Shown here piece after piece: positions 1 through 64,000 of a stretch of 64,000 nt of DNA. How positions within the stretch are numbered: position 1 is the stretch's first letter; every line of letters begins with the position of its first letter. Source of the DNA: Nostoc sp. 'Lobaria pulmonaria (5183) cyanobiont' (GTDB taxonomy: Bacteria > Cyanobacteriota > Cyanobacteriia > Cyanobacteriales > Nostocaceae); assembly GCF_002949795.1 (NCBI RefSeq), contig NZ_CP026692.1, forward strand, positions 1,857,501 to 1,921,500. Direction: 5' to 3'. The notes under the pieces were generated by a model. It did no database searches. It saw only the letters and a list, made by a program, of their open reading frames with translations, and was not told the DNA's origin. A program made the translations under genes and the position numbers.

Positions 1-420
1 TTCAACACCAGCACCTACCACTACAGAATCTCTGTTACCTATAGGAGTTGGTGAGCCATCTTTCTCTACAAAAGAATAACCACCAGTTAAATAGGCGTTA
101 GTTCTATTAGCGATAGGTACATCCACAGAAAGTTCTGGAATTATGGCACTTGTTTTATCACTCCAAAGGACATTACCGCGTGCAGAAAATGGTGTATTTC
201 CTAATTTTGCGCGACCTGTGACATTACCGCCAAATGTGGCATCATCATTGATACCTTGTCCGCCACTGGTAACGCCAGCTGCAACACCAGCACCAACATA
301 ACTAGCATCAGTACCCTTTTTGGTTTCAGCAGAAGCTTGACCAGCTGATAGAACAAAAGGAGCAACTATTAAGGAAGACAATGCAGAAATTGTCACGAAA
401 GACTTGAGTAAGCGTTTCAT
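1..420 (-). CDS. Secreted beta-barrel-like protein, N-terminal part (runs off the window)
   Basis: The reverse strand opens with ATG at 418-420 and stays open for 140 codons to the window edge, so only the N-terminus is present. The first 31 or so residues are a clear Sec signal peptide: MKRLLKS, a hydrophobic stretch, then a cleavage-like AGQASA. What follows is rich in Gly, Ala, Thr and Asn, with alternating polar and apolar residues (GAGVAAGVTSGG, NAYLTGGYSFVEK, VVVGAGVE), as in outer-membrane beta-strands. Export to the periplasm or outer membrane is well supported. A small opacity-type barrel is an inference from composition, and I recognise no named family. The C-terminus, which would hold the terminal aromatic strand, lies outside. 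Confidence 0.7.
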   Translation of the reverse strand, partial: MKRLLKSFVTISALSSLIVAPFVLSAGQASAETKKGTDASYVGAGVAAGVTSGGQGINDDATFGGNVTGRAKLGNTPFSARGNVLWSDKTSAIIPELSVDVPIANRTNAYLTGGYSFVEKDGSPTPIGNRDSVVVGAGVE

Positions 421-813
421 AATTTTTACTAAATTTTGTATTTTTTACTTGTATATTCCAGGTCGAAAATAAAGTGATAATGTTCCAAATGTTTCCCAAA
501 TATTATTAAAGTAATGTTGCTATTGATGCATAAGCTTTAAAAATAAACTATCCCTGAAAAGAATAATTAAGCTGTTATAATTACTTTCAATGTCTTTTTA
601 TCCGGGTTATTTGTTCCAAAAATAGACGCTTTGAAAAGTGGCACAATATTTGGAACTAAAACTAAGTCAGGATATGGTAAATAAAATACTCTATTAATAA
701 TTTTTGCCGAGCTTTTCACAGATGATGAAAAAGTAGGCTGTAGCATCTGTTGCAACAAGCTATAGAAGGAATCTATAAAGTTAATTTTGAGCAATTATTG
801 TGGAGATTGAATA
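421..813. other. Divergent intergenic region
   Basis: This AT-rich spacer lies between the reverse-strand barrel gene and the forward ADP-ribosylglycohydrolase, so it should hold the promoters of both. A 75-codon reverse frame at 567-794 has no recognisable family, signal peptide or ribosome binding site and I do not accept it. No RNA gene or repeat stands out. Confidence 0.5.
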
Positions 814-1755
814 ATGCTAACCGCTGCAAAAACGTTATCTGGTTTGATGGGTTTATGTGTCGGTGATGCGTTGGGTGTGCCAGTGGAGTTTACTAGCCGT
901 GCTGAACGAGTAAAATCTCCAGTGACAACGATGTTGGGTTATGGCACATGGAATCAACCACCAGGAACTTGGTCAGATGACAGTTCGTTAAGCTTTTGCT
1001 TGGCAGAATGCCTTTGTAGGGGGTATTCGTTGGATGCTATAGCCAATTCCTTCTGGCGCTGGTACAAGGAGGCTTACTGGACTCCCCGTGGCGATGTTTT
1101 TGATATTGGTCAAACAACCCACACAGCAATTATGCGCCTGAAACAGGGAGTTGTTCCCCATCAGGCGGGCGGTAAGGTTGAAAATAGTAATGGCAATGGT
1201 TCGTTGATGAGAATCTTGCCAATAGCTTATTGTCACAGAAGCTTGACTTTAAGTGAATTGCTGGCGCGGGTGCATGATGTTTCGGCGATTACTCATGCTC
1301 ATGCGCGATCGCAAATGGCCTGCGGCATTTATATTAGTATTGCAGTGGCGCTCTTGGAAGGGGCTGACCTTCAAACAGCTTATCTACAAGCATTACAAGA
1401 CATCCAAACAATTTATTCTGTGCGAGAATTTTTGTTAGAGAAGCCGCATTTTGGCAGAGTTTTCAGTGGTGAGATTGCCAAAGTACCAGTAGAAGAGATT
1501 AATTCTGGTGGTTATGTGATTGATACCTTGGAGTCATCCCTGTGGTGTTTATTAAATAGTTCGTCTTATTCTGAGGCGGTACTAAAAGCTGTTAACTTAG
1601 GCGGAGATACCGATACTACTGCCGCTGTCACTGGTGGGTTAGCGGGAATTTACTACGGGGTGGAAAATATTCCCAAACAATGGATGAACCAAATTGCTCG
1701 TAGACAAGACATTATTTACTTGGCAGAGCGCTTTGCTAGGGCTGTTTACAGCTAG
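814..1755 (+). CDS. ADP-ribosylglycohydrolase family protein
   Basis: The 313-residue protein has the all-helical ADP-ribosylglycohydrolase (DraG/ARH) fold signatures in order. These are GDALG at residues 17-21, the metal-binding WSDDSS at 53-58, NGSLMR near residue 130, THAHARSQ shortly after, and GGDTDTTAA near residue 265. The acidic residues of the second and last motifs normally bind the two Mg2+ ions that position ADP-ribose. The family removes ADP-ribose from proteins or small molecules, but the substrate here cannot be read from sequence. DraG itself releases nitrogenase reductase from ADP-ribosylation, yet no dinitrogenase reductase ADP-ribosyltransferase lies nearby. The length is normal and all motif residues are present. 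The start is supported by a GGAG-like site before the ATG. Confidence 0.88.
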   Translation: MLTAAKTLSGLMGLCVGDALGVPVEFTSRAERVKSPVTTMLGYGTWNQPPGTWSDDSSLSFCLAECLCRGYSLDAIANSFWRWYKEAYWTPRGDVFDIGQTTHTAIMRLKQGVVPHQAGGKVENSNGNGSLMRILPIAYCHRSLTLSELLARVHDVSAITHAHARSQMACGIYISIAVALLEGADLQTAYLQALQDIQTIYSVREFLLEKPHFGRVFSGEIAKVPVEEINSGGYVIDTLESSLWCLLNSSSYSEAVLKAVNLGGDTDTTAAVTGGLAGIYYGVENIPKQWMNQIARRQDIIYLAERFARAVYS

Positions 1756-1782
1756 CCCCGATCTTATCAAAAATCCAAGTGC

Positions 1783-3375
1783 TTAATATGCTAATGCTAA
1801 ACCATCAGAACGAGATTCAGAAGCAGCAACTAACACTCCATTATGTCTCAGAATCATTTGACCTTTACCAAACATTATTTCAGAAGCAATTTCCTGATTA
1901 TGACCTCGCTTTTTTAAGCCTGCAATAATTTCAGAACTTACACCCTTTTCTAAAAGGATCTTATTGCCTTCTAAAAATCGCCATCTAGGTGCATCTAAAG
2001 CAGCTTGAGGATTCATTTGATAGTCAGATAAATTAACTACCATTTGTAAGTGTCCTTGTGGTTGCATTGGTGCACCCATAACCCCAAAAGGCCCTAAAGG
2101 TTGATTGTCTTTAGTGAGAAAACCGGGGATAATAGTATGAAATGGAAGTTTTTGTGGTGCAACTTGATTAGGATGTCCCTCTTGTAAAGTAAATCCTGCT
2201 GCCCGACATTGTAAAGAAATTCCAGTTTCAGGTATTAAAATACCGCTACCAAATCCTTCATAGTTAGATTGAATGAAGGATACCATTAAATCTGGATCGG
2301 CAGTACATAGATAAACAGTTCCTCCTTGAGTTAATCCTGTATTAGCTAGAGTAATTGCTGTATCTTCGATTAAGGATTGACGCTGTAGAGCATAATTTTT
2401 ATCTAGTAGCTGATTAACAGAAACCTTCATCAAATCTGGATCGCAAACATGAGAATAAACATCAGCGAAAGCAAGTTTCATCGCTTCAATTTGATAGTGG
2501 AAACTTTCGGTTGAATCACGAGCATATTTTTCGATTTTCAAGCCTTCTAAAATATTCAGTGCCATCAACGCAGCAATTCCTTGTCCATTGGGAGGGATTT
2601 CCCATACTTGTAATTGCTTGTATTGAGTTGAGATTGGATCGCACCAAATGGGTTGATGATTGGCTAAATCAGTTTTTGTTAAACATCCTCCTGTATCAGC
2701 AGAAAAATTAGCGATCGCCGCCGCTAATTTTCCTCGATAAAAGCTTTCTGTGCCGCTATTAGCAATTTCTTTTAATGTTTCTGCAAACCATAAACTTCCC
2801 CATACTTCTCCTGTTTGAGGAGCGCGATCGTTAGGAAAAAATACTTGCTTGAACGGCTGAAATTCTGGAGATTTTAAAGACAGATAAATATTTTCTTGAC
2901 GTTGCCAATATTGTGCAGTTATGGGAGACAAAGAAAACCCTTGTTCTGCATAACGGATTGCTGGAGTAAATAGTTGTTCAAACGGTAATTTTCCCCAGCG
3001 ATTCCATAATTGATACCAAGCAGAAACTGCTCCAGGAACAGTTACAGATAACCATCCTAATTGAGGAATTTTTTCCATACCTAAGTATGATTTTAAATTC
3101 AGCTGTTGAGGACTTCTTCCAGAAGCATTAAGACCATGTAATTTCCCATCCCAAACAATCGCAAACGCATCTGAACCAATTCCATTTGATGTCGGTTCAA
3201 CAACGGTTAAAGCAATCGCAGTCGCAACGGCAGCATCAACTGCATTTCCTCCTGCTAAAAACATTTCTATTCCTGCTAGGGTTGCTAAATGTTGACTAGT
3301 AGCAACAGCATATTTTTTGCCTAAAATAACTCGACGGTGGGAATGGTAAGGATAATGATTGAGATTGAACTCCAT
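1783..3375 (-). CDS. Gamma-glutamyltransferase family protein
   Basis: The product is about 530 residues, a Ntn-hydrolase precursor of the gamma-glutamyltranspeptidase family. It has the N-terminal pattern AVATSQHLATLAG...GGNAVDAAVATA, a GSDAF loop, and a GGTVYLCTAD stretch. There the Thr after GG is the expected autocleavage site and new N-terminal nucleophile. The C-terminal FGVMGAPMQPQGHLQ matches the conserved GGxxxPQxxxQ region. The family hydrolyses or transfers the gamma-glutamyl group of glutathione-like peptides. I see no obvious signal peptide, so a cytoplasmic YwrD-like role is possible. The frame is open upstream to 3456, but those 27 codons run through a GC hairpin and look non-coding. 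The ATG at 3373-3375 (MEFNLNHY) is therefore preferred. Transcription converges with the ADP-ribosylglycohydrolase gene. Confidence 0.85.
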   Translation of the reverse strand: MEFNLNHYPYHSHRRVILGKKYAVATSQHLATLAGIEMFLAGGNAVDAAVATAIALTVVEPTSNGIGSDAFAIVWDGKLHGLNASGRSPQQLNLKSYLGMEKIPQLGWLSVTVPGAVSAWYQLWNRWGKLPFEQLFTPAIRYAEQGFSLSPITAQYWQRQENIYLSLKSPEFQPFKQVFFPNDRAPQTGEVWGSLWFAETLKEIANSGTESFYRGKLAAAIANFSADTGGCLTKTDLANHQPIWCDPISTQYKQLQVWEIPPNGQGIAALMALNILEGLKIEKYARDSTESFHYQIEAMKLAFADVYSHVCDPDLMKVSVNQLLDKNYALQRQSLIEDTAITLANTGLTQGGTVYLCTADPDLMVSFIQSNYEGFGSGILIPETGISLQCRAAGFTLQEGHPNQVAPQKLPFHTIIPGFLTKDNQPLGPFGVMGAPMQPQGHLQMVVNLSDYQMNPQAALDAPRWRFLEGNKILLEKGVSSEIIAGLKKRGHNQEIASEIMFGKGQMILRHNGVLVAASESRSDGLALAY

Positions 3376-3432
3376 AAAATGGCTCTGTAGTAATATTTTT
3401 TTGCCAGCTGATTCTTGCAGGCCTACACGGGT

Positions 3433-3454
3433 GGCCGCCGGTATCTCGGCGGCC
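3433..3454. repeat. Perfect GC-rich hairpin in the gamma-glutamyltransferase leader
   Basis: GGCCGCCG and CGGCGGCC form perfect 8-bp arms around a 6-nt loop in otherwise AT-rich DNA. It sits about 58 nt upstream of the gene's probable start. There is no T-run, so it is not a classical terminator. It could be a leader structure or a palindromic repeat. The remaining spacer to the malic enzyme gene shows only AT-rich sequence. Confidence 0.6.
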
Positions 3455-3723
3455 ATCCCTAAAGTTATACAAATATTTACACAGATAAAATCTTAAAAAA
3501 ATATCTGGTGTATTTGGGTACAATTACTAAATTGTTACTCACTTATATTAGTAAATGCATTGGTATAAATAAAAATAATCATCAAAACTGGGAGCAGTGG
3601 ATAAACTAACTACTGATGATTATCCCAAAATACATACATTGTGTTTCTACAGACTACAAATCTCAGATTTTAGTTTTTGTCTCAATTCAATATAAAATCT
3701 AAAACTTAAAATCCAAAATCAAC

Positions 3724-5115
3724 ATGGCAGACCTAACTCCCAATTCTAGTTTTAGTTTGACACTGCGCTTGCAGATTCCCAATCGTGTAGGGATGTTGGC
3801 GTCGGTAACACAGGCGATCGCAACCACTGGCGGTAATCTCGGTCAAATTGATTTAATCGAGCAAACCCGCAAAGAATCTACCCGCGATCTGACTGTGGAT
3901 GCTGCTAGTACTGAGCACGCTGAAACCATTGTCCAAGCAGTCAAAGCATTGCCAGATATCAAGTTACTCAGTGTTTACGATCGCACCTTTAATTTGCATC
4001 GCGGTGGCAAAATCAGCATTAGCAGTAGAATTCCCCTGAAGAGTGTTTCCGATTTAGCAATGGCTTACACGCCTGGAGTCGGTCGAATTTGTACAGCGAT
4101 CGCTCAAGACCCAGAGGAAGTTTACAACTTAACCATTAAACAAAACACTGTTGCCATTGTTACCGATGGTAGTGCCGTTTTGGGTTTGGGAAATCTCGGA
4201 CCAGCAGCAGCCCTACCAGTCATGGAAGGCAAAGCAATGCTATTCAAGGAATTTGCGGGGCTGGATGCTTTTCCCATTTGTCTGGCCACCCAAGATACAG
4301 AAGAAATTATCCAAGCAGTTAAGAATATCGCTCCGGTGTTTGGGGGCGTGAATTTAGAGGATATTGCTGCACCTCGCTGCTTTGAAATTGAAAAGAGATT
4401 ACGCCAAGAATTAGATATCCCCGTTTTTCATGACGACCAGCACGGTACAGCAATTGTCACCTTGGCAGCATTATTTAATTCTTTGAAACTGGTACATAAA
4501 TCAATGGCGGAAATCCGCATTGTGATTAACGGTGCTGGGGCGGCGGGAGTGGCGATCGCTCGGTTACTCCGTAAAGCTGGGGCAGAAAAAATCTGGATGT
4601 GCGACTCTAAAGGGATTATCTCTATCAGTCGCACCGATTTGACAGAAGAAAAACTCGAATTTGCCGTGAAAGCTCAGGGTACGTTAGCGGGTGCAATGCA
4701 AGGGGCAGATGTGTTTATTGGTGTCAGCGCACCGGGAGTTTTGACACCAGAAATGGTGCATTCAATGGCGAAAGACGCAATTGTGTTTGCAATGGCAAAT
4801 CCCATTCCAGAGATTCAGCCAGAATTAATTAGTAAAGATGTGGCTGTGATCGCGACCGGTCGCAGTGATTACCCAAATCAAATCAATAACGTCCTCGCTT
4901 TTCCTGGGGTATTTCGTGGTGCTTTAGATTGTCGGGCACAGACAATTACCATCAAAATGTACCTAGAAGCCGCAAGTGCGATCGCCTCTTTAGTTAAGCC
5001 TTCAGACTTGGATCGGGAACATATTATTCCTTCAGTGTTTGATGAGCGCGTCGTCACTGCTGTTGCTGCGGCTGTGCAACGTGCCGCGCGTGAAGAAGGC
5101 ATCGCTCAGAATTAA
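3724..5115 (+). CDS. NAD(P)-dependent malic enzyme with N-terminal ACT domain
   Basis: This 463-residue malic enzyme oxidatively decarboxylates malate to pyruvate, CO2 and NAD(P)H. Residues about 10-85 form an ACT domain (LRLQIPNRVGMLASVTQAI), a small-molecule sensing module. The malic domain follows, with YTPGVG near residue 115 carrying the catalytic Tyr, VAIVTDGSAVLGLGN near 140, and the metal-binding DDQHGTA near 240. A Rossmann segment INGAGAAGVAIARLL lies near 267, and FAMANPIPE near 355. ACT-fused malic enzymes are usual in cyanobacteria, where the enzyme links C4 acids to pyruvate. The ATG follows an AT-rich leader. The cofactor preference and the ACT ligand cannot be read from the sequence. 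Confidence 0.93.
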   Translation: MADLTPNSSFSLTLRLQIPNRVGMLASVTQAIATTGGNLGQIDLIEQTRKESTRDLTVDAASTEHAETIVQAVKALPDIKLLSVYDRTFNLHRGGKISISSRIPLKSVSDLAMAYTPGVGRICTAIAQDPEEVYNLTIKQNTVAIVTDGSAVLGLGNLGPAAALPVMEGKAMLFKEFAGLDAFPICLATQDTEEIIQAVKNIAPVFGGVNLEDIAAPRCFEIEKRLRQELDIPVFHDDQHGTAIVTLAALFNSLKLVHKSMAEIRIVINGAGAAGVAIARLLRKAGAEKIWMCDSKGIISISRTDLTEEKLEFAVKAQGTLAGAMQGADVFIGVSAPGVLTPEMVHSMAKDAIVFAMANPIPEIQPELISKDVAVIATGRSDYPNQINNVLAFPGVFRGALDCRAQTITIKMYLEAASAIASLVKPSDLDREHIIPSVFDERVVTAVAAAVQRAAREEGIAQN

Positions 5116-5310
5116 TTAACTAATAAGAATCACTCTTATGGGATGGGCATCTCGCCTGTCCCTAAGCTTTTAGGCTGCAATCAATTTGCGCTATGAACTG
5201 ATATTAAACAGATGAGAATTTATGCATGATTGGTGATTAGATGAGTTGGAGCTATCAATTAGGAGCAAAGTAACACATCTAAAACACTGTCATTTTGTCA
5301 ACTGTTTGCA

Positions 5311-6992
5311 ATGAAGTATCAAGTTGGGGACGAGTTTTTACAAGAACTACCACTGATTTTAGGGGGGCCAATCCTCAAACATACTGAGCCGGAGTCTGTG
5401 ACAGTATGGGTAGCACTGAAACAGTCTTGTCAAATAAAGCTGAGAAAGTCAATAGTCATCTTTTCAGTTTAGGCGAATATTACGCTACTTATTTACTAGC
5501 TTGGTCGCCAGTGTGCTGGCCAACAGCATTTCCCCAAGGACATCAAGTAACGCGCGATCGCCATGCTATCAAAAAGTGGAACCGAGAAGTCCAGCATTTG
5601 CGCCAATTCATCTACACCCTTTGGAAAGTGCGCCGCGCCCTTGCCAATATCCCCATGTACAGCATCTTTGATGACCATGATATTAGTGATGACTGGAATT
5701 TGAACCAAGCTTGGTGTTTGCGAGTACTGGGGCATCCCTTAGGGCGAAGAATAGTCCAAAATGCATTGTTAGCTTATACGGTATTTCAGGGTTGGGGCAA
5801 TACACCAGGGCAATTTGCAGCAGGAAAACCAGGTGAAAAGTTGTTGACGGCTACACAAGTTTGGTCAGCTTCCCAAGGAACGGATGCAAAGGCTGATGAA
5901 GCGTTGGCGAAGCCCGCCGTAGGCATCGCTCGTTATGTAGGGATGCCAGCCAACGATCCGCACACAGACTTACCTATTTTAGTCCGAGATGGTTCAGTAT
6001 TCATTTTGGATCGAGATCCTGAAGCATTGACTTGGAACTACATAGTCCGCAGCGATTGCCATGAAGTAATTGTGCTGGATACGCGGACTTGGCGGGGTTA
6101 TCCAGCCGAGCAAAAACCAATTGCCCCACCAATGCTGTTGTGTCCAAAAGCCTTTGAGCAACAACTACTTTTACCTTTACAACAAGTAACTGAACAAACT
6201 CAGATTCAAACTACATTTGTGATTGCGCCCACGAATGTATTTGGATTACAAGTGATTGATTGGATTCATCATTGGCACTTACAACAGGAAAAAGTTTTTT
6301 CAACCGATGTTGGAGATGCCTGGAACATTAATGTTGAAGCCCTGGCAAAATTTCTAACCACCTTGTTTGAGGAACGCCAACAAGTCGTTATTCTTTCTGG
6401 AGATATCCATTACAGTTCTGTTGCTCACTTATCTTATGCACGCACCCATTCCAAATTACAATCTGTCTTGGTACAGTTAACCGCTAGTGCGTTGAAGAAT
6501 GAAGAGATTTTGACGCGGCTGATTCATACACGATTGAAAGATTGGCTGCTCCCAGAAAAGGCGCGACATTGGATAGGCTGGAGCAATCCACCCAATATGG
6601 TAGAAATTTCTGAGAAACAATTACACCATAATCGCCAGCTGCTGACTAACTCTGAATGGCATTGTGTACTGGAGTGGATACCTCGAAACAGTGTTCAGAT
6701 TTCTACCTACACAGCAGATATATTATCGTTGATAGCTCCCTGGAAACGAACCGAAAATGCTAAATGGAAATGGTTACAACCACTGATTTTTTGGAAATCT
6801 CGTTGGTTTCAGGAAGGACGAGAAGTCGTTGGATTGAATAATTTAGCTGTGGTTCACTTTCAGTTAGCAGATGAGAGTAGTTCTTGCAAAGTTATGCAAG
6901 ATTTGTACTGGTTTTCTTCTTGGTATCCAACCCAAATTGTTTACAGCCGTTTTGAGAGCCAGTTAACGCCCAATCAGTCTTTATTACGATAA
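5311..6992 (+). pseudogene. PhoD-like metallophosphatase, internal deletion plus frameshift
   Basis: From ATG 5311 one frame encodes LQELPLILGGPILKHTEPES followed by VTVWVALKQSCQIKL, the usual N-terminus of cyanobacterial PhoD-like phosphatases. It stops 54 codons in. The rest of the gene continues in another frame, open from 5406, with NKAEKVNSHLFSLGEYY, FDDHDISDDW and VVILSGDIHYSSV. In intact family members these two parts are separated by roughly 200 residues that include the first metal-binding motif (FTGDQIYADD type), and no such motif is present here. The simplest reading is a deletion of about 600 bp fused out of frame near 5405-5450. The long 3' frame could still be translated from 5406, but it would lack part of the metal site. 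Calling it a pseudogene is inference from family layout. Confidence 0.75.
5901..5929. repeat. Small dispersed repeat inside the phoD-like frame
   Basis: The 29 bp beginning GCGTTGGCGAAGCCCGCC and ending AGGCATCGC match the style of SDR palindromes found at several other sites in this window (for example 32837, 34835 and 56041). Here it sits in frame and encodes EALAKPAVGIA, which has no place in the family alignment as I know it. Confidence 0.6.
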
Positions 6993-7073
6993 CCAGCTTT
7001 GCTGTGTGAATGGAAATTTTAGTTGTATATGTGGGCACTCTAGATTTAAGAAACATACTGGAGAGTGATTTCT

Positions 7074-7548
7074 ATGTCTACGACCCCAATTAGTGCAACA
7101 CTGGCACAAACAGAGAGAGATGCTGTGTTGCAAGCGATTAGCACGATTAAAGAAAAGTTACCATTTTTAGTTGATTTGAGGTTTCGACGATCGCAAGACT
7201 TTACCCAAGATGGGCGATAAGAGTCGGGCGTTTGTAAGCAAAGCATTAGAGGTGGCGGCGCAGAACCCAGAGTTTTTACCGCGATCGTTCGATTTGGATG
7301 AAATGCGAAAGGACGTGCAATTATTTGAAGCGTTGTATCCGGTGTTGTTATCCTTGACACAATTGCAAGAACTCGTGGATGATACTTCTTTGGCAGTAGG
7401 CAGTGAAGCTTATGCAGCGGCGTTGCAAGTGTATAGCTATGCCAAAGCCAGTGGACAAGGGGCGGGTTTAGATACAGTGGTTGCGGAAATGGGAAAACGA
7501 TTTACTCGTAAACCTGTAAAGTTGGAGCCTAAAGAACCAATGTTGTAG
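7074..7548 (+). pseudogene. Conserved small cyanobacterial protein, frameshifted
   Basis: A frame starting at ATG 7074 behind GGAGAG reads MSTTPISATLAQTERDAVLQ and on to KEKLPFLVDL, then runs out of phase and stops at 7218-7220. The next frame, entered near 7180, continues GFDDRKTLPKMGDKSRAFV to 7548. The two pieces read as one helical protein of about 158 residues. One extra base (or two missing) near 7177-7182 explains the break. The family resembles uncharacterised cyanobacterial proteins of this size and I know no function. A sequencing error is possible, but the gene lies in a decayed neighbourhood, which favours a real mutation. Confidence 0.65.
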
Positions 7549-7569
7549 AAAATAAGTTGGTAGTTGCAC

Positions 7570-7829
7570 GTCAAAAGTAAAACGTTAGAGCTTCAGAACT
7601 TGAATGTTGGAGTTAAAAGCACGACATTTCGAGTTCAGAAGCTCAACGTTCGAGCAAAAAGGTGCAACTTCCGAGTTCAGAGGCTCAACGTTCCACCAAA
7701 AAGGTGCAACTTCCGAGTTCAGAGGCTCAACGTTCGAGCAAAAATATGCAACTTTCGAGTTCAGAGGCTCAACGTTCGAGCAAAAAGGTGCAACTTCCGA
7801 GTTCAGAGGCTCAACGTTCGAGTAAAAAG
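7570..7829. repeat. 42-nt tandem array (2 x 21-nt subunits)
   Basis: Copies begin exactly 42 nt apart at 7591, 7633, 7675, 7717, 7759 and 7801, the last one partial. The first copy is degenerate and the next four nearly identical. Each 42-mer splits into two related 21-mers sharing CAAC.T.CGAG. All three forward frames are open because the period is a multiple of three and the unit lacks stops. No frame has a credible start signal, so I treat the array as non-coding. Confidence 0.9.
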
Positions 7830-7838
7830 TATATATTA

Positions 7839-7871
7839 CCCCCTTTTTTAAGGGGGGCAGGGGGGATCAAA
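7839..7871. repeat. Left terminal inverted repeat of the DUF559 unit
   Basis: C5-T6-AA-G6-CA-G6-ATCAA, the inverse of 8246-8277. It abuts the end of the 42-nt array with about 9 nt between them. Confidence 0.8.
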
Positions 7872-7935
7872 ACTAGAAACTATAACAGAAAACCTCAATA
7901 ATAGCGATTTCCATCTACCCTACAATCCAAAGCTT

Positions 7936-8268
7936 GTGGAAAGAGCAAAAGAACTTCGCAAAAACATGACTTCAGCAGAAAAGAAGCTTTGGTATGGATA
8001 TCTGAGAACCTTTCAATTTCGCGTTTTAAGACAACGGACAATTAATCATTTCATCGTTGATTTCTACTGTCCGATTTTAAAAGTAGTGATAGAAATTGAT
8101 GGGGATAGTCATTTTACAGATCGAGGTCAAGATTATGACATGGAGAGAACTCATATTCTGGAGGGCTATGGTTTAAAGGTTCTCAGGTTTACAAATAGCC
8201 AAGTTTTAAATCAGTTTGATAGTGTGTGTGAGATGATACAGGGTTTGATCCCCCCTAACCCCCCTTAA
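7936..8268 (+). CDS. DUF559 (Vsr/restriction-endonuclease-like) protein
   Basis: The 110-residue product has the DUF559 pattern: AKELRKNMTSAEKKLWY, then FRVLRQ, FIVDFYCP, VVIEIDGDSH and LRFTN. The spaced acidic residues of VDFYC and EIDGDSH fit a PD-(D/E)XK-type nuclease fold related to Vsr. In-frame similarity continues upstream of the GTG at 7936 (LPYNPKL, usual in the family), but no ATG is available before the left repeat, so the native start may lie further up or use a rare codon. The C-terminus GLIPPNPP and the stop are encoded by the right inverted repeat. Nuclease activity, target and any role in movement are unknown. Confidence 0.8.
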   Translation: MERAKELRKNMTSAEKKLWYGYLRTFQFRVLRQRTINHFIVDFYCPILKVVIEIDGDSHFTDRGQDYDMERTHILEGYGLKVLRFTNSQVLNQFDSVCEMIQGLIPPNPP

Positions 8269-8277
8269 AAAGGGGGG
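8246..8277. repeat. Right terminal inverted repeat of the DUF559 unit
   Basis: TTGAT-C6-TAA-C6-TTAAAAA-G6, the inverse of 7839-7871. It supplies the last codons and stop of the DUF559 gene and could also act as its terminator hairpin. Confidence 0.8.
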
Positions 8278-8433
8278 AAATTGTAGTTTAGTTTTTTCAA
8301 GCAGCGATCGCCTTCCAACCGCGCTTATCCAACCTCAGATATCGAAGGTTGCACTTCAGAGGTTAAAAAGTTGAGCTAGAAGTTTAGAATTTGAGTTACA
8401 AGAGATATAGCTTACTGGCATAAGGGTTAGACA

Positions 8434-9087
8434 ATGAGTGAAACTCAGACCCAGTTACCGACAGATATATGGATTTGTGCTTCTTGGCAAGAGTATGAGC
8501 AAGCGATCGCTAACTTGCTCAACGAGAAGGCAAAGAGTTACTACTATAAGGGGCACATGAGGCTGGAGATCGCACGAGTTAGTTTTGATCATGGTAAAGA
8601 CCATGTTGTAATTATTTTTGCAGTGACTCTATTTGCGGCACTTAAAGGAATACTGGCGACAGGTTTAGACACAACCACTTTTCGTAAAACTGGAGTTCAG
8701 GACTGTCAGCCCGATGTAGCGTATTACCTTAGAGAACGTGCCCAAACTATCCCAGCAGGTACAGGAATCGTCAACCTTGATCGGTATCCTGTACCAGATT
8801 TAGTGATTGAGATTGCGAAAACATCTCTGCTGGATGACTTAGGTACAAAGCGATCGCTCTATGAAGAGTTAAGCGTTGCTGAATATTGGGTAGTAGATGT
8901 TCAAAATGCCCAAATCATTGCTTATGCTATGGCAGAGCAGGGTAGTAAACGTATTCAAGAATCACAAGTATTGCCGGGATTGGCGATGTTTACTTTAGAG
9001 GAAGCTTTACGCCGTAGCCGTGAGATGAATCAATCTGAAGTTGGGGCTTGGTTATTGAGCCAGTTTCAGCAAAAGGAGTATTGTTAA
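8434..9087 (+). CDS. Uma2 family (DUF820) endonuclease-like protein
   Basis: The 217-residue protein shows the Uma2 restriction-endonuclease-like core: QPDVAYYL near residue 90, PDLVIEIAKTSLLDDLGTKR near 125, and YEELSVAEYWVVD near 145. The Asp and Glu of these motifs and the following Lys make a PD-(D/E)XK site. Uma2 genes occur in many copies in filamentous cyanobacteria and their function is unresolved. The family motif usually reads VVEI-S-, and here it is VIEIAK, with Ala in place of the common Ser. The stop overlaps the stop of the convergent DUF2079 gene by 4 nt. Confidence 0.87.
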   Translation: MSETQTQLPTDIWICASWQEYEQAIANLLNEKAKSYYYKGHMRLEIARVSFDHGKDHVVIIFAVTLFAALKGILATGLDTTTFRKTGVQDCQPDVAYYLRERAQTIPAGTGIVNLDRYPVPDLVIEIAKTSLLDDLGTKRSLYEELSVAEYWVVDVQNAQIIAYAMAEQGSKRIQESQVLPGLAMFTLEEALRRSREMNQSEVGAWLLSQFQQKEYC

Positions 9088-10466
9088 CTAATAGTTTTTT
9101 CAAAAAGATATACATCATCTTGTTGATATTCAAAGTGAAAATTTGACTGGTTTTTCAATATATTTACTAAGTTAGAAAGAGATTCGGAACTTGCAGCCCA
9201 ACCTGAATGGCGAACATTTAGCAAGACATAATAAAACTTATTCAATTCAGCAATATTTTGGGAAGGATTATATTTAAAACTAATTAACTGTCTGTGGGTT
9301 AAATGTGGAGTAATTATATCTGTAGTTAAAACGCTATCTTTAGTCTTCACTAGAGCGATCGCCTCTTTTGTGGCTGCCCAATTATCTATATTGTGGAGGT
9401 ATTTTGAGCTAAAGAAACCATATTTTCCGAAAGCGAAAAAGCAAAGTAATGACCACAAAATAATTGCTCGTCTTTGTTTTAGCCATGCTTTACCTGCTGC
9501 TAGGCTGGCAATTAAAACTAAAATAAGAAATGGAATTGCTGGTAAAGAATAATGTAAAACCAGATTTTTTTGTGAAGGATGATCGGCAAGTAAATTTAGT
9601 GCTATACAAGGAATTATACTTATCAATGGTGTGAGGTATTGTGGTCTGAAACCCCAAATAACAGGTAAAAATAAAAAACATAAATATTCTAAGTTTATAG
9701 TTGAAAAAAGGTTGTTAAAAATGATTTTGGGTTGAAACAGTAATATTTGTAGCATTTCGGAAAATGAGTTTCCCAAATAGCTATAGCGATAAAGATGACG
9801 GTTCAATAAGGTTGCTTCGCTACCAAAATAAGGGATGATCATCCAGTTAGCAATCAAAAACCATATTGTTCCACTAATAATTGCGATCGCACCATATAAA
9901 CGTCGCTTTTCAAACAAGAGTAACCAAATCCCCATTGCAACTACAGTCAGTGATAATACAGCTTTACAACCCAATACCACAAGAATACTGACGCAAAACC
10001 AAGCTATTTTTCTCGATCTAGCGGTCAAAACTGCGAACAAAAGGGCAGGGACTGCGATCGTATCAGGGTGAAAATCACAGAGATTGCTATTGTACACCAC
10101 CGGATACATTAGATATACAGCCACTATTGCGACTGCTAAATTTTCTTTTAAACCTGCTTGCAGCGCCAGAAAATATGTAGGTAAAGCACCTAACGCTAAA
10201 GCAACAGACTGTACTGCAAACAGCCAATAAACGCTAGGGTAAATTTTGTACAGTAAAGCCAAAGGATATAAAATCCAAGCAGCATGATCGGCTAACAGAT
10301 GAAAACCAAGTACAGAAGAAACTGGCGGTTTTCCTTGACTAATTAAGTAAATACATTGGTCAAAAAATGCTAAATCCCCAGATGAATTAAATAATTCGTG
10401 TCGTAAGCTACTGGAGATAAATAAAATTAAGCTACTAATGCCGATAATTACTTTAATATGACTCAT
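9084..10466 (-). CDS. DUF2079 polytopic membrane protein (GT-C-like)
   Basis: The 460-residue protein has about ten hydrophobic segments and an early GDLAFFDQCIYLISQGK loop with the acidic residue typical of GT-C glycosyltransferase first loops. It then has FHPDTIAVPALLFAV. This matches DUF2079, a family of predicted membrane glycosyltransferases that use lipid-linked sugars. The gene follows the Gpi18-like gene by 50 nt on the same strand, suggesting co-transcription. Donor and acceptor are unknown, but surface glycan or glycolipid synthesis is likely. Confidence 0.8.
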   Translation of the reverse strand: MSHIKVIIGISSLILFISSSLRHELFNSSGDLAFFDQCIYLISQGKPPVSSVLGFHLLADHAAWILYPLALLYKIYPSVYWLFAVQSVALALGALPTYFLALQAGLKENLAVAIVAVYLMYPVVYNSNLCDFHPDTIAVPALLFAVLTARSRKIAWFCVSILVVLGCKAVLSLTVVAMGIWLLLFEKRRLYGAIAIISGTIWFLIANWMIIPYFGSEATLLNRHLYRYSYLGNSFSEMLQILLFQPKIIFNNLFSTINLEYLCFLFLPVIWGFRPQYLTPLISIIPCIALNLLADHPSQKNLVLHYSLPAIPFLILVLIASLAAGKAWLKQRRAIILWSLLCFFAFGKYGFFSSKYLHNIDNWAATKEAIALVKTKDSVLTTDIITPHLTHRQLISFKYNPSQNIAELNKFYYVLLNVRHSGWAASSESLSNLVNILKNQSNFHFEYQQDDVYLFEKTIS

Positions 10467-10516
10467 TTTTGACAGGGTTTCTGTTATTTAAATCCTACTT
10501 GCCCTTACTAATTTTT

Positions 10517-11716
10517 TTATTTAAGATTAGAATAAAATCCAGTTTGTAATTTTGGATAAATCAGATCGCACTTTCGTACAACAAACCAGAGAACAAAACC
10601 TAAAGGTATTGAAAATAACTGGATAAATATGGGAGTTCCCAAGTAACTAAATAATGATGCCATTTGCACAACTATAGCTACCCAAAAATATCGCGGAAAG
10701 TAAAAGGCAAAGATAATCGAAACAATATCGGCAGGATAAAAATATCTTTGGTGCATTTTGGGCAGGATATATGGCATAAACAAAACTGAGATGGTGGCTA
10801 AATGTATTAGTCTTTCTTGAGTAATTTTTAGCTTACTTTTATCAACAATGTATGCCAATAAAAATATTGCAGATACAGTTAATGTTAAACCGATAGGCAC
10901 AACAATATTATAAAAATTGTTAGGAATCCATTGATAAAGATTCGGCACACCTTTCGCCAATTCTTTGTATTTATTAGCTTGACTAATGTAGATTAATAGC
11001 AATTCTTGTATCGGTCTTCCCATCAACCAAGGCGGTAAAACTGCAATCATATATACCGCCGGAATTAATGGTAAATAATACCAATGAATTTTCTTTTTAA
11101 CTAAAAAAATTAATAATAAAGGTGCTAAAAACATCGCTTGTAACTTAAAAGAAAGTCCTACACCAAAACTGAGCAAAGCAGGAATTTCTTTTTGAATACA
11201 TAAAAAGTAAATGCAAGCAATCATCCCTGTTGTATATATGCTGTCACATTGACCCCAGATGGCACTATTATATATGACAGTTGGACTCAAGATAACTGCC
11301 AAAAAAGCAAAGATTGGTTTATTACCAGTTGGGTATTTTAGTCGGACAATTTTGTAAGTTAAAAAGCCACAAAGAAAATCAACAGTCATCGCAAAAAGCT
11401 TGATTGCGAAAATTTTTGGCAATCCAGAAAGCAGGGTGGCAGCAATTAAAATCCAATATAGGTAGGGCGGCGTATAGTCAGCAAAACTATATTTAAGAGC
11501 GTTCAACCCACCATGAGATGCGATGAAATCATACCAAGGCGCTAAGAAAGATTTATAATCAGATGATTGATTAGGAACACAAACCAATCGGATCAGCACT
11601 GCTAAGATAATTCCAATAGTTAAGTATCCAGAAACTGGAGATGGGAAAAAATTTAAGAACCGATTAAACGGAGATTTCACTAATTTTAATAATGTCTTGT
11701 CTGAAGTTTTCGTCAT
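10517..11716 (-). CDS. Gpi18-like mannosyltransferase family membrane protein (copy A)
   Basis: The 399-residue, roughly ten-helix protein has IWGQCDSIYTTGMI, GLSFKLQAMFLAPL and MHQRYFYPADI. These are hallmarks of bacterial homologues of eukaryotic GPI mannosyltransferase 2 (COG5542). The first periplasmic loop carries FADYTPPYLYW, where the Asp is the likely catalytic or donor-binding residue. It would transfer a sugar from a polyprenyl-phosphate donor outside the cytoplasmic membrane, with unknown acceptor. A nearly identical copy of the same length forms the C-terminal part of 13480-15444. Confidence 0.8.
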   Translation of the reverse strand: MTKTSDKTLLKLVKSPFNRFLNFFPSPVSGYLTIGIILAVLIRLVCVPNQSSDYKSFLAPWYDFIASHGGLNALKYSFADYTPPYLYWILIAATLLSGLPKIFAIKLFAMTVDFLCGFLTYKIVRLKYPTGNKPIFAFLAVILSPTVIYNSAIWGQCDSIYTTGMIACIYFLCIQKEIPALLSFGVGLSFKLQAMFLAPLLLIFLVKKKIHWYYLPLIPAVYMIAVLPPWLMGRPIQELLLIYISQANKYKELAKGVPNLYQWIPNNFYNIVVPIGLTLTVSAIFLLAYIVDKSKLKITQERLIHLATISVLFMPYILPKMHQRYFYPADIVSIIFAFYFPRYFWVAIVVQMASLFSYLGTPIFIQLFSIPLGFVLWFVVRKCDLIYPKLQTGFYSNLK

Positions 11717-11874
11717 AAATTGTATCTGTTATTCAAAAATAATGAAATCATGTCAAAGTATCTATTGTTTCAGCAAAGGCTGCTCAACACTTTGCTGTAG
11801 CATAAGACTGGTTTACGAAGCTGCTATGATGCCATATAAAGCAAGCTTTCGTGGGAATATCCTGGAGGTTTGAG

Positions 11875-13437
11875 ATGATTATCCCGATTTTAGATATGCG
11901 TCTATTCCGAGAAAAAGAATGGTTATTTAGCCTACTGGTAATATCTCTATTTCTATGGCTGATATTTTTGGGAAACTCCCCTTTACGAGATTGGGATGAA
12001 GGTACTGTGGCACAGGTTGCTCGTGAAATTTGGCGTGCCCCACTTGGTTCAATGCATTGGCTTTACCCCACTTTGGGAGGAGAACCTTATCATAATAAGC
12101 CACCCCTGATGCACTTGTTAATTGCTTGGACTTATTCGATCGGCGGCGTGAATGAGTGGACAACGCGTCTACCGGGTGCAGTGTTAACTGCTTTGGGAGT
12201 GCCTTTGCTTTACTTGGTGGGATGTTTGCTTTTTAACCAAAGTTTACCAGCTCTGTTTAGCGCTTTAGTTTACCTGACGATGTTGCCTGTGGTGCGTCAC
12301 GGACGGCTAGCAATGCTAGATGGTACAACTATTACCTTTTTCTTACTGCTGTTGTTTTGTTTGTTAAAAGCACGTCAAAATCGTCAATATGCTCTAGGTA
12401 TAGGATTTTGTTTAGGGTTGATCGCTCTCACCAAAGGGATGATAGTTTTGCCGCTAGGAGCGATCGCTTGTTTGTTCCTGATTGCAGATCGGCAGTTTGC
12501 TTTGTTAACAAGCCCCTATTTATTAGTGGGAATATTTTTAGGAAATGCACCAGCGATCGCTTGGTTTGCTGCTCAATGGCAACATTATGGCGAAACTTTC
12601 TTCCAAGTGAACTTTCAAACACAAACCTTTGATCGCCTGACACAATCTGTTGAAGGTCATAGTGGGCCACCCTGGTACTATTTAATTGAGTTAATTAAGT
12701 ATAGTTTTCCGTGGCTATTATTTTTACCGTCAGGTTTTTATCTAGCTTGGAAAAAACGTCATACTTCCTGGGGTCATCTAATTATAATCAGCACAATTGT
12801 TTATTTAGGAAGTATCTCTTTAATGAGAACTAAACTCCCGTGGTATGTTATGCCTGTATATCCATTTTTAGCTTTAGCAATTGGTGCTAGACTTAGCGAA
12901 ATTTGGCAGTATGGTCATTTTAAGGTGCGAACTTGGATAATATTTATGGCTATTATTGCGATTGCTGGCTTAGGAGGTTGTGTTTACTTTATTCTTGCAA
13001 AAAAAGAGCCTATTTTAATAGTCATGAGCATTGTTTTGGCAATAAGTATGAGTGCAGTAGTCTGGTTAATTAGCCAACGCGATCGCAACTTTATTCCAGT
13101 GCTATTTTCTGGGATGTACTTAGTTTTAGCACTGTTGATGAGTTCGCAATCATGGATTTGGGAATTAAAGGAAGCTTTTCCAGTTAAACCAGTAGCAGAA
13201 TTAATTCGGGCAAATGTTTCACCAGGAACACAAATTTATACTTCTTTTGCTTATGGGCGTCCCAGTTTAGACTTTTACTGCGATTGTAAGATAACTCCTG
13301 CAACTGTGCCAATTTTAAAAAAAATGTTATCTAATAAATCTTATTTGCTGTTAGACAATGGTGCTTTACAGCAAATTAATATAACTGGTAGTAAAATTAT
13401 TGGAGCGACTAAAGAATTCACGCTTGTTTCCCTATAA
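11875..13437 (+). CDS. ArnT-like glycosyltransferase family 39 membrane protein
   Basis: The product is about 520 residues with a GT39/PMT_2 start: LRDWDEGTVAQVAREI and HNKPPLMHLLIAW, then TRLPGAVLTALG. The Asp-Glu pair in the first loop is the conserved ArnT/PMT catalytic region. It then has some ten membrane spans and a soluble C-terminal tail. ArnT-type enzymes move a sugar from undecaprenyl phosphate to a lipid or glycan acceptor. The ATG at 11875 follows GGAGG at a good distance, whereas the GTG at 11851 would place GGAGG inside the gene, so 11875 is chosen. It is the only forward gene in an otherwise reverse-strand glycosyltransferase cluster. Confidence 0.85.
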   Translation: MIIPILDMRLFREKEWLFSLLVISLFLWLIFLGNSPLRDWDEGTVAQVAREIWRAPLGSMHWLYPTLGGEPYHNKPPLMHLLIAWTYSIGGVNEWTTRLPGAVLTALGVPLLYLVGCLLFNQSLPALFSALVYLTMLPVVRHGRLAMLDGTTITFFLLLLFCLLKARQNRQYALGIGFCLGLIALTKGMIVLPLGAIACLFLIADRQFALLTSPYLLVGIFLGNAPAIAWFAAQWQHYGETFFQVNFQTQTFDRLTQSVEGHSGPPWYYLIELIKYSFPWLLFLPSGFYLAWKKRHTSWGHLIIISTIVYLGSISLMRTKLPWYVMPVYPFLALAIGARLSEIWQYGHFKVRTWIIFMAIIAIAGLGGCVYFILAKKEPILIVMSIVLAISMSAVVWLISQRDRNFIPVLFSGMYLVLALLMSSQSWIWELKEAFPVKPVAELIRANVSPGTQIYTSFAYGRPSLDFYCDCKITPATVPILKKMLSNKSYLLLDNGALQQINITGSKIIGATKEFTLVSL

Positions 13438-13479
13438 GTTAAATATCTAAGATATCTTACTTTTTTTATCTTAATTAAT

Positions 13480-14690
13480 TTATCCTTTAGATACATACTC
13501 TCTAAAATTTAGCTTTGGATAAATCAGATCGCACTTTCGCACAACAAACCAGAGAGCAAAACCTAAAGGTACTGAAAATAACTGGATAAATATGGGAGTT
13601 CCCAAATAGCTGAAAAATGATGCCATTTGCACAACTATAGCTACCCAAAAATATCGAGGGAAGTAAAAAGCAAAGATAATCGAAAGAATATCGGCAGGAT
13701 AAAAATATCTTTCGTGCATTTTGGGCAAGATATATGGCATAAACAAAACTGAGATGGTGGCTAGGTGTATCAGTCTGTTATGAGTAATTTTTAGTTTACT
13801 TTTATAAACAATGTATGCTAATAAAAATATTGCAGATACAGTTAATGTTAAACCGATAGGGACAACAATATTATAAAAATTGTTAGGAATCCATTGATAA
13901 ATATTCGGCGCACCTTTAGCCAATTCTTTATATTTATTAGCTTGGTTAAAGTATACTAACAGCAATTCTTGTATCGGTCTTCCCATCAACCACGATGGCA
14001 AAACTAAAATTATATATACCGCTGGAATTAATGGTAAATAATACCAATGAATTCTTTTTTTCAATAAAAGAGCTAATAATAGAGGTGCTAAAAACATCGC
14101 TTGTAACTTAAAAGAAAGTCCGACACCAAAACTGAGCAAGGCAGGAATTTCTTTTTGAATACACAAAAAGTAAATACAAGCAATCATTCCTGTTGTATAG
14201 ATGCTGTCACATTGACCCCAGAGGGCACTATTATATATAACAGTCGGACTTAAAATAACTGCCAAAAAAGCAAAGATTGGTTTATTACCCTCTGGGTATT
14301 TTAGTCGAACAATTTTATAAGTTAAAAAACCACAAAGAAAATCAACAGTCATCGCAAAAAGCTTAATTGCGAAAATTTTCGGCAATCCAGAAAGCAGGGT
14401 GGCAGCAATTACAATCCAATATAGGTAGGGCGGCGTATAATCAGCAAAACTATATTTAAGAGCGTTCAACCCACCATGAGATGCAATGAAATCATACCAA
14501 CGCGCCAAAAAAAACTTGTAATCCACCGATTTATTTGGAACACAAACCAATCGAATCACCACTGCTAATATAATCCCAATAGGCAAGTATCCAGGAACCG
14601 GGAATGGCAGAGAGTTTAAGAACCTATTAAACGGAGATTTCACTAATCTTAATAATGTTTTTTCGGAAGCTTTCGTCATAAATTGTATCA
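13480..14690. repeat. Duplicated 1.2-kb segment (copy of 10517-11727)
   Basis: The Gpi18-like gene is repeated at high nucleotide identity. The match includes about 10 nt upstream of the start (the AAATTGTATC stretch on the plus strand after CAT) and ends at the glycosyltransferase C-terminus, where the last codons diverge (GFYSNLK against REYVSKG). The two copies are in direct orientation, about 3 kb apart, and flank the ArnT-like gene. Confidence 0.85.
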
Positions 14691-15444
14691 GTCTCGTTAG
14701 CTGTGTCCACACTTCTTGACTTGTAAAAGGCTTCTGTTCTATGGATTGGTTATCAAGCAAGGCAGGAGTAATATTATCCGACGCTCTCTGCGAGACGCTG
14801 CGCATAGCTTGCTTCTCTGTAAGAGTACGTGAACTCGCTAACGTTGTGCTATCTGCCTCCTGCCTCCTGCCTCCTTCAATGATCAGCAGGTATGCACTCA
14901 AGAAAATCGCCGAAACGATCGCAGCCAAGCTTCCTTGAACCTCATCTGTGGCAATTTGCAACTCCTCAAATTCAATAGCGATCGCTCCCCCAAGGGCAAT
15001 AACCATCCCAATCAGGAATTGGTTCTCAAAACCCTGACGAAATAACAACCACACCCCTAAGCTAGTAAATATGGGAGCGAGATTATGCAACACACTAGAA
15101 ATCGCAACGCTAGTTTGAGTCAGCGACCAAGCCAACAAAACTAAAGTGGCAGCCCAAAGAATACCAGCACCTAGCAATAGCAAAAGATCCTGGCTGGTGT
15201 AGGGTTGCTGTTCTATAGGTTTATCTAAGGAAAATCGCTGCCATATTGCCTTGTATCCATGCCAGAGCAAGAAGACCACACTAGCAAGCCAAAAGCGATT
15301 AAAGACAGTGGCGCTGGGGCTGAGTTCAATTTCGCTCAATTTCATAAAAATAGAGCCAAAAGATATGGCACCTACACCTAGAAATAATGAAGCGATCGCT
15401 ATCTTCGTTTGATTGGATACATTCATTAGGAAATTTAAATTCAA
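13480..15444 (-). CDS. Chimera: truncated EamA/DMT transporter fused to Gpi18-like glycosyltransferase (copy B)
   Basis: Residues 1 to about 190 are an EamA transporter half (SFGSIFMKLSEIELSPSATV, VAISSVLHNLAPIFTSLG) with five to six helices. Residues 190-255 form a linker made of repeat-derived codons. From Met256 (codon at 14677-14679) to the end lie 399 residues matching copy A at 10517-11716 almost throughout. Intact DMT transporters have two EamA domains, so the second was lost when the glycosyltransferase copy came in. The frame is open across the joint. Copy B could also be translated separately from Met256. The gene starts 27 nt after the PIG-V gene stop, consistent with one operon. 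Confidence 0.8.
   Translation of the reverse strand: MNLNFLMNVSNQTKIAIASLFLGVGAISFGSIFMKLSEIELSPSATVFNRFWLASVVFLLWHGYKAIWQRFSLDKPIEQQPYTSQDLLLLLGAGILWAATLVLLAWSLTQTSVAISSVLHNLAPIFTSLGVWLLFRQGFENQFLIGMVIALGGAIAIEFEELQIATDEVQGSLAAIVSAIFLSAYLLIIEGGRRQEADSTTLASSRTLTEKQAMRSVSQRASDNITPALLDNQSIEQKPFTSQEVWTQLTRLIQFMTKASEKTLLRLVKSPFNRFLNSLPFPVPGYLPIGIILAVVIRLVCVPNKSVDYKFFLARWYDFIASHGGLNALKYSFADYTPPYLYWIVIAATLLSGLPKIFAIKLFAMTVDFLCGFLTYKIVRLKYPEGNKPIFAFLAVILSPTVIYNSALWGQCDSIYTTGMIACIYFLCIQKEIPALLSFGVGLSFKLQAMFLAPLLLALLLKKRIHWYYLPLIPAVYIILVLPSWLMGRPIQELLLVYFNQANKYKELAKGAPNIYQWIPNNFYNIVVPIGLTLTVSAIFLLAYIVYKSKLKITHNRLIHLATISVLFMPYILPKMHERYFYPADILSIIFAFYFPRYFWVAIVVQMASFFSYLGTPIFIQLFSVPLGFALWFVVRKCDLIYPKLNFREYVSKG
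14781..14873. repeat. SDR plus heptad repeat in the chimera linker
   Basis: An SDR-like stretch (ACGCTCTCTGCGAGACGCTG and onward) is followed at about 14850-14873 by three copies of TGCCTCC. Both are translated in the reverse frame as part of the linker (RRQEADSTT...QAMRSVSQRAS). Confidence 0.65.
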
Positions 15445-15471
15445 TTTCTTAGCAATAATGGATCTAACTCT

Positions 15472-16779
15472 CTAACCAACCCAATGCTCTTGGGCAAATC
15501 CTACAGCTATTTTGGCTAGTAGTGTCACAAAAGCGCCCAATATTAAATATCCCTGACGAGGATGGCGAGATAGCAGCACACCAATTGCTATGTTTAAAGG
15601 CACAATACCGTAGGCAAGACGGCTTAAGGAGATAGTGCCTCCAGAAGCTAGCAGCAAACCAATACCACAAAAGCCATAAATAACTGTAACTGGGGTCAGT
15701 TGCGTGTGTAAGCGCCACAACACATAGCTACCACCTAAGACCATGAATAAGTTGAGGAAGTTATCGATCCACTGTTCGCTTGCCAGAATCAACAAAAATA
15801 AGACTAAACCATAAAAGCCATAAAATAATTTTACAGAACTAAAACGTTGACGGAAATGCCATAAAAGATAGCCACTGACAACGATCGCGCCAAATAACAA
15901 CAGATACCAGGGGTCTTGAATCGCACCAGAGGAGTTTTGAACCCAGCCAAATTGCCAATTTTTACTGCCAACGGCAATTTGCATGAACATATTTAACCAA
16001 CCCTGCCAATCAAACCCCAGAGTTGGTCGCCATCCCCGCTGTGCTTCGATAAAAGCTAAAGGGTCGCCAAAATAAATCGCACAATACAAACTGAATAGAA
16101 GTATGCCAATAGCAGTAGTGAAACTAGCTATATAGGCAACTGGTGGTCGGCGTTCTTTCCAGGCTGCGATCGCTAATGCTGGAATTAGTGCCATACCTGT
16201 AGGACGTGTTGCTGTCGCCATCGCGCCCCAAAAGGCAGTCCAGCCATACTGCTTTCGATCGAACGCCCCCAAAGTCGCCGTACTCAAAAACAAATACAGT
16301 CCCTCTGTGTAAATCACCCCCGTAAACATCGCAGATGGATACAAAGAAAGCACAGCAGTTACCCAGTGCGCTGCATTGATGCCATAATGATCCTTAACCC
16401 AAAAGTACAAATAGTAAAGTGCTGCAAAAAATGCCAAGTTGTTGACTAACGTGCCTGCTAATTCAAACGGTAAGCCCAACTTCATCAAAACCCAGATGCT
16501 TAAGGGAAACAGAGGAAAAAAGGCCAGATTATGTTGCTTGCCGTCATTCACAAATTCATAACCAGAAGTTGCGATCGCTCGATAATGGATACTATCCCAG
16601 GCATCAAAAACCCCCCAGCCAAAACGCGGCAAAAAGTCCTCTGCTGGTAACGGTAGCTTTGGTGCAACCAGCAACATAGCTGTCCAGATGAATATTCGAC
16701 TGGCAAGCCATATTGCTGCTGGAAACAGGAAATCATTTTTCCATAAAACTTTTTTTATAACTATCTGAACTTTGACCAT
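15472..16779 (-). CDS. PIG-V-type mannosyltransferase family membrane protein
   Basis: The 435-residue polytopic protein has the PIG-V (GPI mannosyltransferase 2-like) signature: FDAWDSIHYRAIATSGYE near residue 57, HNLAFFPLFPL, and YTEGLYLFLS with ATRPTGMALIPAL. The WD-HY motif lies in the first external loop where GT-C enzymes keep the catalytic Asp. The family moves mannose-like sugars from dolichol or polyprenyl phosphate, and the bacterial acceptors are unknown. It is the first gene of a reverse-strand pair with the DMT-glycosyltransferase chimera. A long spacer upstream may hold the promoter. Confidence 0.82.
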   Translation of the reverse strand: MVKVQIVIKKVLWKNDFLFPAAIWLASRIFIWTAMLLVAPKLPLPAEDFLPRFGWGVFDAWDSIHYRAIATSGYEFVNDGKQHNLAFFPLFPLSIWVLMKLGLPFELAGTLVNNLAFFAALYYLYFWVKDHYGINAAHWVTAVLSLYPSAMFTGVIYTEGLYLFLSTATLGAFDRKQYGWTAFWGAMATATRPTGMALIPALAIAAWKERRPPVAYIASFTTAIGILLFSLYCAIYFGDPLAFIEAQRGWRPTLGFDWQGWLNMFMQIAVGSKNWQFGWVQNSSGAIQDPWYLLLFGAIVVSGYLLWHFRQRFSSVKLFYGFYGLVLFLLILASEQWIDNFLNLFMVLGGSYVLWRLHTQLTPVTVIYGFCGIGLLLASGGTISLSRLAYGIVPLNIAIGVLLSRHPRQGYLILGAFVTLLAKIAVGFAQEHWVG

Positions 16780-17450
16780 AGGTTGAGTGCTTCAACAAAC
16801 TCCTTTGTGCATCTTTTTACCTATGGCTGTAACACAGCAATTTATGAGTAATATTTTGCATATTAAATCCTCCACCAACATAATTAACAAACTGGACAGA
16901 TTAGCGATTAATTGAAATTATTTCCTATTTGGTTACTTTTGCCAATTTTTTCGGAATTTATCTTTTAAAATATAGTATTTATAAATACAATTTTTGTCTA
17001 GTTACAGCAGTAACCAGATGGATAAGGTACAGAAAGAAAAAATTATCCACGTAGGAGCGCACAGCTAGCTGTAGGCCCCTATCCGTGTACCTCATTCAAA
17101 TGAGAATCGCTATATATGAATAATGAGCAACTTTAGTACTTTAAGTAGAAGGGCTTGATTAAATTAAAGCTTGGAGTAAGCGGCTTTAGTCCTTGAGAAT
17201 CTTGCATAGAGCGATAAATCGCTCACTACGAACAAAAGTTTTATCTTAAAATTAATTACGTCTATGTACTTGTAGCTAACAGTCTATCGAGTTGAAATTA
17301 ACGGATTGGAACTGTTGCAGGGACAAGGACACCGGGAAACTTCTCCGTGTACTTGCTTCTTTGCATCAGTGTATCGATTATAGTGATTGCTGTGATTAAA
17401 GAGTCCCAAGCAATTTATAGTGAGAGTTGTCTGTAAATCCTTAAGCAATT
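16780..17450. other. Intergenic region between divergent PIG-V gene and dxr
   Basis: About 670 nt without a plausible gene. Around 17050-17110 lies a partial palindromic repeat (AGGAGCGCACAGCTAGCTG and onward to a TGAGAATCGCTATA tail) related to the one near 25880-25955. The rest is AT-rich and presumably holds both promoters. Confidence 0.5.
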
Positions 17451-18647
17451 GTGAAAGCGATTACTCTCGTTGGTTCCACTGGTTCTATTGGTACTCAGAC
17501 TTTAGATATTGTCACTCAGTATCCAGATCGGTTTCGGATTGTGGGATTGGCAGCTGGTAACAATGTCGAAATGTTAGCTGCCCAAATTCGGCAGTTTCGA
17601 CCAGAAATAGCAGCTATTTGCTCAAAAGATAAATTACCAGCGCTCAAAGAAGCTATCATTGACGTCGATCCTCAACCGATTCTACTGGCAGGTGATGCCG
17701 GAGTGATAGAAGTCGCTCGCTATGGCGATGCCCAAACCGTTGTTACTGGTATCGTTGGTTGTGCTGGTTTGCTACCCACGATCGCAGCGATTGAAGCTGG
17801 TAAAGATATTGCCTTAGCGAACAAAGAAACTCTAATTGCTGGGGCCCCTGTGGTTCTACCCCTAGTTGAAAAACATGGTGTAAAATTACTCCCAGCTGAT
17901 TCCGAACATTCCGCAATCTTTCAATGCCTCCAAGGTGTGCCAAAGGGAGGCTTACGGAAAATTTTACTCACTGCATCGGGTGGGGCTTTCCGCGATTGGG
18001 ATGTAGAAAAGTTAGCAGATGTAACCGTTGCTGACGCCTTGAAGCATCCCAATTGGTCAATGGGGCGGAAAATCACAGTAGACTCTGCTACTTTGATGAA
18101 TAAAGGACTGGAAGTAATTGAGGCTCACTTTCTGTTTGGCTTGGATTATGACGATATCGAAATTGTCATTCATCCTCAGAGCATTATTCACTCGCTGATT
18201 GAACTGCAAGATACTTCAGTTTTAGCCCAACTCGGTTGGCCAGATATGCGCTTACCTTTACTGTATGCCCTATCTTGGCCTGATCGCATCTACACCAACT
18301 GGGAACGACTAGATTTAGTCAAAGCTGGAAATTTCACCTTCTGCGAACCAGATCACCAGAAGTATCCTTGTATGCAGTTGGCTTATGCTGTGGGTAAAGC
18401 TGGTGGTTCAATGCCAGCAGTGTTGAATGCTGCAAATGAGCAAGCTGTAGCTTTATTTTTAGATGAAAAAATTCAGTTTTTAGATATTCCCCGATGTATT
18501 GAATGGGTGTGCGATCGCCATCAAAATCATAACCGTGCTAATCCCTCTTTAGATGACATTCTGACAGCAGATAAATGGGCAAGACAAGAAGTGTTAACAG
18601 CGACTGAAAATTTCGAAACTCACTCGCAGATAATTTCTCTGCGATAA
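17451..18647 (+). CDS. dxr: 1-deoxy-D-xylulose 5-phosphate reductoisomerase
   Basis: The 398-residue Dxr makes 2-C-methyl-D-erythritol 4-phosphate from DXP with NADPH, the first committed step of the MEP isoprenoid pathway that feeds chlorophyll, carotenoid and quinone side chains. The N-terminal NADPH loop [13 protein letters not shown] lies at residues 8-20, then [11 protein letters not shown] near 123, [13 protein letters not shown] near 150, and [16 protein letters not shown]-type residues near 210 with the metal-binding acids. The length is normal. The start is GTG at 17451, placed directly before the beta-strand that opens the Rossmann fold. Its own promoter is likely, given the large upstream spacer. 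Confidence 0.97.
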
Positions 18648-19099
18648 AAACCTTCAGTTCAGTTCGGACTGAGGATTAGAAATTGATGTTTAGTCCCCAA
18701 TCTCTAATCCCCAGCCTCTAATTTAGTTAATATGGAAATCATTTCACTTGATGGCAAAGATGTACTCACTAAACTACAAAAAACTTAACAAATAAAACTT
18801 TATTGAAGATAACTTTTGACTTCCGGATTAGTCTTTAGTTTTATGTATATCTATAATTTATCTACAAAAAAATAAAAAGCTTTACAAAAACTTTGCAAAG
18901 AAAGCCAGTATATCACATAAATAATTCTCTCGTCTTTAGGTAAAATATCTCCAGGCTAATTATCACAAAAAACCCCATTTTAGTAGATATTAAAAACTGG
19001 GTTTAGCATCTTTTATACCAGTGATTATTACCAAAAAAACTTACCCTTTCTGAGTCAACCCACTTTCAGACAAGGGCAATTATTAAGGAATTAATATAT
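18648..19099. other. Intergenic region downstream of dxr
   Basis: About 450 nt with heptad-like repeats (AATCTCTAATCCCCA type) at 18690-18725 and AT-rich sequence after that. A short frame at 18732-18788 has only 18 codons and is not supported. Confidence 0.5.
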
Positions 19100-19297
19100 A
19101 TGATTATTACGTTGATTGTAGCTTGGATAGTCTTCATAATATTATGGAAATTGCTGAAAGCAACTGTGAGCACTGCATTAACTCTTGCGGCAATCCTTAT
19201 TTTATTAAATATTAGTTTTGGCATTACTCCCCAAGATATTTGGCATTACGTAACGCAGTTTGCTCAAAATCTGTCGCAGATCCAAATTAGTAAGTAA
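19100..19297 (+). CDS. Small membrane protein, unknown function
   Basis: A 65-residue protein with a long N-terminal hydrophobic region (ITLIVAWIVFIILWKLL, then STALTLAAILILLNISF). That is probably two short helices, followed by an amphipathic tail (ITPQDIWHYVTQFAQNLSQI). AAGGA sits 11 nt before the ATG. Similar small proteins occur across cyanobacteria as far as I know, but I can name no function. It stands alone on the forward strand. Confidence 0.65.
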   Translation: MIITLIVAWIVFIILWKLLKATVSTALTLAAILILLNISFGITPQDIWHYVTQFAQNLSQIQISK

Positions 19298-19417
19298 CAA
19301 TATATACTTTATTGTTACTAATTATTAAAAGTGAAGTATAACAAAATGAAATGATAAAACTTTTAACTATGACATAACTGGTGTCAAAGTTTATGTGGTG
19401 TTTACAACCTTTGATGT

Positions 19418-19924
19418 TCAATTATTATTTAATACTGAAATTTTAGCTAATGCATCCTTAACACTCGGCGGCAACTGACGCATAATCTTCCCTCTTTCGC
19501 GATCCAAAGCGACTAAAGTCACCTTGGCAGTGACGTACAATTGTTGTCCATCAGTTGAGACAATGACATAATCCCAATTGATGCGGACACCAGTTACTTC
19601 AGCCATGCGCGTTTTTACCACCACTGCCATACCCAATTGAATTGACCGGTGATAACGCACCGACAGTTCTACAACTGGTAAATCGCAGCCTATAGCGACT
19701 AAATCAGCAAATTCAACCCCTATAGATCGCAAGCATTCAATCCGCGCTTCTTCCATCCAAGCTAGATAGGAACCGTGCCAGACAAGACCGGCATAGTCAG
19801 TGTGGTGGGGTTGTACTCTGATAGGATATTCAAACCAATTCCCAAATTCGTGACTGGATGGATTGTCAAGAGCGCTGGTTGGTGGTAGTTTTGGTTGACT
19901 GGGTTTTTTTTCTGACATCTTCAA
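19418..19924 (-). CDS. Acyl-CoA thioesterase, hotdog fold (4HBT/YbgC type)
   Basis: The 168-residue protein has the 4-hydroxybenzoyl-CoA thioesterase pattern VQPHHTDYAGLVWHGSYLAWMEEARIE. The Asp of HTDYAG is the usual catalytic residue and the motif runs into the long hotdog helix. ELSVRYHRSI and KVTLVALD complete the fold. A candidate substrate in cyanobacteria is 1,4-dihydroxy-2-naphthoyl-CoA (phylloquinone pathway), but sequence alone cannot separate this from a general acyl-CoA thioesterase. The first 25 residues are low-complexity and not conserved. Confidence 0.82.
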   Translation of the reverse strand: MKMSEKKPSQPKLPPTSALDNPSSHEFGNWFEYPIRVQPHHTDYAGLVWHGSYLAWMEEARIECLRSIGVEFADLVAIGCDLPVVELSVRYHRSIQLGMAVVVKTRMAEVTGVRINWDYVIVSTDGQQLYVTAKVTLVALDRERGKIMRQLPPSVKDALAKISVLNNN

Positions 19925-20037
19925 ATTTCTTAGTACCTATAAATTTTCCCAATTATTGAATAGCATAAAAATTAATTGCGTTGCCGGACTTATTGATTTA
20001 ATATTTACCTTCCGACGAGCATAGGGAGTGTTTTTTT

Positions 20038-20769
20038 ATGCAGCCTAATCTTCGGCATGTGAGTGTTGTTACTTTATCTCTACTTAGCTTACTAGGTTTT
20101 GGGATGGTGTATCCAGACAAGAACCAGGTAAACACAAATGCAAGGTTGAGCTACGACTCTGGAAAAAAAGCTCAAGCTTTACTCAAGAATAATCAACTCT
20201 CAGAAATTGCAAGGCTTAACAAAGAAGCTATCGAAGAATCTCGGCAAGGTCAATCGAAAGAAGGGTTGCAGAAATTACAGCAAGCATTAGCCATCAGCAG
20301 AGACCTTGGAGAGCGCTCTTGGGAAGCGGTAACATTGAACAATATTGGCAGAATCTACCAAAGTCAAAAAAAGTATTCTGAAGCACTTCAATCCTATCAG
20401 CAAGCCTTATTAATTAACAAAGAACTTGGGGATCTGGTTCGACTTGGTGAAACCGGCTTGGGAGGCAAGTTAGGTAACGGTGAGGAAATTTTGGGCTTCG
20501 GCTATCAGATGCAACAAACTGGCGCTAGAGCCGCGATCGCCTCTTTGTGGTCTGTAGATGATGGTGGTACACAAGCACTTATGAGTGCTTTTTATGGTAT
20601 CCTCTCTACCGAAAAGTTGACTAAAACTGAAGCTTTACGCCAAGCTCAAGTCTCATTAATTACTGGAGATTGGAAGTCCCTAAATCACAATATACCCGTG
20701 GCAGCAGTTAATGACTTTAGTCATCCGTACTATTGGGCACCCTTTATTTTAATTGGCAATGGTCTTTAG
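20038..20769 (+). pseudogene. TPR-CHAT protein relic with internal deletion
   Basis: Residues 1-35 resemble a signal peptide or anchor, and 60-135 carry one or two TPR units (SWEAVTLNNIGRIYQSQKKY). At about residue 137 the frame jumps into the end of a CHAT peptidase domain: ETGLGGKLGNGEEILGFGY, ARAAIASLWSVDDGGTQALM and SHPYYWAPFILIGNG. In intact proteins these are separated by several hundred residues. The catalytic His region and the Cys of the LSACET motif are missing, the latter replaced by RLGET. The frame remains open at 243 residues, so a product is possible but cannot be a CHAT protease. It is a deletion remnant by inference from the family. Confidence 0.72.
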
Positions 20770-21237
20770 GTGTATCAATTGCTTTTGACATGATAATTGC
20801 TGCTACTGCCCAGATTTACCATCTGACCTGAGTAACGCCCAACAATGTTGATTTTGATCCTGCGGTATTCCCTTACTAAATCGTTTTACATAGCCTAATG
20901 AAAACTGCGTTAGCGGAGCTTAACGTACCCCTACGGGGAAGCAAGCTACGCGCAGCATCTCGTAGAGAAGTTTTCGCGTTTTGATGAAATTGTGGGAAAA
21001 GAGGAGCGCTCAACTACCCAACCTCTGACTTTAGTGTGTATTAACACCTTCCAGCTAAAGACTGAAAATCCGGCTCATGAGGTTTTGGTAGATACAAAAA
21101 AATATGCGATGGGCCAACCATAGCCAATCACTTAATGGTAATGGAGAAATAGCTAAGAGCGATCGCTAACTAAGCCACTATTACCGATTACCAGTTACCG
21201 ATAATCAATTTCTAATTTCCGATTCACCCCTGAAAGC
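20770..21237. other. Intergenic region with SDR
   Basis: The spacer between the CHAT relic and the DUF1815 gene holds no credible gene. An SDR lies at 20906-20972 (GCGTTAGCGGAGCTTAACGT ... CTACGCGCAGCATCTCGTAG), containing the small palindrome CCCCTACGGGG. The DUF1815 gene is transcribed toward it. Confidence 0.6.
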
Positions 21238-21582
21238 TTAACACTTCTTGGCAAGAGTTTTAGAGCCTGTATCGCTTTGCATAGATTGCTTGACAAGATT
21301 AGCCAGTTCGTCTAATTGGCTAATTGCCTCTGCACCTTCTAGTTTCATTAATTCGCGGTCATCCCGCATTTCCGTCCAAGTAATGCCGTAATCGGACACT
21401 AAAAACCGAATCAGATGGTTATCACCTAAGCTAACCATAAACGATGCACTATTCATTTGGTCGCCACAGGTATAGCAGGATGCAGGATACCCACGTCGCT
21501 CTAATACAATCGCCAAGGCTTGCAGGTTCATTACCAAGTCTTGGACGAATTGTCGATGTTGATGTGCTAGTCTCAGAAACAC
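21238..21582 (-). CDS. DUF1815 family protein
   Basis: The 114-residue soluble protein matches the cyanobacterial DUF1815 family. It has FVQDLVMNLQALAIVLERRG near the N-terminus, then CYTCGDQMNSASFMVSLGDN, FLVSDYGITWTEMRDDRELM and a helical end. The two Cys of CYTCG are conserved in the family as I recall it. The function is unknown. It is a single gene with long non-coding flanks. Confidence 0.82.
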   Translation of the reverse strand: MFLRLAHQHRQFVQDLVMNLQALAIVLERRGYPASCYTCGDQMNSASFMVSLGDNHLIRFLVSDYGITWTEMRDDRELMKLEGAEAISQLDELANLVKQSMQSDTGSKTLAKKC

Positions 21583-22710
21583 TTTTGTCCTCCAGACACC
21601 ACAGTAATTTGAGTTTCTTTTATATTTTCTTTAGATTTTCTCACCCATTGGTATTGTAGACTATTCATTACAATTACCAGACAGATGATATTGAGTCGTT
21701 AATTGACTACCTTGTTTAGGGTAGTGGATCGGGGTTTTGAGGGCCGTATCAAACTATTCAGTTTGCAAATTCAAAATTTCGGACAAAATTGCTAAATTTA
21801 ACTATATCTTTATACACTTCTGTCAGGGTAGATTCTTACAGGAAGCGATCCGCTTTAAGAGTAACTTAAATCTAGCACTAGTCAACTCCAGAAAAGCTAC
21901 ATATTTGGTTTTTATTGGCTATGTGCAGCCAAATACACTGTTAGTAGAGTCCATAACGCAGTTTTGCATCGTTATGGTGTCTTTTACTTAGATGTTTAAT
22001 CTGTTTTCTTTCTAACGTAGATTTTGGTATAAATAAATGATTAGTTATACCAAATTCGTTCCTCCCATATATATAAAGTTAAGCTGATGACAGTGCAAAT
22101 TAGATATTAAGTAGTTGCCAGATAAAAAAGCAATACTTTATACAAAGTAGACGTAGTTAGTAGACAAGTGTGAGTGTAGAATCCACAATGGGAAAACTTA
22201 ACACTGACAATACCGAAACTCAGCAGAACAATGTTGCCATTTAGGCAATATTTCCAGATATTTTGGGATTATTTTCAAAAAGTTGTACGAACCAAAGCAC
22301 GGTATTCAGAAGGATTCTTATCTTAGTTTGGTTTTGCCAAATTTAATGCATATATAATATATTTCGATTATCTATTCAAAGTTAGTAATTATTTTTTATT
22401 AATAACTGAGTTAACTAATTCGTATAGGACTTACGCAATAATTCTCTGAAACCTTATTCCTTTGTGTCCTTTGCGTCCTTTGCGGTTCGTTTTTTCCTGA
22501 TTTTGCGTAAGTCCTGTCGTAATTCGTCATAACGCTCTCTATGACAAGCTGGGCCTAGCTTGCTTTTTCATAGAGGTACGCAAATCCGCCACCGTTGCGC
22601 TAATGTAATTCGTAATTATTTAGCTAAACACTCGCGCGTCATTGTCTTTTTTAGTAGTCTTGAATTAGTTGGAGTCTAGATATCCAACTAATTCAATTAT
22701 GAATTAGGAA
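21583..22710. other. Long intergenic region
   Basis: About 1.1 kb with no supported gene. The 84-codon forward frame at 21737-21991 has no recognisable family and no ribosome binding site. An 18-codon frame at 22188-22244 (MGKLNTDNTETQ) may be a decayed gene start. A MITE-like hairpin lies at 22426-22515. A further inverted repeat, CTCTATGACAAGCT...TTTTTCATAGAG, lies at about 22532-22576. Confidence 0.5.
22426..22515. mobile_element. MITE-like element, 90 bp with 13-bp perfect inverted ends
   Basis: AGGACTTACGCAA at 22426-22438 is repeated inverted as TTGCGTAAGTCCT at 22503-22515. The centre carries TTTGTGTCCTTTGCGTCCTT, a low-complexity body. There is no coding content. It has the size and shape of the non-autonomous miniature elements common in Nostocales. 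Confidence 0.7.
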
Positions 22711-22926
22711 TTAATAAACTACTTGCCACCAACCGAAAGCTGGGCCGATAAAACGGATTGTTGCCCATCCTACAACCATAAGACCAATGCCTATCCAAGC
22801 ACCACGAGTAGTCCAAGTGACAAATTGTTCGCCTTGAGTTTTTGTGATCGGAACCCAAGACAAGATCCGAGTCTCTTGACCGTATGTTTCCCCTAGTGTG
22901 GTTTTACGACGTTTTGCTTCACCCAT
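22711..22926 (-). CDS. DUF2839 family small membrane protein
   Basis: The 71-residue protein begins MGEAKRRKTTLGETYGQE, with a conserved centre VPITKTQGEQFVTWTTRGAW and one hydrophobic C-terminal helix (IGIGLMVVGWATIRFIGPAF). This is the DUF2839 pattern of cyanobacteria. The frame extends three codons upstream, but family members start at MGEAKRR, so the ATG at 22924-22926 is chosen. The function is unknown. Confidence 0.82.
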   Translation of the reverse strand: MGEAKRRKTTLGETYGQETRILSWVPITKTQGEQFVTWTTRGAWIGIGLMVVGWATIRFIGPAFGWWQVVY

Positions 22927-23146
22927 AATCAGCAACTCAAATTCTACTTAGGTTCTAAATTTATTTTGCCAGTAATCATGCCTACACAGAGGCGATGAAT
23001 CGCATCAGCTTCTATAAGCTGATAATAGTGCTTGCTTCTTTGCGATCGCACTTTGGTTGACAAAATTTAAATTGGGCATTGGGGAGCCACTTGCTCCACT
23101 TGGGGAGACCCCAAGTGGAGCAAGTGGCGTCACTGGTAACTGAATT

Positions 23147-24706
23147 TTAAGCAGAATTTTCCTCATCGGTATTGGAAAACAGGCTGGGATCGAGATAGTT
23201 AATGCGTGCTAGAGGACTTAAAGCTGCGAGAATTTGAGCGCCGTAGCTGCGGTTAACGACACGACTATCAAGTAAAGCCACAATCCCTTGACTTTCTCGT
23301 ACTGGAGCGATCGCCCGTTGTAATTCATTTAAAGCTGCTGGCAACAAGTATAAACGGAACCAATCTTGATGCGATCGCTTATAAAGAGCTACCCTACCAG
23401 CTACCAAGGGATTTTCCAAAGATGGTAGGGGCAAAGTAGCAATGATTAACAGATGGGGTGCTGGCAAGACTCGTTGATGTTCTCGCCAAAATTCCCAACC
23501 GCTAATCAAAATACCATTTTCATCTAAACAAGTTTTTTCTACTTGCACCCGCGAACCAAACTCTGAAGCCAGAATTGTCGCCACTTGAGACTTGAGTGGT
23601 ACATCCCCCACCAAGACAACTGTTAACCCTGGCGCTGTCGCACTTAGACAAACCAGTGTGCGGACTTTGTGAATAAATGCCGCTTGAAATTCTGGCGTGT
23701 TGGGTAGGGGTAACTTATAGGGTACATACAGTTGAATTGCTTCTGCTTGACTCTCCGAGGAGAACTTCAGGCAAGTTAAATCGTCCAAACCCAGGCGCTG
23801 GCGAAAAAGAGGAGCCTCAGTTTCTGGTTCGATAGCGCTACCAATTAAAACTACTGGTTGTCGCTGCCAAATAGGCGAGAGTATTTCCCCTAATTCCATT
23901 GGGGCGTAGTGCAAAGAAAATAAACCTTGTCGATGGGCAATAGTCGCCCAGAAGAGAACAGGGGAAGCAGGGGCAAAAAGATTTTCATCAAGGGTTTGAA
24001 ATTGTTGCCAGAATTGTTTCCAAGGTTCTGGCAGTGCTTGTACTGACTCTAAAGCCAAATACAGACGACTTAAAATTTCTATTTCTGGCTGGGAAATTAG
24101 ATAGCACTGATATGGATTAGCAGGATGCTGAAAAAGTTCGTGTGTTAGTTGTATCCGTGCTTCGCGAATTGCCTCAGCTTGGTTTGGACAAGCCAGCATC
24201 AGTTGATCCCAATCATCGGGTTGAATATCTTGAGTAAGTTGATGACGCACCCAATCTTCAAGATCGTCTATCCCATCAATAATTGTAGGAATACCTTGGG
24301 GAAAGCGTGAGCCACCAGCCAATTGTCCTCTTAACCAAGCTTCTGGGGAGGTCAACAGTAGCCCTTGGAACTCAGCATCAGGCCAAGCGTCACCTGTTCT
24401 AATCGATTTATTGGCTGGTAGCCACTGCTGTAGGCGGGGAATTTCCACCCGCAGCAGAAGTTGCTGAACTGCTTCTTGAGCAACAATAATTACAGGCCCA
24501 TGCCACATCAGGGCTGATGCGATAAAACTAGTACGATACCGCCCTTGATAGCCACAAACTGCCCCGACTTGAATTAGGGCGCTACGTCCCAGGCGCAAGG
24601 CGCGTGCTACCAACCGTGCCATCGTCAAATGATGGGGCCAGGAAGGGAACCCCGCTTGCGATCGCAAAAAGTTATGTAGTGACAAATGAACTTCTGCCTC
24701 AATCAC
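23147..24706 (-). CDS. DinG-like superfamily 2 helicase, divergent
   Basis: The 519-residue protein has a C-terminal half that fits the DinG/XPD helicase C domain: LISGWEFWREH, LPLPSLENPLVAGRVALY and YLLPAALNELQRAIAPVRES, then GIVALLDSRVVNRSYGAQIL with the motif VI arginine region. The N-terminal half has ALIQVGAVCGYQGRYRTSF where a Walker A loop is expected, but the GKT/GKS triplet is absent (RYRTS). No DEAH box is evident; TIIDGIDDLEDW may be its relic. No 4Fe-4S cysteine cluster is seen. It is probably a conserved but ATPase-impaired derivative, function unknown. Confidence 0.68.
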   Translation of the reverse strand: MIEAEVHLSLHNFLRSQAGFPSWPHHLTMARLVARALRLGRSALIQVGAVCGYQGRYRTSFIASALMWHGPVIIVAQEAVQQLLLRVEIPRLQQWLPANKSIRTGDAWPDAEFQGLLLTSPEAWLRGQLAGGSRFPQGIPTIIDGIDDLEDWVRHQLTQDIQPDDWDQLMLACPNQAEAIREARIQLTHELFQHPANPYQCYLISQPEIEILSRLYLALESVQALPEPWKQFWQQFQTLDENLFAPASPVLFWATIAHRQGLFSLHYAPMELGEILSPIWQRQPVVLIGSAIEPETEAPLFRQRLGLDDLTCLKFSSESQAEAIQLYVPYKLPLPNTPEFQAAFIHKVRTLVCLSATAPGLTVVLVGDVPLKSQVATILASEFGSRVQVEKTCLDENGILISGWEFWREHQRVLPAPHLLIIATLPLPSLENPLVAGRVALYKRSHQDWFRLYLLPAALNELQRAIAPVRESQGIVALLDSRVVNRSYGAQILAALSPLARINYLDPSLFSNTDEENSA

Positions 24707-24769
24707 ACGCTTTCAATTCCATACAAAGTGATTTTTACTTCCAATTGCCCCATTTCTATTATCTTGTCA

Positions 24770-24846
24770 TTTGTCCTTTGTCATTTGTCCTTTGCCATCG
24801 ATCCAAAACTAATGACCAATGACTAATGACCAATGACCAATCACCC
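24770..24846. repeat. Heptanucleotide repeats upstream of the M48 gene
   Basis: TCATTTGTCCTTTG copies at about 24770-24795 are followed by degenerate TGACCAA/TGACTAA heptads at 24812-24844. These are STRR-type repeats of filamentous cyanobacteria, placed between the divergent helicase and metallopeptidase genes. Confidence 0.7.
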
Positions 24847-24859
24847 AATACCCTAAATT

Positions 24860-25822
24860 ATGCCAACTTACACAGGAATTTCCAGCGAAGCCTTTAGGCA
24901 TCCACTAGATCGTCAAGCCGAGCAAGCTTTACGAAATTTACCAGGATTTGATTTAATTGCTCGTAAATTTGTGGAATTTATCTACGAACGCCCTCAATTA
25001 GTCTATCTAATGGGTAACACTATCCAAGTCGGGCCGCGTCAATATTCCACTATTTACCAGATGTTTCGGGAATGCGTCCGAGATTTGGACATTTACCCAG
25101 AACCAACACTGTTTGTCTCGCAAAATCCCCAAGCAAATAGCTATGCGCTGGGGCAAGAGAATCCTTACATAGTCATAAATACAGGGATACTAGACCTACT
25201 AGACGAAACCGAGATTCGGGCGGTGCTAGCCCATGAATTGGGGCATATTAAATGTGGTCATACTATTTTAATTCAAATGGCGATGTGGGCGATGAGTGCT
25301 GCTTCTGCCTTGGGAGAATTGACCTTTGGCATCGGTAATATTGTCACACAAGGCTTGATTTACGCCTTTTTTGAGTGGCGGCGCAAAGCTGAGTTATCGT
25401 CAGATCGCGCTGCACTACTAGTGATGGATGATTTAAATCCAGTCATGTCAACGATGATGAAACTTTCTGGCGGTAGTAACAAATATGCCAATGAGTGTAG
25501 TTTACAAGAGTTTATCAAGCAGTCAGAAAATTATCAGGCATTGGATGAGGATGGACTGAATCAGATATATAAATTCTTGATCTACAATGGCGCTCAGGGT
25601 ATGATGTTGAGTCATCCTTTCCCTGTTGAACGCTTACATTACTTACGGTCGTGGGCAGTATCTGAAGAATATCAGCAAATTCGCCGAGGAAATTATCAGC
25701 GATCGCCTGCTTGCGGATCGGTAAATGTTTCAGCAGAATCTTCCGCAAATGAAACAGAAGTTTTACGCCGTCAAATTGAAGAATTACAACGAGAAATCGA
25801 CAGAATCAGAAGGTCTGAGTAG
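24860..25822 (+). CDS. M48 family metallopeptidase
   Basis: The 320-residue HtpX/Ste24-type zinc protease has the HELGH motif at residues 125-129 with the third ligand in RRKAELSSDRAAL near 180. A hydrophobic stretch follows HELGH (MAMWAMSAASALGEL), as in M48B enzymes, suggesting membrane association. The last 40 residues form a charged coiled coil (ETEVLRRQIEELQREIDRIR), an addition to the core. It probably takes part in membrane or envelope protein quality control, with the substrate unknown. It is transcribed divergently from the DinG-like gene. Confidence 0.9.
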   Translation: MPTYTGISSEAFRHPLDRQAEQALRNLPGFDLIARKFVEFIYERPQLVYLMGNTIQVGPRQYSTIYQMFRECVRDLDIYPEPTLFVSQNPQANSYALGQENPYIVINTGILDLLDETEIRAVLAHELGHIKCGHTILIQMAMWAMSAASALGELTFGIGNIVTQGLIYAFFEWRRKAELSSDRAALLVMDDLNPVMSTMMKLSGGSNKYANECSLQEFIKQSENYQALDEDGLNQIYKFLIYNGAQGMMLSHPFPVERLHYLRSWAVSEEYQQIRRGNYQRSPACGSVNVSAESSANETEVLRRQIEELQREIDRIRRSE

Positions 25823-25892
25823 TTTTTACTACTAAATAAAGATTAGTATAGCGGTTCCCATTCAGATGCGGTACAACATTATATCGCGGGGT

Positions 25893-25921
25893 GTAGGGGC
25901 ACGGCAGTGCCGTGCCCCTAC
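25893..25921. repeat. 29-bp perfect palindrome
   Basis: GTAGGGGCACGGCA and its exact inverse flank one central base. A related palindrome occurs at 60900-60921, and flanking sequence (GAGAAGCGCTATAG) recurs in variant form near 17100, so this is a dispersed family. Confidence 0.85.
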
Positions 25922-25985
25922 GGGTGTACTCACGCAAACGAGAAGCGCTATAGGGTGGAATAGTGCCTACTAAATTGTTGGATTT

Positions 25986-26018
25986 AGATCCCCGACTTCT
26001 TGGAGAAGCCGGGGATCT
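25986..26018. terminator. Strong hairpin (AGATCCCCGACTTCT family)
   Basis: Two 15-nt arms with one mismatch surround a 3-nt loop between the convergent M48 and CPBP genes. A shorter relative sits at 40166-40194 behind the KGK gene. The position after genes suggests a terminator role, though the sequence also looks like a dispersed repeat. Confidence 0.6.
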
Positions 26019-26057
26019 GCGTTAATATACATCTTCTTCTATGGGAAATAAAAATAC

Positions 26058-26918
26058 TTAAGAGTTGAACCAGATAATTACTCCAGTTCCCAATACACAA
26101 ATAATTCCCGCCAAACCAGCTAGGGGTTTTTTGTTCTTACCTGTGAACCAGTCAGAGACTTTACCTGTGTAAGTAATTAGTTCTGCTGTATCTATGGTAG
26201 CGATCGCCCATACCCATCCCGCATGCAATCCCCAAGCTAAACCTAAATTACCGCTAGAGGTAAAGCGTGCTAACACCAGCACCATTCCCATCAGCCATAA
26301 TCCAGGAAGTTGGGGTGCAGTTTCGCGTTGCTCCCAAACCAAGTGTAACAAGGCAAAAATCAAGCTAGAAATTGCTGCTGCTACCCAAACTGGGTAATCC
26401 TGCGCTAATTCTGTGAACAGGAAACCGCGAAAAACTAACTCTTCTATCCCACTGACTAACAAAGCTATCAAGAAAATCGGTAGCAATATGGGTAATAGAA
26501 ACTTGAAATTCGACTTCTCAAAAGAACACCAACCCAATCCGAATTGCCCACTAAATACAATGGCTAGACTCAGCACTCCCAAACTAAAACCTAGTGCTAA
26601 AGAACTAAGAGTTGAAAGATTGGCAATAAAGCCGTAATCTGAAAAAGATTTATTGGTCAACCAAACAACTCCCCAGAGAATCAGGGGAGCTAATAGGTAA
26701 AGTGACACCAATAACGGCATTTTTTGCTCTGGCTGTAAAGGTTTAGAGGGTTGCCAATTAAGCAATATTGCTGATACTGTTGCTACTGGCAACCAGCAAA
26801 CTATCCAGCAAACAAAAAAGGCCATCACTATAACTAGTGCCGGTGCATTTTCTATAAATGCCAGTAAGACCTTGACCGAAGACTCAAAGAAAGTTATCAA
26901 AATAAACAAAAAAAACAC
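26058..26918 (-). CDS. CPBP (CAAX-type) intramembrane metalloprotease family protein
   Basis: The 286-residue protein has about eight membrane helices and the glutamate motif EELVFRGFLF near residue 160. It then has FALLHLVWE and a further LAWGLHAGWVWA with the later His residues. These are the four CPBP/Abi motifs that bind metal in Rce1-type proteases. Physiological substrates in cyanobacteria are unknown. Its gene converges on the M48 peptidase gene, so the two are unlikely to share a transcript. Confidence 0.85.
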   Translation of the reverse strand: MFFLFILITFFESSVKVLLAFIENAPALVIVMAFFVCWIVCWLPVATVSAILLNWQPSKPLQPEQKMPLLVSLYLLAPLILWGVVWLTNKSFSDYGFIANLSTLSSLALGFSLGVLSLAIVFSGQFGLGWCSFEKSNFKFLLPILLPIFLIALLVSGIEELVFRGFLFTELAQDYPVWVAAAISSLIFALLHLVWEQRETAPQLPGLWLMGMVLVLARFTSSGNLGLAWGLHAGWVWAIATIDTAELITYTGKVSDWFTGKNKKPLAGLAGIICVLGTGVIIWFNS

Positions 26919-27082
26919 GATAGACTTCTTGCATTATAGATTTCTTGCTGATTAATCAAGACTCTACTAAATTTGGTGACTTCTGCAAGGGGTCTAATCG
27001 TATTTTTTACCTGGCTACTAATTTGCTGTCGGGGTAAGGACAAGTTATCATCACCTGAAACTTATCCCTACCATTAGCAAAT

Positions 27083-27520
27083 TTACTCTTCGTCTTCCAA
27101 ATCTTCGTCTGATTCGTCAGAATCTATATCTTGTGAGGTTAGTTTTTTATCGCTTTCACCTAGTTGAATCAGGTGAATATGTTTGTATCCCAGTCTAATT
27201 TCAAACTCATCTCCAGCCTTCAAGCCCATTGCTTTGGTGTATGTAGCACCAATTACAATCTGACCATTTTGATGGACACTAACCCGATATGTCGGTTCAC
27301 GACCACGACCATCTTTAGGTGCTTCTGGACTTAGAGGAATTCCCCTAGCAGAAAGCAAAGCGTCATAAAAATCGGTGAGATTGACACGAACTTGATTATT
27401 CTTTGTAACAGTGTAATAGCCGCACTGTTTAGCTCTTTCTCGGCGTGGTAATGTGGAAAGTTCTTTTACTTTAGCAAGTAGTGCTTTTCCAGTTAATGGC
27501 GCGGTTGCAGTTTCAGTCAT
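27083..27520 (-). CDS. cyAbrB-family transcriptional regulator
   Basis: The 145-residue protein starts MTETATAPLTGKALLAK and contains LPRRERAKQCGYYTV and VRVNLTDFYDALLSARGI. It then has the swapped-hairpin AbrB DNA-binding part near the C-terminus (YRVSVHQNGQIVIGATYTKA, GLKAGDEFEIRLGYKHIHL) and an acidic tail (DIDSDESDEDLEDEE). In cyAbrB proteins, unlike Bacillus AbrB, the binding domain is C-terminal. Members regulate carbon/nitrogen, hydrogenase and heterocyst genes. The subtype (1 or 2, CalA) is not certain. The ATG at 27518-27520 is preferred over a TTG three codons upstream. Confidence 0.9.
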   Translation of the reverse strand: MTETATAPLTGKALLAKVKELSTLPRRERAKQCGYYTVTKNNQVRVNLTDFYDALLSARGIPLSPEAPKDGRGREPTYRVSVHQNGQIVIGATYTKAMGLKAGDEFEIRLGYKHIHLIQLGESDKKLTSQDIDSDESDEDLEDEE

Positions 27521-28991
27521 TATGCTCAAATTTTCCTTACTCTCTCCAAACTGATAAACGATGTAGTCTCATGCCAGCATTTAATTTTTTAGCATTTGCA
27601 TAGAGCTACTGAAGACCCTAGTGTAACGGGTGAATTGCTGCCGATAGGAGCCAAAAGCACTTCTCTATATGGTTGTCCACAACCAACTAGAGGCCATAGT
27701 TGCCACAGACATTAATTTTGGCGATGTTACGGCACTTTTAACCATTATTCGCCATCAGAAAGAAAACTATTTTCTCTTTTGGCGCTACTGTAGCGGTGTA
27801 ACTTTCAGCCACCTTTACAAATGGGGTTAGGTTCTACTGCAAATAAGTTGTAGACCCAAAGAATTGCAGGTTTTTCACTTTCAGTGCTTGCCTTTCTTGC
27901 CAATGAGCAAGTAGAGTTTTCTCCACTCGTCCTCTCAAGCTTAGGACAGCATAGTATTTCAATAGAGTCCTACGGGCATACACCCTTTTGTCCTACCAGT
28001 AGAGACGCGAATTTTCTTGTCTCTACATTACGAATCAACAAAGCAGTATTAACCGCGCTGATACGGCTATTGATTCTGGTTTTGTTACTTCGTAATTTTA
28101 TATCAAATACTAGCATGGACTAATAATAGCAAAATAGTTGTTTAATTTTGAATTAAAGTTGCTAGTAAATTTTTATTTAAATTCCTGGACTTAAAGAAGA
28201 AAAAAGTAGTGACGATTTTCCTAACCCTTTATTGCAAGCGTGAGTATTGCTATCTGGCTTTTATAAAAATTTATATAATTGAGACGAGCAGTTTTGACCA
28301 ATGAGTTCAATCCAATATTTACTTGATTGAGAGCAAGCCCAAAAGCGAAAAGTCTCGCACCTCCGGGTTTCGCGGTGCTCTAACTTTTCTTTGAAAGTGG
28401 TGAGGATTTTTCCTTGGTTTATTATCTTCAGATCAAAAGCGGTCAGAAGATTTTGCACGTCTGTCTATGGGAAGAACAAATCTCTTAACATCTGTCTAGT
28501 GCTTGATTGCCACTACTATATATTAAACATGGGCTTTCACACTTCTATATAATCAAAAAATTCCGTCAAGTGGTAGCGAAGGCGGAATTTTACTGTCAGG
28601 ACTGCTTGACTCAAGTTGACATCAAGACGTGTTGCTAATCTCACATGCATTTCATTTGTATATGATCGCTAGCTCAAAGATCGACTTAAGTTACTTTTTA
28701 AGCAAACCCTCTTTCCTTTAAATTCCCAAACAGGTAAATTCAATCCAAAGCTGCGATTACATTTTTGGCGTTTTAACTCAAAATTTGACAAAAATCTTGC
28801 CTACAGCGCTACTACAAGTAAAATTTTAATGGTTATCCTTAAACTAGAATCAGTCGCCTTTTAATCGTCAGCCTATTAACACCAGGGTTTGAATTAGGGG
28901 CGAAAAAGTATAACTCACTTTTCGCAACGACCTGCTTTGACTGATGATTGTTGAAGCTGGTGAAGTAATTTTAAAATTTTGGTTAGAAGTT
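27521..28991. other. Long region without supported genes (cyAbrB to sdhB)
   Basis: About 1.4 kb. Open frames at 27884-28123 (forward) and 28261-28458 (reverse) show no family features or ribosome binding sites. Minor inverted repeats occur: TAGAGACG...TGTCTCTA near 28012, and AAATTCCGTC...GGCGGAATTT at about 28557-28592. The length upstream of both a global regulator and sdhB suggests long leaders, an unseen small RNA or decayed genes; none can be shown here. Confidence 0.45.
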
Positions 28992-29999
28992 ATGGAAGTT
29001 ATTTTTAAGGTCATTCGACAGCAACAAAATTCCTCCCCTGTTGTGCAAACCTACCTTGTGGAGGCCGAACCAGGTAATACAATCTTGGATTGCCTCAATC
29101 ATATTAAGTGGGAGCAAGATGGAACTTTGGCGTTTCGCAAAAATTGCCGCAATACTATTTGTGGTAGTTGTGCTATGCGAATTAATGGGCGTTCGGCTTT
29201 AGCTTGTAAAGAAAATGTTGGGAGCGAACTTGCCAGATTACAACAAATACCATCATCCCAAAGTAAAGTAAATGCTATTGGTGAAATCACGATCGCACCT
29301 CTCGGCAATATGCCCGTGATTAAAGATTTGGTTGTAGATATGAGCAGTTTCTGGAATAATTTAGAGGCAGTTGCCCCTTATGTGAGTACGGCAGCACGAC
29401 AAGTACCAGAAAGAGAGTTTTTGCAAACACCACAAGAGCGATCGCGCCTCGATCAAACTGGTAACTGTATTATGTGCGGAGCTTGTTACTCTGAATGCAA
29501 CGCTCGTGAAGTTAATCCAGACTTTGTTGGCCCCCATGCCCTTGCCAAAGCTTACCGAATGGTAGCAGACTCCCGTGATAGCGATACTGAAAATCGTTTA
29601 GCAAGCTATAACGAAGGTACTAAAGGCGTATGGGGTTGCACCCGTTGTTTGTACTGCGATTCTGTTTGTCCAATGGAAGTTGCACCATTAGAACAAATCA
29701 CCAAAGTTAAACAAGAAATTCTCACCCAGAAACAAGCCAGTGATACTCGTTCAATTCGTCACCGGAAAGTATTGATAGATTTAGTTAAAGAAGGTGGTTG
29801 GATTGATGAACGCCAATTTGGTTTACAAGTAGTTGGTAACTACTTTCAGGATTTAAAAGGATTACTCAGTCTTGCACCCCTCGGTTTGCGGATGATCCTT
29901 CGGGGTAAGTTTCCCCTATCATTTGAACCTTCCGAGGGGACAGAACAAGTGCGATCGCTTATTGAATCTGTACAAAAAGTAGAAGGGAATAGGGAATAG
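28992..29999 (+). CDS. sdhB: Succinate dehydrogenase/fumarate reductase iron-sulfur subunit
   Basis: The product is about 335 residues with all three cluster motifs. CRNTICGSCAMRINGRSALAC binds the [2Fe-2S] centre. CIMCGACYSECN and CTRCLYCDSVCPME supply ligands of the [4Fe-4S] and [3Fe-4S] centres. It passes electrons from succinate oxidation toward quinone in the thylakoid membrane, a known respiratory entry point in cyanobacteria. The C-terminal 90 residues extend beyond the enterobacterial length, as is usual in this phylum. The frame begins at 28944, but MEVIFKVIRQQQ at 28992 fits the family start. No sdhA or membrane subunit is adjacent. Confidence 0.92.
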   Translation: MEVIFKVIRQQQNSSPVVQTYLVEAEPGNTILDCLNHIKWEQDGTLAFRKNCRNTICGSCAMRINGRSALACKENVGSELARLQQIPSSQSKVNAIGEITIAPLGNMPVIKDLVVDMSSFWNNLEAVAPYVSTAARQVPEREFLQTPQERSRLDQTGNCIMCGACYSECNAREVNPDFVGPHALAKAYRMVADSRDSDTENRLASYNEGTKGVWGCTRCLYCDSVCPMEVAPLEQITKVKQEILTQKQASDTRSIRHRKVLIDLVKEGGWIDERQFGLQVVGNYFQDLKGLLSLAPLGLRMILRGKFPLSFEPSEGTEQVRSLIESVQKVEGNRE

Positions 30000-30052
30000 G
30001 GAATAGGGAATAGAGAATAGGGAATAGGGCATAGGGCATAGGGCATTGAAAA
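29985..30052. repeat. GGGAATA heptad tandem repeat
   Basis: About eight consecutive 7-mers, GGGAATA drifting to GGGCATA, start over the last codons of sdhB. Two CCCCAAT heptads follow at about 30104-30117. These are STRR-class repeats. Confidence 0.85.
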
Positions 30053-30125
30053 GAGGCAGAGGGGAAAACTCTTCTCCCTTGCTCCCTCCTCCCTTGCTTT
30101 GTCCCCAATCCCCAATCCCCATTCT

Positions 30126-30650
30126 TCAACGCGGTTCTTGAGGTATATTTAACGGCTGTCCATAACGGTCATATACTAAAACATCCCACTGACCATTGTT
30201 ACTAGACTCAAAAGCAATCCTGCTACCATCAGCGCTAATTGTAGGGTTACGGACTTCCGCTTGCAGGTTGTTGGTCAAATTCCGCGATTGGCGTGTTTCT
30301 CGGTCGTAGAGAAAAATAGCCGATCGCCCCTGACGGCTAGCAGCAAATACAATATAACGACCATCTTGTGAAACGCTAGGATGATTTGCGATCGCATCAA
30401 AGGAGTTTAAACCTGGCAAATCAACCAAATCACGAGTTACCGTATCAAACATATAAACATCTTGGCTACCGCGTCGGTCAGTAATAAAAACAATGTATCT
30501 CCCAGAAATTTTGGGGTTTAATTCCGACGCTAAACTATTGAGACTCCGACCCCCCGGATCAAAGGGATAACTCAAAATGCGAGGGTAGCCAAAACACCCA
30601 GTCAATAAATTTAAACAGAAAAATACAGGTATAAAAAAAACACGGTTCAT
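30126..30650 (-). CDS. TolB-like beta-propeller lipoprotein
   Basis: The 174-residue protein has a lipoprotein signal (MNRVFFIPVFFCLNLLTGC, lipidation Cys in LTGC) followed by PD40/TolB-type blades: YIVFITDRRGSQDVYMFD, YIVFAASRQGRSAIFLYD and RIAFESSNNGQWDVLVYD. Three to four blades are too few for a closed propeller alone, so it may oligomerise or pair with its paralogue just upstream. It is probably a periplasmic or outer-membrane-facing lipoprotein. The upstream ATG at 30662 would add four residues, but 30650 gives the better signal peptide. Confidence 0.78.
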   Translation of the reverse strand: MNRVFFIPVFFCLNLLTGCFGYPRILSYPFDPGGRSLNSLASELNPKISGRYIVFITDRRGSQDVYMFDTVTRDLVDLPGLNSFDAIANHPSVSQDGRYIVFAASRQGRSAIFLYDRETRQSRNLTNNLQAEVRNPTISADGSRIAFESSNNGQWDVLVYDRYGQPLNIPQEPR

Positions 30651-30724
30651 ATAATTAGTCATTAGTCAATAGTCTCACAACTGCTAACTTCTAACTCCTA
30701 ACTCCTAACTCCTCACCTTCTCCC

Positions 30725-31285
30725 CTACGGAGGTGAACCCACTGTTGCACCATTGGGAATATCTAACTCAATATTTGGCCCTCGGTCTAGAACTTCAATA
30801 TCCCACTGACCACGAGTGGCGGTTTCAAAGACAACATAACGTCCATCTGGGCTGATATTTGGTTTTCTGATCCAGCCGCGATAGGTTGGTGTGACGATTT
30901 GTGACTGTTGCGTAGCGCGATCATAAAGCGCCACCACTGGTCTACCTTGATCGCTAGTAAGATAAGAAATATAACGCCCGGTGTAGCTCAAACTAGGACT
31001 TTCGGCAATTGTCTCTTGTCTGTTTATGCCTGGTGTGCCAATAAACACTTGCCTCTCCAAATCGTACACTAGTAGCTGCTGATTACCATTACGATTTGAT
31101 ACAAACGCTAAAAAGCGCCCATTTCCACTCAAAGCAGGTTGCTCCTCGGTGTAGCGACTGTTAAGAGAAGTAGGCCCTATGGGTATATCGTTAGAACCAC
31201 AAGATACAACCAAACTTGTTAAACCAAAAACTAGGCTCCAATGAATTGGTCTTTGGAGCCAAAATGTAGGCGTAAATTTTTTCAC
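30725..31285 (-). CDS. TolB-like beta-propeller lipoprotein (paralogue)
   Basis: The 186-residue protein has a signal ending in LVVSC (lipobox) and four PD40-like blades: LAFVSNRNGNQQLLVYD, ISYLTSDQGRPVVALYD and VVFETATRGQWDIEVLD, plus a degenerate one. It is clearly related to the next gene downstream (same strand, 62 nt spacing with a heptad repeat), so the two are a tandem duplication and probably one operon with ycf66 upstream. The function is unknown; TolB itself is part of the Tol-Pal system. Confidence 0.78.
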   Translation of the reverse strand: MKKFTPTFWLQRPIHWSLVFGLTSLVVSCGSNDIPIGPTSLNSRYTEEQPALSGNGRFLAFVSNRNGNQQLLVYDLERQVFIGTPGINRQETIAESPSLSYTGRYISYLTSDQGRPVVALYDRATQQSQIVTPTYRGWIRKPNISPDGRYVVFETATRGQWDIEVLDRGPNIELDIPNGATVGSPP

Positions 31286-31332
31286 CTCAACTGTTTTCCG
31301 TCGCCTCTAAACCTAATTGCACACCAACTGTT

Positions 31333-32256
31333 TTAAACATCGTCATCAAAATCGCTCAAATTATCTGGTCCCTCATTTGGTTTTTCAATTGGGTTGTATG
31401 GCACATAATCAGTTGGGATCGCATCATCATCTTCGCGCGGTCTTCGAGAAGTTGAGTCAGTGGGCGGACGACGCCTTCTCGGTCTTGGAGAAACATCATC
31501 TTCACGACTTTCGGGACGCTGTGACCCATTATTACTACGGCGAGAAGGTTTTCTAACTTCCCCACCCGAATTTTCCCAATCATCAACTTGCCTAGATGAA
31601 GAATCCCAGTTCTCTTCTTCAAAGCTTTCTGAAGGGCGATTTACAGGACGCCCAGAAGTCCGCCGACGCGTTCTATCAGATGGAGCCGGAGCCTGTTTTT
31701 CACTACTGCTGCTGTTGCGGCGTTCTGTACGACGGGGGGGTTGTTCCTGATAGTAGTCATCACGAGTTGAAATCTCATCCCTGCTACCGCGAATCCGGGC
31801 ACGCACTGGGCGTTCTTCCTCGTCTTCATAAGGCAATGGATCTAAGTCTGCCTCCATCTCAGCCTGATATTTGCTGCGATTATTGTACGAATAGCGATCG
31901 CTAACCGGTCGATCTTCGTCCACAATCGGAGTGTTGCGCTTTGCTTGCTGGGTAGCTATACTCCGCAGACGAATACTTTCAACTGCAAAAAATACAGTTG
32001 TGCCAACTAAAAGTAGTTGACCAAATTGTAAAATAGGGTCTAGCCGCCATCCTTGAAAGACAAGAATGAAGCCGCAAAGCAAGCCGACTGCTGCAAAAAA
32101 GATATCTTGATCCCGTGACAATTCTGGGCGCACAGTGCGGAGAAAATACAGTGCTGCCCCAGCCACAGCCAGGAAAATTCCTAGAATACTGGCTGAGTTT
32201 GCCCCAAAATTTACCTGAGCCAGAAAACTGGCTGAGTTCAGCCCAAAATTTATCAT
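31333..32256 (-). CDS. ycf66: Ycf66 family protein
   Basis: The 307-residue protein has three or four N-terminal hydrophobic helices (ASILGIFLAVAGAALYFL, DIFFAAVGLLCGFILVF, FGQLLLVGTTVFFAVES) followed by a long, charged, low-complexity tail rich in Arg, Glu, Asp and Ser. This is the Ycf66 layout, found in cyanobacteria and some plastids, with unknown function. It follows psbX on the same strand. The repeated N-terminal NFG.NSAS segments look like a short internal duplication. Confidence 0.88.
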   Translation of the reverse strand: MINFGLNSASFLAQVNFGANSASILGIFLAVAGAALYFLRTVRPELSRDQDIFFAAVGLLCGFILVFQGWRLDPILQFGQLLLVGTTVFFAVESIRLRSIATQQAKRNTPIVDEDRPVSDRYSYNNRSKYQAEMEADLDPLPYEDEEERPVRARIRGSRDEISTRDDYYQEQPPRRTERRNSSSSEKQAPAPSDRTRRRTSGRPVNRPSESFEEENWDSSSRQVDDWENSGGEVRKPSRRSNNGSQRPESREDDVSPRPRRRRPPTDSTSRRPREDDDAIPTDYVPYNPIEKPNEGPDNLSDFDDDV

Positions 32257-32473
32257 TGCTGTTTTCCCAATATCAAATCTATGTTAGCGAGTCACAATTA
32301 AAATCACTACTCTAATTAGTCACATATATTGAAGCTTCAAAGCCTCTGGCAAAGAAGCTCTGAAGCTATTCACCGAAAAGTAAAAACGTCTATGTCTATC
32401 ATCTACAACTGCCACCAGCCACAGTTTATGCTGCTTTTGGCGAAATAAATGTAGATAGCTGACAGACTATCGA

Positions 32474-32500
32474 TTATGAGAGTTAAATTAACTCTCATAA
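32474..32500. terminator. Perfect 13-bp inverted repeat behind psbX
   Basis: TTATGAGAGTTAA and its exact inverse flank a single base, three nt past the psbX stop. There is no long T-run, so it may be a processing or stability hairpin between psbX and ycf66 rather than a full terminator. Confidence 0.65.
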
Positions 32501-32503
32501 GCA

Positions 32504-32623
32504 TTATGAACGCTGTATTTTATCTTTTTGGCTAATGAAAACTAGACCAACTGTAACGGGTATCACAACAATTGCTGTACCCCATAGCAGACTCCAAAGA
32601 AAATTTGCTAAAGAAGGCGTCAT
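32504..32623 (-). CDS. psbX: Photosystem II protein PsbX
   Basis: A 39-codon gene: MTPSLANFLWSLLWGTAIV, then VIPVTVGLVFISQKDKIQRS. This is the single-helix PsbX subunit of photosystem II, located near cytochrome b559 and involved in quinone exchange at the QB side. The length and sequence are typical for the phylum. The reverse strand shows GAGAAG just before the ATG. The next gene downstream is ycf66, a recurrent cyanobacterial arrangement. Confidence 0.96.
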   Translation of the reverse strand: MTPSLANFLWSLLWGTAIVVIPVTVGLVFISQKDKIQRS

Positions 32624-32836
32624 ACTTCTCAACCTTTTTTTACACACTTCATCCTAATTTTAATAGTGTATTACTTTCTTGAGAAGCCTCTAACTCTGAA
32701 CTGCTAAACTTGGTAACTGCTTTCGCCATTCGTTGAGTTAACCGCGTCAGCAAGTTCGCTTTTCTATTTCAGAAGGAAATGACAGCATTTGGTTAAAATG
32801 ATCATAAGAGTGCTTTACAAAGCTTAAAATTTCCTG

Positions 32837-32887
32837 GCGATGTCTACGACGGACTACGCCTACGCAAGGCGAAGCTTGCCGACGCCT
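32837..32887. repeat. Small dispersed repeat
   Basis: Sequence around GACTACGCCTACGCAAGGCG and AAGCTTGCCGACGCC, with internal inverted parts, as in other SDRs of this window. It lies upstream of the YggT gene. Confidence 0.65.
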
Positions 32888-32928
32888 AAGTTTTTTCTTT
32901 CTTTACAGATAGATAGTACCTGAAACCG

Positions 32929-33222
32929 ATGACTGGTGTTAACCTGACTGCTTGGATTCTTGGCCCTGTGTTAGGGGTAATGACATTCTTATTTATATTT
33001 CGTATCATTCTCACTTGGTATCCGCAAGTGGATTTGAATCGGTTGCCCTTTAATTTAATAGCTTGGCCTACTGAGCCATTTTTAATACCTTTGCGAAAGC
33101 TGGTGCAACCTATAGGTGGGGTAGACATTACACCTATTATTTTGGTTGGTATCTTCAGTCTGCTACGAGAAATTCTGCTAGGTCAACAAGGATTGCTGAC
33201 TATGCTATCTCGTGTGAATTAG
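32929..33222 (+). CDS. YggT family (Ycf19-like) membrane protein
   Basis: The 97-residue protein has two hydrophobic segments flanking the conserved ILTWYPQVDLNRLPF and TEPFLIPLRKLVQPIGGVD. These are the YggT signature: an Arg/Pro-rich middle with the second helix after it. Plastid Ycf19 and cyanobacterial YggT proteins affect membrane or nucleoid organisation and photosystem assembly; the exact role is not settled. The gene converges on accC with a shared hairpin between them. Confidence 0.85.
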   Translation: MTGVNLTAWILGPVLGVMTFLFIFRIILTWYPQVDLNRLPFNLIAWPTEPFLIPLRKLVQPIGGVDITPIILVGIFSLLREILLGQQGLLTMLSRVN

Positions 33223-33225
33223 AGT

Positions 33226-33268
33226 ACAGGTTACAGGTTATAACCCTGTCCCCTGTAACCTGTAACCT
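33226..33268. terminator. Bidirectional terminator between YggT gene and accC
   Basis: ACAGGTTACA (33226-33235) and TGTAACCTGT (33254-33263) form a perfect 10-bp stem, followed by AACCTTTTTCC on the plus strand. The genes on both sides converge on it. The same GGTTACAGG wording recurs at 53910 and 60282, so it derives from a dispersed repeat. Confidence 0.65.
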
Positions 33269-33285
33269 TTTTCCTGCCCTACTCC

Positions 33286-34629
33286 CTACCCCTTCATTTC
33301 CTGCACAAAATTTGTATAGACATTACCCTGTAAAAACTGTGGAGTTTCCATAATTTTTTGATGAAATCCGATGGTGGTAGGTAGTCCAGTAATGGCACAT
33401 TCCCGCAGTGCGCGTTTCATCCGGTTAATAGCAGTGGGTCGATCTGGCGCCCAAACGATTAACTTGCCGATCAAGGAATCGTAGTAGGGTGGGATTTGGT
33501 AATCTGTGTAAACGTGGGAATCAATCCGCACACCAGGTCCTCCGGGGGGCAGATAGCTACTGATCCGTCCAGGAGAAGGGCGAAAGTCATGATCGGGATC
33601 TTCAGCATTGATTCGGCATTCGATCGCATGACCTCGTAATACTACTTGCTCTTGCGTAAGCTTGAGTCTTTCACCTTGAGCAATGCGGATTTGTTCGGCA
33701 ACTAAGTCTATCCCAGTAATCATTTCTGTTACAGGATGTTCTACTTGAATCCGGGTGTTCATTTCCATAAAGTAGAATTTACCGGATCTGTCCAAGAGAA
33801 ACTCAATAGTACCCGCCCCACTGTAGTTAATGAATTGGGCAGCCTTGACAGCAGCTTGTCCCATTTTTTCACGTAGGTCTTGGTCAAGAGCCGGACTAGG
33901 AGCTTCTTCTAACAGCTTTTGATTCCGGCGCTGAATTGAGCAATCCCGTTCGCCCAAGTGGATGACATTACCGTAGTTATCCGCCAAAATTTGAAATTCG
34001 ATGTGGCGGGGACGTTCAATAAATTTTTCTATGTAAACGCCAGAATTTCCAAAAGCTGCTCCTGCTTCGCCTTGAGCTGCGAGGAAAAGTTTGACAAATT
34101 CGTCTTCCGAACGAACTAGGCGCATACCCCGTCCACCGCCACCCGCCGTAGCTTTGATCATCACTGGATAGCCGATATCCTTGGCGAATCCTAATCCTTC
34201 TTGCTCGGATTCTACCAATCCCTCACTACCTGGTATGGTCGGTACTCCAGCTTTTTGCATGGTTTCTTTAGCAGTGGATTTATCCCCCATCAGCCTGATA
34301 GCTTCTGGAGTTGGGCCGATAAAAGCAATATGATGGTCGGCACAAATTTCCGCAAACCGGGCATTTTCTGCCAAAAAACCATAGCCTGGATGAATGGCAG
34401 TAGCATTTCGTGTCAGTGCAGCAGCAATAATATTGGGAATATTCAAATAACTTTTACCGCTAGCAGGTTCGCCAATGCAAACCGTTTCATCAGCAAGTTG
34501 GACGTGCAGAGCATTACGGTCAACGGTGGAGTGAACCGCAACTGTGGCAATTCCCATTTCTTCACAGGCGCGGAGAATGCGAAGGGCGATTTCTCCCCGA
34601 TTGGCAATTAATATTTTGTCAAACTTCAT
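33286..34629 (-). CDS. accC: Acetyl-CoA carboxylase, biotin carboxylase subunit
   Basis: The 447-residue AccC carboxylates biotin on AccB with ATP and bicarbonate, the first half-reaction of malonyl-CoA synthesis. It has [14 protein letters not shown] at the N-terminus, the ATP-grasp glycine loop [14 protein letters not shown] near residue 160, and [19 protein letters not shown] near 235. It then has [16 protein letters not shown] near 285 with the metal and catalytic residues (Glu, Asn, Arg), and ECRINAEDP. The length is normal and no key residue is missing. accB is not adjacent, as is common in cyanobacteria. Confidence 0.97.
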
Positions 34630-35104
34630 TTTTTAGTTTCGATATCATTACCAGTAGATTGACATTTTCTCCGATCCAAATTGAAACAACGCTTCCGCAT
34701 TATTTCAAATTATCACAGGAGATTCGCCACCCTGATTCTAAGCAAACTTGCATATTGCAGGCTTGCTGCCTCTATGGGTCTTACTACACTAACAACATTG
34801 CTGCTGTAAGTCTTGGCTAGACTACCAAGCTGGGCTTTTGCGTAAGCGTAGCCCGCACTTCTCTACGAGACGCTGCGCGAACGGCAAGCTCAGCAACCAT
34901 CGTAGACATCGCCATAGCCGGGGTTACGCCATCGACCCCGCCGAACACAGTAGCTATACCCTTTTCAATATCACTTGTAGAGCTGCTAAATTTCTGTCAG
35001 TCTGATACCGCCTTGAGAAAATTTATATTTTTGAGCAACTGAATTTAGATATCACCTTACTATAATTATTTTCTTATGTTATAGTCTATGTTTAGACAAA
35101 CCAT
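34630..35104. other. Intergenic region with SDR upstream of tRNA-Leu
   Basis: About 475 nt. SDR-type sequence spans about 34835-34940 (GCGTAAGCGTAGCCCGCAC, CTACGAGACGCTGCGCGAAC). AT-rich sequence with TATAGT near 35080 probably serves as the tRNA promoter. There is no gene. Confidence 0.55.
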
Positions 35105-35185
35105 GCGGATGTGGCGGAATTGGTATACGCGCACGCTTGAGGTGCGTGTGGCTTTGCCTTGCGAGTTCGAGTCTCGCCATCCGCA
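35105..35185 (+). tRNA. tRNA-Leu (anticodon GAG)
   Basis: An 81-nt class II tRNA. The acceptor GCGGATG pairs with CATCCGC at 35178-35184, followed by discriminator A. The anticodon arm is CACGC-TTGAGGT-GCGTG with GAG in the loop, then a variable arm and a T arm with GAGTTCGAGTCTC. CCA is not encoded. A T-run follows directly. Confidence 0.95.
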
Positions 35186-35367
35186 TTTTTGCTTGTTTAA
35201 GCATAGGGTCAATAGTTATTAGGTCAAAAAACCTTAGACTATTGACCCTTAAATATAAGTTTTCTTGGGAAGCACTTCAGTGCTTACTAGATATTAAGCA
35301 AAGTTGCCTTATCAAAGTACTAGTTCTTTATGCTTTTATAGAAATAGGTGAAGTTTTGTAAAAAGCA

Positions 35368-35997
35368 TTGACTATTACTTTTACGCCAACAAACAATCTA
35401 ACATCGCCACCAGATTGGCATCGCCTCACTCCGATTTGGCAAGGAGGGGAGGAAATAATTCAACAAAGTTTACCTCACACTCAGCTGGCACCTGCATGGC
35501 AGCTAATGCTTTTGGGTGACGGCTCCCCGACACGTCACTTAGAATTGCTCACAGGTGAGGCTGTAGAAGTAGATGTTATTGATATGTCATTGATTGGCAT
35601 CGACTTGGATGCTGCTCCTGAGTTAATTCAAGCTGTCCCAGAACCGCGATTACGGCGACAAGTATGGCTGCGTACCGCTTCTGGTCAGCGATTAGCCTAT
35701 GCTACTTCGTGGTGGGAAGCCAGTCATGTCGATGAATATTTACAAAACCGTTCATTACCAATTTGGGCAAGTTTAGCTCGCCTTCGCACAGAATTGTATC
35801 GGGATGTTCGAGGAATTTACTACGGTGACTCATTGGCACTAGAGTCTGGTTTTGGTGTAACTGGGCCTTTTTGGGGTCGCCACTACTTGTTTTGGCATCA
35901 TGGGCAGCCATTGACATTAATTTATGAAGTTTTTTCACCTTATTTGACCAAATATCTAGGGTCAATGCAGTTGAATGCTGTTAATGCTGAAGCATAG
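35368..35997 (+). CDS. Chorismate lyase (Ycf21/DUF98 type)
   Basis: The 209-residue protein shows the chorismate lyase-like fold of the DUF98/Ycf21 group: PAWQLMLLGDGSPTRHLELLTG, then VDVIDMSLIG, RRQVWLRTASGQRLAYATSWW and the C-terminal FGVTGPFWGRHYLFW. In cyanobacteria this enzyme turns chorismate into 4-hydroxybenzoate and pyruvate, the first step toward the plastoquinone head group. The frame begins with TTG at 35368 and no better in-frame ATG precedes the conserved part. It follows tRNA-Leu by about 180 nt. Confidence 0.85.
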   Translation: MTITFTPTNNLTSPPDWHRLTPIWQGGEEIIQQSLPHTQLAPAWQLMLLGDGSPTRHLELLTGEAVEVDVIDMSLIGIDLDAAPELIQAVPEPRLRRQVWLRTASGQRLAYATSWWEASHVDEYLQNRSLPIWASLARLRTELYRDVRGIYYGDSLALESGFGVTGPFWGRHYLFWHHGQPLTLIYEVFSPYLTKYLGSMQLNAVNAEA

Positions 35998-36588
35998 TAA
36001 GTAGGTCGGCGTCAAAATTTATCGTTGGGATAAGGCAGCAGGCAGAAAGGAAAAGGGTTGTAGTCTAGTTTATCTTTATTCACGTAGTTTGGTTTTATTG
36101 TGGCAACTTAACTTATTATTTAAAAGTTTTTCATCTTTTGCAGTGCGCCTCAGAGTATGGAAATTTTGCACTAATGACTTTGAATCTATGTAAAATACTG
36201 GACATTTGATCTTGCTTAGATTGAGTGAATACCAAAGATGGAAGCTATCTAAATAGAAGGTAGTGTAAGTTACAGATTACTTGCAGCTTTTTCAAGTTAG
36301 TTATATCCTCAAAGTGCTTGAAATGCAGGATGTTAACTTTCGGAGACTTTCCGAAACAGACAGCCGTTTAAAGGAGTGTCCTGCGAAATTCAACAAAGCG
36401 TGTTAAAAAAGGTAACTAACCACTAAAACACCGCTTTGAAACAGTAGAGAAGGTTGATTACGGAAATATCATCAATGTCTATGGTGGAAAAATTTATCAA
36501 GTTAACTGCCTTAGATCGTAAGAAACTTTTTGGTTGACTTAACCAATTCAGCAAGTAATGAGTTTGCAAATATGAGGTATAGGTTTCA
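35998..36588. other. Intergenic region
   Basis: About 590 nt with no supported gene or clear repeat. It is AT-rich with several short forward frames only. It presumably carries the promoter and leader of the DUF3352 gene. Confidence 0.5.
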
Positions 36589-38358
36589 ATGGCACTGCCT
36601 CTTGTGTCTGTTCCGATGAAGAAAAATAAGAAACCGTCTCTGGTGCTGACGATCTCGGCTGCTGGGTTATTGATTGGTGCGGGGAGTGTAGCCTACTGGT
36701 TGTTAGCCCAGAGACAAATATCTTCTAGCGATTTGCTAGTAGGTGCAAATATTATTCCTGGTGATGCCCTGTTTGCGGTTTCCTTAACAACAGATCCCCA
36801 GCAGTGGCAGAAATTGCGGCAGTTTGGGACAAAAGAAACCCAAATAGAACTGGACAAAAATTTAGTCCAGTTACGCGATCGCTTTCTGACTAATAATGGT
36901 TACGACTTCCAGAAAGATATCGCTCCTTGGGTAGGCGATGACGTGACGATCGCAATTCTTGCTCCAGCAACAGGGAATAAACCTGCACCCAAACCAGTTA
37001 CCACCAATGAAAATGCTGCCAGCGATCAGCAGTCGATGGTAATGGTATTGCCAGTGAAAAACCCAGAAATCGCTAAAAGTATTTTGGCACAACCCAAAAC
37101 CCTTAAACAAGGCAAATGGAGCGATCGTACTTATCAAGGGATCGCCATTAAACAAAGTCAGGGACAAGCAGGGCAAAACTTCTCGGCTGCATTACTAGAT
37201 GGGCGTTTTTTAGTCATAACTGATAGTCCTAAAGCCACAGAACGAGCCATCGACGCCTACAAAAATAAAACATCCCTAGCCACAACAGGCGGCTTTACTG
37301 AGAATTTCCCGAAAATTGCCAACTACCAACCCTTTGCCCAGTTTTATGTGAATGTGCCAACAGCTGCGAAAATAGCCGCAGCTTCTCCAAACCGCCCTTT
37401 ACCTGCTCAAGTTTTGGCTCAACTGCAAAATAACCAAGGTTTAGCAGGGACAATAACCTTAGAGTCCGAAGGAATCCGCTTCAAGGGCGTTTCTTGGTTA
37501 AATCCTAATAGTCAACGTGTGCTCGTGGTGGAAAACAAAGCTGGGAAAATGCAAAGCCGCATACCCGCGGAAACCTTAATGATGCTTACTGGTGGTAACT
37601 TACAGAGGTTGTGGAGAGACTATGTTTTAACATCTCAGGGAAATCCTTTATCACCGATCGCACCAGAACAGATTAGAGGTGGTATAAAATCTCTTACCGA
37701 CCTCGATTTAGAGAAGGATTTGCTCAGTTGGATGAAAGGGGAGTTTTCGTTATCAGTGATTCCTGCTACTCCAAAAGAAGGTTCGCCAAATGATTTTCGT
37801 GCGGGTTTGCTGTTCATGGTACAGACAAGCGATGCCGAAGGCGGGCAAAGCCTACGCAAATCAGCCGAAGCATCCATCAGTCAACTGGATGAAGTGATGA
37901 AAAATCAATACCAGTTCCAAGTGCAACCGGGGAAAGTCGCAGGTCAACCCGTTGTTAACTGGGTATCACCTTATGGTACGTTAACTGCAACCCACGGTTG
38001 GTTAGATGGAGATGTCGCTTTTCTGATAGTGGGCGCTCCGATCGCGGATAAAATTGTTCCCAAACCTAATTACACACTAGCTGGCACTCTTCCCTTCCAA
38101 CAAACAGTTCCTACAGAACCCAATCCGACGAATGGTCAATTTTTCCTGGATGTGGAACGAACTGTGAAAAATTTCCCTTTACCAACTATAATTCCCAATC
38201 AAGAAACTTTGCTAGATGCAACGCGATCAATTGGGATGACATCTGCCGTCAGCGACAATCGTAGTAACCGTTACGATATTTTTATCGAACTTAAAAAAGT
38301 TACTAACGCGACTACATTGCCTAGTCCAGAAGGGAGTAAGAGTAACTCTGTTAGATAG
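36589..38358 (+). CDS. DUF3352 domain protein (copy 1), membrane-anchored
   Basis: The 589-residue protein has one N-terminal helix (LVLTISAAGLLIGAGSVAYWLL) and a long non-cytoplasmic domain. It shows the DUF3352 features: a start near GANIIPGDALFAVSLTTDP, then DFQKDIAPWVGDDVTIAIL, and later LERDLLSWMKGEFSLS-like sequence (DLEKDLLSWMKGEFSLSVIP). The function is unknown. A related protein is encoded at 46311-47972. An SDR-like stretch at 37828-37860 is translated in frame (SDAEGGQSLRKS). The ATG at 36589 lies behind GAGG; a later Met at residue 10 is an alternative. Confidence 0.8.
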   Translation: MALPLVSVPMKKNKKPSLVLTISAAGLLIGAGSVAYWLLAQRQISSSDLLVGANIIPGDALFAVSLTTDPQQWQKLRQFGTKETQIELDKNLVQLRDRFLTNNGYDFQKDIAPWVGDDVTIAILAPATGNKPAPKPVTTNENAASDQQSMVMVLPVKNPEIAKSILAQPKTLKQGKWSDRTYQGIAIKQSQGQAGQNFSAALLDGRFLVITDSPKATERAIDAYKNKTSLATTGGFTENFPKIANYQPFAQFYVNVPTAAKIAAASPNRPLPAQVLAQLQNNQGLAGTITLESEGIRFKGVSWLNPNSQRVLVVENKAGKMQSRIPAETLMMLTGGNLQRLWRDYVLTSQGNPLSPIAPEQIRGGIKSLTDLDLEKDLLSWMKGEFSLSVIPATPKEGSPNDFRAGLLFMVQTSDAEGGQSLRKSAEASISQLDEVMKNQYQFQVQPGKVAGQPVVNWVSPYGTLTATHGWLDGDVAFLIVGAPIADKIVPKPNYTLAGTLPFQQTVPTEPNPTNGQFFLDVERTVKNFPLPTIIPNQETLLDATRSIGMTSAVSDNRSNRYDIFIELKKVTNATTLPSPEGSKSNSVR

Positions 38359-38374
38359 GGGAGTGGGGAATGCG

Positions 38375-38490
38375 GAGTAAGAATTTTAGATTTTAGATTT
38401 TGGATTTTAGATTAAAATTTAATCCGAAATCGCCAATCTAAAATCCAAAATTGAATTGCCCAATCCCCAATGCCCCATTCCCGATTCCCC
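38375..38490. repeat. ATTTTAG heptads and CCCCAAT-type repeats
   Basis: Four to five 7-mers (ATTTTAG/ATTTTGG) at about 38383-38415, followed by an inverted partner TCTAAAATCCAAAAT and then CCCCAAT/CCCCATT units to 38490. These are STRR-type repeats between the DUF3352 gene and ccsA; the inverted arms could terminate transcription. Confidence 0.7.
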
Positions 38491-38555
38491 CCTAAACATA
38501 TAGGATCAAAACAGTCAGAATCGATATTTTAAATTATCCACGGAGAGAACACTTT

Positions 38556-39617
38556 ATGAATTTGGTTGTACTCCAGAACTGGCTGGACAATGCGTCCTTT
38601 GCCATATTATTCCTAACAATGCTGGTGTATTGGGGAGGAGCGGCTTTTCCGAATCTGCCTTATCTCGCCGCTTTGGGGACAGCTGGGATGGCGATCGCAA
38701 ATTTGTGCATTGCTACTCTACTAGGGGCACGATGGATCGAAGCTGGTTACTTTCCCTTAAGTAATCTCTATGAATCTCTGTTTTTCTTAACTTGGGGAAT
38801 TACCGCCGTCCATCTGATTGCTGAAAATAGTAGCCGTAGCCGTTTAGTAGGAGTTGCGACAGCTCCAGTGGCAATGGCGATCGCAGCTTTTGCTACCATG
38901 ACACTACCATCCCAGATGCAAGCGTCAGAACCCCTAGTACCTGCCTTGAAGTCAAATTGGCTGATGATGCATGTCAGCGTCATGATGTTGAGTTATTCTG
39001 CTTTGATGGTGGGTTCATTATTAGCGATCGCTTTCTTAATTGTCACTCGCGGTCAAAACATCCAACTACAAGGCAGTTCTGTTGGTACTGGTGGTTATCG
39101 CAGCAACGGCTACCGCTTGCACAAAGCATCTGAACTAATTTCTCAACCACCAACCCCTGCTGTTGAAAATAACGGCTTTGCCCGTTTTGAAACTAGTAGC
39201 AACGGCAATGGTAACGGTAATACGGCTGTTTTAAATTTAGTAACTACCCCTGAATCTCAAGCGGTTGCATCTGCTGAACCTCTTTCACCCCAGCGCCTTA
39301 GCCTTGCCGAAACCCTCGACAACATCAGCTATCGCATCATTGGACTAGGATTTCCCCTGCTGACAATTGGCATTATTGCCGGTGGCGTTTGGGCTAACGA
39401 AGCCTGGGGTTCCTACTGGAGTTGGGACCCGAAAGAAACTTGGGCATTAATTACCTGGTTAGTGTTCGCCGCCTACCTTCACGCCAGAATTACTCGCGGT
39501 TGGCAAGGGCGTCGTCCTGCAATTTTAGCCTCCACCGGCTTGATTGTCGTTTGGGTTTGCTATCTCGGTGTGAATCTTTTGGGTAAAGGTTTGCATTCTT
39601 ACGGTTGGTTTTTCTAA
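38556..39617 (+). CDS. ccsA: Cytochrome c biogenesis protein CcsA (Ycf5; also called CcsB/ResC)
   Basis: The 353-residue polytopic protein has the haem-handling tryptophan-rich motif [18 protein letters not shown] near residue 285 and flanking conserved His residues ([29 protein letters not shown]). It is the system II partner that, with Ccs1, moves and ligates haem to thylakoid-lumen c-type cytochromes such as cytochrome f and c6. A low-complexity loop (residues 165-250, Asn/Gly-rich NGNGNG) is an insertion common in Nostocales. GGAGAG precedes the ATG. Confidence 0.94.
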
Positions 39618-39658
39618 GAACCGTTTAAATAAAACTACCCCACCCGTGCTACCGCGCA

Positions 39659-39696
39659 CCCTCCTCTTGGTAAGGGGAGGGTTGGGGAGGGGTAAC
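39659..39696. repeat. G-rich hairpin repeat after ccsA
   Basis: CCCTCCTCTT...AAGGGGAGGG forms a 10-bp stem with one mismatch, followed by TTGGGGAGGGG. This is a widespread type of cyanobacterial palindrome and is similar in style to the ends of the DUF559 unit at 7839-8277, but not the same sequence. Confidence 0.65.
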
Positions 39697-39839
39697 GCGA
39701 GAATTATAGACTAATTTACCGGACATCAAATTATTACTAAATTTTTATTTGACCAGCACTAAATCTATAAAATCATTATTTTATTTCGGATGAACTGTTA
39801 TATCTCTGGAAAATATAGATTTATTGACAGGAGATTTTT

Positions 39840-40148
39840 ATGGAAGATGGATTTGAGATACTAAACCATGATGAAGTTGTGTCTATAGAACCAGACGCTT
39901 TTAATAAGTTAAATATTGCTAAAACTTTTAAAGTCCGTGATTTGATTACAGCAATCAAGGAATATATTGGAGCAGAAGATACAGAGGAAGTAAATTTGTA
40001 TACCCAAGGATTAAATTGCGAAGTTTTGCAATTTAGTACTTTGGGATGGAAAAAAGGAAAAGTTAGACTTGCTTTAGAATTTTGTCCTGATGAATCTGAG
40101 TCACCACTTGATGAAATTTTTCAAAAACTCAAACAAGTGGAAAATTAA
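39840..40148 (+). CDS. KGK family protein
   Basis: The 102-residue soluble protein ends its core with GWKKGKVRLALEFCPDESE, the hallmark that names the KGK family of cyanobacteria. It has VRDLITAIKEYI in the middle. The function is unknown. GGAG lies 8 nt before the ATG. A hairpin of the GATCCCCGA family follows. Confidence 0.85.
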   Translation: MEDGFEILNHDEVVSIEPDAFNKLNIAKTFKVRDLITAIKEYIGAEDTEEVNLYTQGLNCEVLQFSTLGWKKGKVRLALEFCPDESESPLDEIFQKLKQVEN

Positions 40149-40165
40149 TACCAAATGAGCAAAAG

Positions 40166-40194
40166 ATCCCCGATTTATTAAAGAAGTCGGGGAT
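40166..40194. terminator. Hairpin behind the KGK gene
   Basis: ATCCCCGATT and AGTCGGGGAT pair around a short loop, and a TTTC tract follows. It is related to the hairpin at 25986-26018. Confidence 0.6.
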
Positions 40195-40299
40195 TTCAGT
40201 TTCTCAATGTTTGCAAATAAAATAGGATGTGCTGAATTGCTATCAAAATTCATTTATAAAAGAAAGATGTACTAATAACTGAGAAATGGGAAATAGATC

Positions 40300-41040
40300 A
40301 TGCTAAATTACGATCCATTAGCTTGTTTGCCCTCATCTGAGGAGCTACCTGACTCTGACGATACCCCTGTGGATAATGAATTACAAGATTTGATTCCTGG
40401 TTTACTTAAAGCGCTTCTGGCAATAGCTTGGCCAGAACGCATGGATTGGTATTTTGGCGTTGATATGGGTATTTATTATGACCCAGATTTACCACCGATA
40501 GTCCAAGATGGGTTTTTGAGTCTGGGCGTTGAGCGATTTTATGATGAAAACCTCCGTCCTAGTTATGTGCTTTGGGAAGAGGAGAAATTACCGATATTAG
40601 TGTTGGAGGTAGTATCTAAAACATACCGTGGTGAGTACTCGACCAAAAAAGCAGAGTATGCAAGATTGGGAATTTTGTATTATGTAGTTTACAACCCATT
40701 TCGCCGCCGCAAGCCACGTTTAGAAGTTTACAAATTAGTTAACAATGTTTATGAATTACATGATGGTAATCCAGTTTGGTTGCCAGAAATAGGTTTAGGA
40801 TTTGGCATCGAACGAGGAACTTATCTAGGCATACCACGGGAATGGATGTATTGGTATAACCAACAAGGACAACGGTTTTTAACACCAGAAGAAAAGGAAA
40901 AAGTTGCTGAACAAAAAGCTCAACAAGCGGAACAAAAAGCTCAACAAGCGGAACAAAAAGCTCAACAAGCACAGCAAGAAACCCAATTATTACGAGAACG
41001 CTTGCGATCGCTCGGCATAGATACTGATTCTCTCATTTAA
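40300..41040 (+). CDS. Uma2 family (DUF820) protein with coiled-coil tail
   Basis: The 246-residue protein has the Uma2 core: PDLPPIVQDGFLSLGV, then PILVLEVVSKTYRGEYSTKK and YARLGILYYVVYNP. Here the Asp, the Glu of LEVVSK and the Lys make the PD-(D/E)XK site. Residues about 207-232 are three near-exact AEQKAQQ heptads (21-nt units) forming a coiled coil, then QETQLLRERLRSLGIDTDSL. Such tails are usual in large-copy Uma2 genes and may mediate oligomerisation. The function is unknown. The 3' end is partly duplicated at 41109-41146. Confidence 0.88.
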   Translation: MLNYDPLACLPSSEELPDSDDTPVDNELQDLIPGLLKALLAIAWPERMDWYFGVDMGIYYDPDLPPIVQDGFLSLGVERFYDENLRPSYVLWEEEKLPILVLEVVSKTYRGEYSTKKAEYARLGILYYVVYNPFRRRKPRLEVYKLVNNVYELHDGNPVWLPEIGLGFGIERGTYLGIPREWMYWYNQQGQRFLTPEEKEKVAEQKAQQAEQKAQQAEQKAQQAQQETQLLRERLRSLGIDTDSLI

Positions 41041-41079
41041 ATTGCTATCAAAATTCATTAATCAAATAAAGCATAACAA

Positions 41080-41146
41080 TTGCGTAGACGCGGAGCGGCT
41101 TGTCGTTAGACATCGCTCGGTGTAGATCCTGATTCTCTCTCATTTG
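41080..41146. repeat. SDR joined to a duplicated Uma2 3' end
   Basis: GCGTAGACGCGGAGCGGCTT (SDR type) is followed by CATCGCTCGGTGTAGATCC and on to TCTCATTTGA. This repeats the end of the Uma2 gene at 41004-41040 with a few changes. Confidence 0.65.
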
Positions 41147-41182
41147 AAAAAAGGAGTAAGGAGATAAATTCCCTAATCACGA

Positions 41183-41247
41183 AGACGCGATAAATCGCCG
41201 TCTCTACAAAGGAATGATTATTGTAGAGACGGCGATTTATCGCGTCT
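41183..41247. repeat. Perfect 27-bp inverted repeat with 11-nt loop
   Basis: The arm at 41183-41209 (AGACGCGATAAATCGCCGTC and 7 more bases) is matched exactly in inverse at 41221-41247. The arms also contain GCGATAAATCGC, itself a short palindrome. This is a recent hairpin insertion or repeat; no gene is inside. Confidence 0.9.
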
Positions 41248-41266
41248 CTTGCCTTAACCGAACAGC

Positions 41267-41518
41267 GAGGTTCATCAACGAAGCTCCGAGGTTCATCAAC
41301 GAAGCTCCGAGGTTCATCAACGAAGCTCTGAGGTTCACGAACGAAGCTCAAAGGTTCATTAATGGAGTTCAAAGACTCGTCCACCAATATCAAAGACTCG
41401 TCCGCGAGTATCAAAGACTCTCGCGTGAATATCAAAGACTCGCCGACGAATATCAAAGATTCTCACGCGAATATCAAAGACTCATTCATGAGTATCCAAG
41501 ACTCATTACAGCAGTTTT
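41267..41518. repeat. 21-nt tandem array, 12 units
   Basis: Units start every 21 nt from 41267. The first four are GAGGTTCATCAACGAAGCTC-like and units 6-12 are AAGACTCnnnnncGAnTATCA-like, with a gradual change between. Both strands are open in one frame and would give heptapeptide repeats (RFINEAP/RLSREYQ forward, FVDEPRS reverse). I see no start signal or family, so I consider it non-coding. Confidence 0.9.
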
Positions 41519-41597
41519 CATTTACCTAAATCACACTCATGCCTTCTTCTCTGCGCTTCTGCGTGAGACAAAAAACCTTCGCTCCTGTAATTACGAA

Positions 41598-41894
41598 TTA
41601 CGAATTACCCATTACCCTATCAAGACTTGCACTTACACTTTCAGCATCCAGTGACTTCAATCGCTGCAAAATCTCTAAAGCTGGTTGCAAATAGGATATC
41701 GCTTTAGTGTATTCACCCTGCTGTTCTGCCAAATGTCCTAACCAACACAGAGTTATTGCTTTGCCTTGGATATTACCAATGCGTTCATTGATTTCCAAAG
41801 ACTGATTGTAGAGTATGATCGCTTCATCCACATCCCCTTTGTTGCCGTAGAGAATTGCCAGTTGGTGCAACGTCGCCGCTTTCCCTTGGACATT
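41598..41894 (-). pseudogene. Duplicated 3' tail of the TPR gene
   Basis: Immediately after the stop of the TPR gene the same frame continues NVQGKAATLHQLAILYGNKG and DVDEAIILYNQSLEINERIG. It then repeats the gene's ending (LQPALEILQRLKS, SLDRVM.NS, stop). The two ends are 297 nt apart, exactly 99 codons. This is a tandem duplication separated from the parent frame only by one stop codon, with no start of its own. Confidence 0.8.
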
Positions 41895-43629
41895 TTACGA
41901 ATTACGCATTACCCTATCAAGACTTGCACGTACACCTTCAGCATCCGGTGACTTCAATCGCTGCAAAATCTCTAAAGCTGGTTGGAAATGGGATATCGCT
42001 TTAGTGTATTTACCCTGTTGTTCTGCCAAATATCCTAAGCACCACAGAGTCATTGCTTTGCCTTGGACATCACCAATGCGTTCTTTTATTTCCAAAGACT
42101 GATTGTAAAGTGCGATCGCTTTATCCACTTCCCCTTTTTTTGCGTGGAGCATTCCCAGGCAGTGCAACGTCGCCGCTTTGCCTTGGACATTTACAATGCC
42201 TTCTTCTATTTCCAAAGACTCCTTGTAGAGTGCGATCGCTTCATCCACTTCCCCTCTGTTGGCGTAGATACCTGCCAGACAGTGCAACGTCGCTGCTTTG
42301 CCTTGGACATTACCAATGCGTTCATTTATTTCCAAAGACTCCTTGTAGAGTGCGATCGCTTCATCCACTTCCCCTCTGTTGGCGTAGATACCTGCCAGAC
42401 AGTGCAACGTCGCCGCTTTGCCTTGGACATCACCAATGCGTTCTTTTATTTCCAAAGACTCCTTGTAGAGTGCGATCGCTTCATCCACATCCCCTTTGTT
42501 GGCGTAGATAATTGCCAGACAGTGCAACGTCGCTGCTTTGCCTTGCACATTACTAATGCGTTCATTTATTTCCAAAGACTGATTGTAGAGTGCGATCGCT
42601 TCATCCACTTCCCCTTTGTCAGCTTTTAGTGTTCCTAAATGATTATAAATTGCTGCTAATTCTCCTTCGTCTTCTGCGGGACAAAGATTTAAAGCTTGTT
42701 CGTAATAGTTTAATGCTTGATCAACCTCACCCATTTGGTGTTTACAATAAGCAATTTCTCTTAGAACACTATGGTTTTTAGTAATTTCTAAGGTTGATTT
42801 GCACAGATGTATTGCTTCCCAAAAACGGCTTTGATTTTTCCAGTTATCTGCCAATGAACTAACTATTTTCGCTGCGATTCTTTCATCCTTCCCCAGCAAC
42901 CCCAAGCGATGAATTTCTAACTTTTGTGATTCCGTAGAATTTTCTGCCTCTTCCCACCACAGACGATACAAAATTTGTGCAGCTTGTTTATACAACTCTT
43001 CACCCTTGGGGTTTTCTGGAAAGTCTAGCAACGGTGACAAAATCCGGGGAACACGATACAACCTCTCTCTGTTGTTGGTCAGCGTAACTTCCAACAAACC
43101 CAAAATTTCAGCGCGTTGAATATGATCCCAACTTGAGATATCCTCACAAATCGGAGAAATAGCAGCTAGAGGAACAGGTAACTCATACACCAACAACTTC
43201 CCCAGCATTTGACGCAAAGCTGGAGTTTGCTGCTTCAGCAATACCTGTGCCAAAATATCCTCACGAAATTCCTTTTCTTTATCTGCCATCTTTTGCAGAA
43301 TCATCTCAACTCCCCTCTCCGCTTCCGGCGACTTCAGGGAATTTTGCAAAATCTTATCTAACCATTCCAACAGCCGAGGATTTCCATCTGCTGCTTTTTT
43401 GGCACGTTCGGGCAAATCTGGCTGAAATTGCCAACTGCCATTAAAGGAATCCAGACGATTATACTTTTTAATTAAATCTGCCCCACCCAGAGCACCCAGA
43501 GGTTCGCGGTACAGACGATGATTCAGTTCCGACAATGTGAAATTGTAGCGACAGGTAATAATTACCTTGTGGGGAAGTTGGGAATTTTGCATCGCCTTCA
43601 CCCTCAATACCGACTTGAATTTCTGCCAT
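41895..43629 (-). pseudogene. STAND/NACHT-type TPR protein lacking its NTPase part
   Basis: ATG 43627-43629 stands behind a strong GGAGGTGAT site and encodes MAEIQVGIEGEG. The useful frame is shifted from it and is open from about 43607: HKVIITCRYNFTLSELNHRLY, a helical middle, then TPR units to the stop. The ITCRYNF segment is the end of the NTPase domain of such signalling ATPases. The Walker A and B parts that should precede it are absent. A deletion joining the gene's first codons to the end of its ATPase domain explains both the frame change and the loss. The 570-codon open frame might still be expressed. Confidence 0.6.
42061..42660. repeat. 120-nt repeats encoding 40-residue TPR units
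   Basis: CCTTGGACAT (or CCTTGCACAT) recurs exactly every 120 nt at 42061, 42181, 42301, 42421 and 42541, with most of the unit conserved. Each unit encodes one consensus-like TPR (GKAATLHCLAGIYANRGEVD and EAIALYKESLEINERIG). The nucleotide-level uniformity implies recent expansion or gene conversion. Confidence 0.9.
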
Positions 43630-43804
43630 TAAATCACCTCCGAATTTATACAAGATTCTGTACATTATCCGTTGAATTGGGGATAAGGTTCACGCACAGA
43701 CACAGAGAGGATTGCAAAATTATTTACTTACAGTTGTACCAATTGTCTAAAATAAGACAACAGACTCAAACCTGGAAACCCAGATTAAATCTGACTTTCA
43801 AAAA

Positions 43805-43836
43805 TTACGAATTACGAATTACGAATTACGAATTAG
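43805..43836. repeat. ATTACGA heptad repeat
   Basis: Four head-to-tail 7-mers (ATTACGA) directly precede the PPOX gene. The same heptad appears at 41590-41610, 41897-41907, 54880-54897 and 58530-58550. Confidence 0.8.
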
Positions 43837-43837
43837 T

Positions 43838-44422
43838 ATGTCTCTTGCTCCTTGGCGAAGTGCGATCGCTCATGCGCTTGATAGCAATCGCAGCCTTGTT
43901 TATGCCCGTTACCTGCAACTAGCAACGGTGCAAGCGAATGGTCGCCCCGCTAATCGTACCCTAGTCTTTCGCGGCTTTCTAGAAGATACAAACCAGCTAA
44001 AATTTATCACCGATAACCGTAGCGCCAAAACCGACCAGATACAGCAACAACCTTGGGCAGAAATTTGCTGGTACTTCCCCAATACACGAGAACAATTCCG
44101 CATCACTGGCTGTTTAACCTTAGTAAGCGGTGATGATTATGACCAAGATTTACAGCCAGCCCGGATCGCAATGTGGCAAGAATTGAGTGATGCGGCGCGT
44201 TTACAGTTTGCTTGGCCCCATCCTGGTAAACCCAGAATCCAAGAAGCAGGAGCCTTTGAGCCACCAGCACCCGATCCTGTTGAGCCAGTGGCTAATTTTT
44301 GTCTATTGCTACTCGATCCGGTACAAGTAGACCATTTAGAATTACGCGGCGAACCACAAAATCGATCCCTTTACTGCCGTAATGACCAGCAACAGTGGAC
44401 TAGCGAAGCGATTAATCCGTGA
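43838..44422 (+). CDS. FMN-dependent PPOX-type flavoprotein (pyridoxamine oxidase-like)
   Basis: The 194-residue split-barrel flavoprotein begins APWRSAIAHALDSN, then YLQLATVQANGRPANRTLVF, FITDNRSAKTDQI and EICWYFPNTREQFRITG, the FMN-binding strands of this family. LLLLDPVQVDHLEL is near the end. It resembles the cyanobacterial and plant pyridoxamine-phosphate-oxidase-like group for which substrates are not established. The length is typical. The start lies directly after a heptad repeat, so its regulation may depend on that repeat. Confidence 0.83.
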   Translation: MSLAPWRSAIAHALDSNRSLVYARYLQLATVQANGRPANRTLVFRGFLEDTNQLKFITDNRSAKTDQIQQQPWAEICWYFPNTREQFRITGCLTLVSGDDYDQDLQPARIAMWQELSDAARLQFAWPHPGKPRIQEAGAFEPPAPDPVEPVANFCLLLLDPVQVDHLELRGEPQNRSLYCRNDQQQWTSEAINP

Positions 44423-44466
44423 TTTAGTCAAGAGTCAAAAGATTGACCCTTAACCCTTAAGTTAAA

Positions 44467-45231
44467 CTAAATGCCAGCACCATCTAGAAATTCCTGGATA
44501 GTCTTATCCTTGAGGTTGCACCAGCGAGTATCACGGGTTAGCTCATCCCCTTTCGCTGCTAAACAACCCACTAAAACAGGAGTTTTTTCTGAAGAATTGG
44601 TGCGCTGAAGAGTTTGTATTTGTTCTTCCAAAGCCTCAATCCGGTCTACTAAAGCACGAATTACTTGAGCTTCTGAATCTGGTAAGTTACTGTGTTCAAG
44701 AGGTGAAACCCGAACTCCAGAACGATACATAATGCGCCCAGGCACACCTACCACAGTACAGTCTGAAGGCACATCTCTTAAAACAACAGAACCAGCACCA
44801 ATACGGACATTATTGCCAATTTGGATATTGCCCAGTACCTTTGCTCCAGCTCCAACTACGACGTTTTCGCCCACAGTGGGATGGCGCTTGCCACATTCTT
44901 TACCAGTACCCCCAAGAGTGACACCTTGATAAATTAGGGTATAGTCTCCCACGATCGCAGTTTCACCAATTACTACACCCATCCCGTGGTCAATAAACAC
45001 ACTTTGCCCAATTGTTGCACCAGGGTGGATTTCAATTCCAGTCAAAAACCGAGCCAAGTGAGAAACCAGGCGCGGAATAAAGGGAAGACCAACACTATAC
45101 AACCAGTGAGCCAGCCTGTGGAATAACAGGGCTTGCAAACCAGGGTAACAAAATAAAACTTCCAACCAGTTACGGGCAGCTGGGTCACGTTCAAATATGA
45201 TACGAAAGTCAGCACGTAGTATAGATAGCAC
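44467..45231 (-). CDS. cysE: Serine O-acetyltransferase
   Basis: The 254-residue CysE acetylates L-serine with acetyl-CoA, the step before cysteine synthase. It has the N-terminal helical region ([30 protein letters not shown]) and then a left-handed beta-helix of hexapeptide repeats: [40 protein letters not shown] and [20 protein letters not shown]. The catalytic His/Asp pairs (IDHGMG, KRHPT) are present. The C-terminal 65 residues are a variable tail with a coiled-coil part. It is probably feedback-inhibited by cysteine as in the family. Confidence 0.95.
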
Positions 45232-45490
45232 GAGATAGCACCCTCGGAAAGCACAACAAGCTACTCTCCCATATTATCCTCTCAGGTGTTACACCTAAAA
45301 ATTGGGAATGGGGCAAAACAGTTCCGAGTTTCGAGTTTCTCGGCTTAGAGTAAAGAAGTGAGATTCCCCACTCAGCACTCAGCACTCCTAAAGGGCATTG
45401 GGCATAAGAGGCAGAGAGAGGTGCAAAGGGGCAGAGGGGAAAACTTACTGCAACTTCTTCCCTGCTCCCCCGCTTCTCCTACTTGCCACT

Positions 45491-45982
45491 TCACTGCTGC
45501 TCCACTTTCAGAGTATAATCCCGCTTGACTCCAGGATTAAATGTACCTACCCAAATCCGATAAGTGCCCCTTTTCCAGTTGCGATCGCTAACGCTAGCAT
45601 CTTTACTTTTACCAGTGTCATCGCCGCAACGAATTGTTGTTTGATCTGGGCCTTGAATGATTAAAGTGGTGTCGTTGTTGTTGCTATCAACTTGGATTGT
45701 TAGCTGAGGAAAGTCCTTTTCCAAAACCATAATGTGATCTGGTTTGGGATCGGCAAAGCCAATGCAGGCTTTTTGATCGCGATCGCGGTTACTTATGGCA
45801 GATAATGAGTAAGAACCACCTGTAAACCCCTGCACTGTTCCTTGTGCTGAATCAAAGTTTGTTGATAAATTCAAAGTGCCAAAGTTTGCTGTTTGTGCTA
45901 TTGCAGGGGTAGCTGTGATGGCGGTAAGTATAGCCAACAGCCAACCGCCGCCAAACTGAAGTCGGGGGCAACAGTATTTCAT
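45491..45982 (-). CDS. Secreted protein of unknown function
   Basis: The 163-residue protein has a signal peptide (WLLAILTAITATPAIAQT, cleavage after AIA). The mature part is a beta-rich domain: FTGGSYSLSAIS, FPQLTIQVDSNNNDTTLIIQ, CGDDTG and YRIWVGTFNPGVKRDYTLKV. The pattern of acidic residues near Gly and the YRIWVGTF ending resemble pre-peptidase C-terminal (PPC-like) beta-sandwiches, but that is only a guess. It is a single gene on the reverse strand between cysE and the second DUF3352 gene. Confidence 0.7.
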   Translation of the reverse strand: MKYCCPRLQFGGGWLLAILTAITATPAIAQTANFGTLNLSTNFDSAQGTVQGFTGGSYSLSAISNRDRDQKACIGFADPKPDHIMVLEKDFPQLTIQVDSNNNDTTLIIQGPDQTTIRCGDDTGKSKDASVSDRNWKRGTYRIWVGTFNPGVKRDYTLKVEQQ

Positions 45983-46310
45983 AGTAGCCCTCCAACAGGC
46001 TTTAAAATTAGTAATGATATATACATATTCTAGTTAAAAAAATCTAGTGAAATTTCAGTTGGGTGTGCCACATTCAAATGTGCCACAGTTAATATTTTGG
46101 AAAGTGGACAGCGAATTACTAGATTGTTTCTCGATCTAGACAGCAGCGTTAAATCACGCCCGTTGATAGTCAAGCATTTTGGCAATCAAGCCATTAATTA
46201 GCAAATGCTACATCAAATCTACGTAAATATAATTTGACAAGAAAGTATAAAAGGTAAAGGTAAAAGAATTTTTTACCTTTACCTTCTATACTTGAGCTTT
46301 TATGAAAATC
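45983..46310. other. Intergenic region with terminator
   Basis: About 330 nt. It contains a short direct repeat (GTGTGCCACA/ATGTGCCACA near 46065-46088) and the hairpin at 46251-46285. There is no gene. Confidence 0.5.
46251..46285 (-). terminator. Perfect 15-bp hairpin after the DUF3352 gene
   Basis: AAGGTAAAGGTAAAA and its exact inverse flank GAATT. On the reverse strand it lies 25 nt past the DUF3352 stop and includes T-rich tracts, fitting an intrinsic terminator. Confidence 0.75.
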
Positions 46311-47972
46311 TCACGAATTATGGAGTTTGAAGAAAACGCCACCTTTGAGCGATCGCGTGTCAGTTCCATAACTACTAACTGTGAGCGATCGCAGGTTGTT
46401 AAAAAATGGGTTACCTAAGACTTCCACTAGTTTGAGAATCGGTACTTGACGCTCTAACAAATTCTGGCTCTTTGTCCAGTCAAGATATATATAGCCTTGG
46501 TTTGGTAGGGGAATTGCAGCGATACTATCTTTGAAATTGGGATTGTCAATTATGGAATTATCCTTGGTTGTGAGAATTTCATTTATCGTCTCCAAGTCAG
46601 ACGCGAAAATTTCGTAATTTCCTAAAGTTGTATGCAATCCCTGCACTTTTGTTTCAATACTGAAAGATGCTCCTTCTTTGACATCACTTTTTTTTGTAGC
46701 TGTGGTTAACTCTGTCCAAGCGGAGATTTTTTGCTTGTCTATATTCAGGGTATTAATGCTGAGTCCGTTGGATGAGGCGATCGCATCTAATCGAGCAACG
46801 CCTTGTTCTACACCTTCGGATTTTTCCACCACAAAAATCCAATGTGGGGTTGTTTGCTCTTTATCAGGTAACAATGCTATGGCATATTCTCCTTGTACCC
46901 AACTGAAAATATCCTTTGGTAAATTTATACCCCAGCGTTTTTGAACATCCGCCAAAGGTTTTGCTAACCGAGAAACCACATCTTCCCCAGAACCATATAT
47001 AGTTGCTGTTGCTTGTCTCCAGAGCTTGGCTAAATCGCTGTCACCCAAATTACTCAAATTCGAGCCGGAAATTGCTAAACCTGCGGATGCTGGAACATAC
47101 TGCAATGCTCCCACAGGTTTAGATAGCGGTGCAGATGCAGGGACAATTTCCGATGAAGTTAAAATGGTGGTTTCTGCCAGCAATCCTTGGGGATTCAACA
47201 CTAAGGATATGATTTGACTGTTATAAAGTTGTTCTGGTAACTCTAACCCTTGCCATTTTGCTACGATGGGAAGATTCAAGAAAGCTACAGCTAATCCCCC
47301 TTTAAGCCGTTCTTTGGTAACTTTTTGGTATTCGGGTGAGCTAGTCAAATTCAGATCGGGCGCTTGGACATTATTGATAGCATCTTTTAGTACTTTCGGA
47401 TCGTTGGCAAATAAGACGAAGCTTTCACCGACAACAGCACCAGCAAGCAAGTCTTGTTCTGGTTGAGAATTGTCAGAAATCAGTTTTACACCTTTATATT
47501 GTTCAACAGCTAAGTTTGCCCCAGCTAACGCTCGTTTAGAAAACAACAATTCCACAAACTCGCGGCTTTTCTGCGGTTGTTTGGTTGCTAATGCCAACAA
47601 ATACCCTGGCTGCTGTCCGTTTTCTGGATCGCGATCAATATCTAAGGTAGCGATCGCTAATGTAATTTCATTCCCTAACCAGGGTTGAATGTCTTGTTTG
47701 TAATCTATGCCACTCTTAGCGAATAAACTGGTTTTGAGTTTAGATAGTTCCTCTTCCCGCTCCAACGCCTGCAAACGGTCAGGATTTGTCAATAATGAAA
47801 CCATTGCAGGGGAAAGTTTTGACACGAATATGGCTGCACCAGGCCCAGAGCTAGAAGCAATGAGGTTAGCCGGACTTTTAGCGAAAAACCAGTAAAAGCC
47901 TGCGATCGCAATTACTAGCAGGGCGATCGCCCCAGCGACGAAAAAACCGATAAATGAACGTTGCCTATTCAC
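46311..47972 (-). CDS. DUF3352 domain protein (copy 2), membrane-anchored
   Basis: The 553-residue protein has one N-terminal helix (FFVAGAIALLVIAIAGFYWF) and a large exported domain: GAAIFVSKLSPAMVSLLTNP, then IDYKQDIQPWLGNEITLAI and later DIFSWVQGEYAIALLP. These parallel the motifs of the 36589 protein in the same order, so the two are distant paralogues. The function is unknown; the layout suggests a thylakoid- or plasma-membrane-anchored lumenal or periplasmic protein. Confidence 0.8.
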   Translation of the reverse strand: MNRQRSFIGFFVAGAIALLVIAIAGFYWFFAKSPANLIASSSGPGAAIFVSKLSPAMVSLLTNPDRLQALEREEELSKLKTSLFAKSGIDYKQDIQPWLGNEITLAIATLDIDRDPENGQQPGYLLALATKQPQKSREFVELLFSKRALAGANLAVEQYKGVKLISDNSQPEQDLLAGAVVGESFVLFANDPKVLKDAINNVQAPDLNLTSSPEYQKVTKERLKGGLAVAFLNLPIVAKWQGLELPEQLYNSQIISLVLNPQGLLAETTILTSSEIVPASAPLSKPVGALQYVPASAGLAISGSNLSNLGDSDLAKLWRQATATIYGSGEDVVSRLAKPLADVQKRWGINLPKDIFSWVQGEYAIALLPDKEQTTPHWIFVVEKSEGVEQGVARLDAIASSNGLSINTLNIDKQKISAWTELTTATKKSDVKEGASFSIETKVQGLHTTLGNYEIFASDLETINEILTTKDNSIIDNPNFKDSIAAIPLPNQGYIYLDWTKSQNLLERQVPILKLVEVLGNPFFNNLRSLTVSSYGTDTRSLKGGVFFKLHNS

Positions 47973-48131
47973 ATTAAACCTATTAAAAAAGACGGTTTAC
48001 AGCCATTTAAGCAGAAAGCCTAGCAGAATTAATCAACCCTCTTGAGAATGGATGCTGATGTCAAGGCAGAAATTTTCTGTCACCATAAATAGTATTAGGA
48101 CTATTTACGAAAACCTCATGACAGGGAACTC

Positions 48132-48464
48132 ATGAATCAAATTAGTGTAGAAGAACTGGCGCAACGTCTTTCTTCTAGTGATACAAGTATTCAGCTAGTA
48201 GATGTGCGTGAACCACAAGAATTGGCGATCGCTAGCATTGAGGGCTTTGTCAACCTACCTTTAAGTCAATTTGCTGAATGGGGAGATCGAGTACCTACCC
48301 TCTTCAATCCCCAAGCCGAAACCTTGGTGTTATGCCATCACGGCATCCGCTCTGCCCAAATGTGCCAGTGGTTGATTGCTCAAGGTTTTACAAATGTGCA
48401 AAATATTTCGGGTGGTATTGATGCTTATTCCCAACTAGTAGACCCTTCAATTCCCCAGTATTAG
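48132..48464 (+). CDS. Rhodanese-like domain protein
   Basis: The 110-residue single rhodanese domain has VQLVDVREPQEL near residue 20 and the active loop CHHGIRS with Cys68. It then has MCQWLIAQGFTNVQNISGGIDAYS. The loop Cys would carry a persulfide in sulfur transfer. The partner is unknown. GGGAACTC precedes the ATG, and an intrinsic-type hairpin follows. Confidence 0.9.
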   Translation: MNQISVEELAQRLSSSDTSIQLVDVREPQELAIASIEGFVNLPLSQFAEWGDRVPTLFNPQAETLVLCHHGIRSAQMCQWLIAQGFTNVQNISGGIDAYSQLVDPSIPQY

Positions 48465-48484
48465 CTTTTGCTCGAATACATCAT

Positions 48485-48515
48485 TCAGATGGAACATATT
48501 CTTCCATCTGACTTT
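48485..48515 (+). terminator. Hairpin terminator after the rhodanese gene
   Basis: TCAGATGGAA and TTCCATCTGA form a perfect 10-bp stem with a 7-nt loop, followed by CTTTT. It lies 20 nt past the stop codon. Confidence 0.75.
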
Positions 48516-48944
48516 TGCTATGCTAAAGATAGAAGTACATCAATCAATGTTAGAGACTTGCCGGAAAGTTTGGAATTTGGGCATCAAGTACATCTGCACA
48601 AAAATGTTGGATTGCTCTAAATTACAGTTTGGCAGTAGCCCTTGGAAACAAATACGTATCTAATAATACTGTTGTAGGCGCAAATTTGTGCAAAAGTACG
48701 GTTAGAAAGAAGCATCCTAAGGGTAGATTATAACCAGCAGCTTTTGCAAAAAAAGTTGAGCTACTATGCCAACCCTACTCTTAAAAATGTTGTATATATA
48801 AACTTTAAAAATAATTATCATAATAGAGTTATATAATTTGCTACTTTAATAAATTATTAATATTCTCTGTTTTCGATTAAATCCACAAATAAAATTTTTT
48901 TTTCAGAGTTTGATTAAAATTTGCCTTCAGCAAAACATACCATA
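48516..48944. other. hrcA upstream region
   Basis: About 430 nt, strongly AT-rich near 48790-48905 with no gene. I looked for a CIRCE-type inverted repeat (TTAGCACTC-N9-GAGTGCTAA) and see none, so autoregulation by HrcA is not evident from this stretch. Confidence 0.5.
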
Positions 48945-50096
48945 ATGGAAGTTAAGTTAACAAATCGACAACAGCATATACTTTGGGCAACGGTACGTCA
49001 CTACATTGCTACGGCAGAGCCTGTTGGTTCAAAGGCTTTAGTCGAGGAGTACGACCTGGGTGTAAGCTCGGCGACAATTCGCAATGTTATGGGCGTTTTA
49101 GAAAAGTCTGGATTGCTCTATCAACCACACGCTTCTGCTGGACGTGTACCTTCAGATTCAGGCTATCGCATTTATGTTGACCAGCTAATTACACCTTCTC
49201 TGCGTTCGCGCAGCGTATCGCAGACAGATGCTACGCGGAGCTTGCTTCCGCTAAGTGGTACGGAAACTCTAGGTCGAGAACTAGAGGTGGCACTGCAAAA
49301 GCAGCTACAGTGGCAAGATCGGAGTTTAGAAACCCTACTGCAAGGAGCCGCACAAATTTTAGCAACCTTGAGTGGTTGTATTAGCTTGATCACTATGCCG
49401 CAAACGACCACAGCGCTATTGCGACATCTGCAATTAGTGCAAATTGAAGCCGGGCGAATCATGCTGATTGTGGTAACTGATGGTTACGAGACACATTCTA
49501 AATTGATGGATTTGTCGCCAACACCAGAAGAAACACAACGGGATTCAGAGGTAATCGATCGCGAGTTGCAGATTGTTTCTAACTTTTTGAATAGTCACCT
49601 ACGGGGGCGAAGTCTGTTGGAATTAGCCTACCTCAACTGGAGCGAACTAGATCAAGAGTTCCAACGTTACGGAGAATTTTTGAAAAACTCAGTTGCCGAA
49701 TTGACTCGTCGTACTCTTGCACCGACTGCAACCCAAATTATGGTTAGGGGTGTGTCAGAAGTTTTGCGCCAGCCAGAATTTTCCCAGTTACAGCAAGTAC
49801 AAACGATTATCCATCTGTTGGAAGAAGAACAAGACCAACTGTGGCGATTAATATTCGAGGAACCAGAACCAGAGGATGGTGGTAAACCAAAAGTAACGGT
49901 TCGCATTGGTGCAGAAAATCCATTAGAACCGATACGTACCTGCACTTTGATTTCTTCTAACTATCGCCGAGGTTCGGTACCTGTAGGAAGTGTGGGAGTT
50001 TTGGGGCCAACGCGTCTAGATTATGAAAGTGCGATCGCAGTAGTAGCATCTGCTGCTGATTACCTCTCAGAAGCTTTCAATTATTTTAATCCTTAA
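48945..50096 (+). CDS. hrcA: Heat-inducible transcriptional repressor HrcA
   Basis: The 383-residue HrcA represses groE/dnaK-type genes by binding CIRCE. The N-terminal winged helix reads [20 protein letters not shown], then [23 protein letters not shown] and [26 protein letters not shown]. The C-terminal GAF-like regulatory domain includes [11 protein letters not shown] and [21 protein letters not shown]. The frame opens at a TTG at 48921, but the ATG at 48945 starts at the family position. A stretch of about 18 residues after VDQLITPS ([20 protein letters not shown]) is an SDR insertion that keeps the frame open. Confidence 0.95.
49200..49257. repeat. SDR inserted in frame within hrcA
   Basis: CTGCGTTCGCGCAGCGTATC and GATGCTACGCGGAGCTTGCT are SDR-type sequences with small inverted arms (TGCGTTCGCGCA). 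The insertion falls in the linker between the DNA-binding and regulatory domains. Confidence 0.75.
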
Positions 50097-50226
50097 TAGG
50101 GATTAATCGTATCAGGTTATATTTAGGAACAAGCCACTATGCCTCTAGGTGAGTGAAAATACCATAGCAAGCAGATAGCCGGATTTTTAACGGCAAAATC
50201 AATAATTAATACTACTTAAATCTTTC

Positions 50227-50901
50227 ATGCTTAGAAAAATTGCCTTTGGTTTACTGTGGCTGGGATTTGTTGTCTATGCTTTTTTCCTCGCGCCTCCCGA
50301 TCAACCCGGTACATTCGAGTTAATTAAAAACCTTTCTATCGGCCAGTGGCAAGGTGTTAACCCGTTAGTCATAGCACTATTCAACCTCATGGGCATCTGG
50401 CCTCTTATTTACAGCGCAGTAGTCTTTATTGATGGTAGAGGACAAAAAATACCTGCTTGGCTGTTTTCTACTGCTTCTTTCGCAGTTGGTGCTTTTGCCT
50501 TGTTGCCGTATTTAGCTCTTAGAGAACCAAATAATCAGTTTCTCGGTCAAAAGAATACCTTGCTCAAGCTGCTAGATTCTCGTGTGACTGGTTTTGTGTT
50601 AACGGTAGCCACGGTTATTCTAGTTGCCTACGGTTTAAGAGCAGGAGATTGGGGCAGTTTTGTGCAAGAGTGGCAAACTAACCGTTTCATCAATGTGATG
50701 AGTTTAGATTTTTGCTTACTCTGCCTATTATTTCCGACATTACTGGGGGATGATATGGCACGTCGCGGTTGGAAAAATCCGCAGTTTTTCTGGTTAATAA
50801 CCTTGATACCGCTATTCGGCCCATTGGTTTATTTATCTGTGCGTCCACCTTTACAAGAAGTGGGTACAGAGTCCGTATCCAAGCAGCCAGCAACGAATTA
50901 A
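50227..50901 (+). CDS. Conserved membrane protein of unknown function
   Basis: The 224-residue protein has about five hydrophobic helices: the N-terminal FGLLWLGFVVYAFFLAPP, VNPLVIALFNLMGIWPLIYS, LFSTASFAVGAFALLPYLAL, GFVLTVATVILVAYGL and FWLITLIPLFGPLVYL. The loop ALREPN is reminiscent of cyanobacterial and plant-plastid conserved proteins, but I cannot name the family with confidence. The gene lies between hrcA and psbA in the same direction, with its own spacer of about 130 nt from hrcA. Confidence 0.75.
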   Translation: MLRKIAFGLLWLGFVVYAFFLAPPDQPGTFELIKNLSIGQWQGVNPLVIALFNLMGIWPLIYSAVVFIDGRGQKIPAWLFSTASFAVGAFALLPYLALREPNNQFLGQKNTLLKLLDSRVTGFVLTVATVILVAYGLRAGDWGSFVQEWQTNRFINVMSLDFCLLCLLFPTLLGDDMARRGWKNPQFFWLITLIPLFGPLVYLSVRPPLQEVGTESVSKQPATN

Positions 50902-51035
50902 AGAATAAAGTGCATTTTTCACAATCCAAAATCGTTCAATCCCAAGTGGTATTACCCAAAGTCCCCCCTTTTCCAAAGGTTTGGGGATTTTCTGTGGGTG
51001 CGTAAATCCCAAGAGAAAGTTTTTTCTGAAAGTAC

Positions 51036-51064
51036 TTTACAAAATGCAATAAATTGTTTAAGAT
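51036..51064 (+). promoter_or_regulatory. Predicted psbA promoter
   Basis: TTTACA (51036-51041) and TAAGAT (51059-51064) are separated by exactly 17 nt. The predicted start near 51071 gives a leader of about 54 nt before the psbA ATG. TTTACAAA also matches one half of the HLR1 consensus bound by RpaB, though the second half is not seen. Confidence 0.6.
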
Positions 51065-51124
51065 GTGTAACAGGTAGTAAAACCTACCTAAAATTCATCT
51101 GCAAATAATCGCATTTATAAAACA

Positions 51125-52207
51125 ATGACAACAACCTTACAACGTCGCGAAAGCGCCAACGTATGGGATAGATTCTGCGAATGGATCACCAGCACCAACA
51201 ACCGGATCTACATCGGTTGGTTCGGTGTAGTCATGATCCCTACCTTGCTAGCGGCTACCGCTTGCTTCGTAATCGCTTTCATCGCTGCTCCTCCAGTAGA
51301 TATCGATGGTATCCGCGAACCTGTTGCAGGTTCCTTGATTTACGGAAACAACATCATCTCTGGTGCAGTAGTACCTTCCTCCAACGCTATAGGTTTGCAC
51401 TTCTACCCAATTTGGGAAGCAGCTTCTCTTGATGAGTGGTTGTACAATGGCGGTCCTTACCAGTTGGTAATCTTCCACTTCCTGATTGGCATATTCTGCT
51501 ACATGGGTCGTGAATGGGAACTATCCTACCGCTTAGGTATGCGTCCTTGGATTGCTATAGCATACTCAGCACCAGTAGCAGCAGCAAGTGCAGTATTCTT
51601 GGTATACCCCATCGGACAAGGTTCATTCTCTGATGGTATGCCTTTGGGTATAAGCGGAACATTCAACTTCATGATCGTGTTCCAAGCAGAACACAACATC
51701 TTGATGCACCCCTTCCACCAATTAGGTGTAGCTGGTGTATTCGGCGGAAGCTTGTTCAGTGCAATGCACGGTTCTCTTGTAACTTCTTCTTTGGTTCGTG
51801 AAACCACCGAAACTGAATCCCTTAACTACGGTTACAAATTCGGTCAAGAAGAAGAAACCTACAACATCGTTGCAGCCCACGGCTACTTCGGTCGTCTAAT
51901 CTTCCAATACGCTTCTTTCAACAACAGCCGTTCACTGCACTTCTTCCTCGCAGCATGGCCTGTAATCGGCATCTGGTTTACCGCCTTGGGTGTCAGCACA
52001 ATGGCGTTCAACTTGAACGGTTTCAACTTCAACCAATCAATCATTGATTCTGAAGGTCGTGTGATTGCAACTTGGGCAGATGTAATCAACCGCGCTAACC
52101 TGGGTATGGAAGTAATGCACGAGCGTAACGCTCACAACTTCCCTCTAGATTTGGCTGCTGGTGATTTTGCTCCTGTAGCTCTTACCGCTCCTGCTATCAA
52201 CGGTTAA
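51125..52207 (+). CDS. psbA: Photosystem II D1 protein (Glu130 form)
   Basis: The 360-residue D1 binds the reaction-centre chlorophylls, the QB quinone and most ligands of the Mn4CaO5 cluster. It keeps [19 protein letters not shown] around His190/His198 and the C-terminal [10 protein letters not shown] ending at Ala344. A 16-residue extension for CtpA removal follows. Counting from Met1, residue 130 is Glu (MGREWELSY), the form associated with high-light D1 in cyanobacteria, rather than Gln. Codon use is biased toward C-ending codons compared with its neighbours, as expected for very high expression. Filamentous cyanobacteria have several psbA copies. Confidence 0.98.
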
Positions 52208-52237
52208 TCATAATCTAAGATACGCTTATCTGTAAAC

Positions 52238-52273
52238 AAAAAACGCTCTCCTGGAAAGGGGAGCGTTTTTGCA
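52238..52273 (+). terminator. psbA intrinsic terminator
   Basis: AAACGCTCTCC and GGGGAGCGTTT pair (one G-T contact) around a short loop, and the stem runs into TTTTTGC. It lies about 35 nt past the psbA stop. Confidence 0.85.
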
Positions 52274-52443
52274 TTGGGTTAATTGCTACGTTAAGCATGG
52301 CACTGGACACTTTTTTAAGGTGCAAAAATGATCTTTATAGTTGAGAACTTAAGAAATAATTATCAAAAAGTAAATTTTACGGGTAATAATTGCTAGCAGC
52401 GCAGATAATTGCCTCAAAGCTCAAGTCTAAGGAGAAGCCAACA

Positions 52444-52953
52444 ATGATTTTATACCGTGGGCGTAGGGTAGTAGCTGCTTTGTTGCTGTCAGTGGTACTA
52501 CTGACTACAGCCTGTAGTGCAAAAACACCTGGACGTTTTGACCAGGCACAAAAAGAAAGTACTCAACAAAAAAGGGGTCAAGCGGTAACTAAGACCGCAA
52601 CTCAGGGTAGCGAATTTAATAAGCTTTTCCCTGATGCAGGTGATGGCTACCAGCGCGTCTATACCCAAGAGAAAAAAGGCTTTGCGGAAGCGAAGTTGAA
52701 AAAAGGCGGTAAAGATATAGCATTGCTGTCTATTTCAGATACCAGCAGCATACCCAGTGCTGCTGCAAAGTTCTCGAAAAGCACTAAAAAAATTGGTGGT
52801 TATCCCGCAATAGAAGTTGGTAAGACGCAAACTGCAATTTTGGTGGGTAAGTACCAAGTAAAAGCACTTTCTCGCGATCCGTCATTTACAGCTAGCGATC
52901 GCGCAGATTGGTTAGAGAAGTTTAATCTTAATCGTCTAGCTAATCTGAAATGA
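52444..52953 (+). CDS. Lipoprotein of unknown function
   Basis: The 169-residue protein has a lipoprotein signal (VVAALLLSVVLLTTAC, lipidation Cys in TTAC). The mature part is Lys/Gln-rich at first (FDQAQKESTQQKRGQAV), then a compact alpha/beta domain: FNKLFPDAGDGYQRVYTQEK, AEAKLKKGGKDIALLSISD and YPAIEVGKTQTAILVGKYQV. AAGGAG lies 9 nt before the ATG at 52444; the frame extends 18 codons upstream without such a site. A similar soluble part is common in cyanobacterial lipoproteins of unknown role. Confidence 0.78.
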   Translation: MILYRGRRVVAALLLSVVLLTTACSAKTPGRFDQAQKESTQQKRGQAVTKTATQGSEFNKLFPDAGDGYQRVYTQEKKGFAEAKLKKGGKDIALLSISDTSSIPSAAAKFSKSTKKIGGYPAIEVGKTQTAILVGKYQVKALSRDPSFTASDRADWLEKFNLNRLANLK

Positions 52954-53001
52954 TTTGTACTACGAACATTTAGATAACAAAACCTAAATCAGGAGATTTT
53001 T

Positions 53002-53889
53002 GTGAGCAAATCAATTTTTGAGTTGGTCGATCGATTACCAACTGGCGGCTTGACTGTTTCTCTGTTAAAGTCCCTCGATTTTGTCGCTCCTGGTGAGTGG
53101 CAAAATACCGTCGGCTTTGTCAACACTATTAAGAAAGTCACGGGCGAAGACGACGAAGATTTAATTCAGCAAATTGGCGAAAGAGCGATTTATCTATTCA
53201 ACGATAAATCCCAAGGATACCAAACAGCCCTATGGTTATATCAAACTGTTGATGGTACAGATAAAGCACTTGGTGCAGCAGCTTTAGCTAACAAAGTCGG
53301 TGAAAAAATTCCTTTGTTGGGTTTTTTAAACTCTGTCACTCCCAAACCTGATAAAGCCCAAACTATCGATCTAACATTAAAATTAGTGGCTGAGTTAGTA
53401 GCCTTCTGTCAAATTAACGGCATTCCTGGAGACAGTATTGGGGATTTTGTCGCTTCTTTAGGTGAGTATAGTGGTGAGTCATTGATCCGGATGGTGGCGT
53501 TAGTTTGTGTTGATGGTTTGATACCTTTGGGCCCAGATTTTATCAGCAAAGCGATATCTGGTCTGAATCAAACAAATCCACAGGAGTTAGAACAAAACTC
53601 GACTTTCCAAAACATCAAAGATGTGATTCCAGGTAACAATTCTGCTGGAAAACTCAACTTTATCGGCGAAAGCTTTGACTCGGTTAAAGGTTGGATGAGT
53701 GGGCTAGTTAGCGCCAATAATTTAACGCCACAAAAGGTCGTCCACAACTTGCAAAGTTTTACCGATATTGCTGATGACAAGTTAGATTACCTGGCGGCAT
53801 TCCTGGATGTAGCAACAAATTATTATGAACATACAGGTACGCAAACTTTGGCACATCGCTTGATTGAACGGGCGGTGGCTGAGATTTAG
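53002..53889 (+). CDS. Conserved cyanobacterial protein, unknown function
   Basis: A 295-residue, predominantly helical soluble protein without signal peptide or known motif. Recognisable stretches are GEWQNTVGFVNTIKKVTGED, RAIYLFNDKSQGYQTALWLY and SLGEYSGESLIRMVALVCVD. The start is GTG at 53002 behind CAGGAG. It follows the lipoprotein gene by 48 nt in the same direction, so co-transcription is likely. Confidence 0.7.
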   Translation: MSKSIFELVDRLPTGGLTVSLLKSLDFVAPGEWQNTVGFVNTIKKVTGEDDEDLIQQIGERAIYLFNDKSQGYQTALWLYQTVDGTDKALGAAALANKVGEKIPLLGFLNSVTPKPDKAQTIDLTLKLVAELVAFCQINGIPGDSIGDFVASLGEYSGESLIRMVALVCVDGLIPLGPDFISKAISGLNQTNPQELEQNSTFQNIKDVIPGNNSAGKLNFIGESFDSVKGWMSGLVSANNLTPQKVVHNLQSFTDIADDKLDYLAAFLDVATNYYEHTGTQTLAHRLIERAVAEI

Positions 53890-53979
53890 GTTGGTGGTTG
53901 ATTGAAGAAGGTTACAGGTTACAGGAGACAGATTATTCCCTATTACCTTTAACCTGTAAACTTTGTCCTAACCCAATTC

Positions 53980-54702
53980 CTATTGGGGTAAATGCAAATC
54001 TGCGGCGATCGCATATAAGTAAGGTTGAAAAATAGCCAAGTTTTCCAGGTTCTCAAACTTACCTGTTTGCGAACCTGGGTCAAAAGCAGTAGTAATTACG
54101 TAAAGTTTATTGCCATCAAAGGCAACATGATCTATATGTTGCTCTTGTACTCCACCTTTTTGCTTGAGTCCGACGAACCCATAGCGGATTCCCTGAAGCT
54201 TACCAATGGGTACTGGTTGCAATGGGTAGGCTGAGAAAGTAATCTGTTTTCCATATTTACCCTGACGGTCTTTCGCAAAAGCAGCGTAGTTATCTTCAAC
54301 CCAAGCCTTGAGTGCTGATAATACCTGGGTTTGGTATTTGGAACTTTGGTAGTCTACTTGGGAACCAGGTGGAATCCCGGCTGCTACAAGTTTCTTTTGA
54401 AAATCCTCGTTGTTTGCTAATGGGTAAACGTTAATCTCAACTGTACCCAAAAGTTCCCCTTTGGAGGAGACACACAATAAAGGCGCATTTCCCTTACAAG
54501 CAGCAATTTGCCAGTTAGTTGGAGTAGTAGCATTTCCCAGGATTTTCTGCCAGATATTTTCCTCATTAGGGTTGGGAAGTTTTGCAACGGTAGGGGATTT
54601 TACCTCTTTGGGTGGAGAAAATTGGGGAAGAACAAATTTTGCTGCCAGCGGTATTAATACCAGCAAAATAGAACCTAGTAATAAATGATAAAGTCGTAAC
54701 AT
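53980..54702 (-). CDS. Membrane-anchored protein of unknown function
   Basis: The 240-residue protein has one N-terminal helix (LLLGSILLVLIPLAAKFVL) and a soluble domain with two Cys (ACKGNAPLLCVSSKGELLG), perhaps a disulfide. It ends HVAFDGNKLYVITTAFD and FQPYLYAIAADLHL. The family is common in cyanobacteria as far as I can tell, but no function is known to me. The gene converges on the preceding forward gene, and a GGTTACAGG-type repeat (53905-53965) lies between. Confidence 0.7.
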   Translation of the reverse strand: MLRLYHLLLGSILLVLIPLAAKFVLPQFSPPKEVKSPTVAKLPNPNEENIWQKILGNATTPTNWQIAACKGNAPLLCVSSKGELLGTVEINVYPLANNEDFQKKLVAAGIPPGSQVDYQSSKYQTQVLSALKAWVEDNYAAFAKDRQGKYGKQITFSAYPLQPVPIGKLQGIRYGFVGLKQKGGVQEQHIDHVAFDGNKLYVITTAFDPGSQTGKFENLENLAIFQPYLYAIAADLHLPQ

Positions 54703-55450
54703 TTGCTTAAAAATCTAGAGCCAAGGATTGCAGACTGAGCAAATAATTCGTATCGACGATCGGGGGCTTGCTAACGTAATTTGTAATTAATTCAGGTCTC
54801 ATGCCCTGCAATTAATTGATGGAGAAAAACAATTTATATTCCTCATTTAAAGCCCCTAGTTTTAGCTATGGTGTAATAATTACGAATTACGAATTAGTCA
54901 TTATGAATTATGATAATGATATCTACAATACTTTATGGGTATAGAGGAAGAATACATTTATATTCCTGCGAGTTGAGTTTTGCAAATGGAACTCAACAAA
55001 TATAGCGCTTCTTTATCAAATCAGGTAGAAGGTACGGGCGCACAGCGGTGCATTAAACACACAGCGATTTAACTTGATCTCAATAAACTTCTCTAAATAA
55101 GCAATACCTTTGCTAAAATGCGAGCCTACAAAAGTTTTGACAAAAATGGCAAAATGACTCATACATAAGCGTTTAGCTTGGCTTTGTAGCTTGAAAGCTC
55201 AAACCCTTGATACTGCGGGCAATACGTTAAAAATGCTTGCGGGAAACCTTGAAGGAATTTTTAGGGCTTATTGTTTTTGCCAAACCTTTGAGAACAGGAC
55301 GTTAATACATCAACTCAGCCTCGTAAATTGGCGAAGGTATTGAATAAGAATATATATTATCGTCTGTAAAAATGGAAAGGACAGAAGTTAGGTTTACCCT
55401 GCTTCTGTCCCATTTAGGATTAGTTGCTGTTCACAAAGTCAAGCAAGTGG
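54703..55450. other. Intergenic region
   Basis: About 750 nt between the reverse-strand anchored-protein gene and the catalase relic. It contains heptads (ATTACGA at 54880-54897), AT-rich stretches and a partial palindromic repeat (GGGCGCACAGCGGTGC at about 55037). No gene is supported. No strong hairpin with a T-run lies downstream of the relic. Confidence 0.45.
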
Positions 55451-55695
55451 CTATGCAGGCACCATCTCCTTTTGAAATCTCATCCAATAGCGATGTTGAG
55501 CGATCGCACTGATAAAATCATTAGCTATCGATTTCAAGTCAGAGGCTTGGGCAGAAGTCACCACACCCATTTCAGAGCGCACGCCATCTTGCGACAGCTT
55601 CACGCCTTCAAGATTAGCCATCGATAGTAGTTCAACGCCTTCGCTCGTAGCGGCGATCGCTTTACAGTGCTTGAATGCCTCGTTGATGAAGTTAA
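55451..55695 (-). pseudogene. C-terminal fragment of a large (KatE-type) catalase
   Basis: About 80 residues, NFINEAFKHCKAIAATSEGV to FISAIAQHRYWMRFQKEMVP, then a stop. They match the end of the DJ-1/PfpI-like C-terminal domain of long-chain catalases as I know it. No haem-binding catalase core is present upstream. The fragment begins abruptly where the frame of the upstream hydrolase relic ends, which indicates a deletion junction at about 55693-55698. Confidence 0.6.
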
Positions 55696-55988
55696 TGGTT
55701 GACATCCCCGACCATTTCCACCGCAGGTTTGCGACGTTTGGCAAGCACGCCCATAACTGCATCTGCCACAGTTGGGTTGTTGCGAGCATTCATCGGCGAC
55801 AATTTCTCAGTGGGCGGTGCGTTAAAAGAGGTAAGTTCATCTAACACGGCTTTCATCTGGGCATCAGGTGTGGATACAGCCTCTGCTGATGCCAGAAGTG
55901 GGCTGCCTAAGGCGATCGCTACCACCCCCGATCCTGCCAAGGTGGCAAACTCTCTTCTAGATATTTTCTGATTCACAAACTCCTCCAA
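55692..55988 (-). pseudogene. N-terminal fragment of a Tat-exported alpha/beta hydrolase
   Basis: A twin-arginine signal (SRREFATLAGSGVVAIALGS) is followed by AQMKAVLDELTSFNAPPTEK and NPTVADAVMGVL, the start of HSL-type alpha/beta hydrolases. The frame stops after VEMVGDVNH. The HGGG oxyanion motif and catalytic triad are absent. GGAGG lies before the ATG, so the fragment could be translated as a 98-residue peptide. The rest was probably lost in the deletion that brought in the catalase tail. Confidence 0.65.
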
Positions 55989-56552
55989 AAAGCATCACAG
56001 CAGAAGTTCAACCTAAATCTGACTGGTTTTTCCATCCAATTTGACGCGTAGGCGTAGCCCGTCGTAGACATCGCTAACGACATCATCTTAAGCACTGGAT
56101 TATTAGCCTGTTATAAGTGGCTCAGATCGCAGTCAGCTTACTTCTGGATGGCATTGAAGAGACTTACTTAACCTTTTAAAGTAGCTCATCAGTATTAATC
56201 TTAAAAAGCTAGAAACAATCCTGCCTCTAGCATTGGTTAGTAGTACCTAAGTTCTTGTAGTGGAATAAACTACTGCTAAATGCAGATGTGATTTTGAATA
56301 CAAAAAAGTTAAGCAAAGCGTTTACATTGAAGCAAGGTGGTATTTGCTCTGTTTTGGCTGCTGTTTAACATAATAATGCTTACGCAATTGAAAATCTATA
56401 CGGCTAATAGCGCTGAAAGTCAATACAGTGCTACTACGAACAGTGTTATTTTTTGATGTATGCCTAATTACTTGTGGCTTGCCTGGAGATATGGCAATAA
56501 TAAAGAGATGCTGGCTGGATATTAAATCGAAGGGCAAATTTGCTTGGACTTT
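55989..56552. other. Intergenic region with SDR
   Basis: About 560 nt. An SDR lies at 56042-56080 (GACGCGTAGGCGTAGCCCGT and onward). The 71-codon reverse frame at 56322-56537 has no recognisable features. No other structure is seen. Confidence 0.5.
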
Positions 56553-56747
56553 TTAATTGAAGCGAGAACGTTGTTGACGACGTTGCTTGTGCCTAGCAAT
56601 TGCTTTACGCTTCTCTTTTTCTATGGGTGTTTCAAAGTGACGCTTTTTTCTCATATCTTGGAAAATTCCTGCTTTAGAAACTTCCCGTTTAAATCTTCTT
56701 AAGGCTGATTCAATACCTTCATTCTCCCCTAAAACTACTTGTGTCAT
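56553..56747 (-). CDS. rpsU: 30S ribosomal protein S21
   Basis: The 64-residue bS21 starts [20 protein letters not shown] and has [20 protein letters not shown], then an Arg/Lys-rich tail. AAGGAGG is placed 7 nt before the ATG at 56745-56747, while an ATG two codons earlier would overlap the site. It lies 123 nt behind an RNA-binding protein gene on the same strand, an arrangement known from Anabaena, where rbp and rpsU form a cold-regulated unit. A stem-loop between them may set the ratio of the two transcripts. Confidence 0.95.
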
Positions 56748-56803
56748 TCTCATTCCTCCTTAATTTGGATGAATAGTTCAAGACTAGATACCAAATAAAA
56801 TAT

Positions 56804-56839
56804 TCCAGCAGAATGGAGCCTTTGGCTTTATCTGCTGGA
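56804..56839 (-). terminator. Stem-loop between rbp and rpsU
   Basis: TCCAGCAGA and TCTGCTGGA form a perfect 9-bp stem, with a second small stem (GCC...GGC) inside the loop. On the reverse strand it is followed by ATATTTTATTT. It is a possible partial terminator or attenuator. Confidence 0.65.
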
Positions 56840-56870
56840 GACTCTAAATGTGAAATTTTCAGGAATCGAC

Positions 56871-57185
56871 TTAGTAGCGATTATTGTTGCGGCGGGCATT
56901 ATTACCGCCACCCCAGCTACCGCCAGAGGAGTTGCTTCTTTCCTCACGAGGTTTAGCTTTGTTCACTTTCAAATCACGTCCCATCCATTCAGCACCATCA
57001 AGTGCATCTATGGCAGCTTGTTCTTGTGTGTCTGATTCCATTTCCACAAAAGCGAACCCACGCGGCCGGCCTGTTTCCCGATCTGTGGGTAGTTGAACAC
57101 GATTTACTGTTCCGTATTCTGCAAAAGCCTGCTTTAGGTCCTCTTCTGTAACCTGATAGGACAGGTTTCCGACGTAAATTGACAT
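56871..57185 (-). CDS. rbp: RRM-type glycine-rich RNA-binding protein
   Basis: The 104-residue protein has a single RRM: RNP2 IYVGNL at residues 3-8 and RNP1 RGFAFVEM at 42-49, then a short Gly/Asn/Arg-rich tail (SSGGSWGGGNNARRNNNRY). Such Rbp proteins of cyanobacteria are mostly cold-induced and bind RNA, including mRNA targeted to thylakoids. The frame opens further upstream, but the ATG at 57183-57185 fits the family. A 10-bp hairpin in the leader overlaps the ribosome binding site. It lies upstream of rpsU. Confidence 0.93.
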   Translation of the reverse strand: MSIYVGNLSYQVTEEDLKQAFAEYGTVNRVQLPTDRETGRPRGFAFVEMESDTQEQAAIDALDGAEWMGRDLKVNKAKPREERSNSSGGSWGGGNNARRNNNRY

Positions 57186-57190
57186 AGAAA

Positions 57191-57229
57191 TCTCCGAATT
57201 CAGGGAGTGTAGAGAGTTAAATTCGGAGA
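57191..57229 (-). promoter_or_regulatory. Leader hairpin covering the rbp ribosome binding site
   Basis: On the transcript TCTCCGAATT pairs with AATTCGGAGA, a perfect 10-bp stem with a 19-nt loop. The 3' arm contains GGAG, about 6 nt before the ATG, so the stem would mask the ribosome binding site. A role in temperature-dependent or autogenous control is inference. Confidence 0.6.
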
Positions 57230-57580
57230 GACGGTTTTTAGAAATCAAAACGAGTTACTCAACCGAAAATAATCTTTATGTCCATGAGTGTAGCACAGCA
57301 TTCAGCCTTTGAATATTGGCTGATAGTGAATTTTATTCACAAATCGAACCTTTAAGGACGGTTTGCAGACTTTCTAAAGACTGGCTTTTTTTGCTTGTAC
57401 TATATAAAGTTACACTTTTAATCGGAAATCGTAATTAACTCGCGATCGCCTAGATATTTAGTGTTTTTAAAATTAAGCTGTGGACTAAAAGGCAAAGATT
57501 ATTATCGGTAGTGGGATTAATCATACCACGATCAACTGTCTTAAAAGCAAATTAAAAAATATTCATCCTCAAGTACCCCG
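57230..57580. other. rbp upstream region
   Basis: About 350 nt, AT-rich, between the CysQ gene and rbp, both on the reverse strand. It should hold the rbp promoter. No repeat or gene. Confidence 0.5.
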
Positions 57581-58441
57581 TTAGCTATGGTCAAACTGCG
57601 CTAAGATAGCTTCTGCTTTCTTACATAGTACTTCGTGATATTCACCATTAGTAGCTAGCAAACCTCCCCATTGATTGATATCACCAGTGTTATACTGCAA
57701 GGGAGTGCCGTCGAAGTGGGTAAATTTACCACCAGCTTCTGTTAAAATCAATTCTGGAGCGGCTATATCCCAGTCTTTGGGCGCAGACTTGCCGGAAAGG
57801 GAAATGTAGATATCTGCCTGTTGCTCGACAATGGTGGCGATTTTGCAGCCTACACTACCCACAGATTTCTGATTTTGACAGGGTAAGTTTTGTAGCAGAT
57901 GATCTAACCGTTGGTTGCGATGAGAGCGACTAACGACTAAGGTTAAATCCTCAACTCGTTTACCTGACGACACTTGTAAAGGAACAGATCCGTCACGGGT
58001 TTCTACAAATGTACCCCCGCCTTTGGTAGCGTAATATAACTTTTGAGTTTCTGGTACTGCCACCACTGCCAATACTGGGCGTGTTTCCTTGACTAAAGCA
58101 ATGTGAACTGCATAGTCGCCAGTTTTTTTGATAAAGTCTCGTGTGCCATCCAAAGGGTCAATTATCCATACCCAAGGGGCGGAAGGTTGTCTACCACTAC
58201 TTGACGATTGATAAGTTTCTTCGCTGATGTAAGCAAAATCTTCGTTACCCAAAGTTGCTTGTAGCCTCTGCAAAATGTATTGACTCACTGCTACATCGGC
58301 AACAGTGACAGGCTCATTTTGCTTATATTGGACTTCTAAGTTACGGTCTTTTGCAGTACCGTGGTAATACGATCGCAGTATATCTGCTGCGCCCCAACCT
58401 ACCTCACGAGCGATCGCTAATATTTCTTGTAAATCTTTCAT
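57581..58441 (-). CDS. cysQ: 3'(2'),5'-bisphosphate nucleotidase, inositol monophosphatase family
   Basis: The 286-residue protein has the metal-site motifs of the family: EPVTVADVAVSQYI near residue 45, SEET near 74, IDPLDGTRDFI near 95 and KDWDIAAPELILTEAGG near 225. CysQ-type enzymes hydrolyse 3'-phosphoadenosine 5'-phosphate produced in sulfate assimilation. This group in cyanobacteria has also been tied to inositol phosphates, so the exact substrate is open. All catalytic Asp/Glu residues are present. It is monocistronic by spacing. Confidence 0.88.
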   Translation of the reverse strand: MKDLQEILAIAREVGWGAADILRSYYHGTAKDRNLEVQYKQNEPVTVADVAVSQYILQRLQATLGNEDFAYISEETYQSSSSGRQPSAPWVWIIDPLDGTRDFIKKTGDYAVHIALVKETRPVLAVVAVPETQKLYYATKGGGTFVETRDGSVPLQVSSGKRVEDLTLVVSRSHRNQRLDHLLQNLPCQNQKSVGSVGCKIATIVEQQADIYISLSGKSAPKDWDIAAPELILTEAGGKFTHFDGTPLQYNTGDINQWGGLLATNGEYHEVLCKKAEAILAQFDHS

Positions 58442-58551
58442 TAATTTGGCCTGATCTAAAAATACATATAACGTGATTAGAGGCGCACAGCGATACTTAG
58501 TTTAACTAATTACTAATTCGTAATTTAAGACTTTGAATTATGAATTACGAA

Positions 58552-59409
58552 TTATCTTAAATCCATCCAGCGCCGAGTACCAAAAAATTTACAGGAATCA
58601 GCAGCAATATTAGCTGCCAGTGACATTGCATCAGTAAAGCTTTCCCTTAAAATGTAATGACAGAAAGCACCGTGAAAGATATCTCCAGCCCCTAACGTAT
58701 CAACCGCTTGAATCTGCGGCACATCTACGATACCAGTTTTAGTGCCACTCAAGTATTCAATTGGTTCTTGCCCGTGGGTAATGGCAATGTGAGGAATGTC
58801 AAATCCACTGAGATAGCTAAAAACGTCTTCTCCAGTCTGGCAGTTGGGGGGATAAAAATTAGCTGAACAGATAGCGTAATCTACAAATGGCAGAATTTGT
58901 TCAAATCCAGGCTTCCAACTACCACCATCGATCGCTACTGGGATATTATTGGCTTTAGCCATTTGAACTATGGAATCACTAACCCCCATCTGATGTCCAT
59001 CAATCAGTACGATATTGACTTTTTGCAAAATATCTGGCGGGATAGATGCGCTGTTAGCTTGAGTTTTGACAGCATTGATCGAAACCACAGCGCGTTCACC
59101 TGTTGCTTGAGTGACAACGATCGAAGATACAGGCGGTACTAAATCAGTGTTAGGCTCAAGGTCTGCGATCGCAACTTTGTAATTTGCCAAGTCACCTCGA
59201 ATTAGCTGCGTCATTGGGTGAGAACCCACTACACCTAAGACTGTAGCCTGATTTCCTAAATAATTGAAAGTTACAGCCGCGTTTGTTGCTGGGCCCCCTG
59301 CCGCTACAGTATAGTCAGTAGCGACAATCTTCTGATTATTCTTAGGGGCAGAGTTAGCAAGGTAAATCAAATCTAAAGTTACTAAACCTACAAATAATCC
59401 ACGATTCAT
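58552..59409 (-). CDS. PfkB/ribokinase family sugar kinase
   Basis: The 285-residue protein has the PfkB signatures AAGGPATNAAVTFNYLG near residue 37 and DTLGAGDIFHGAFCHYIL near 236, the latter with the catalytic Asp and anion hole. It would phosphorylate a sugar or nucleoside with ATP; the substrate is unknown. The gene begins only 12 nt behind the stop of a PadR-family regulator, so the two probably form one transcript and the regulator may respond to the same pathway. Confidence 0.88.
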   Translation of the reverse strand: MNRGLFVGLVTLDLIYLANSAPKNNQKIVATDYTVAAGGPATNAAVTFNYLGNQATVLGVVGSHPMTQLIRGDLANYKVAIADLEPNTDLVPPVSSIVVTQATGERAVVSINAVKTQANSASIPPDILQKVNIVLIDGHQMGVSDSIVQMAKANNIPVAIDGGSWKPGFEQILPFVDYAICSANFYPPNCQTGEDVFSYLSGFDIPHIAITHGQEPIEYLSGTKTGIVDVPQIQAVDTLGAGDIFHGAFCHYILRESFTDAMSLAANIAADSCKFFGTRRWMDLR

Positions 59410-59421
59410 CTGCTCTTTCGT

Positions 59422-60021
59422 TCAAAATTCAATTCTGAATTCTGGCTCCTGACTCCTGAATTCTTTCTTGGTAAATGGGTATGGCTCTTGGCGACTGACA
59501 ACATTGATTGCTGTCTTCAACCAATCAATATAAGTCTCTTCTCTGCGGATTACCAACTCCAGCACCAGCCTTTGCATCACCTGCTTACGGTTGGCAGATT
59601 CATCACCAAGTGATGGCAAATCGATGGTTTCACATTCAGTCAGTTTTTTGCTTCGAGCCGCCAATTGTTGCTCCAGTAGGTGAATGATGGTTTCATTCGA
59701 CAACTGATCTGCAAAATGCAACTGGACGAGTAAAGGTTCTCTGATAGTCGGTAAGGGCTGATGAATCCCTAGCCATTGGCTAAATTCGGCTTTCCCTAGC
59801 TCCGTCACACTGTAGACTTTGCGGTTGGGGCGATCGTGTTGAATCTCAATGTTACAGGTAATCCAGCCTTGCTCAACTAGCTTATCGAGAGTTCTGTAAA
59901 TTTGTGCCTGATCTGCTGGCCATAAATGGGCAATGCATCGATCGAAGCAGCTCGTTTTGAGGTCGTAGCCGGTCATTTCTTGCTGCTGAAGAAGACCTAA
60001 AATTACATTTGCTAGCGACAT
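59422..60021 (-). CDS. PadR family transcriptional regulator
   Basis: The 199-residue protein has an N-terminal PadR winged helix: VILGLLQQQEMTGYDLKTS and ADQAQIYRTLDKLVEQGWIT, with the wing NRKVYSVTELGKAEFSQWL. The C-terminal dimerisation helices (DUF4180/Vir-like part) run to about residue 180, and the last 15 residues derive from a TCAGGAGTCAGGAGC-type heptad repeat. It likely represses its own operon with the PfkB kinase; a palindromic operator could not be identified with confidence. Confidence 0.87.
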   Translation of the reverse strand: MSLANVILGLLQQQEMTGYDLKTSCFDRCIAHLWPADQAQIYRTLDKLVEQGWITCNIEIQHDRPNRKVYSVTELGKAEFSQWLGIHQPLPTIREPLLVQLHFADQLSNETIIHLLEQQLAARSKKLTECETIDLPSLGDESANRKQVMQRLVLELVIRREETYIDWLKTAINVVSRQEPYPFTKKEFRSQEPEFRIEF

Positions 60022-60479
60022 GAAGATGGTTTTCCCATAATTGATATTTCTCGCACAGTACTATGTACTTCTTATAATTTTATGCTATTATATGATTAAT
60101 CAAATATAAGATATAACGGTTATAAAAAGATATGTTCATTATAATGCTTCTTAGCAAGGAAACCAAATACATAAAAGACTCCATTCACAAGGGCATGGGC
60201 AAGAGTTACCAACTCCCTTCAGGAGTGCTGTTAGCGGATAGCTAGGGTTGAGCCAGTGCTGAGTAGGGAAGAAGAAGGGAATAGGTTACAGGGTACAGAT
60301 TATTCCCTGTCTTTCGTCAATTCTCGCCCAATGACGCCAGTTGCTTCTGCCAAGGGGAGACGCTACGCGAACAAGTCGGGCATTGCCTGCCCAACGCACT
60401 GGCTCCCCAATGCCCAATTCTCAATGCTTAGAAATTATTTAAGCCATTGAAGACTATTGTAACGAGAGGATAAGTAACA
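60022..60479. other. Intergenic region between divergent padR and a hypothetical gene
   Basis: About 460 nt. A GGTTACAGGGTACAG-type repeat (60281-60300) and an SDR piece (GGGGAGACGCTACGCGAAC at about 60354-60372) lie here. The 64-codon frame at 60256-60450 is made of these repeats and is rejected. Confidence 0.55.
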
Positions 60480-60893
60480 TTGACTTCTAACACACTTACA
60501 CAAAGAATACGTCAGCATCAATATCTGCGTGATTTACGAAACAAATTACTCTACCTTCACAAGATGTTGCTGGAGACAGAACGCATTGCCTACGAACAGA
60601 TTAGTGGACGAGTATCAAGTGGAGAACTTCTTCAGCTAGTCATCGCTCACGAACAATTTGCTTGGCTACATCGCATTTCTGAGATGGTTGTGCAAGTTGA
60701 TGAAATGCTCCAAGCAGATGAACCGATATTGCTGGAGGATTTCCAAAAATTGATTGCTGATGTCCGTACACTCATTGTACCGTTAGAGACGGGCAATACC
60801 TTCGAGAGAAAGTATTACAACGCTCTCCAGCGCGAACCTGGTGCTGTGTTGGCACATGCAGAGATATCCAGATTTCTCACGTCTAAGGTTTAA
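60480..60893 (+). CDS. Conserved hypothetical protein
   Basis: A 137-residue soluble, fully helical protein: HQYLRDLRNKLLYLHKMLLE, then RIAYEQISGRVSSGELLQLV, FAWLHRISEMVVQVDEML and YYNALQREPGAVLAHAEISR. No catalytic motif is visible and I do not recognise the family. The start is TTG at 60480; no ATG is nearby and the helix pattern begins directly after it. GAGAGGATAAG precedes the start. Confidence 0.68.
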   Translation: MTSNTLTQRIRQHQYLRDLRNKLLYLHKMLLETERIAYEQISGRVSSGELLQLVIAHEQFAWLHRISEMVVQVDEMLQADEPILLEDFQKLIADVRTLIVPLETGNTFERKYYNALQREPGAVLAHAEISRFLTSKV

Positions 60894-60899
60894 GTAGTA

Positions 60900-60921
60900 G
60901 GGGCACGGCATACCGTGCCCC
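60900..60921. repeat. GGGGCACGG palindrome
   Basis: Nine-bp perfect arms around CATA, 7 nt behind the hypothetical gene stop. It is the same family as 25893-25921 and may end transcription. Confidence 0.75.
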
Positions 60922-61124
60922 GTCCCGCAGGGATGGGATGTTTTTTAACCGGAAGTCCCTAAAGGTAAGATTTTTATAAGCGATCGCTAATTTACCCAAA
61001 CAGTGCTGACTAAAAAAGTAAGAATCGTACTCAGCACTCATCAATTAACTGCTACCAAAGGCTGAGGTCTTTCAGCTTTATGCCATACCGATTGACCTGT
61101 CAGCAGTTCTACAACATCTAATTA

Positions 61125-62099
61125 ATGACAAATGACCCATTTGCACCAGTTATTGGACAACAACAAGCTATAGAATTACTTACTCAAGCTGTCAGACAAA
61201 ACCGGGTTCCTCCAGCCTACTTATTTGTGGGGCCAGATGGTGTAGGCAGGAGTTTAGCAGCCAGATGCTTTGTGGAATTGCTATTTTCTGGTGGGATGGG
61301 AGTTACTGCGTCTTTACAAAACCGTTTGCGTCAGGGGAACCACCCAGCTTTGTTGTGGGTGCAACCAACATACCAATACCAGGGACAACGATTAACAGCA
61401 ACAGAAGCAGCCGAAAAAGGACTCAAGCGTAAAGCACCTCCGGTAATTAGACTAGAGCAAATTCGGGAAATTACCGAGTTTCTGAGTCGTCCGCCCTTGG
61501 AAGCGCCAAGAAATGTGGTAGTGCTGGAAGAAGCCCAAACAATGGCAGAAGCCGCAGCGAATGCTTTACTTAAAACTTTGGAAGAACCGGGACAGGCGAC
61601 ATTAATTTTAATTGCACCTACACCTGAATCTATATTGCCGACTTTGGTATCACGCTGTCAACGCATTCCTTTTTATCGCTTAGATGCACAGTCTTTAGCT
61701 GTTGTACTCACACAAACAGGTCATCAGGAAATTTTGTCAAATCAGGCAGTATTGAGCATAGCAGCTGGTAGTGCTGGAAGTGCGATCGCATCTTATGAGC
61801 AATTACAAGCTATTGCCGATAAATTACTCGAAGACTTGAAAAAAGCCCCTAAATCTTACCGTAACGCCTTAGAGTTAGCCAAGACAATTGATAAGGATTT
61901 AGATACAGAAGCACAACTGTGGTTAGTTGATTATCTTCAGCAATTCTACTGGCAGCAGTGGCATCAACCTAGTATTATTAACCAGCTAGAAGAATCTCGA
62001 AAACATTTGCTTTCTTACGCTCAACCACGACTAGTTTGGGAATGTCTGCTTTTATCTGTGTATCAAAAATCAAATTCCATTTCCCCAACTCATCGCTGA
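61125..62099 (+). CDS. holB: DNA polymerase III subunit delta'
   Basis: The 324-residue clamp-loader subunit begins FAPVIGQQQAIELLTQAVRQ and has RVPPAYLFVGPDGVGRSLAA where the P-loop would be (GRS rather than GKS/GKT). It then has VVVLEEAQTMAEAAANALLK, LKTLEEPGQATLILIA and ILPTLVSRCQRIPF with the SRC motif near residue 180. Delta' is part of the clamp loader and need not hydrolyse ATP, which fits the altered P-loop. The C-terminal part is helical. It is a single gene. Confidence 0.92.
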   Translation: MTNDPFAPVIGQQQAIELLTQAVRQNRVPPAYLFVGPDGVGRSLAARCFVELLFSGGMGVTASLQNRLRQGNHPALLWVQPTYQYQGQRLTATEAAEKGLKRKAPPVIRLEQIREITEFLSRPPLEAPRNVVVLEEAQTMAEAAANALLKTLEEPGQATLILIAPTPESILPTLVSRCQRIPFYRLDAQSLAVVLTQTGHQEILSNQAVLSIAAGSAGSAIASYEQLQAIADKLLEDLKKAPKSYRNALELAKTIDKDLDTEAQLWLVDYLQQFYWQQWHQPSIINQLEESRKHLLSYAQPRLVWECLLLSVYQKSNSISPTHR

Positions 62100-62308
62100 G
62101 TGCGATTACATTTCTATAGTTCCTCATCAAAGCCTCAGTACAATATTTGATTAATTCGTAGCAAAATAAATTAGGCAAAACTCTACGTTACTTTGCGTCC
62201 CTCAGCGTTTAAAAACATTATAATTTCTTGTTCAATCTCTATCGTCAAGTTCATAGCCAGTGAAGGTATTGTAATAAAAGCGATTCCTGGATAAAACAAA
62301 AAGTTTAT

Positions 62309-63502
62309 ATGACCTCAGTTTCTCCTCACAAAAAAGCCAGAGCCTTAAAACCTGCCAGCCGCCGCCCTGCGAAAGAACTCTGTAGCGAGTGCGGACTATG
62401 TGATACATATTATATTCACTATGTCAAGGAAGCCTGCGCTTTTATTAATCAGCAAATAGGCGAACTTGAACAAGAAACGCACACGCGATCGCGCCATCTC
62501 GAAAACCCCGATGAACTCTACTTTGGAGTTCATCAAGACATGATAGCGGCGCGGAAACAAGAACCCATCGAAGGCGCACAATGGACGGGTATTGTTAGCA
62601 GCATTGCCATTGAAATGCTTAATCGCGGCTTAGTTGAAGGTGTAGTCTGCGTGCAAAACACCAAAGAAGACCGCTTTCAACCCATGCCCGTCATCGCCCG
62701 GACTCCAGAAGAAATACTAGCAGCACGAGTAAATAAACCAACACTTTCTCCGAACCTTTCCGTATTAGAACAGGTGGAAAAATCGGGGATGAAGCGTCTG
62801 TTGGTAATTGGTGTTGGTTGCCAAATCCAGGCATTACGAGCCGTAGAAAAACAACTTGGTTTAGAAAAGCTGTATGTTTTGGGTACGCCCTGCGTAGATA
62901 ATGTTAACCGCGCCGGACTGCAAAAATTCTTAGAAACCACCAGCCGTTCGCCTGACACAGTTGTGCATTACGAATTTATGCAAGACTTCCGGGTTCATTT
63001 CAAACATGAAGATGGCTCATCAGAAACAGTACCTTTCTTTGGCTTGAAGACCAACCAACTCAAAGATGTCTTTGCCCCATCCTGTATGAGTTGCTTTGAT
63101 TACGTCAACTCCCTAGCGGATTTAGTTGTTGGCTACATGGGCGCACCCTTCGGTTGGCAATGGATTGTAGTTAGAAATGACACTGGTAAAGAAATGCTGG
63201 ATTTAATGAAAGACCAGTTAGACACCCAACCAGTAACGTCTAAAGGCAACCGCAAAGAAGCCGTACAGCAAAGTATTCCCGCTTACGATAAAGGCGTTAC
63301 CCTCCCGATGTGGGCAGCAAAACTGATGGGTGTGGTAATCGAAAAAATCGGCCCCAAGGGTCTAGAATATGCGCGATTTTCGATTGATTCTCACTTTACT
63401 CGCAATTATTTGTATGTGAAGCGCAATCATCCAGAGAAATTAGAGGCGCATGTTCCAGAGTTTGCCAAGCGTATTGTTGGGCAATATAAATTACCAGAAT
63501 AG
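62309..63502 (+). CDS. bciB: Divinyl chlorophyllide a 8-vinyl-reductase, ferredoxin-type (BciB)
   Basis: The 397-residue protein belongs to the FrhB/HCAR group: Fe-S and FAD-binding reductases related to F420-hydrogenase beta subunit. The N-terminal LCSECGLCDTYY and further Cys residues (GVGCQIQALRAVEK, LGTPCVDN, SCMSCFDYVNSLADLVVGY) supply two [4Fe-4S] clusters. In cyanobacteria this orthologue (slr1923 type) reduces the 8-vinyl group in chlorophyll synthesis. Hydroxymethyl-chlorophyll reductase of plants is the alternative within the family. The length is typical. The ATG at 62309 is chosen since no other start fits. Confidence 0.88.
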   Translation: MTSVSPHKKARALKPASRRPAKELCSECGLCDTYYIHYVKEACAFINQQIGELEQETHTRSRHLENPDELYFGVHQDMIAARKQEPIEGAQWTGIVSSIAIEMLNRGLVEGVVCVQNTKEDRFQPMPVIARTPEEILAARVNKPTLSPNLSVLEQVEKSGMKRLLVIGVGCQIQALRAVEKQLGLEKLYVLGTPCVDNVNRAGLQKFLETTSRSPDTVVHYEFMQDFRVHFKHEDGSSETVPFFGLKTNQLKDVFAPSCMSCFDYVNSLADLVVGYMGAPFGWQWIVVRNDTGKEMLDLMKDQLDTQPVTSKGNRKEAVQQSIPAYDKGVTLPMWAAKLMGVVIEKIGPKGLEYARFSIDSHFTRNYLYVKRNHPEKLEAHVPEFAKRIVGQYKLPE

Positions 63503-63529
63503 AAGAGGGACTGGGGCATTGGGCATGGT

Positions 63530-63572
63530 GAACAGGACAAGGGGACAAGGAGAATTGGGGACAAGGGGAAAG
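63530..63572. repeat. GGGGACAAG heptad-like repeats
   Basis: GGACAAGG/GGGGACAAGG copies between bciB and the VOC gene, an STRR-like tract at the meeting point of convergent genes. Confidence 0.65.
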
Positions 63573-63635
63573 ACTTGTTACAAGTTCTAACTTTTGTCAC
63601 CTTGTTTCCTTATCTGCCCTGCTCCTCACTCCAGC

Positions 63636-63995
63636 TCACTGCTGACTCAACTCGATAATATTCCCATCCGGGTCTTGAGTAAACAGGGCAGCGCGACCGG
63701 AGGCGCTAGCTTGAATAGGATAATTATGATTGAGGAATTCTTGTTTGGCGGCGTCTAAGTCAGCTACTGTGAAGGCGACGTGGGGATTACGTCCCCATTT
63801 TTCGTTTGGGTTTTCCGTGGGGACAGTGGTAGCAACTATCAGGTGAATTTGATAGTCGCCGACTTGATACCATGCACCAGGATAGTTTAGGGAACGATCT
63901 ATTTTGGATAATCCTAATACTTTCTCATAAAAATGTTCAGAGCGTTCTAAGTCAGTCACAAGAATCGCTGTATGGAGACTTTGGGTAATCTGCAT
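63636..63995 (-). CDS. VOC family (glyoxalase/dioxygenase-like) protein
   Basis: The 119-residue single VOC module pair has LHTAILVTDLERSEHFYEKV at the start, GDYQIHLIV in the middle, and PHVAFTVADLDAAKQEF and FTQDPDGNIIELSQ at the end. His8, His52, His73 and Glu116 (approximate numbering) are placed as VOC metal ligands. The substrate is unknown; members include glyoxalase I, fosfomycin resistance proteins and dioxygenases. The start lies 5 nt from the window end, so an upstream start cannot be excluded. Confidence 0.82.
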   Translation of the reverse strand: MQITQSLHTAILVTDLERSEHFYEKVLGLSKIDRSLNYPGAWYQVGDYQIHLIVATTVPTENPNEKWGRNPHVAFTVADLDAAKQEFLNHNYPIQASASGRAALFTQDPDGNIIELSQQ

Positions 63996-64000
63996 TGTCG

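Follow-up and report, generated by a model that had tools for sequence, protein, structure and literature searches.

The Pfam family DUF559 has no known function. Rickettsia palindromic elements are palindromic repeats that lie in frame within protein genes and, to our knowledge, carry no gene. In the available text of PMC1189080, Escherichia coli YcjD is assigned to the PD-(D/E)XK superfamily, and according to the available text of PMC12907096 a DUF559 protein of Caulobacter, VsrA, causes DNA-damage signalling when the matching methylation is missing. An intrastrand triplex motif, TMECO, has been described in more than 260 genomes, with 23 copies in strain MG1655, five as inverted pairs (PMC4666352). 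For this motif the available text of the same paper describes neither a flanking-gene pattern nor any sign of transposases or integrases, and it reports that an earlier study saw no promoter or terminator activity in PIT elements. Our search of open-licence papers found no report linking DUF559 with these repeats, and the main text of PMC12306157 (RepRanger) contains 0 mentions of DUF559.

Here, we have analyzed a DUF559 gene that lies between two C/G-rich repeats in a window of 64,000 nucleotides (the whole stretch of DNA under study, from the contig NZ_CP026692.1 of the cyanobiont Nostoc sp. 'Lobaria pulmonaria (5183)'). A sequence-only reading of this window had proposed that the gene and its ends form a minimal mobile element, in parallel with RAYT transposases and their REP palindromes. 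We compared the locus with related loci in Nostocaceae and in other phyla, and found that paired repeats are a common companion of DUF559 genes.

The window copy and its enzyme

The ends and the gene are as first described. Inverted arms of 46 nt (window 7826-7871 and 8244-8289) are 80% complementary at a spacing of 372 nt, and the frame between them matches Pfam DUF559 with 99.6 bits (cut-off 20.6). The sequence-only reading was also right that the end of the gene belongs to the right repeat: the right palindrome contains the last codons (IPPNPP) and the stop TAA at 8266-8268. When the palindrome CCCCCCTTAAAAAGGGGGG was searched with up to three mismatches, four matches were found in the window, all of them at the two ends, and 0 in 100 shuffles. 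The left unit is a close mirror of the right unit on the opposite strand, that is, the same palindromic unit in inverted order (Table 1). In each unit a single G-arm accompanies two C-arms and could pair with either of them; both units are predicted to form single-strand DNA hairpins (z -2.4 and -2.7). A copy in another genome (G057), 97% identical to that of the window, has an ATG where the window copy reads ATA, so that a downstream GTG is the first usable start in frame. With its usual start codon lost, the window copy may be decaying and perhaps no longer acts by itself.

Table 1. Features of the window locus and of elements that carry copies of its repeats (numbers without a locus name are window positions)
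Feature	Position	Strand	Remark
Short tandem repeat array, just 5' of the unit	7592..7829	+	Same-genus alignments end at 7829
TATATATTA, edge of the conserved unit	7830..7838	.	First bases common to the 97% identical G057 unit; immediate surroundings differ there
Left repeat unit, GAT-C6-TG-C6-TTAAAAAA-G5	7839..7868	-	Minus-strand reading; two C-arms, one G-arm; GATC end gene-facing
DUF559 open frame	7867..8268	+	ATA at 7882-7884, where the G057 copy has ATG
DUF559 coding sequence	7936..8268	+	GTG as first usable start; TAA inside the right repeat
Right repeat unit, GAT-C6-TAA-C6-TTAAAAA-G6	8247..8277	+	GATC end gene-facing; provides the last codons and the stop
MITE-borne palindrome pairs	L005, L006, L015, L017, L018, L031, about 1430-1600		Target duplications of 9-10 bp in several, by eye
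Larger element with one second-family pair each	L292-L301, L303-L305		Thirteen nearly identical copies

An AlphaFold model of the window protein had a mean pLDDT of 88.1 and a pTM of 0.81. The nearest solved structure was 3hrl, a DUF559 protein of Neisseria gonorrhoeae, with a fold value of 2.8e-5 and a profile value of 2.4e-42, the latter inflated because the profile includes a gonococcal row. The catalytic domain of the homing endonuclease I-Bth0305I (3r3p) was matched at a profile E of 0.0014 and a fold E of 8.7e-5, and the Vsr structure 1cw0 at a fold E of 0.039. Against the NCBIfam vsr model, the window protein had no match up to E 1, and one of ten other frames reached 26.4 bits, under the cut-off of 97.85, among the matches listed. 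Invariant residues include R25, E32, D59, E70, D72 and H76 (window protein numbered from 7885), in keeping with a putative active nuclease. By its predicted fold, which is Vsr/I-Bth0305I-like, the DUF559 nuclease is kin of both Vsr and I-Bth0305I. A scan for Rfam introns gave no match in six loci or in window 6900-9200, and no intein family was present among the matches listed for the ten frames.

In the window's own genome, the family search returned four DUF559 matches, one of them truncated, and it should be noted that the same search was silent in an E. coli control genome despite the annotation of ycjD in MG1655, so its counts may be low. Repeats of the C-rich type lie beside all four. 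Two of the genes have the window's GAT-C6 family, whereas the other two have a second, paired family (CCCTCACCCC...CTCTCCC-loop-GGGAGAGGGG), of which only the upstream copy was observed at the truncated gene. With up to three mismatches, the window palindrome has 54 matches per strand in the whole genome, compared with 0 and 1 for a reversed-pattern control; since it is nearly self-complementary, a single site can be counted on both strands. Most of the 30 palindrome loci that were retrieved, some of which overlap, are inverted pairs with their GATC ends outward. RAYT was also considered as the mobiliser in this genome and was rejected, as 0 of its 5 Y1 genes are flanked by these repeat units.

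Paired repeats at DUF559 genes in other genomes

To describe the surroundings of DUF559 genes in general, the left 350 bp of each locus was compared with the reverse complement of the right 350 bp, and both flanks were searched for three-arm units. Among 50 distinct DUF559 loci of Nostocaceae, the inverted-repeat score was at least 22 in 37, a unit was present on at least one side in 47 and units were present on both sides in 37. A stricter set of 44 loci leaves out six whose detection had relied on a DNA match to the window (L178-L183; L180, L182 and the further locus L003 are one orthologous locus), and gave 31, 41 and 32, respectively. Uma2, an abundant family, served as a control in the same 40 genomes: in its 30 loci the corresponding counts were 1, 12 and 1. 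The difference in both-side units was highly significant for either set (Fisher p 1.6e-10 with 50 loci and 5.9e-10 with 44 loci). Three-arm units are thus enriched in the flanks of Nostocaceae DUF559 genes, an enrichment that the sequence-only reading had proposed to look for in Nostocales.

Loci of other phyla, mostly Proteobacteria, were chosen on protein similarity alone, as the best 80 of at least 507 that were confirmed, and 79 of them were usable, one having flanks that were too short. The score was at least 22 in 60 of these 79, a unit was found on at least one side in 61 and on both sides in 38, and 18 were without any unit in the three-arm test. In shifted windows of the same loci, both-side units were seen in 16 of 647 and units on at least one side in 179 of 647, and an inverted score of at least 22 occurred in 212 of 1133. 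With shuffled flanks, both-side units were found in 0 of 51 and 0 of 79 (one locus, L054 or L196:11926, is counted twice in this shifted-window and shuffle set, and also in the first Mantel and the first pair-count sets given below). Eight genes were also collected whose larger products contain a distant DUF559-like domain; two were excluded for short flanks, and such units were present in 0 of the other 6.

Because the flank measures had been picked after the first loci were seen, a hold-out run with the test fixed beforehand was carried out on 27 new loci from a phylum-wide draw. Loci of the same class had units on at least one side in 11 of 11 cases and on both sides in 7 of 11 (6 of 8 when three loci of the window's own family were removed), compared with 6 and 0 of 22 edge windows. 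More distant cyanobacterial families were weaker, with both-side units in 1 of 4 and 3 of 12 loci and a score of at least 22 in 3 of 4 and 7 of 12. We therefore have high confidence that the association between DUF559 genes and these repeats is real and general. The idea of paired ends had been staked on their presence at DUF559 genes elsewhere, and it survived, such ends being found in many groups; by contrast, the view of the palindromes as a cyanobacterial speciality was not supported, since the same architecture occurs in other phyla.

The nearest unit has its head toward the gene in 136 of 183 flanks, but in ispE and in the priA genes of the small genomes the heads are directed outward. 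Forms of the element may differ in their ends, or the gene may be flanked by whole pairs in some cases and by single units in others. Four related loci are located in viral contigs. An unusually long inverted repeat, with a score of 130, surrounds the DUF559 gene of a Legionella anisa locus (L088).

We also measured how repeat similarity relates to the similarity of the nucleases. Left repeats were compared with right repeats from other loci, which leaves little weight to plain orthology of the flanks. Repeat similarity rises with protein identity, with a Mantel rho of 0.42 in 43 Nostocaceae loci from which duplicates and loci found by DNA match had been removed (0 of 2000 permutations); the first Nostocaceae set (50 loci, L004 omitted) had given 0.50. 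In other phyla (79 loci of the best 80), rho was 0.27, again with 0 of 2000 permutations. Each locus was then labelled by the best of six query proteins, and pairs with a score of at least 22 made up 99 of 179 for the same clade in different genomes, 3 of 24 for different clades in the same genome and 72 of 697 for unrelated pairs; a first version with duplicates had given 179 of 275, 3 of 24 and 91 of 921, respectively. Different-clade pairs within one genome are no better than unrelated ones, so the pairing is not explained by which repeats a host genome has in stock. The repeat type tracks the nuclease clade and not the genome. Pattern counts were higher in the nine genomes with clade A (2 to 41) than in the 31 without it (median 1; p=0.0016), in a correlation that is only loose, as five genomes without clade A are still pattern-rich with 14 to 69 matches.

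By their arms, many repeats at the other-phyla loci belong to the TMECO/PIT class. A TMECO match was defined as three arms (CCCTCNCCC / GGGNGAGGG / GGGNGAGGG) with at most one mismatch per arm, and such units lie within 350 bp of DUF559 in 49 of the 80 other-phyla loci (the best 80 of at least 507), compared with 9 of 287 windows elsewhere in the same loci, 12 of 50 Nostocaceae loci and 0 of 30 Uma2 loci. In MG1655, TMECO copy no. 9 (1351205-1351239) is found 168 bp past the stop end of ycjD, which is annotated there as the DUF559 protein YcjD. Other REP classes were also considered. DUF559 as the missing partner of CGTC REPs, which have no known transposase and are treated in the available text of PMC3733652, was rejected, as a CGTC head with an AT-starting stem was seen in 1 of 80 loci. 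A GTAG-like pattern was present in the DUF559 flanks of 2 of 80 loci.

Block presence, host genes and MITE-borne copies

Alleles without DUF559 exist at the window locus, where the sequence-only reading had proposed to compare strains for empty sites. Both neighbours are present in G051 and G044, with 36 bp and 158 bp between them, respectively, and without DUF559. In these two and in further same-genus genomes the upstream alignment ends at window 7829, and the border is not clean since the site lies inside a tandem array. The G057 unit is 97% identical over window 7830-8273 and has different immediate surroundings. The upstream-neighbour gene, 85% identical, is found there 3.6 kb from the unit, with a large methylase-like gene between them (L178 1443-4814), and because of this shared neighbour the G057 site may represent a rearranged neighbourhood, not a distant jump. 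At another locus (L001), the block is absent in G041, where flanks of 83% and 97% identity are separated by 106 unrelated bp. The L003 block is present in G048 and G050 and absent in G056 and also, as judged from the gap in the match, in G044, G054, G041 and G055. The block thus varies as a unit between relatives. The proposed minimal mobile element fits this presence and absence at orthologous loci, although gain and loss are indistinguishable at most sites.

At several loci, the repeat-DUF559-repeat block lies in frame within another gene, and the repeats are translated as linkers of the PSP...GEG type. Family matches on both sides were obtained for priA (L103, L315), hsdS (L122), a methylase gene (L332) and earP (L112, profile positions 1-97 and 102-370). 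Support of this kind is weaker for ispE (L309) and a further methylase gene (L321). Translations alone point to priA in L311 and L314 and to methylase genes in L322, L323 and L325, and in L198 one side of the block matches a methylase. At L309, a single frame holds two DUF559 domains, one preceding ispE and the other within it.

In one cyanobacterial family of small genomes, priA contains the block in 3 of 18 genomes, in a hand-picked sample that includes three known carriers and in which 3 of the 18 loci are without the anchor motif. Empty sites in the non-carriers are near-clean: the host parts lie 6 bp apart in G117, G111 and G069 and 9 bp apart in G074 and G097, and the translations are smooth. 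By eye, no target duplication was seen at the priA sites, and other sites are too diverged to judge. Since the L103 and L315 blocks occupy different places in PriA (profile about 128/135 and 209/215, respectively), at least two events took place. At the same priA place, four genomes (L340 in G072, L342 in G088, L346 in G060 and L351 in G083) have other long in-frame segments without DUF559, one of which has internal repeats; this point of priA is a tolerant site.

Part of the repeat copies are carried by other elements. Pairs of the window palindrome lie inside a MITE with the ends CAATACGGTTCGGTTAA / TTATCCGAACCGTATTG in 6 of the 30 retrieved loci by pattern and in 7 by eye, and an empty site for it is present in G042 (locus L250). 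This MITE, with CAATACGG ends, has multiplied some gene-less copies of the palindrome, and a larger near-identical element (inverted AACCGTAGTT...AACTACGGTT) holds 13 of the 15 second-family copies among the top matches listed. One end of the MITE, CAATACGATTCGGTTA, is found at L003 (1259-1274) and in its orthologue L182, at the edge of the block. A scan of Nostocaceae covered two kinds of end; 4 of 50 DUF559 loci and 1 of 30 Uma2 loci had this MITE end at a distance of 1 kb or less, and none was found within window 6800-9400. The suggestion that the DUF559 nuclease has spread all copies of the palindrome was therefore not supported, as part of them lie inside MITE/IS elements.

Interpretation and comparison with known systems

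The reading that we favor, with a probability of roughly 0.6, is that of a mobile element similar to REPs, in which a homing-type nuclease takes the place of the RAYT transposase as resident protein and moves the repeats. The feature in the window would then represent a small element of wide occurrence, in which a DUF559 gene is carried between REP-like repeats. The repeats would fold from one strand into a hairpin, with a third, equivalent C-arm remaining, and the nuclease would recognize the folded repeat, or an uninserted target, when the strand is exposed. It would nick or cut at the recognized place, and repair would then copy the block, or only the repeat pair, into a new site. Gene-less repeat pairs would be derivatives of the element, as REPINs are for RAYTs. 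We give even odds to a broader form of this reading, in which DUF559 nucleases would fill the missing role of mobiliser for the intrastrand-triplex REP class (PIT/TMECO/BoxC and relatives) across bacteria, in transposase-free mobile elements whose triplex-capable repeats enclose a homing-type nuclease. Elements of this kind could settle inside essential genes because a single open frame runs through repeats and gene.

Other explanations have to be weighed against this one. The repeats might be ordinary REP-like repeats of the host that collect in tolerant intergenic places where DUF559 genes also land. Units on at least one side near 12 of the 30 Uma2 controls would agree with such hitchhiking, as would the fact that most genomic copies of the window palindrome lie away from the four DUF559 genes; however, it accounts poorly for both-side units at 37 of 50 (or 32 of 44) DUF559 loci vs 1 of 30 controls, for 0 of 6 among the larger proteins whose DUF559-like domain is distant, and for a repeat type that follows the nuclease clade across genomes while clades within one genome differ in their repeats. 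We consider it very unlikely. It is also possible to regard the blocks and repeat pairs as cargo of DDE-transposase MITE/IS elements, with DUF559 as a passenger. The MITE that encloses 6 of 30 palindrome loci, for which G042 has an empty site and several copies show 9-10 bp duplications by eye, the larger element with 13 of the 15 listed second-family copies, and the MITE end at the block edge in L003/L182 all speak for cargo. Yet this MITE end lies near only 4 of 50 Nostocaceae DUF559 loci and is absent from window 6800-9400, and the clade-specific pairing over many groups would be left unexplained, which makes this account quite unlikely.

A role in regulation or insulation seems unlikely as well. 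In this case, a DUF559 gene serving repair or defence, as proposed for Caulobacter VsrA, would have the repeats as its terminators or attenuators, and they would stay with the gene through selection and not for mobility. Their predicted folding into hairpins is compatible with such a function, and VsrA works in DNA-damage biology (PMC12907096, available text). On the other hand, many repeat copies have no gene, a terminator would shorten the host protein where the block sits in frame (priA, earP, hsdS and methylase genes), and PIT elements had neither promoter nor terminator activity as reported in the available text of PMC4666352.

The reading of a nuclease that moves its own repeats would join two orphans, the DUF559 family and the triplex-type repeats, which the available text of PMC4666352 places in more than 260 genomes while giving neither a function nor a sign of mobility genes. 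Their pairing makes both testable, including in E. coli K-12. If true, it would provide a nuclease-only route for the origin of repeats and of in-frame protein inserts, and would bear on how PriA-like proteins acquired extra segments as well as on the reading of DUF559 proteins with proposed repair roles, such as VsrA.

Compared with known systems, the element shares several features with REP/RAYT systems (REPtrons and REPINs): short palindromic units, often in inverted pairs and with many gene-less copies, and one partner gene that is flanked by the same units and co-varies with them. The parallel that the sequence-only reading drew with RAYTs and REPs is thus apt as a way of working, but the partner is different, a PD-(D/E)XK nuclease of the DUF559 family vs an HUH Y1 transposase, with a GTAG tag at only 2 of 80 loci and none of the five Y1 genes flanked. 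By membership, the locus belongs to the DUF559 family and is not a RAYT system.

The repeats resemble TMECO/PIT/BoxC in having one C-arm and two G-arms on one strand, short loops, inverted pairs, an intergenic position and a distribution over many genomes. The window unit follows the same three-arm plan, but its arms differ in sequence (C6/G6) and one loop, of 7 nt, slightly exceeds the limit of 1-6 nt given in the available text of PMC4666352. That text named no mobility gene for TMECO, whereas a DUF559 partner is proposed here.

With the homing endonuclease I-Bth0305I, the element has in common a related catalytic domain and a small nuclease gene able to sit within host genes; it differs in that no Rfam intron match was obtained in six loci or in window 6900-9200, no intein family was among the matches listed for ten frames, and the host frame stays open through the repeats. 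In-frame placement is likewise shared with Rickettsia palindromic elements, whereas DUF559 blocks carry a nuclease gene between their repeats.
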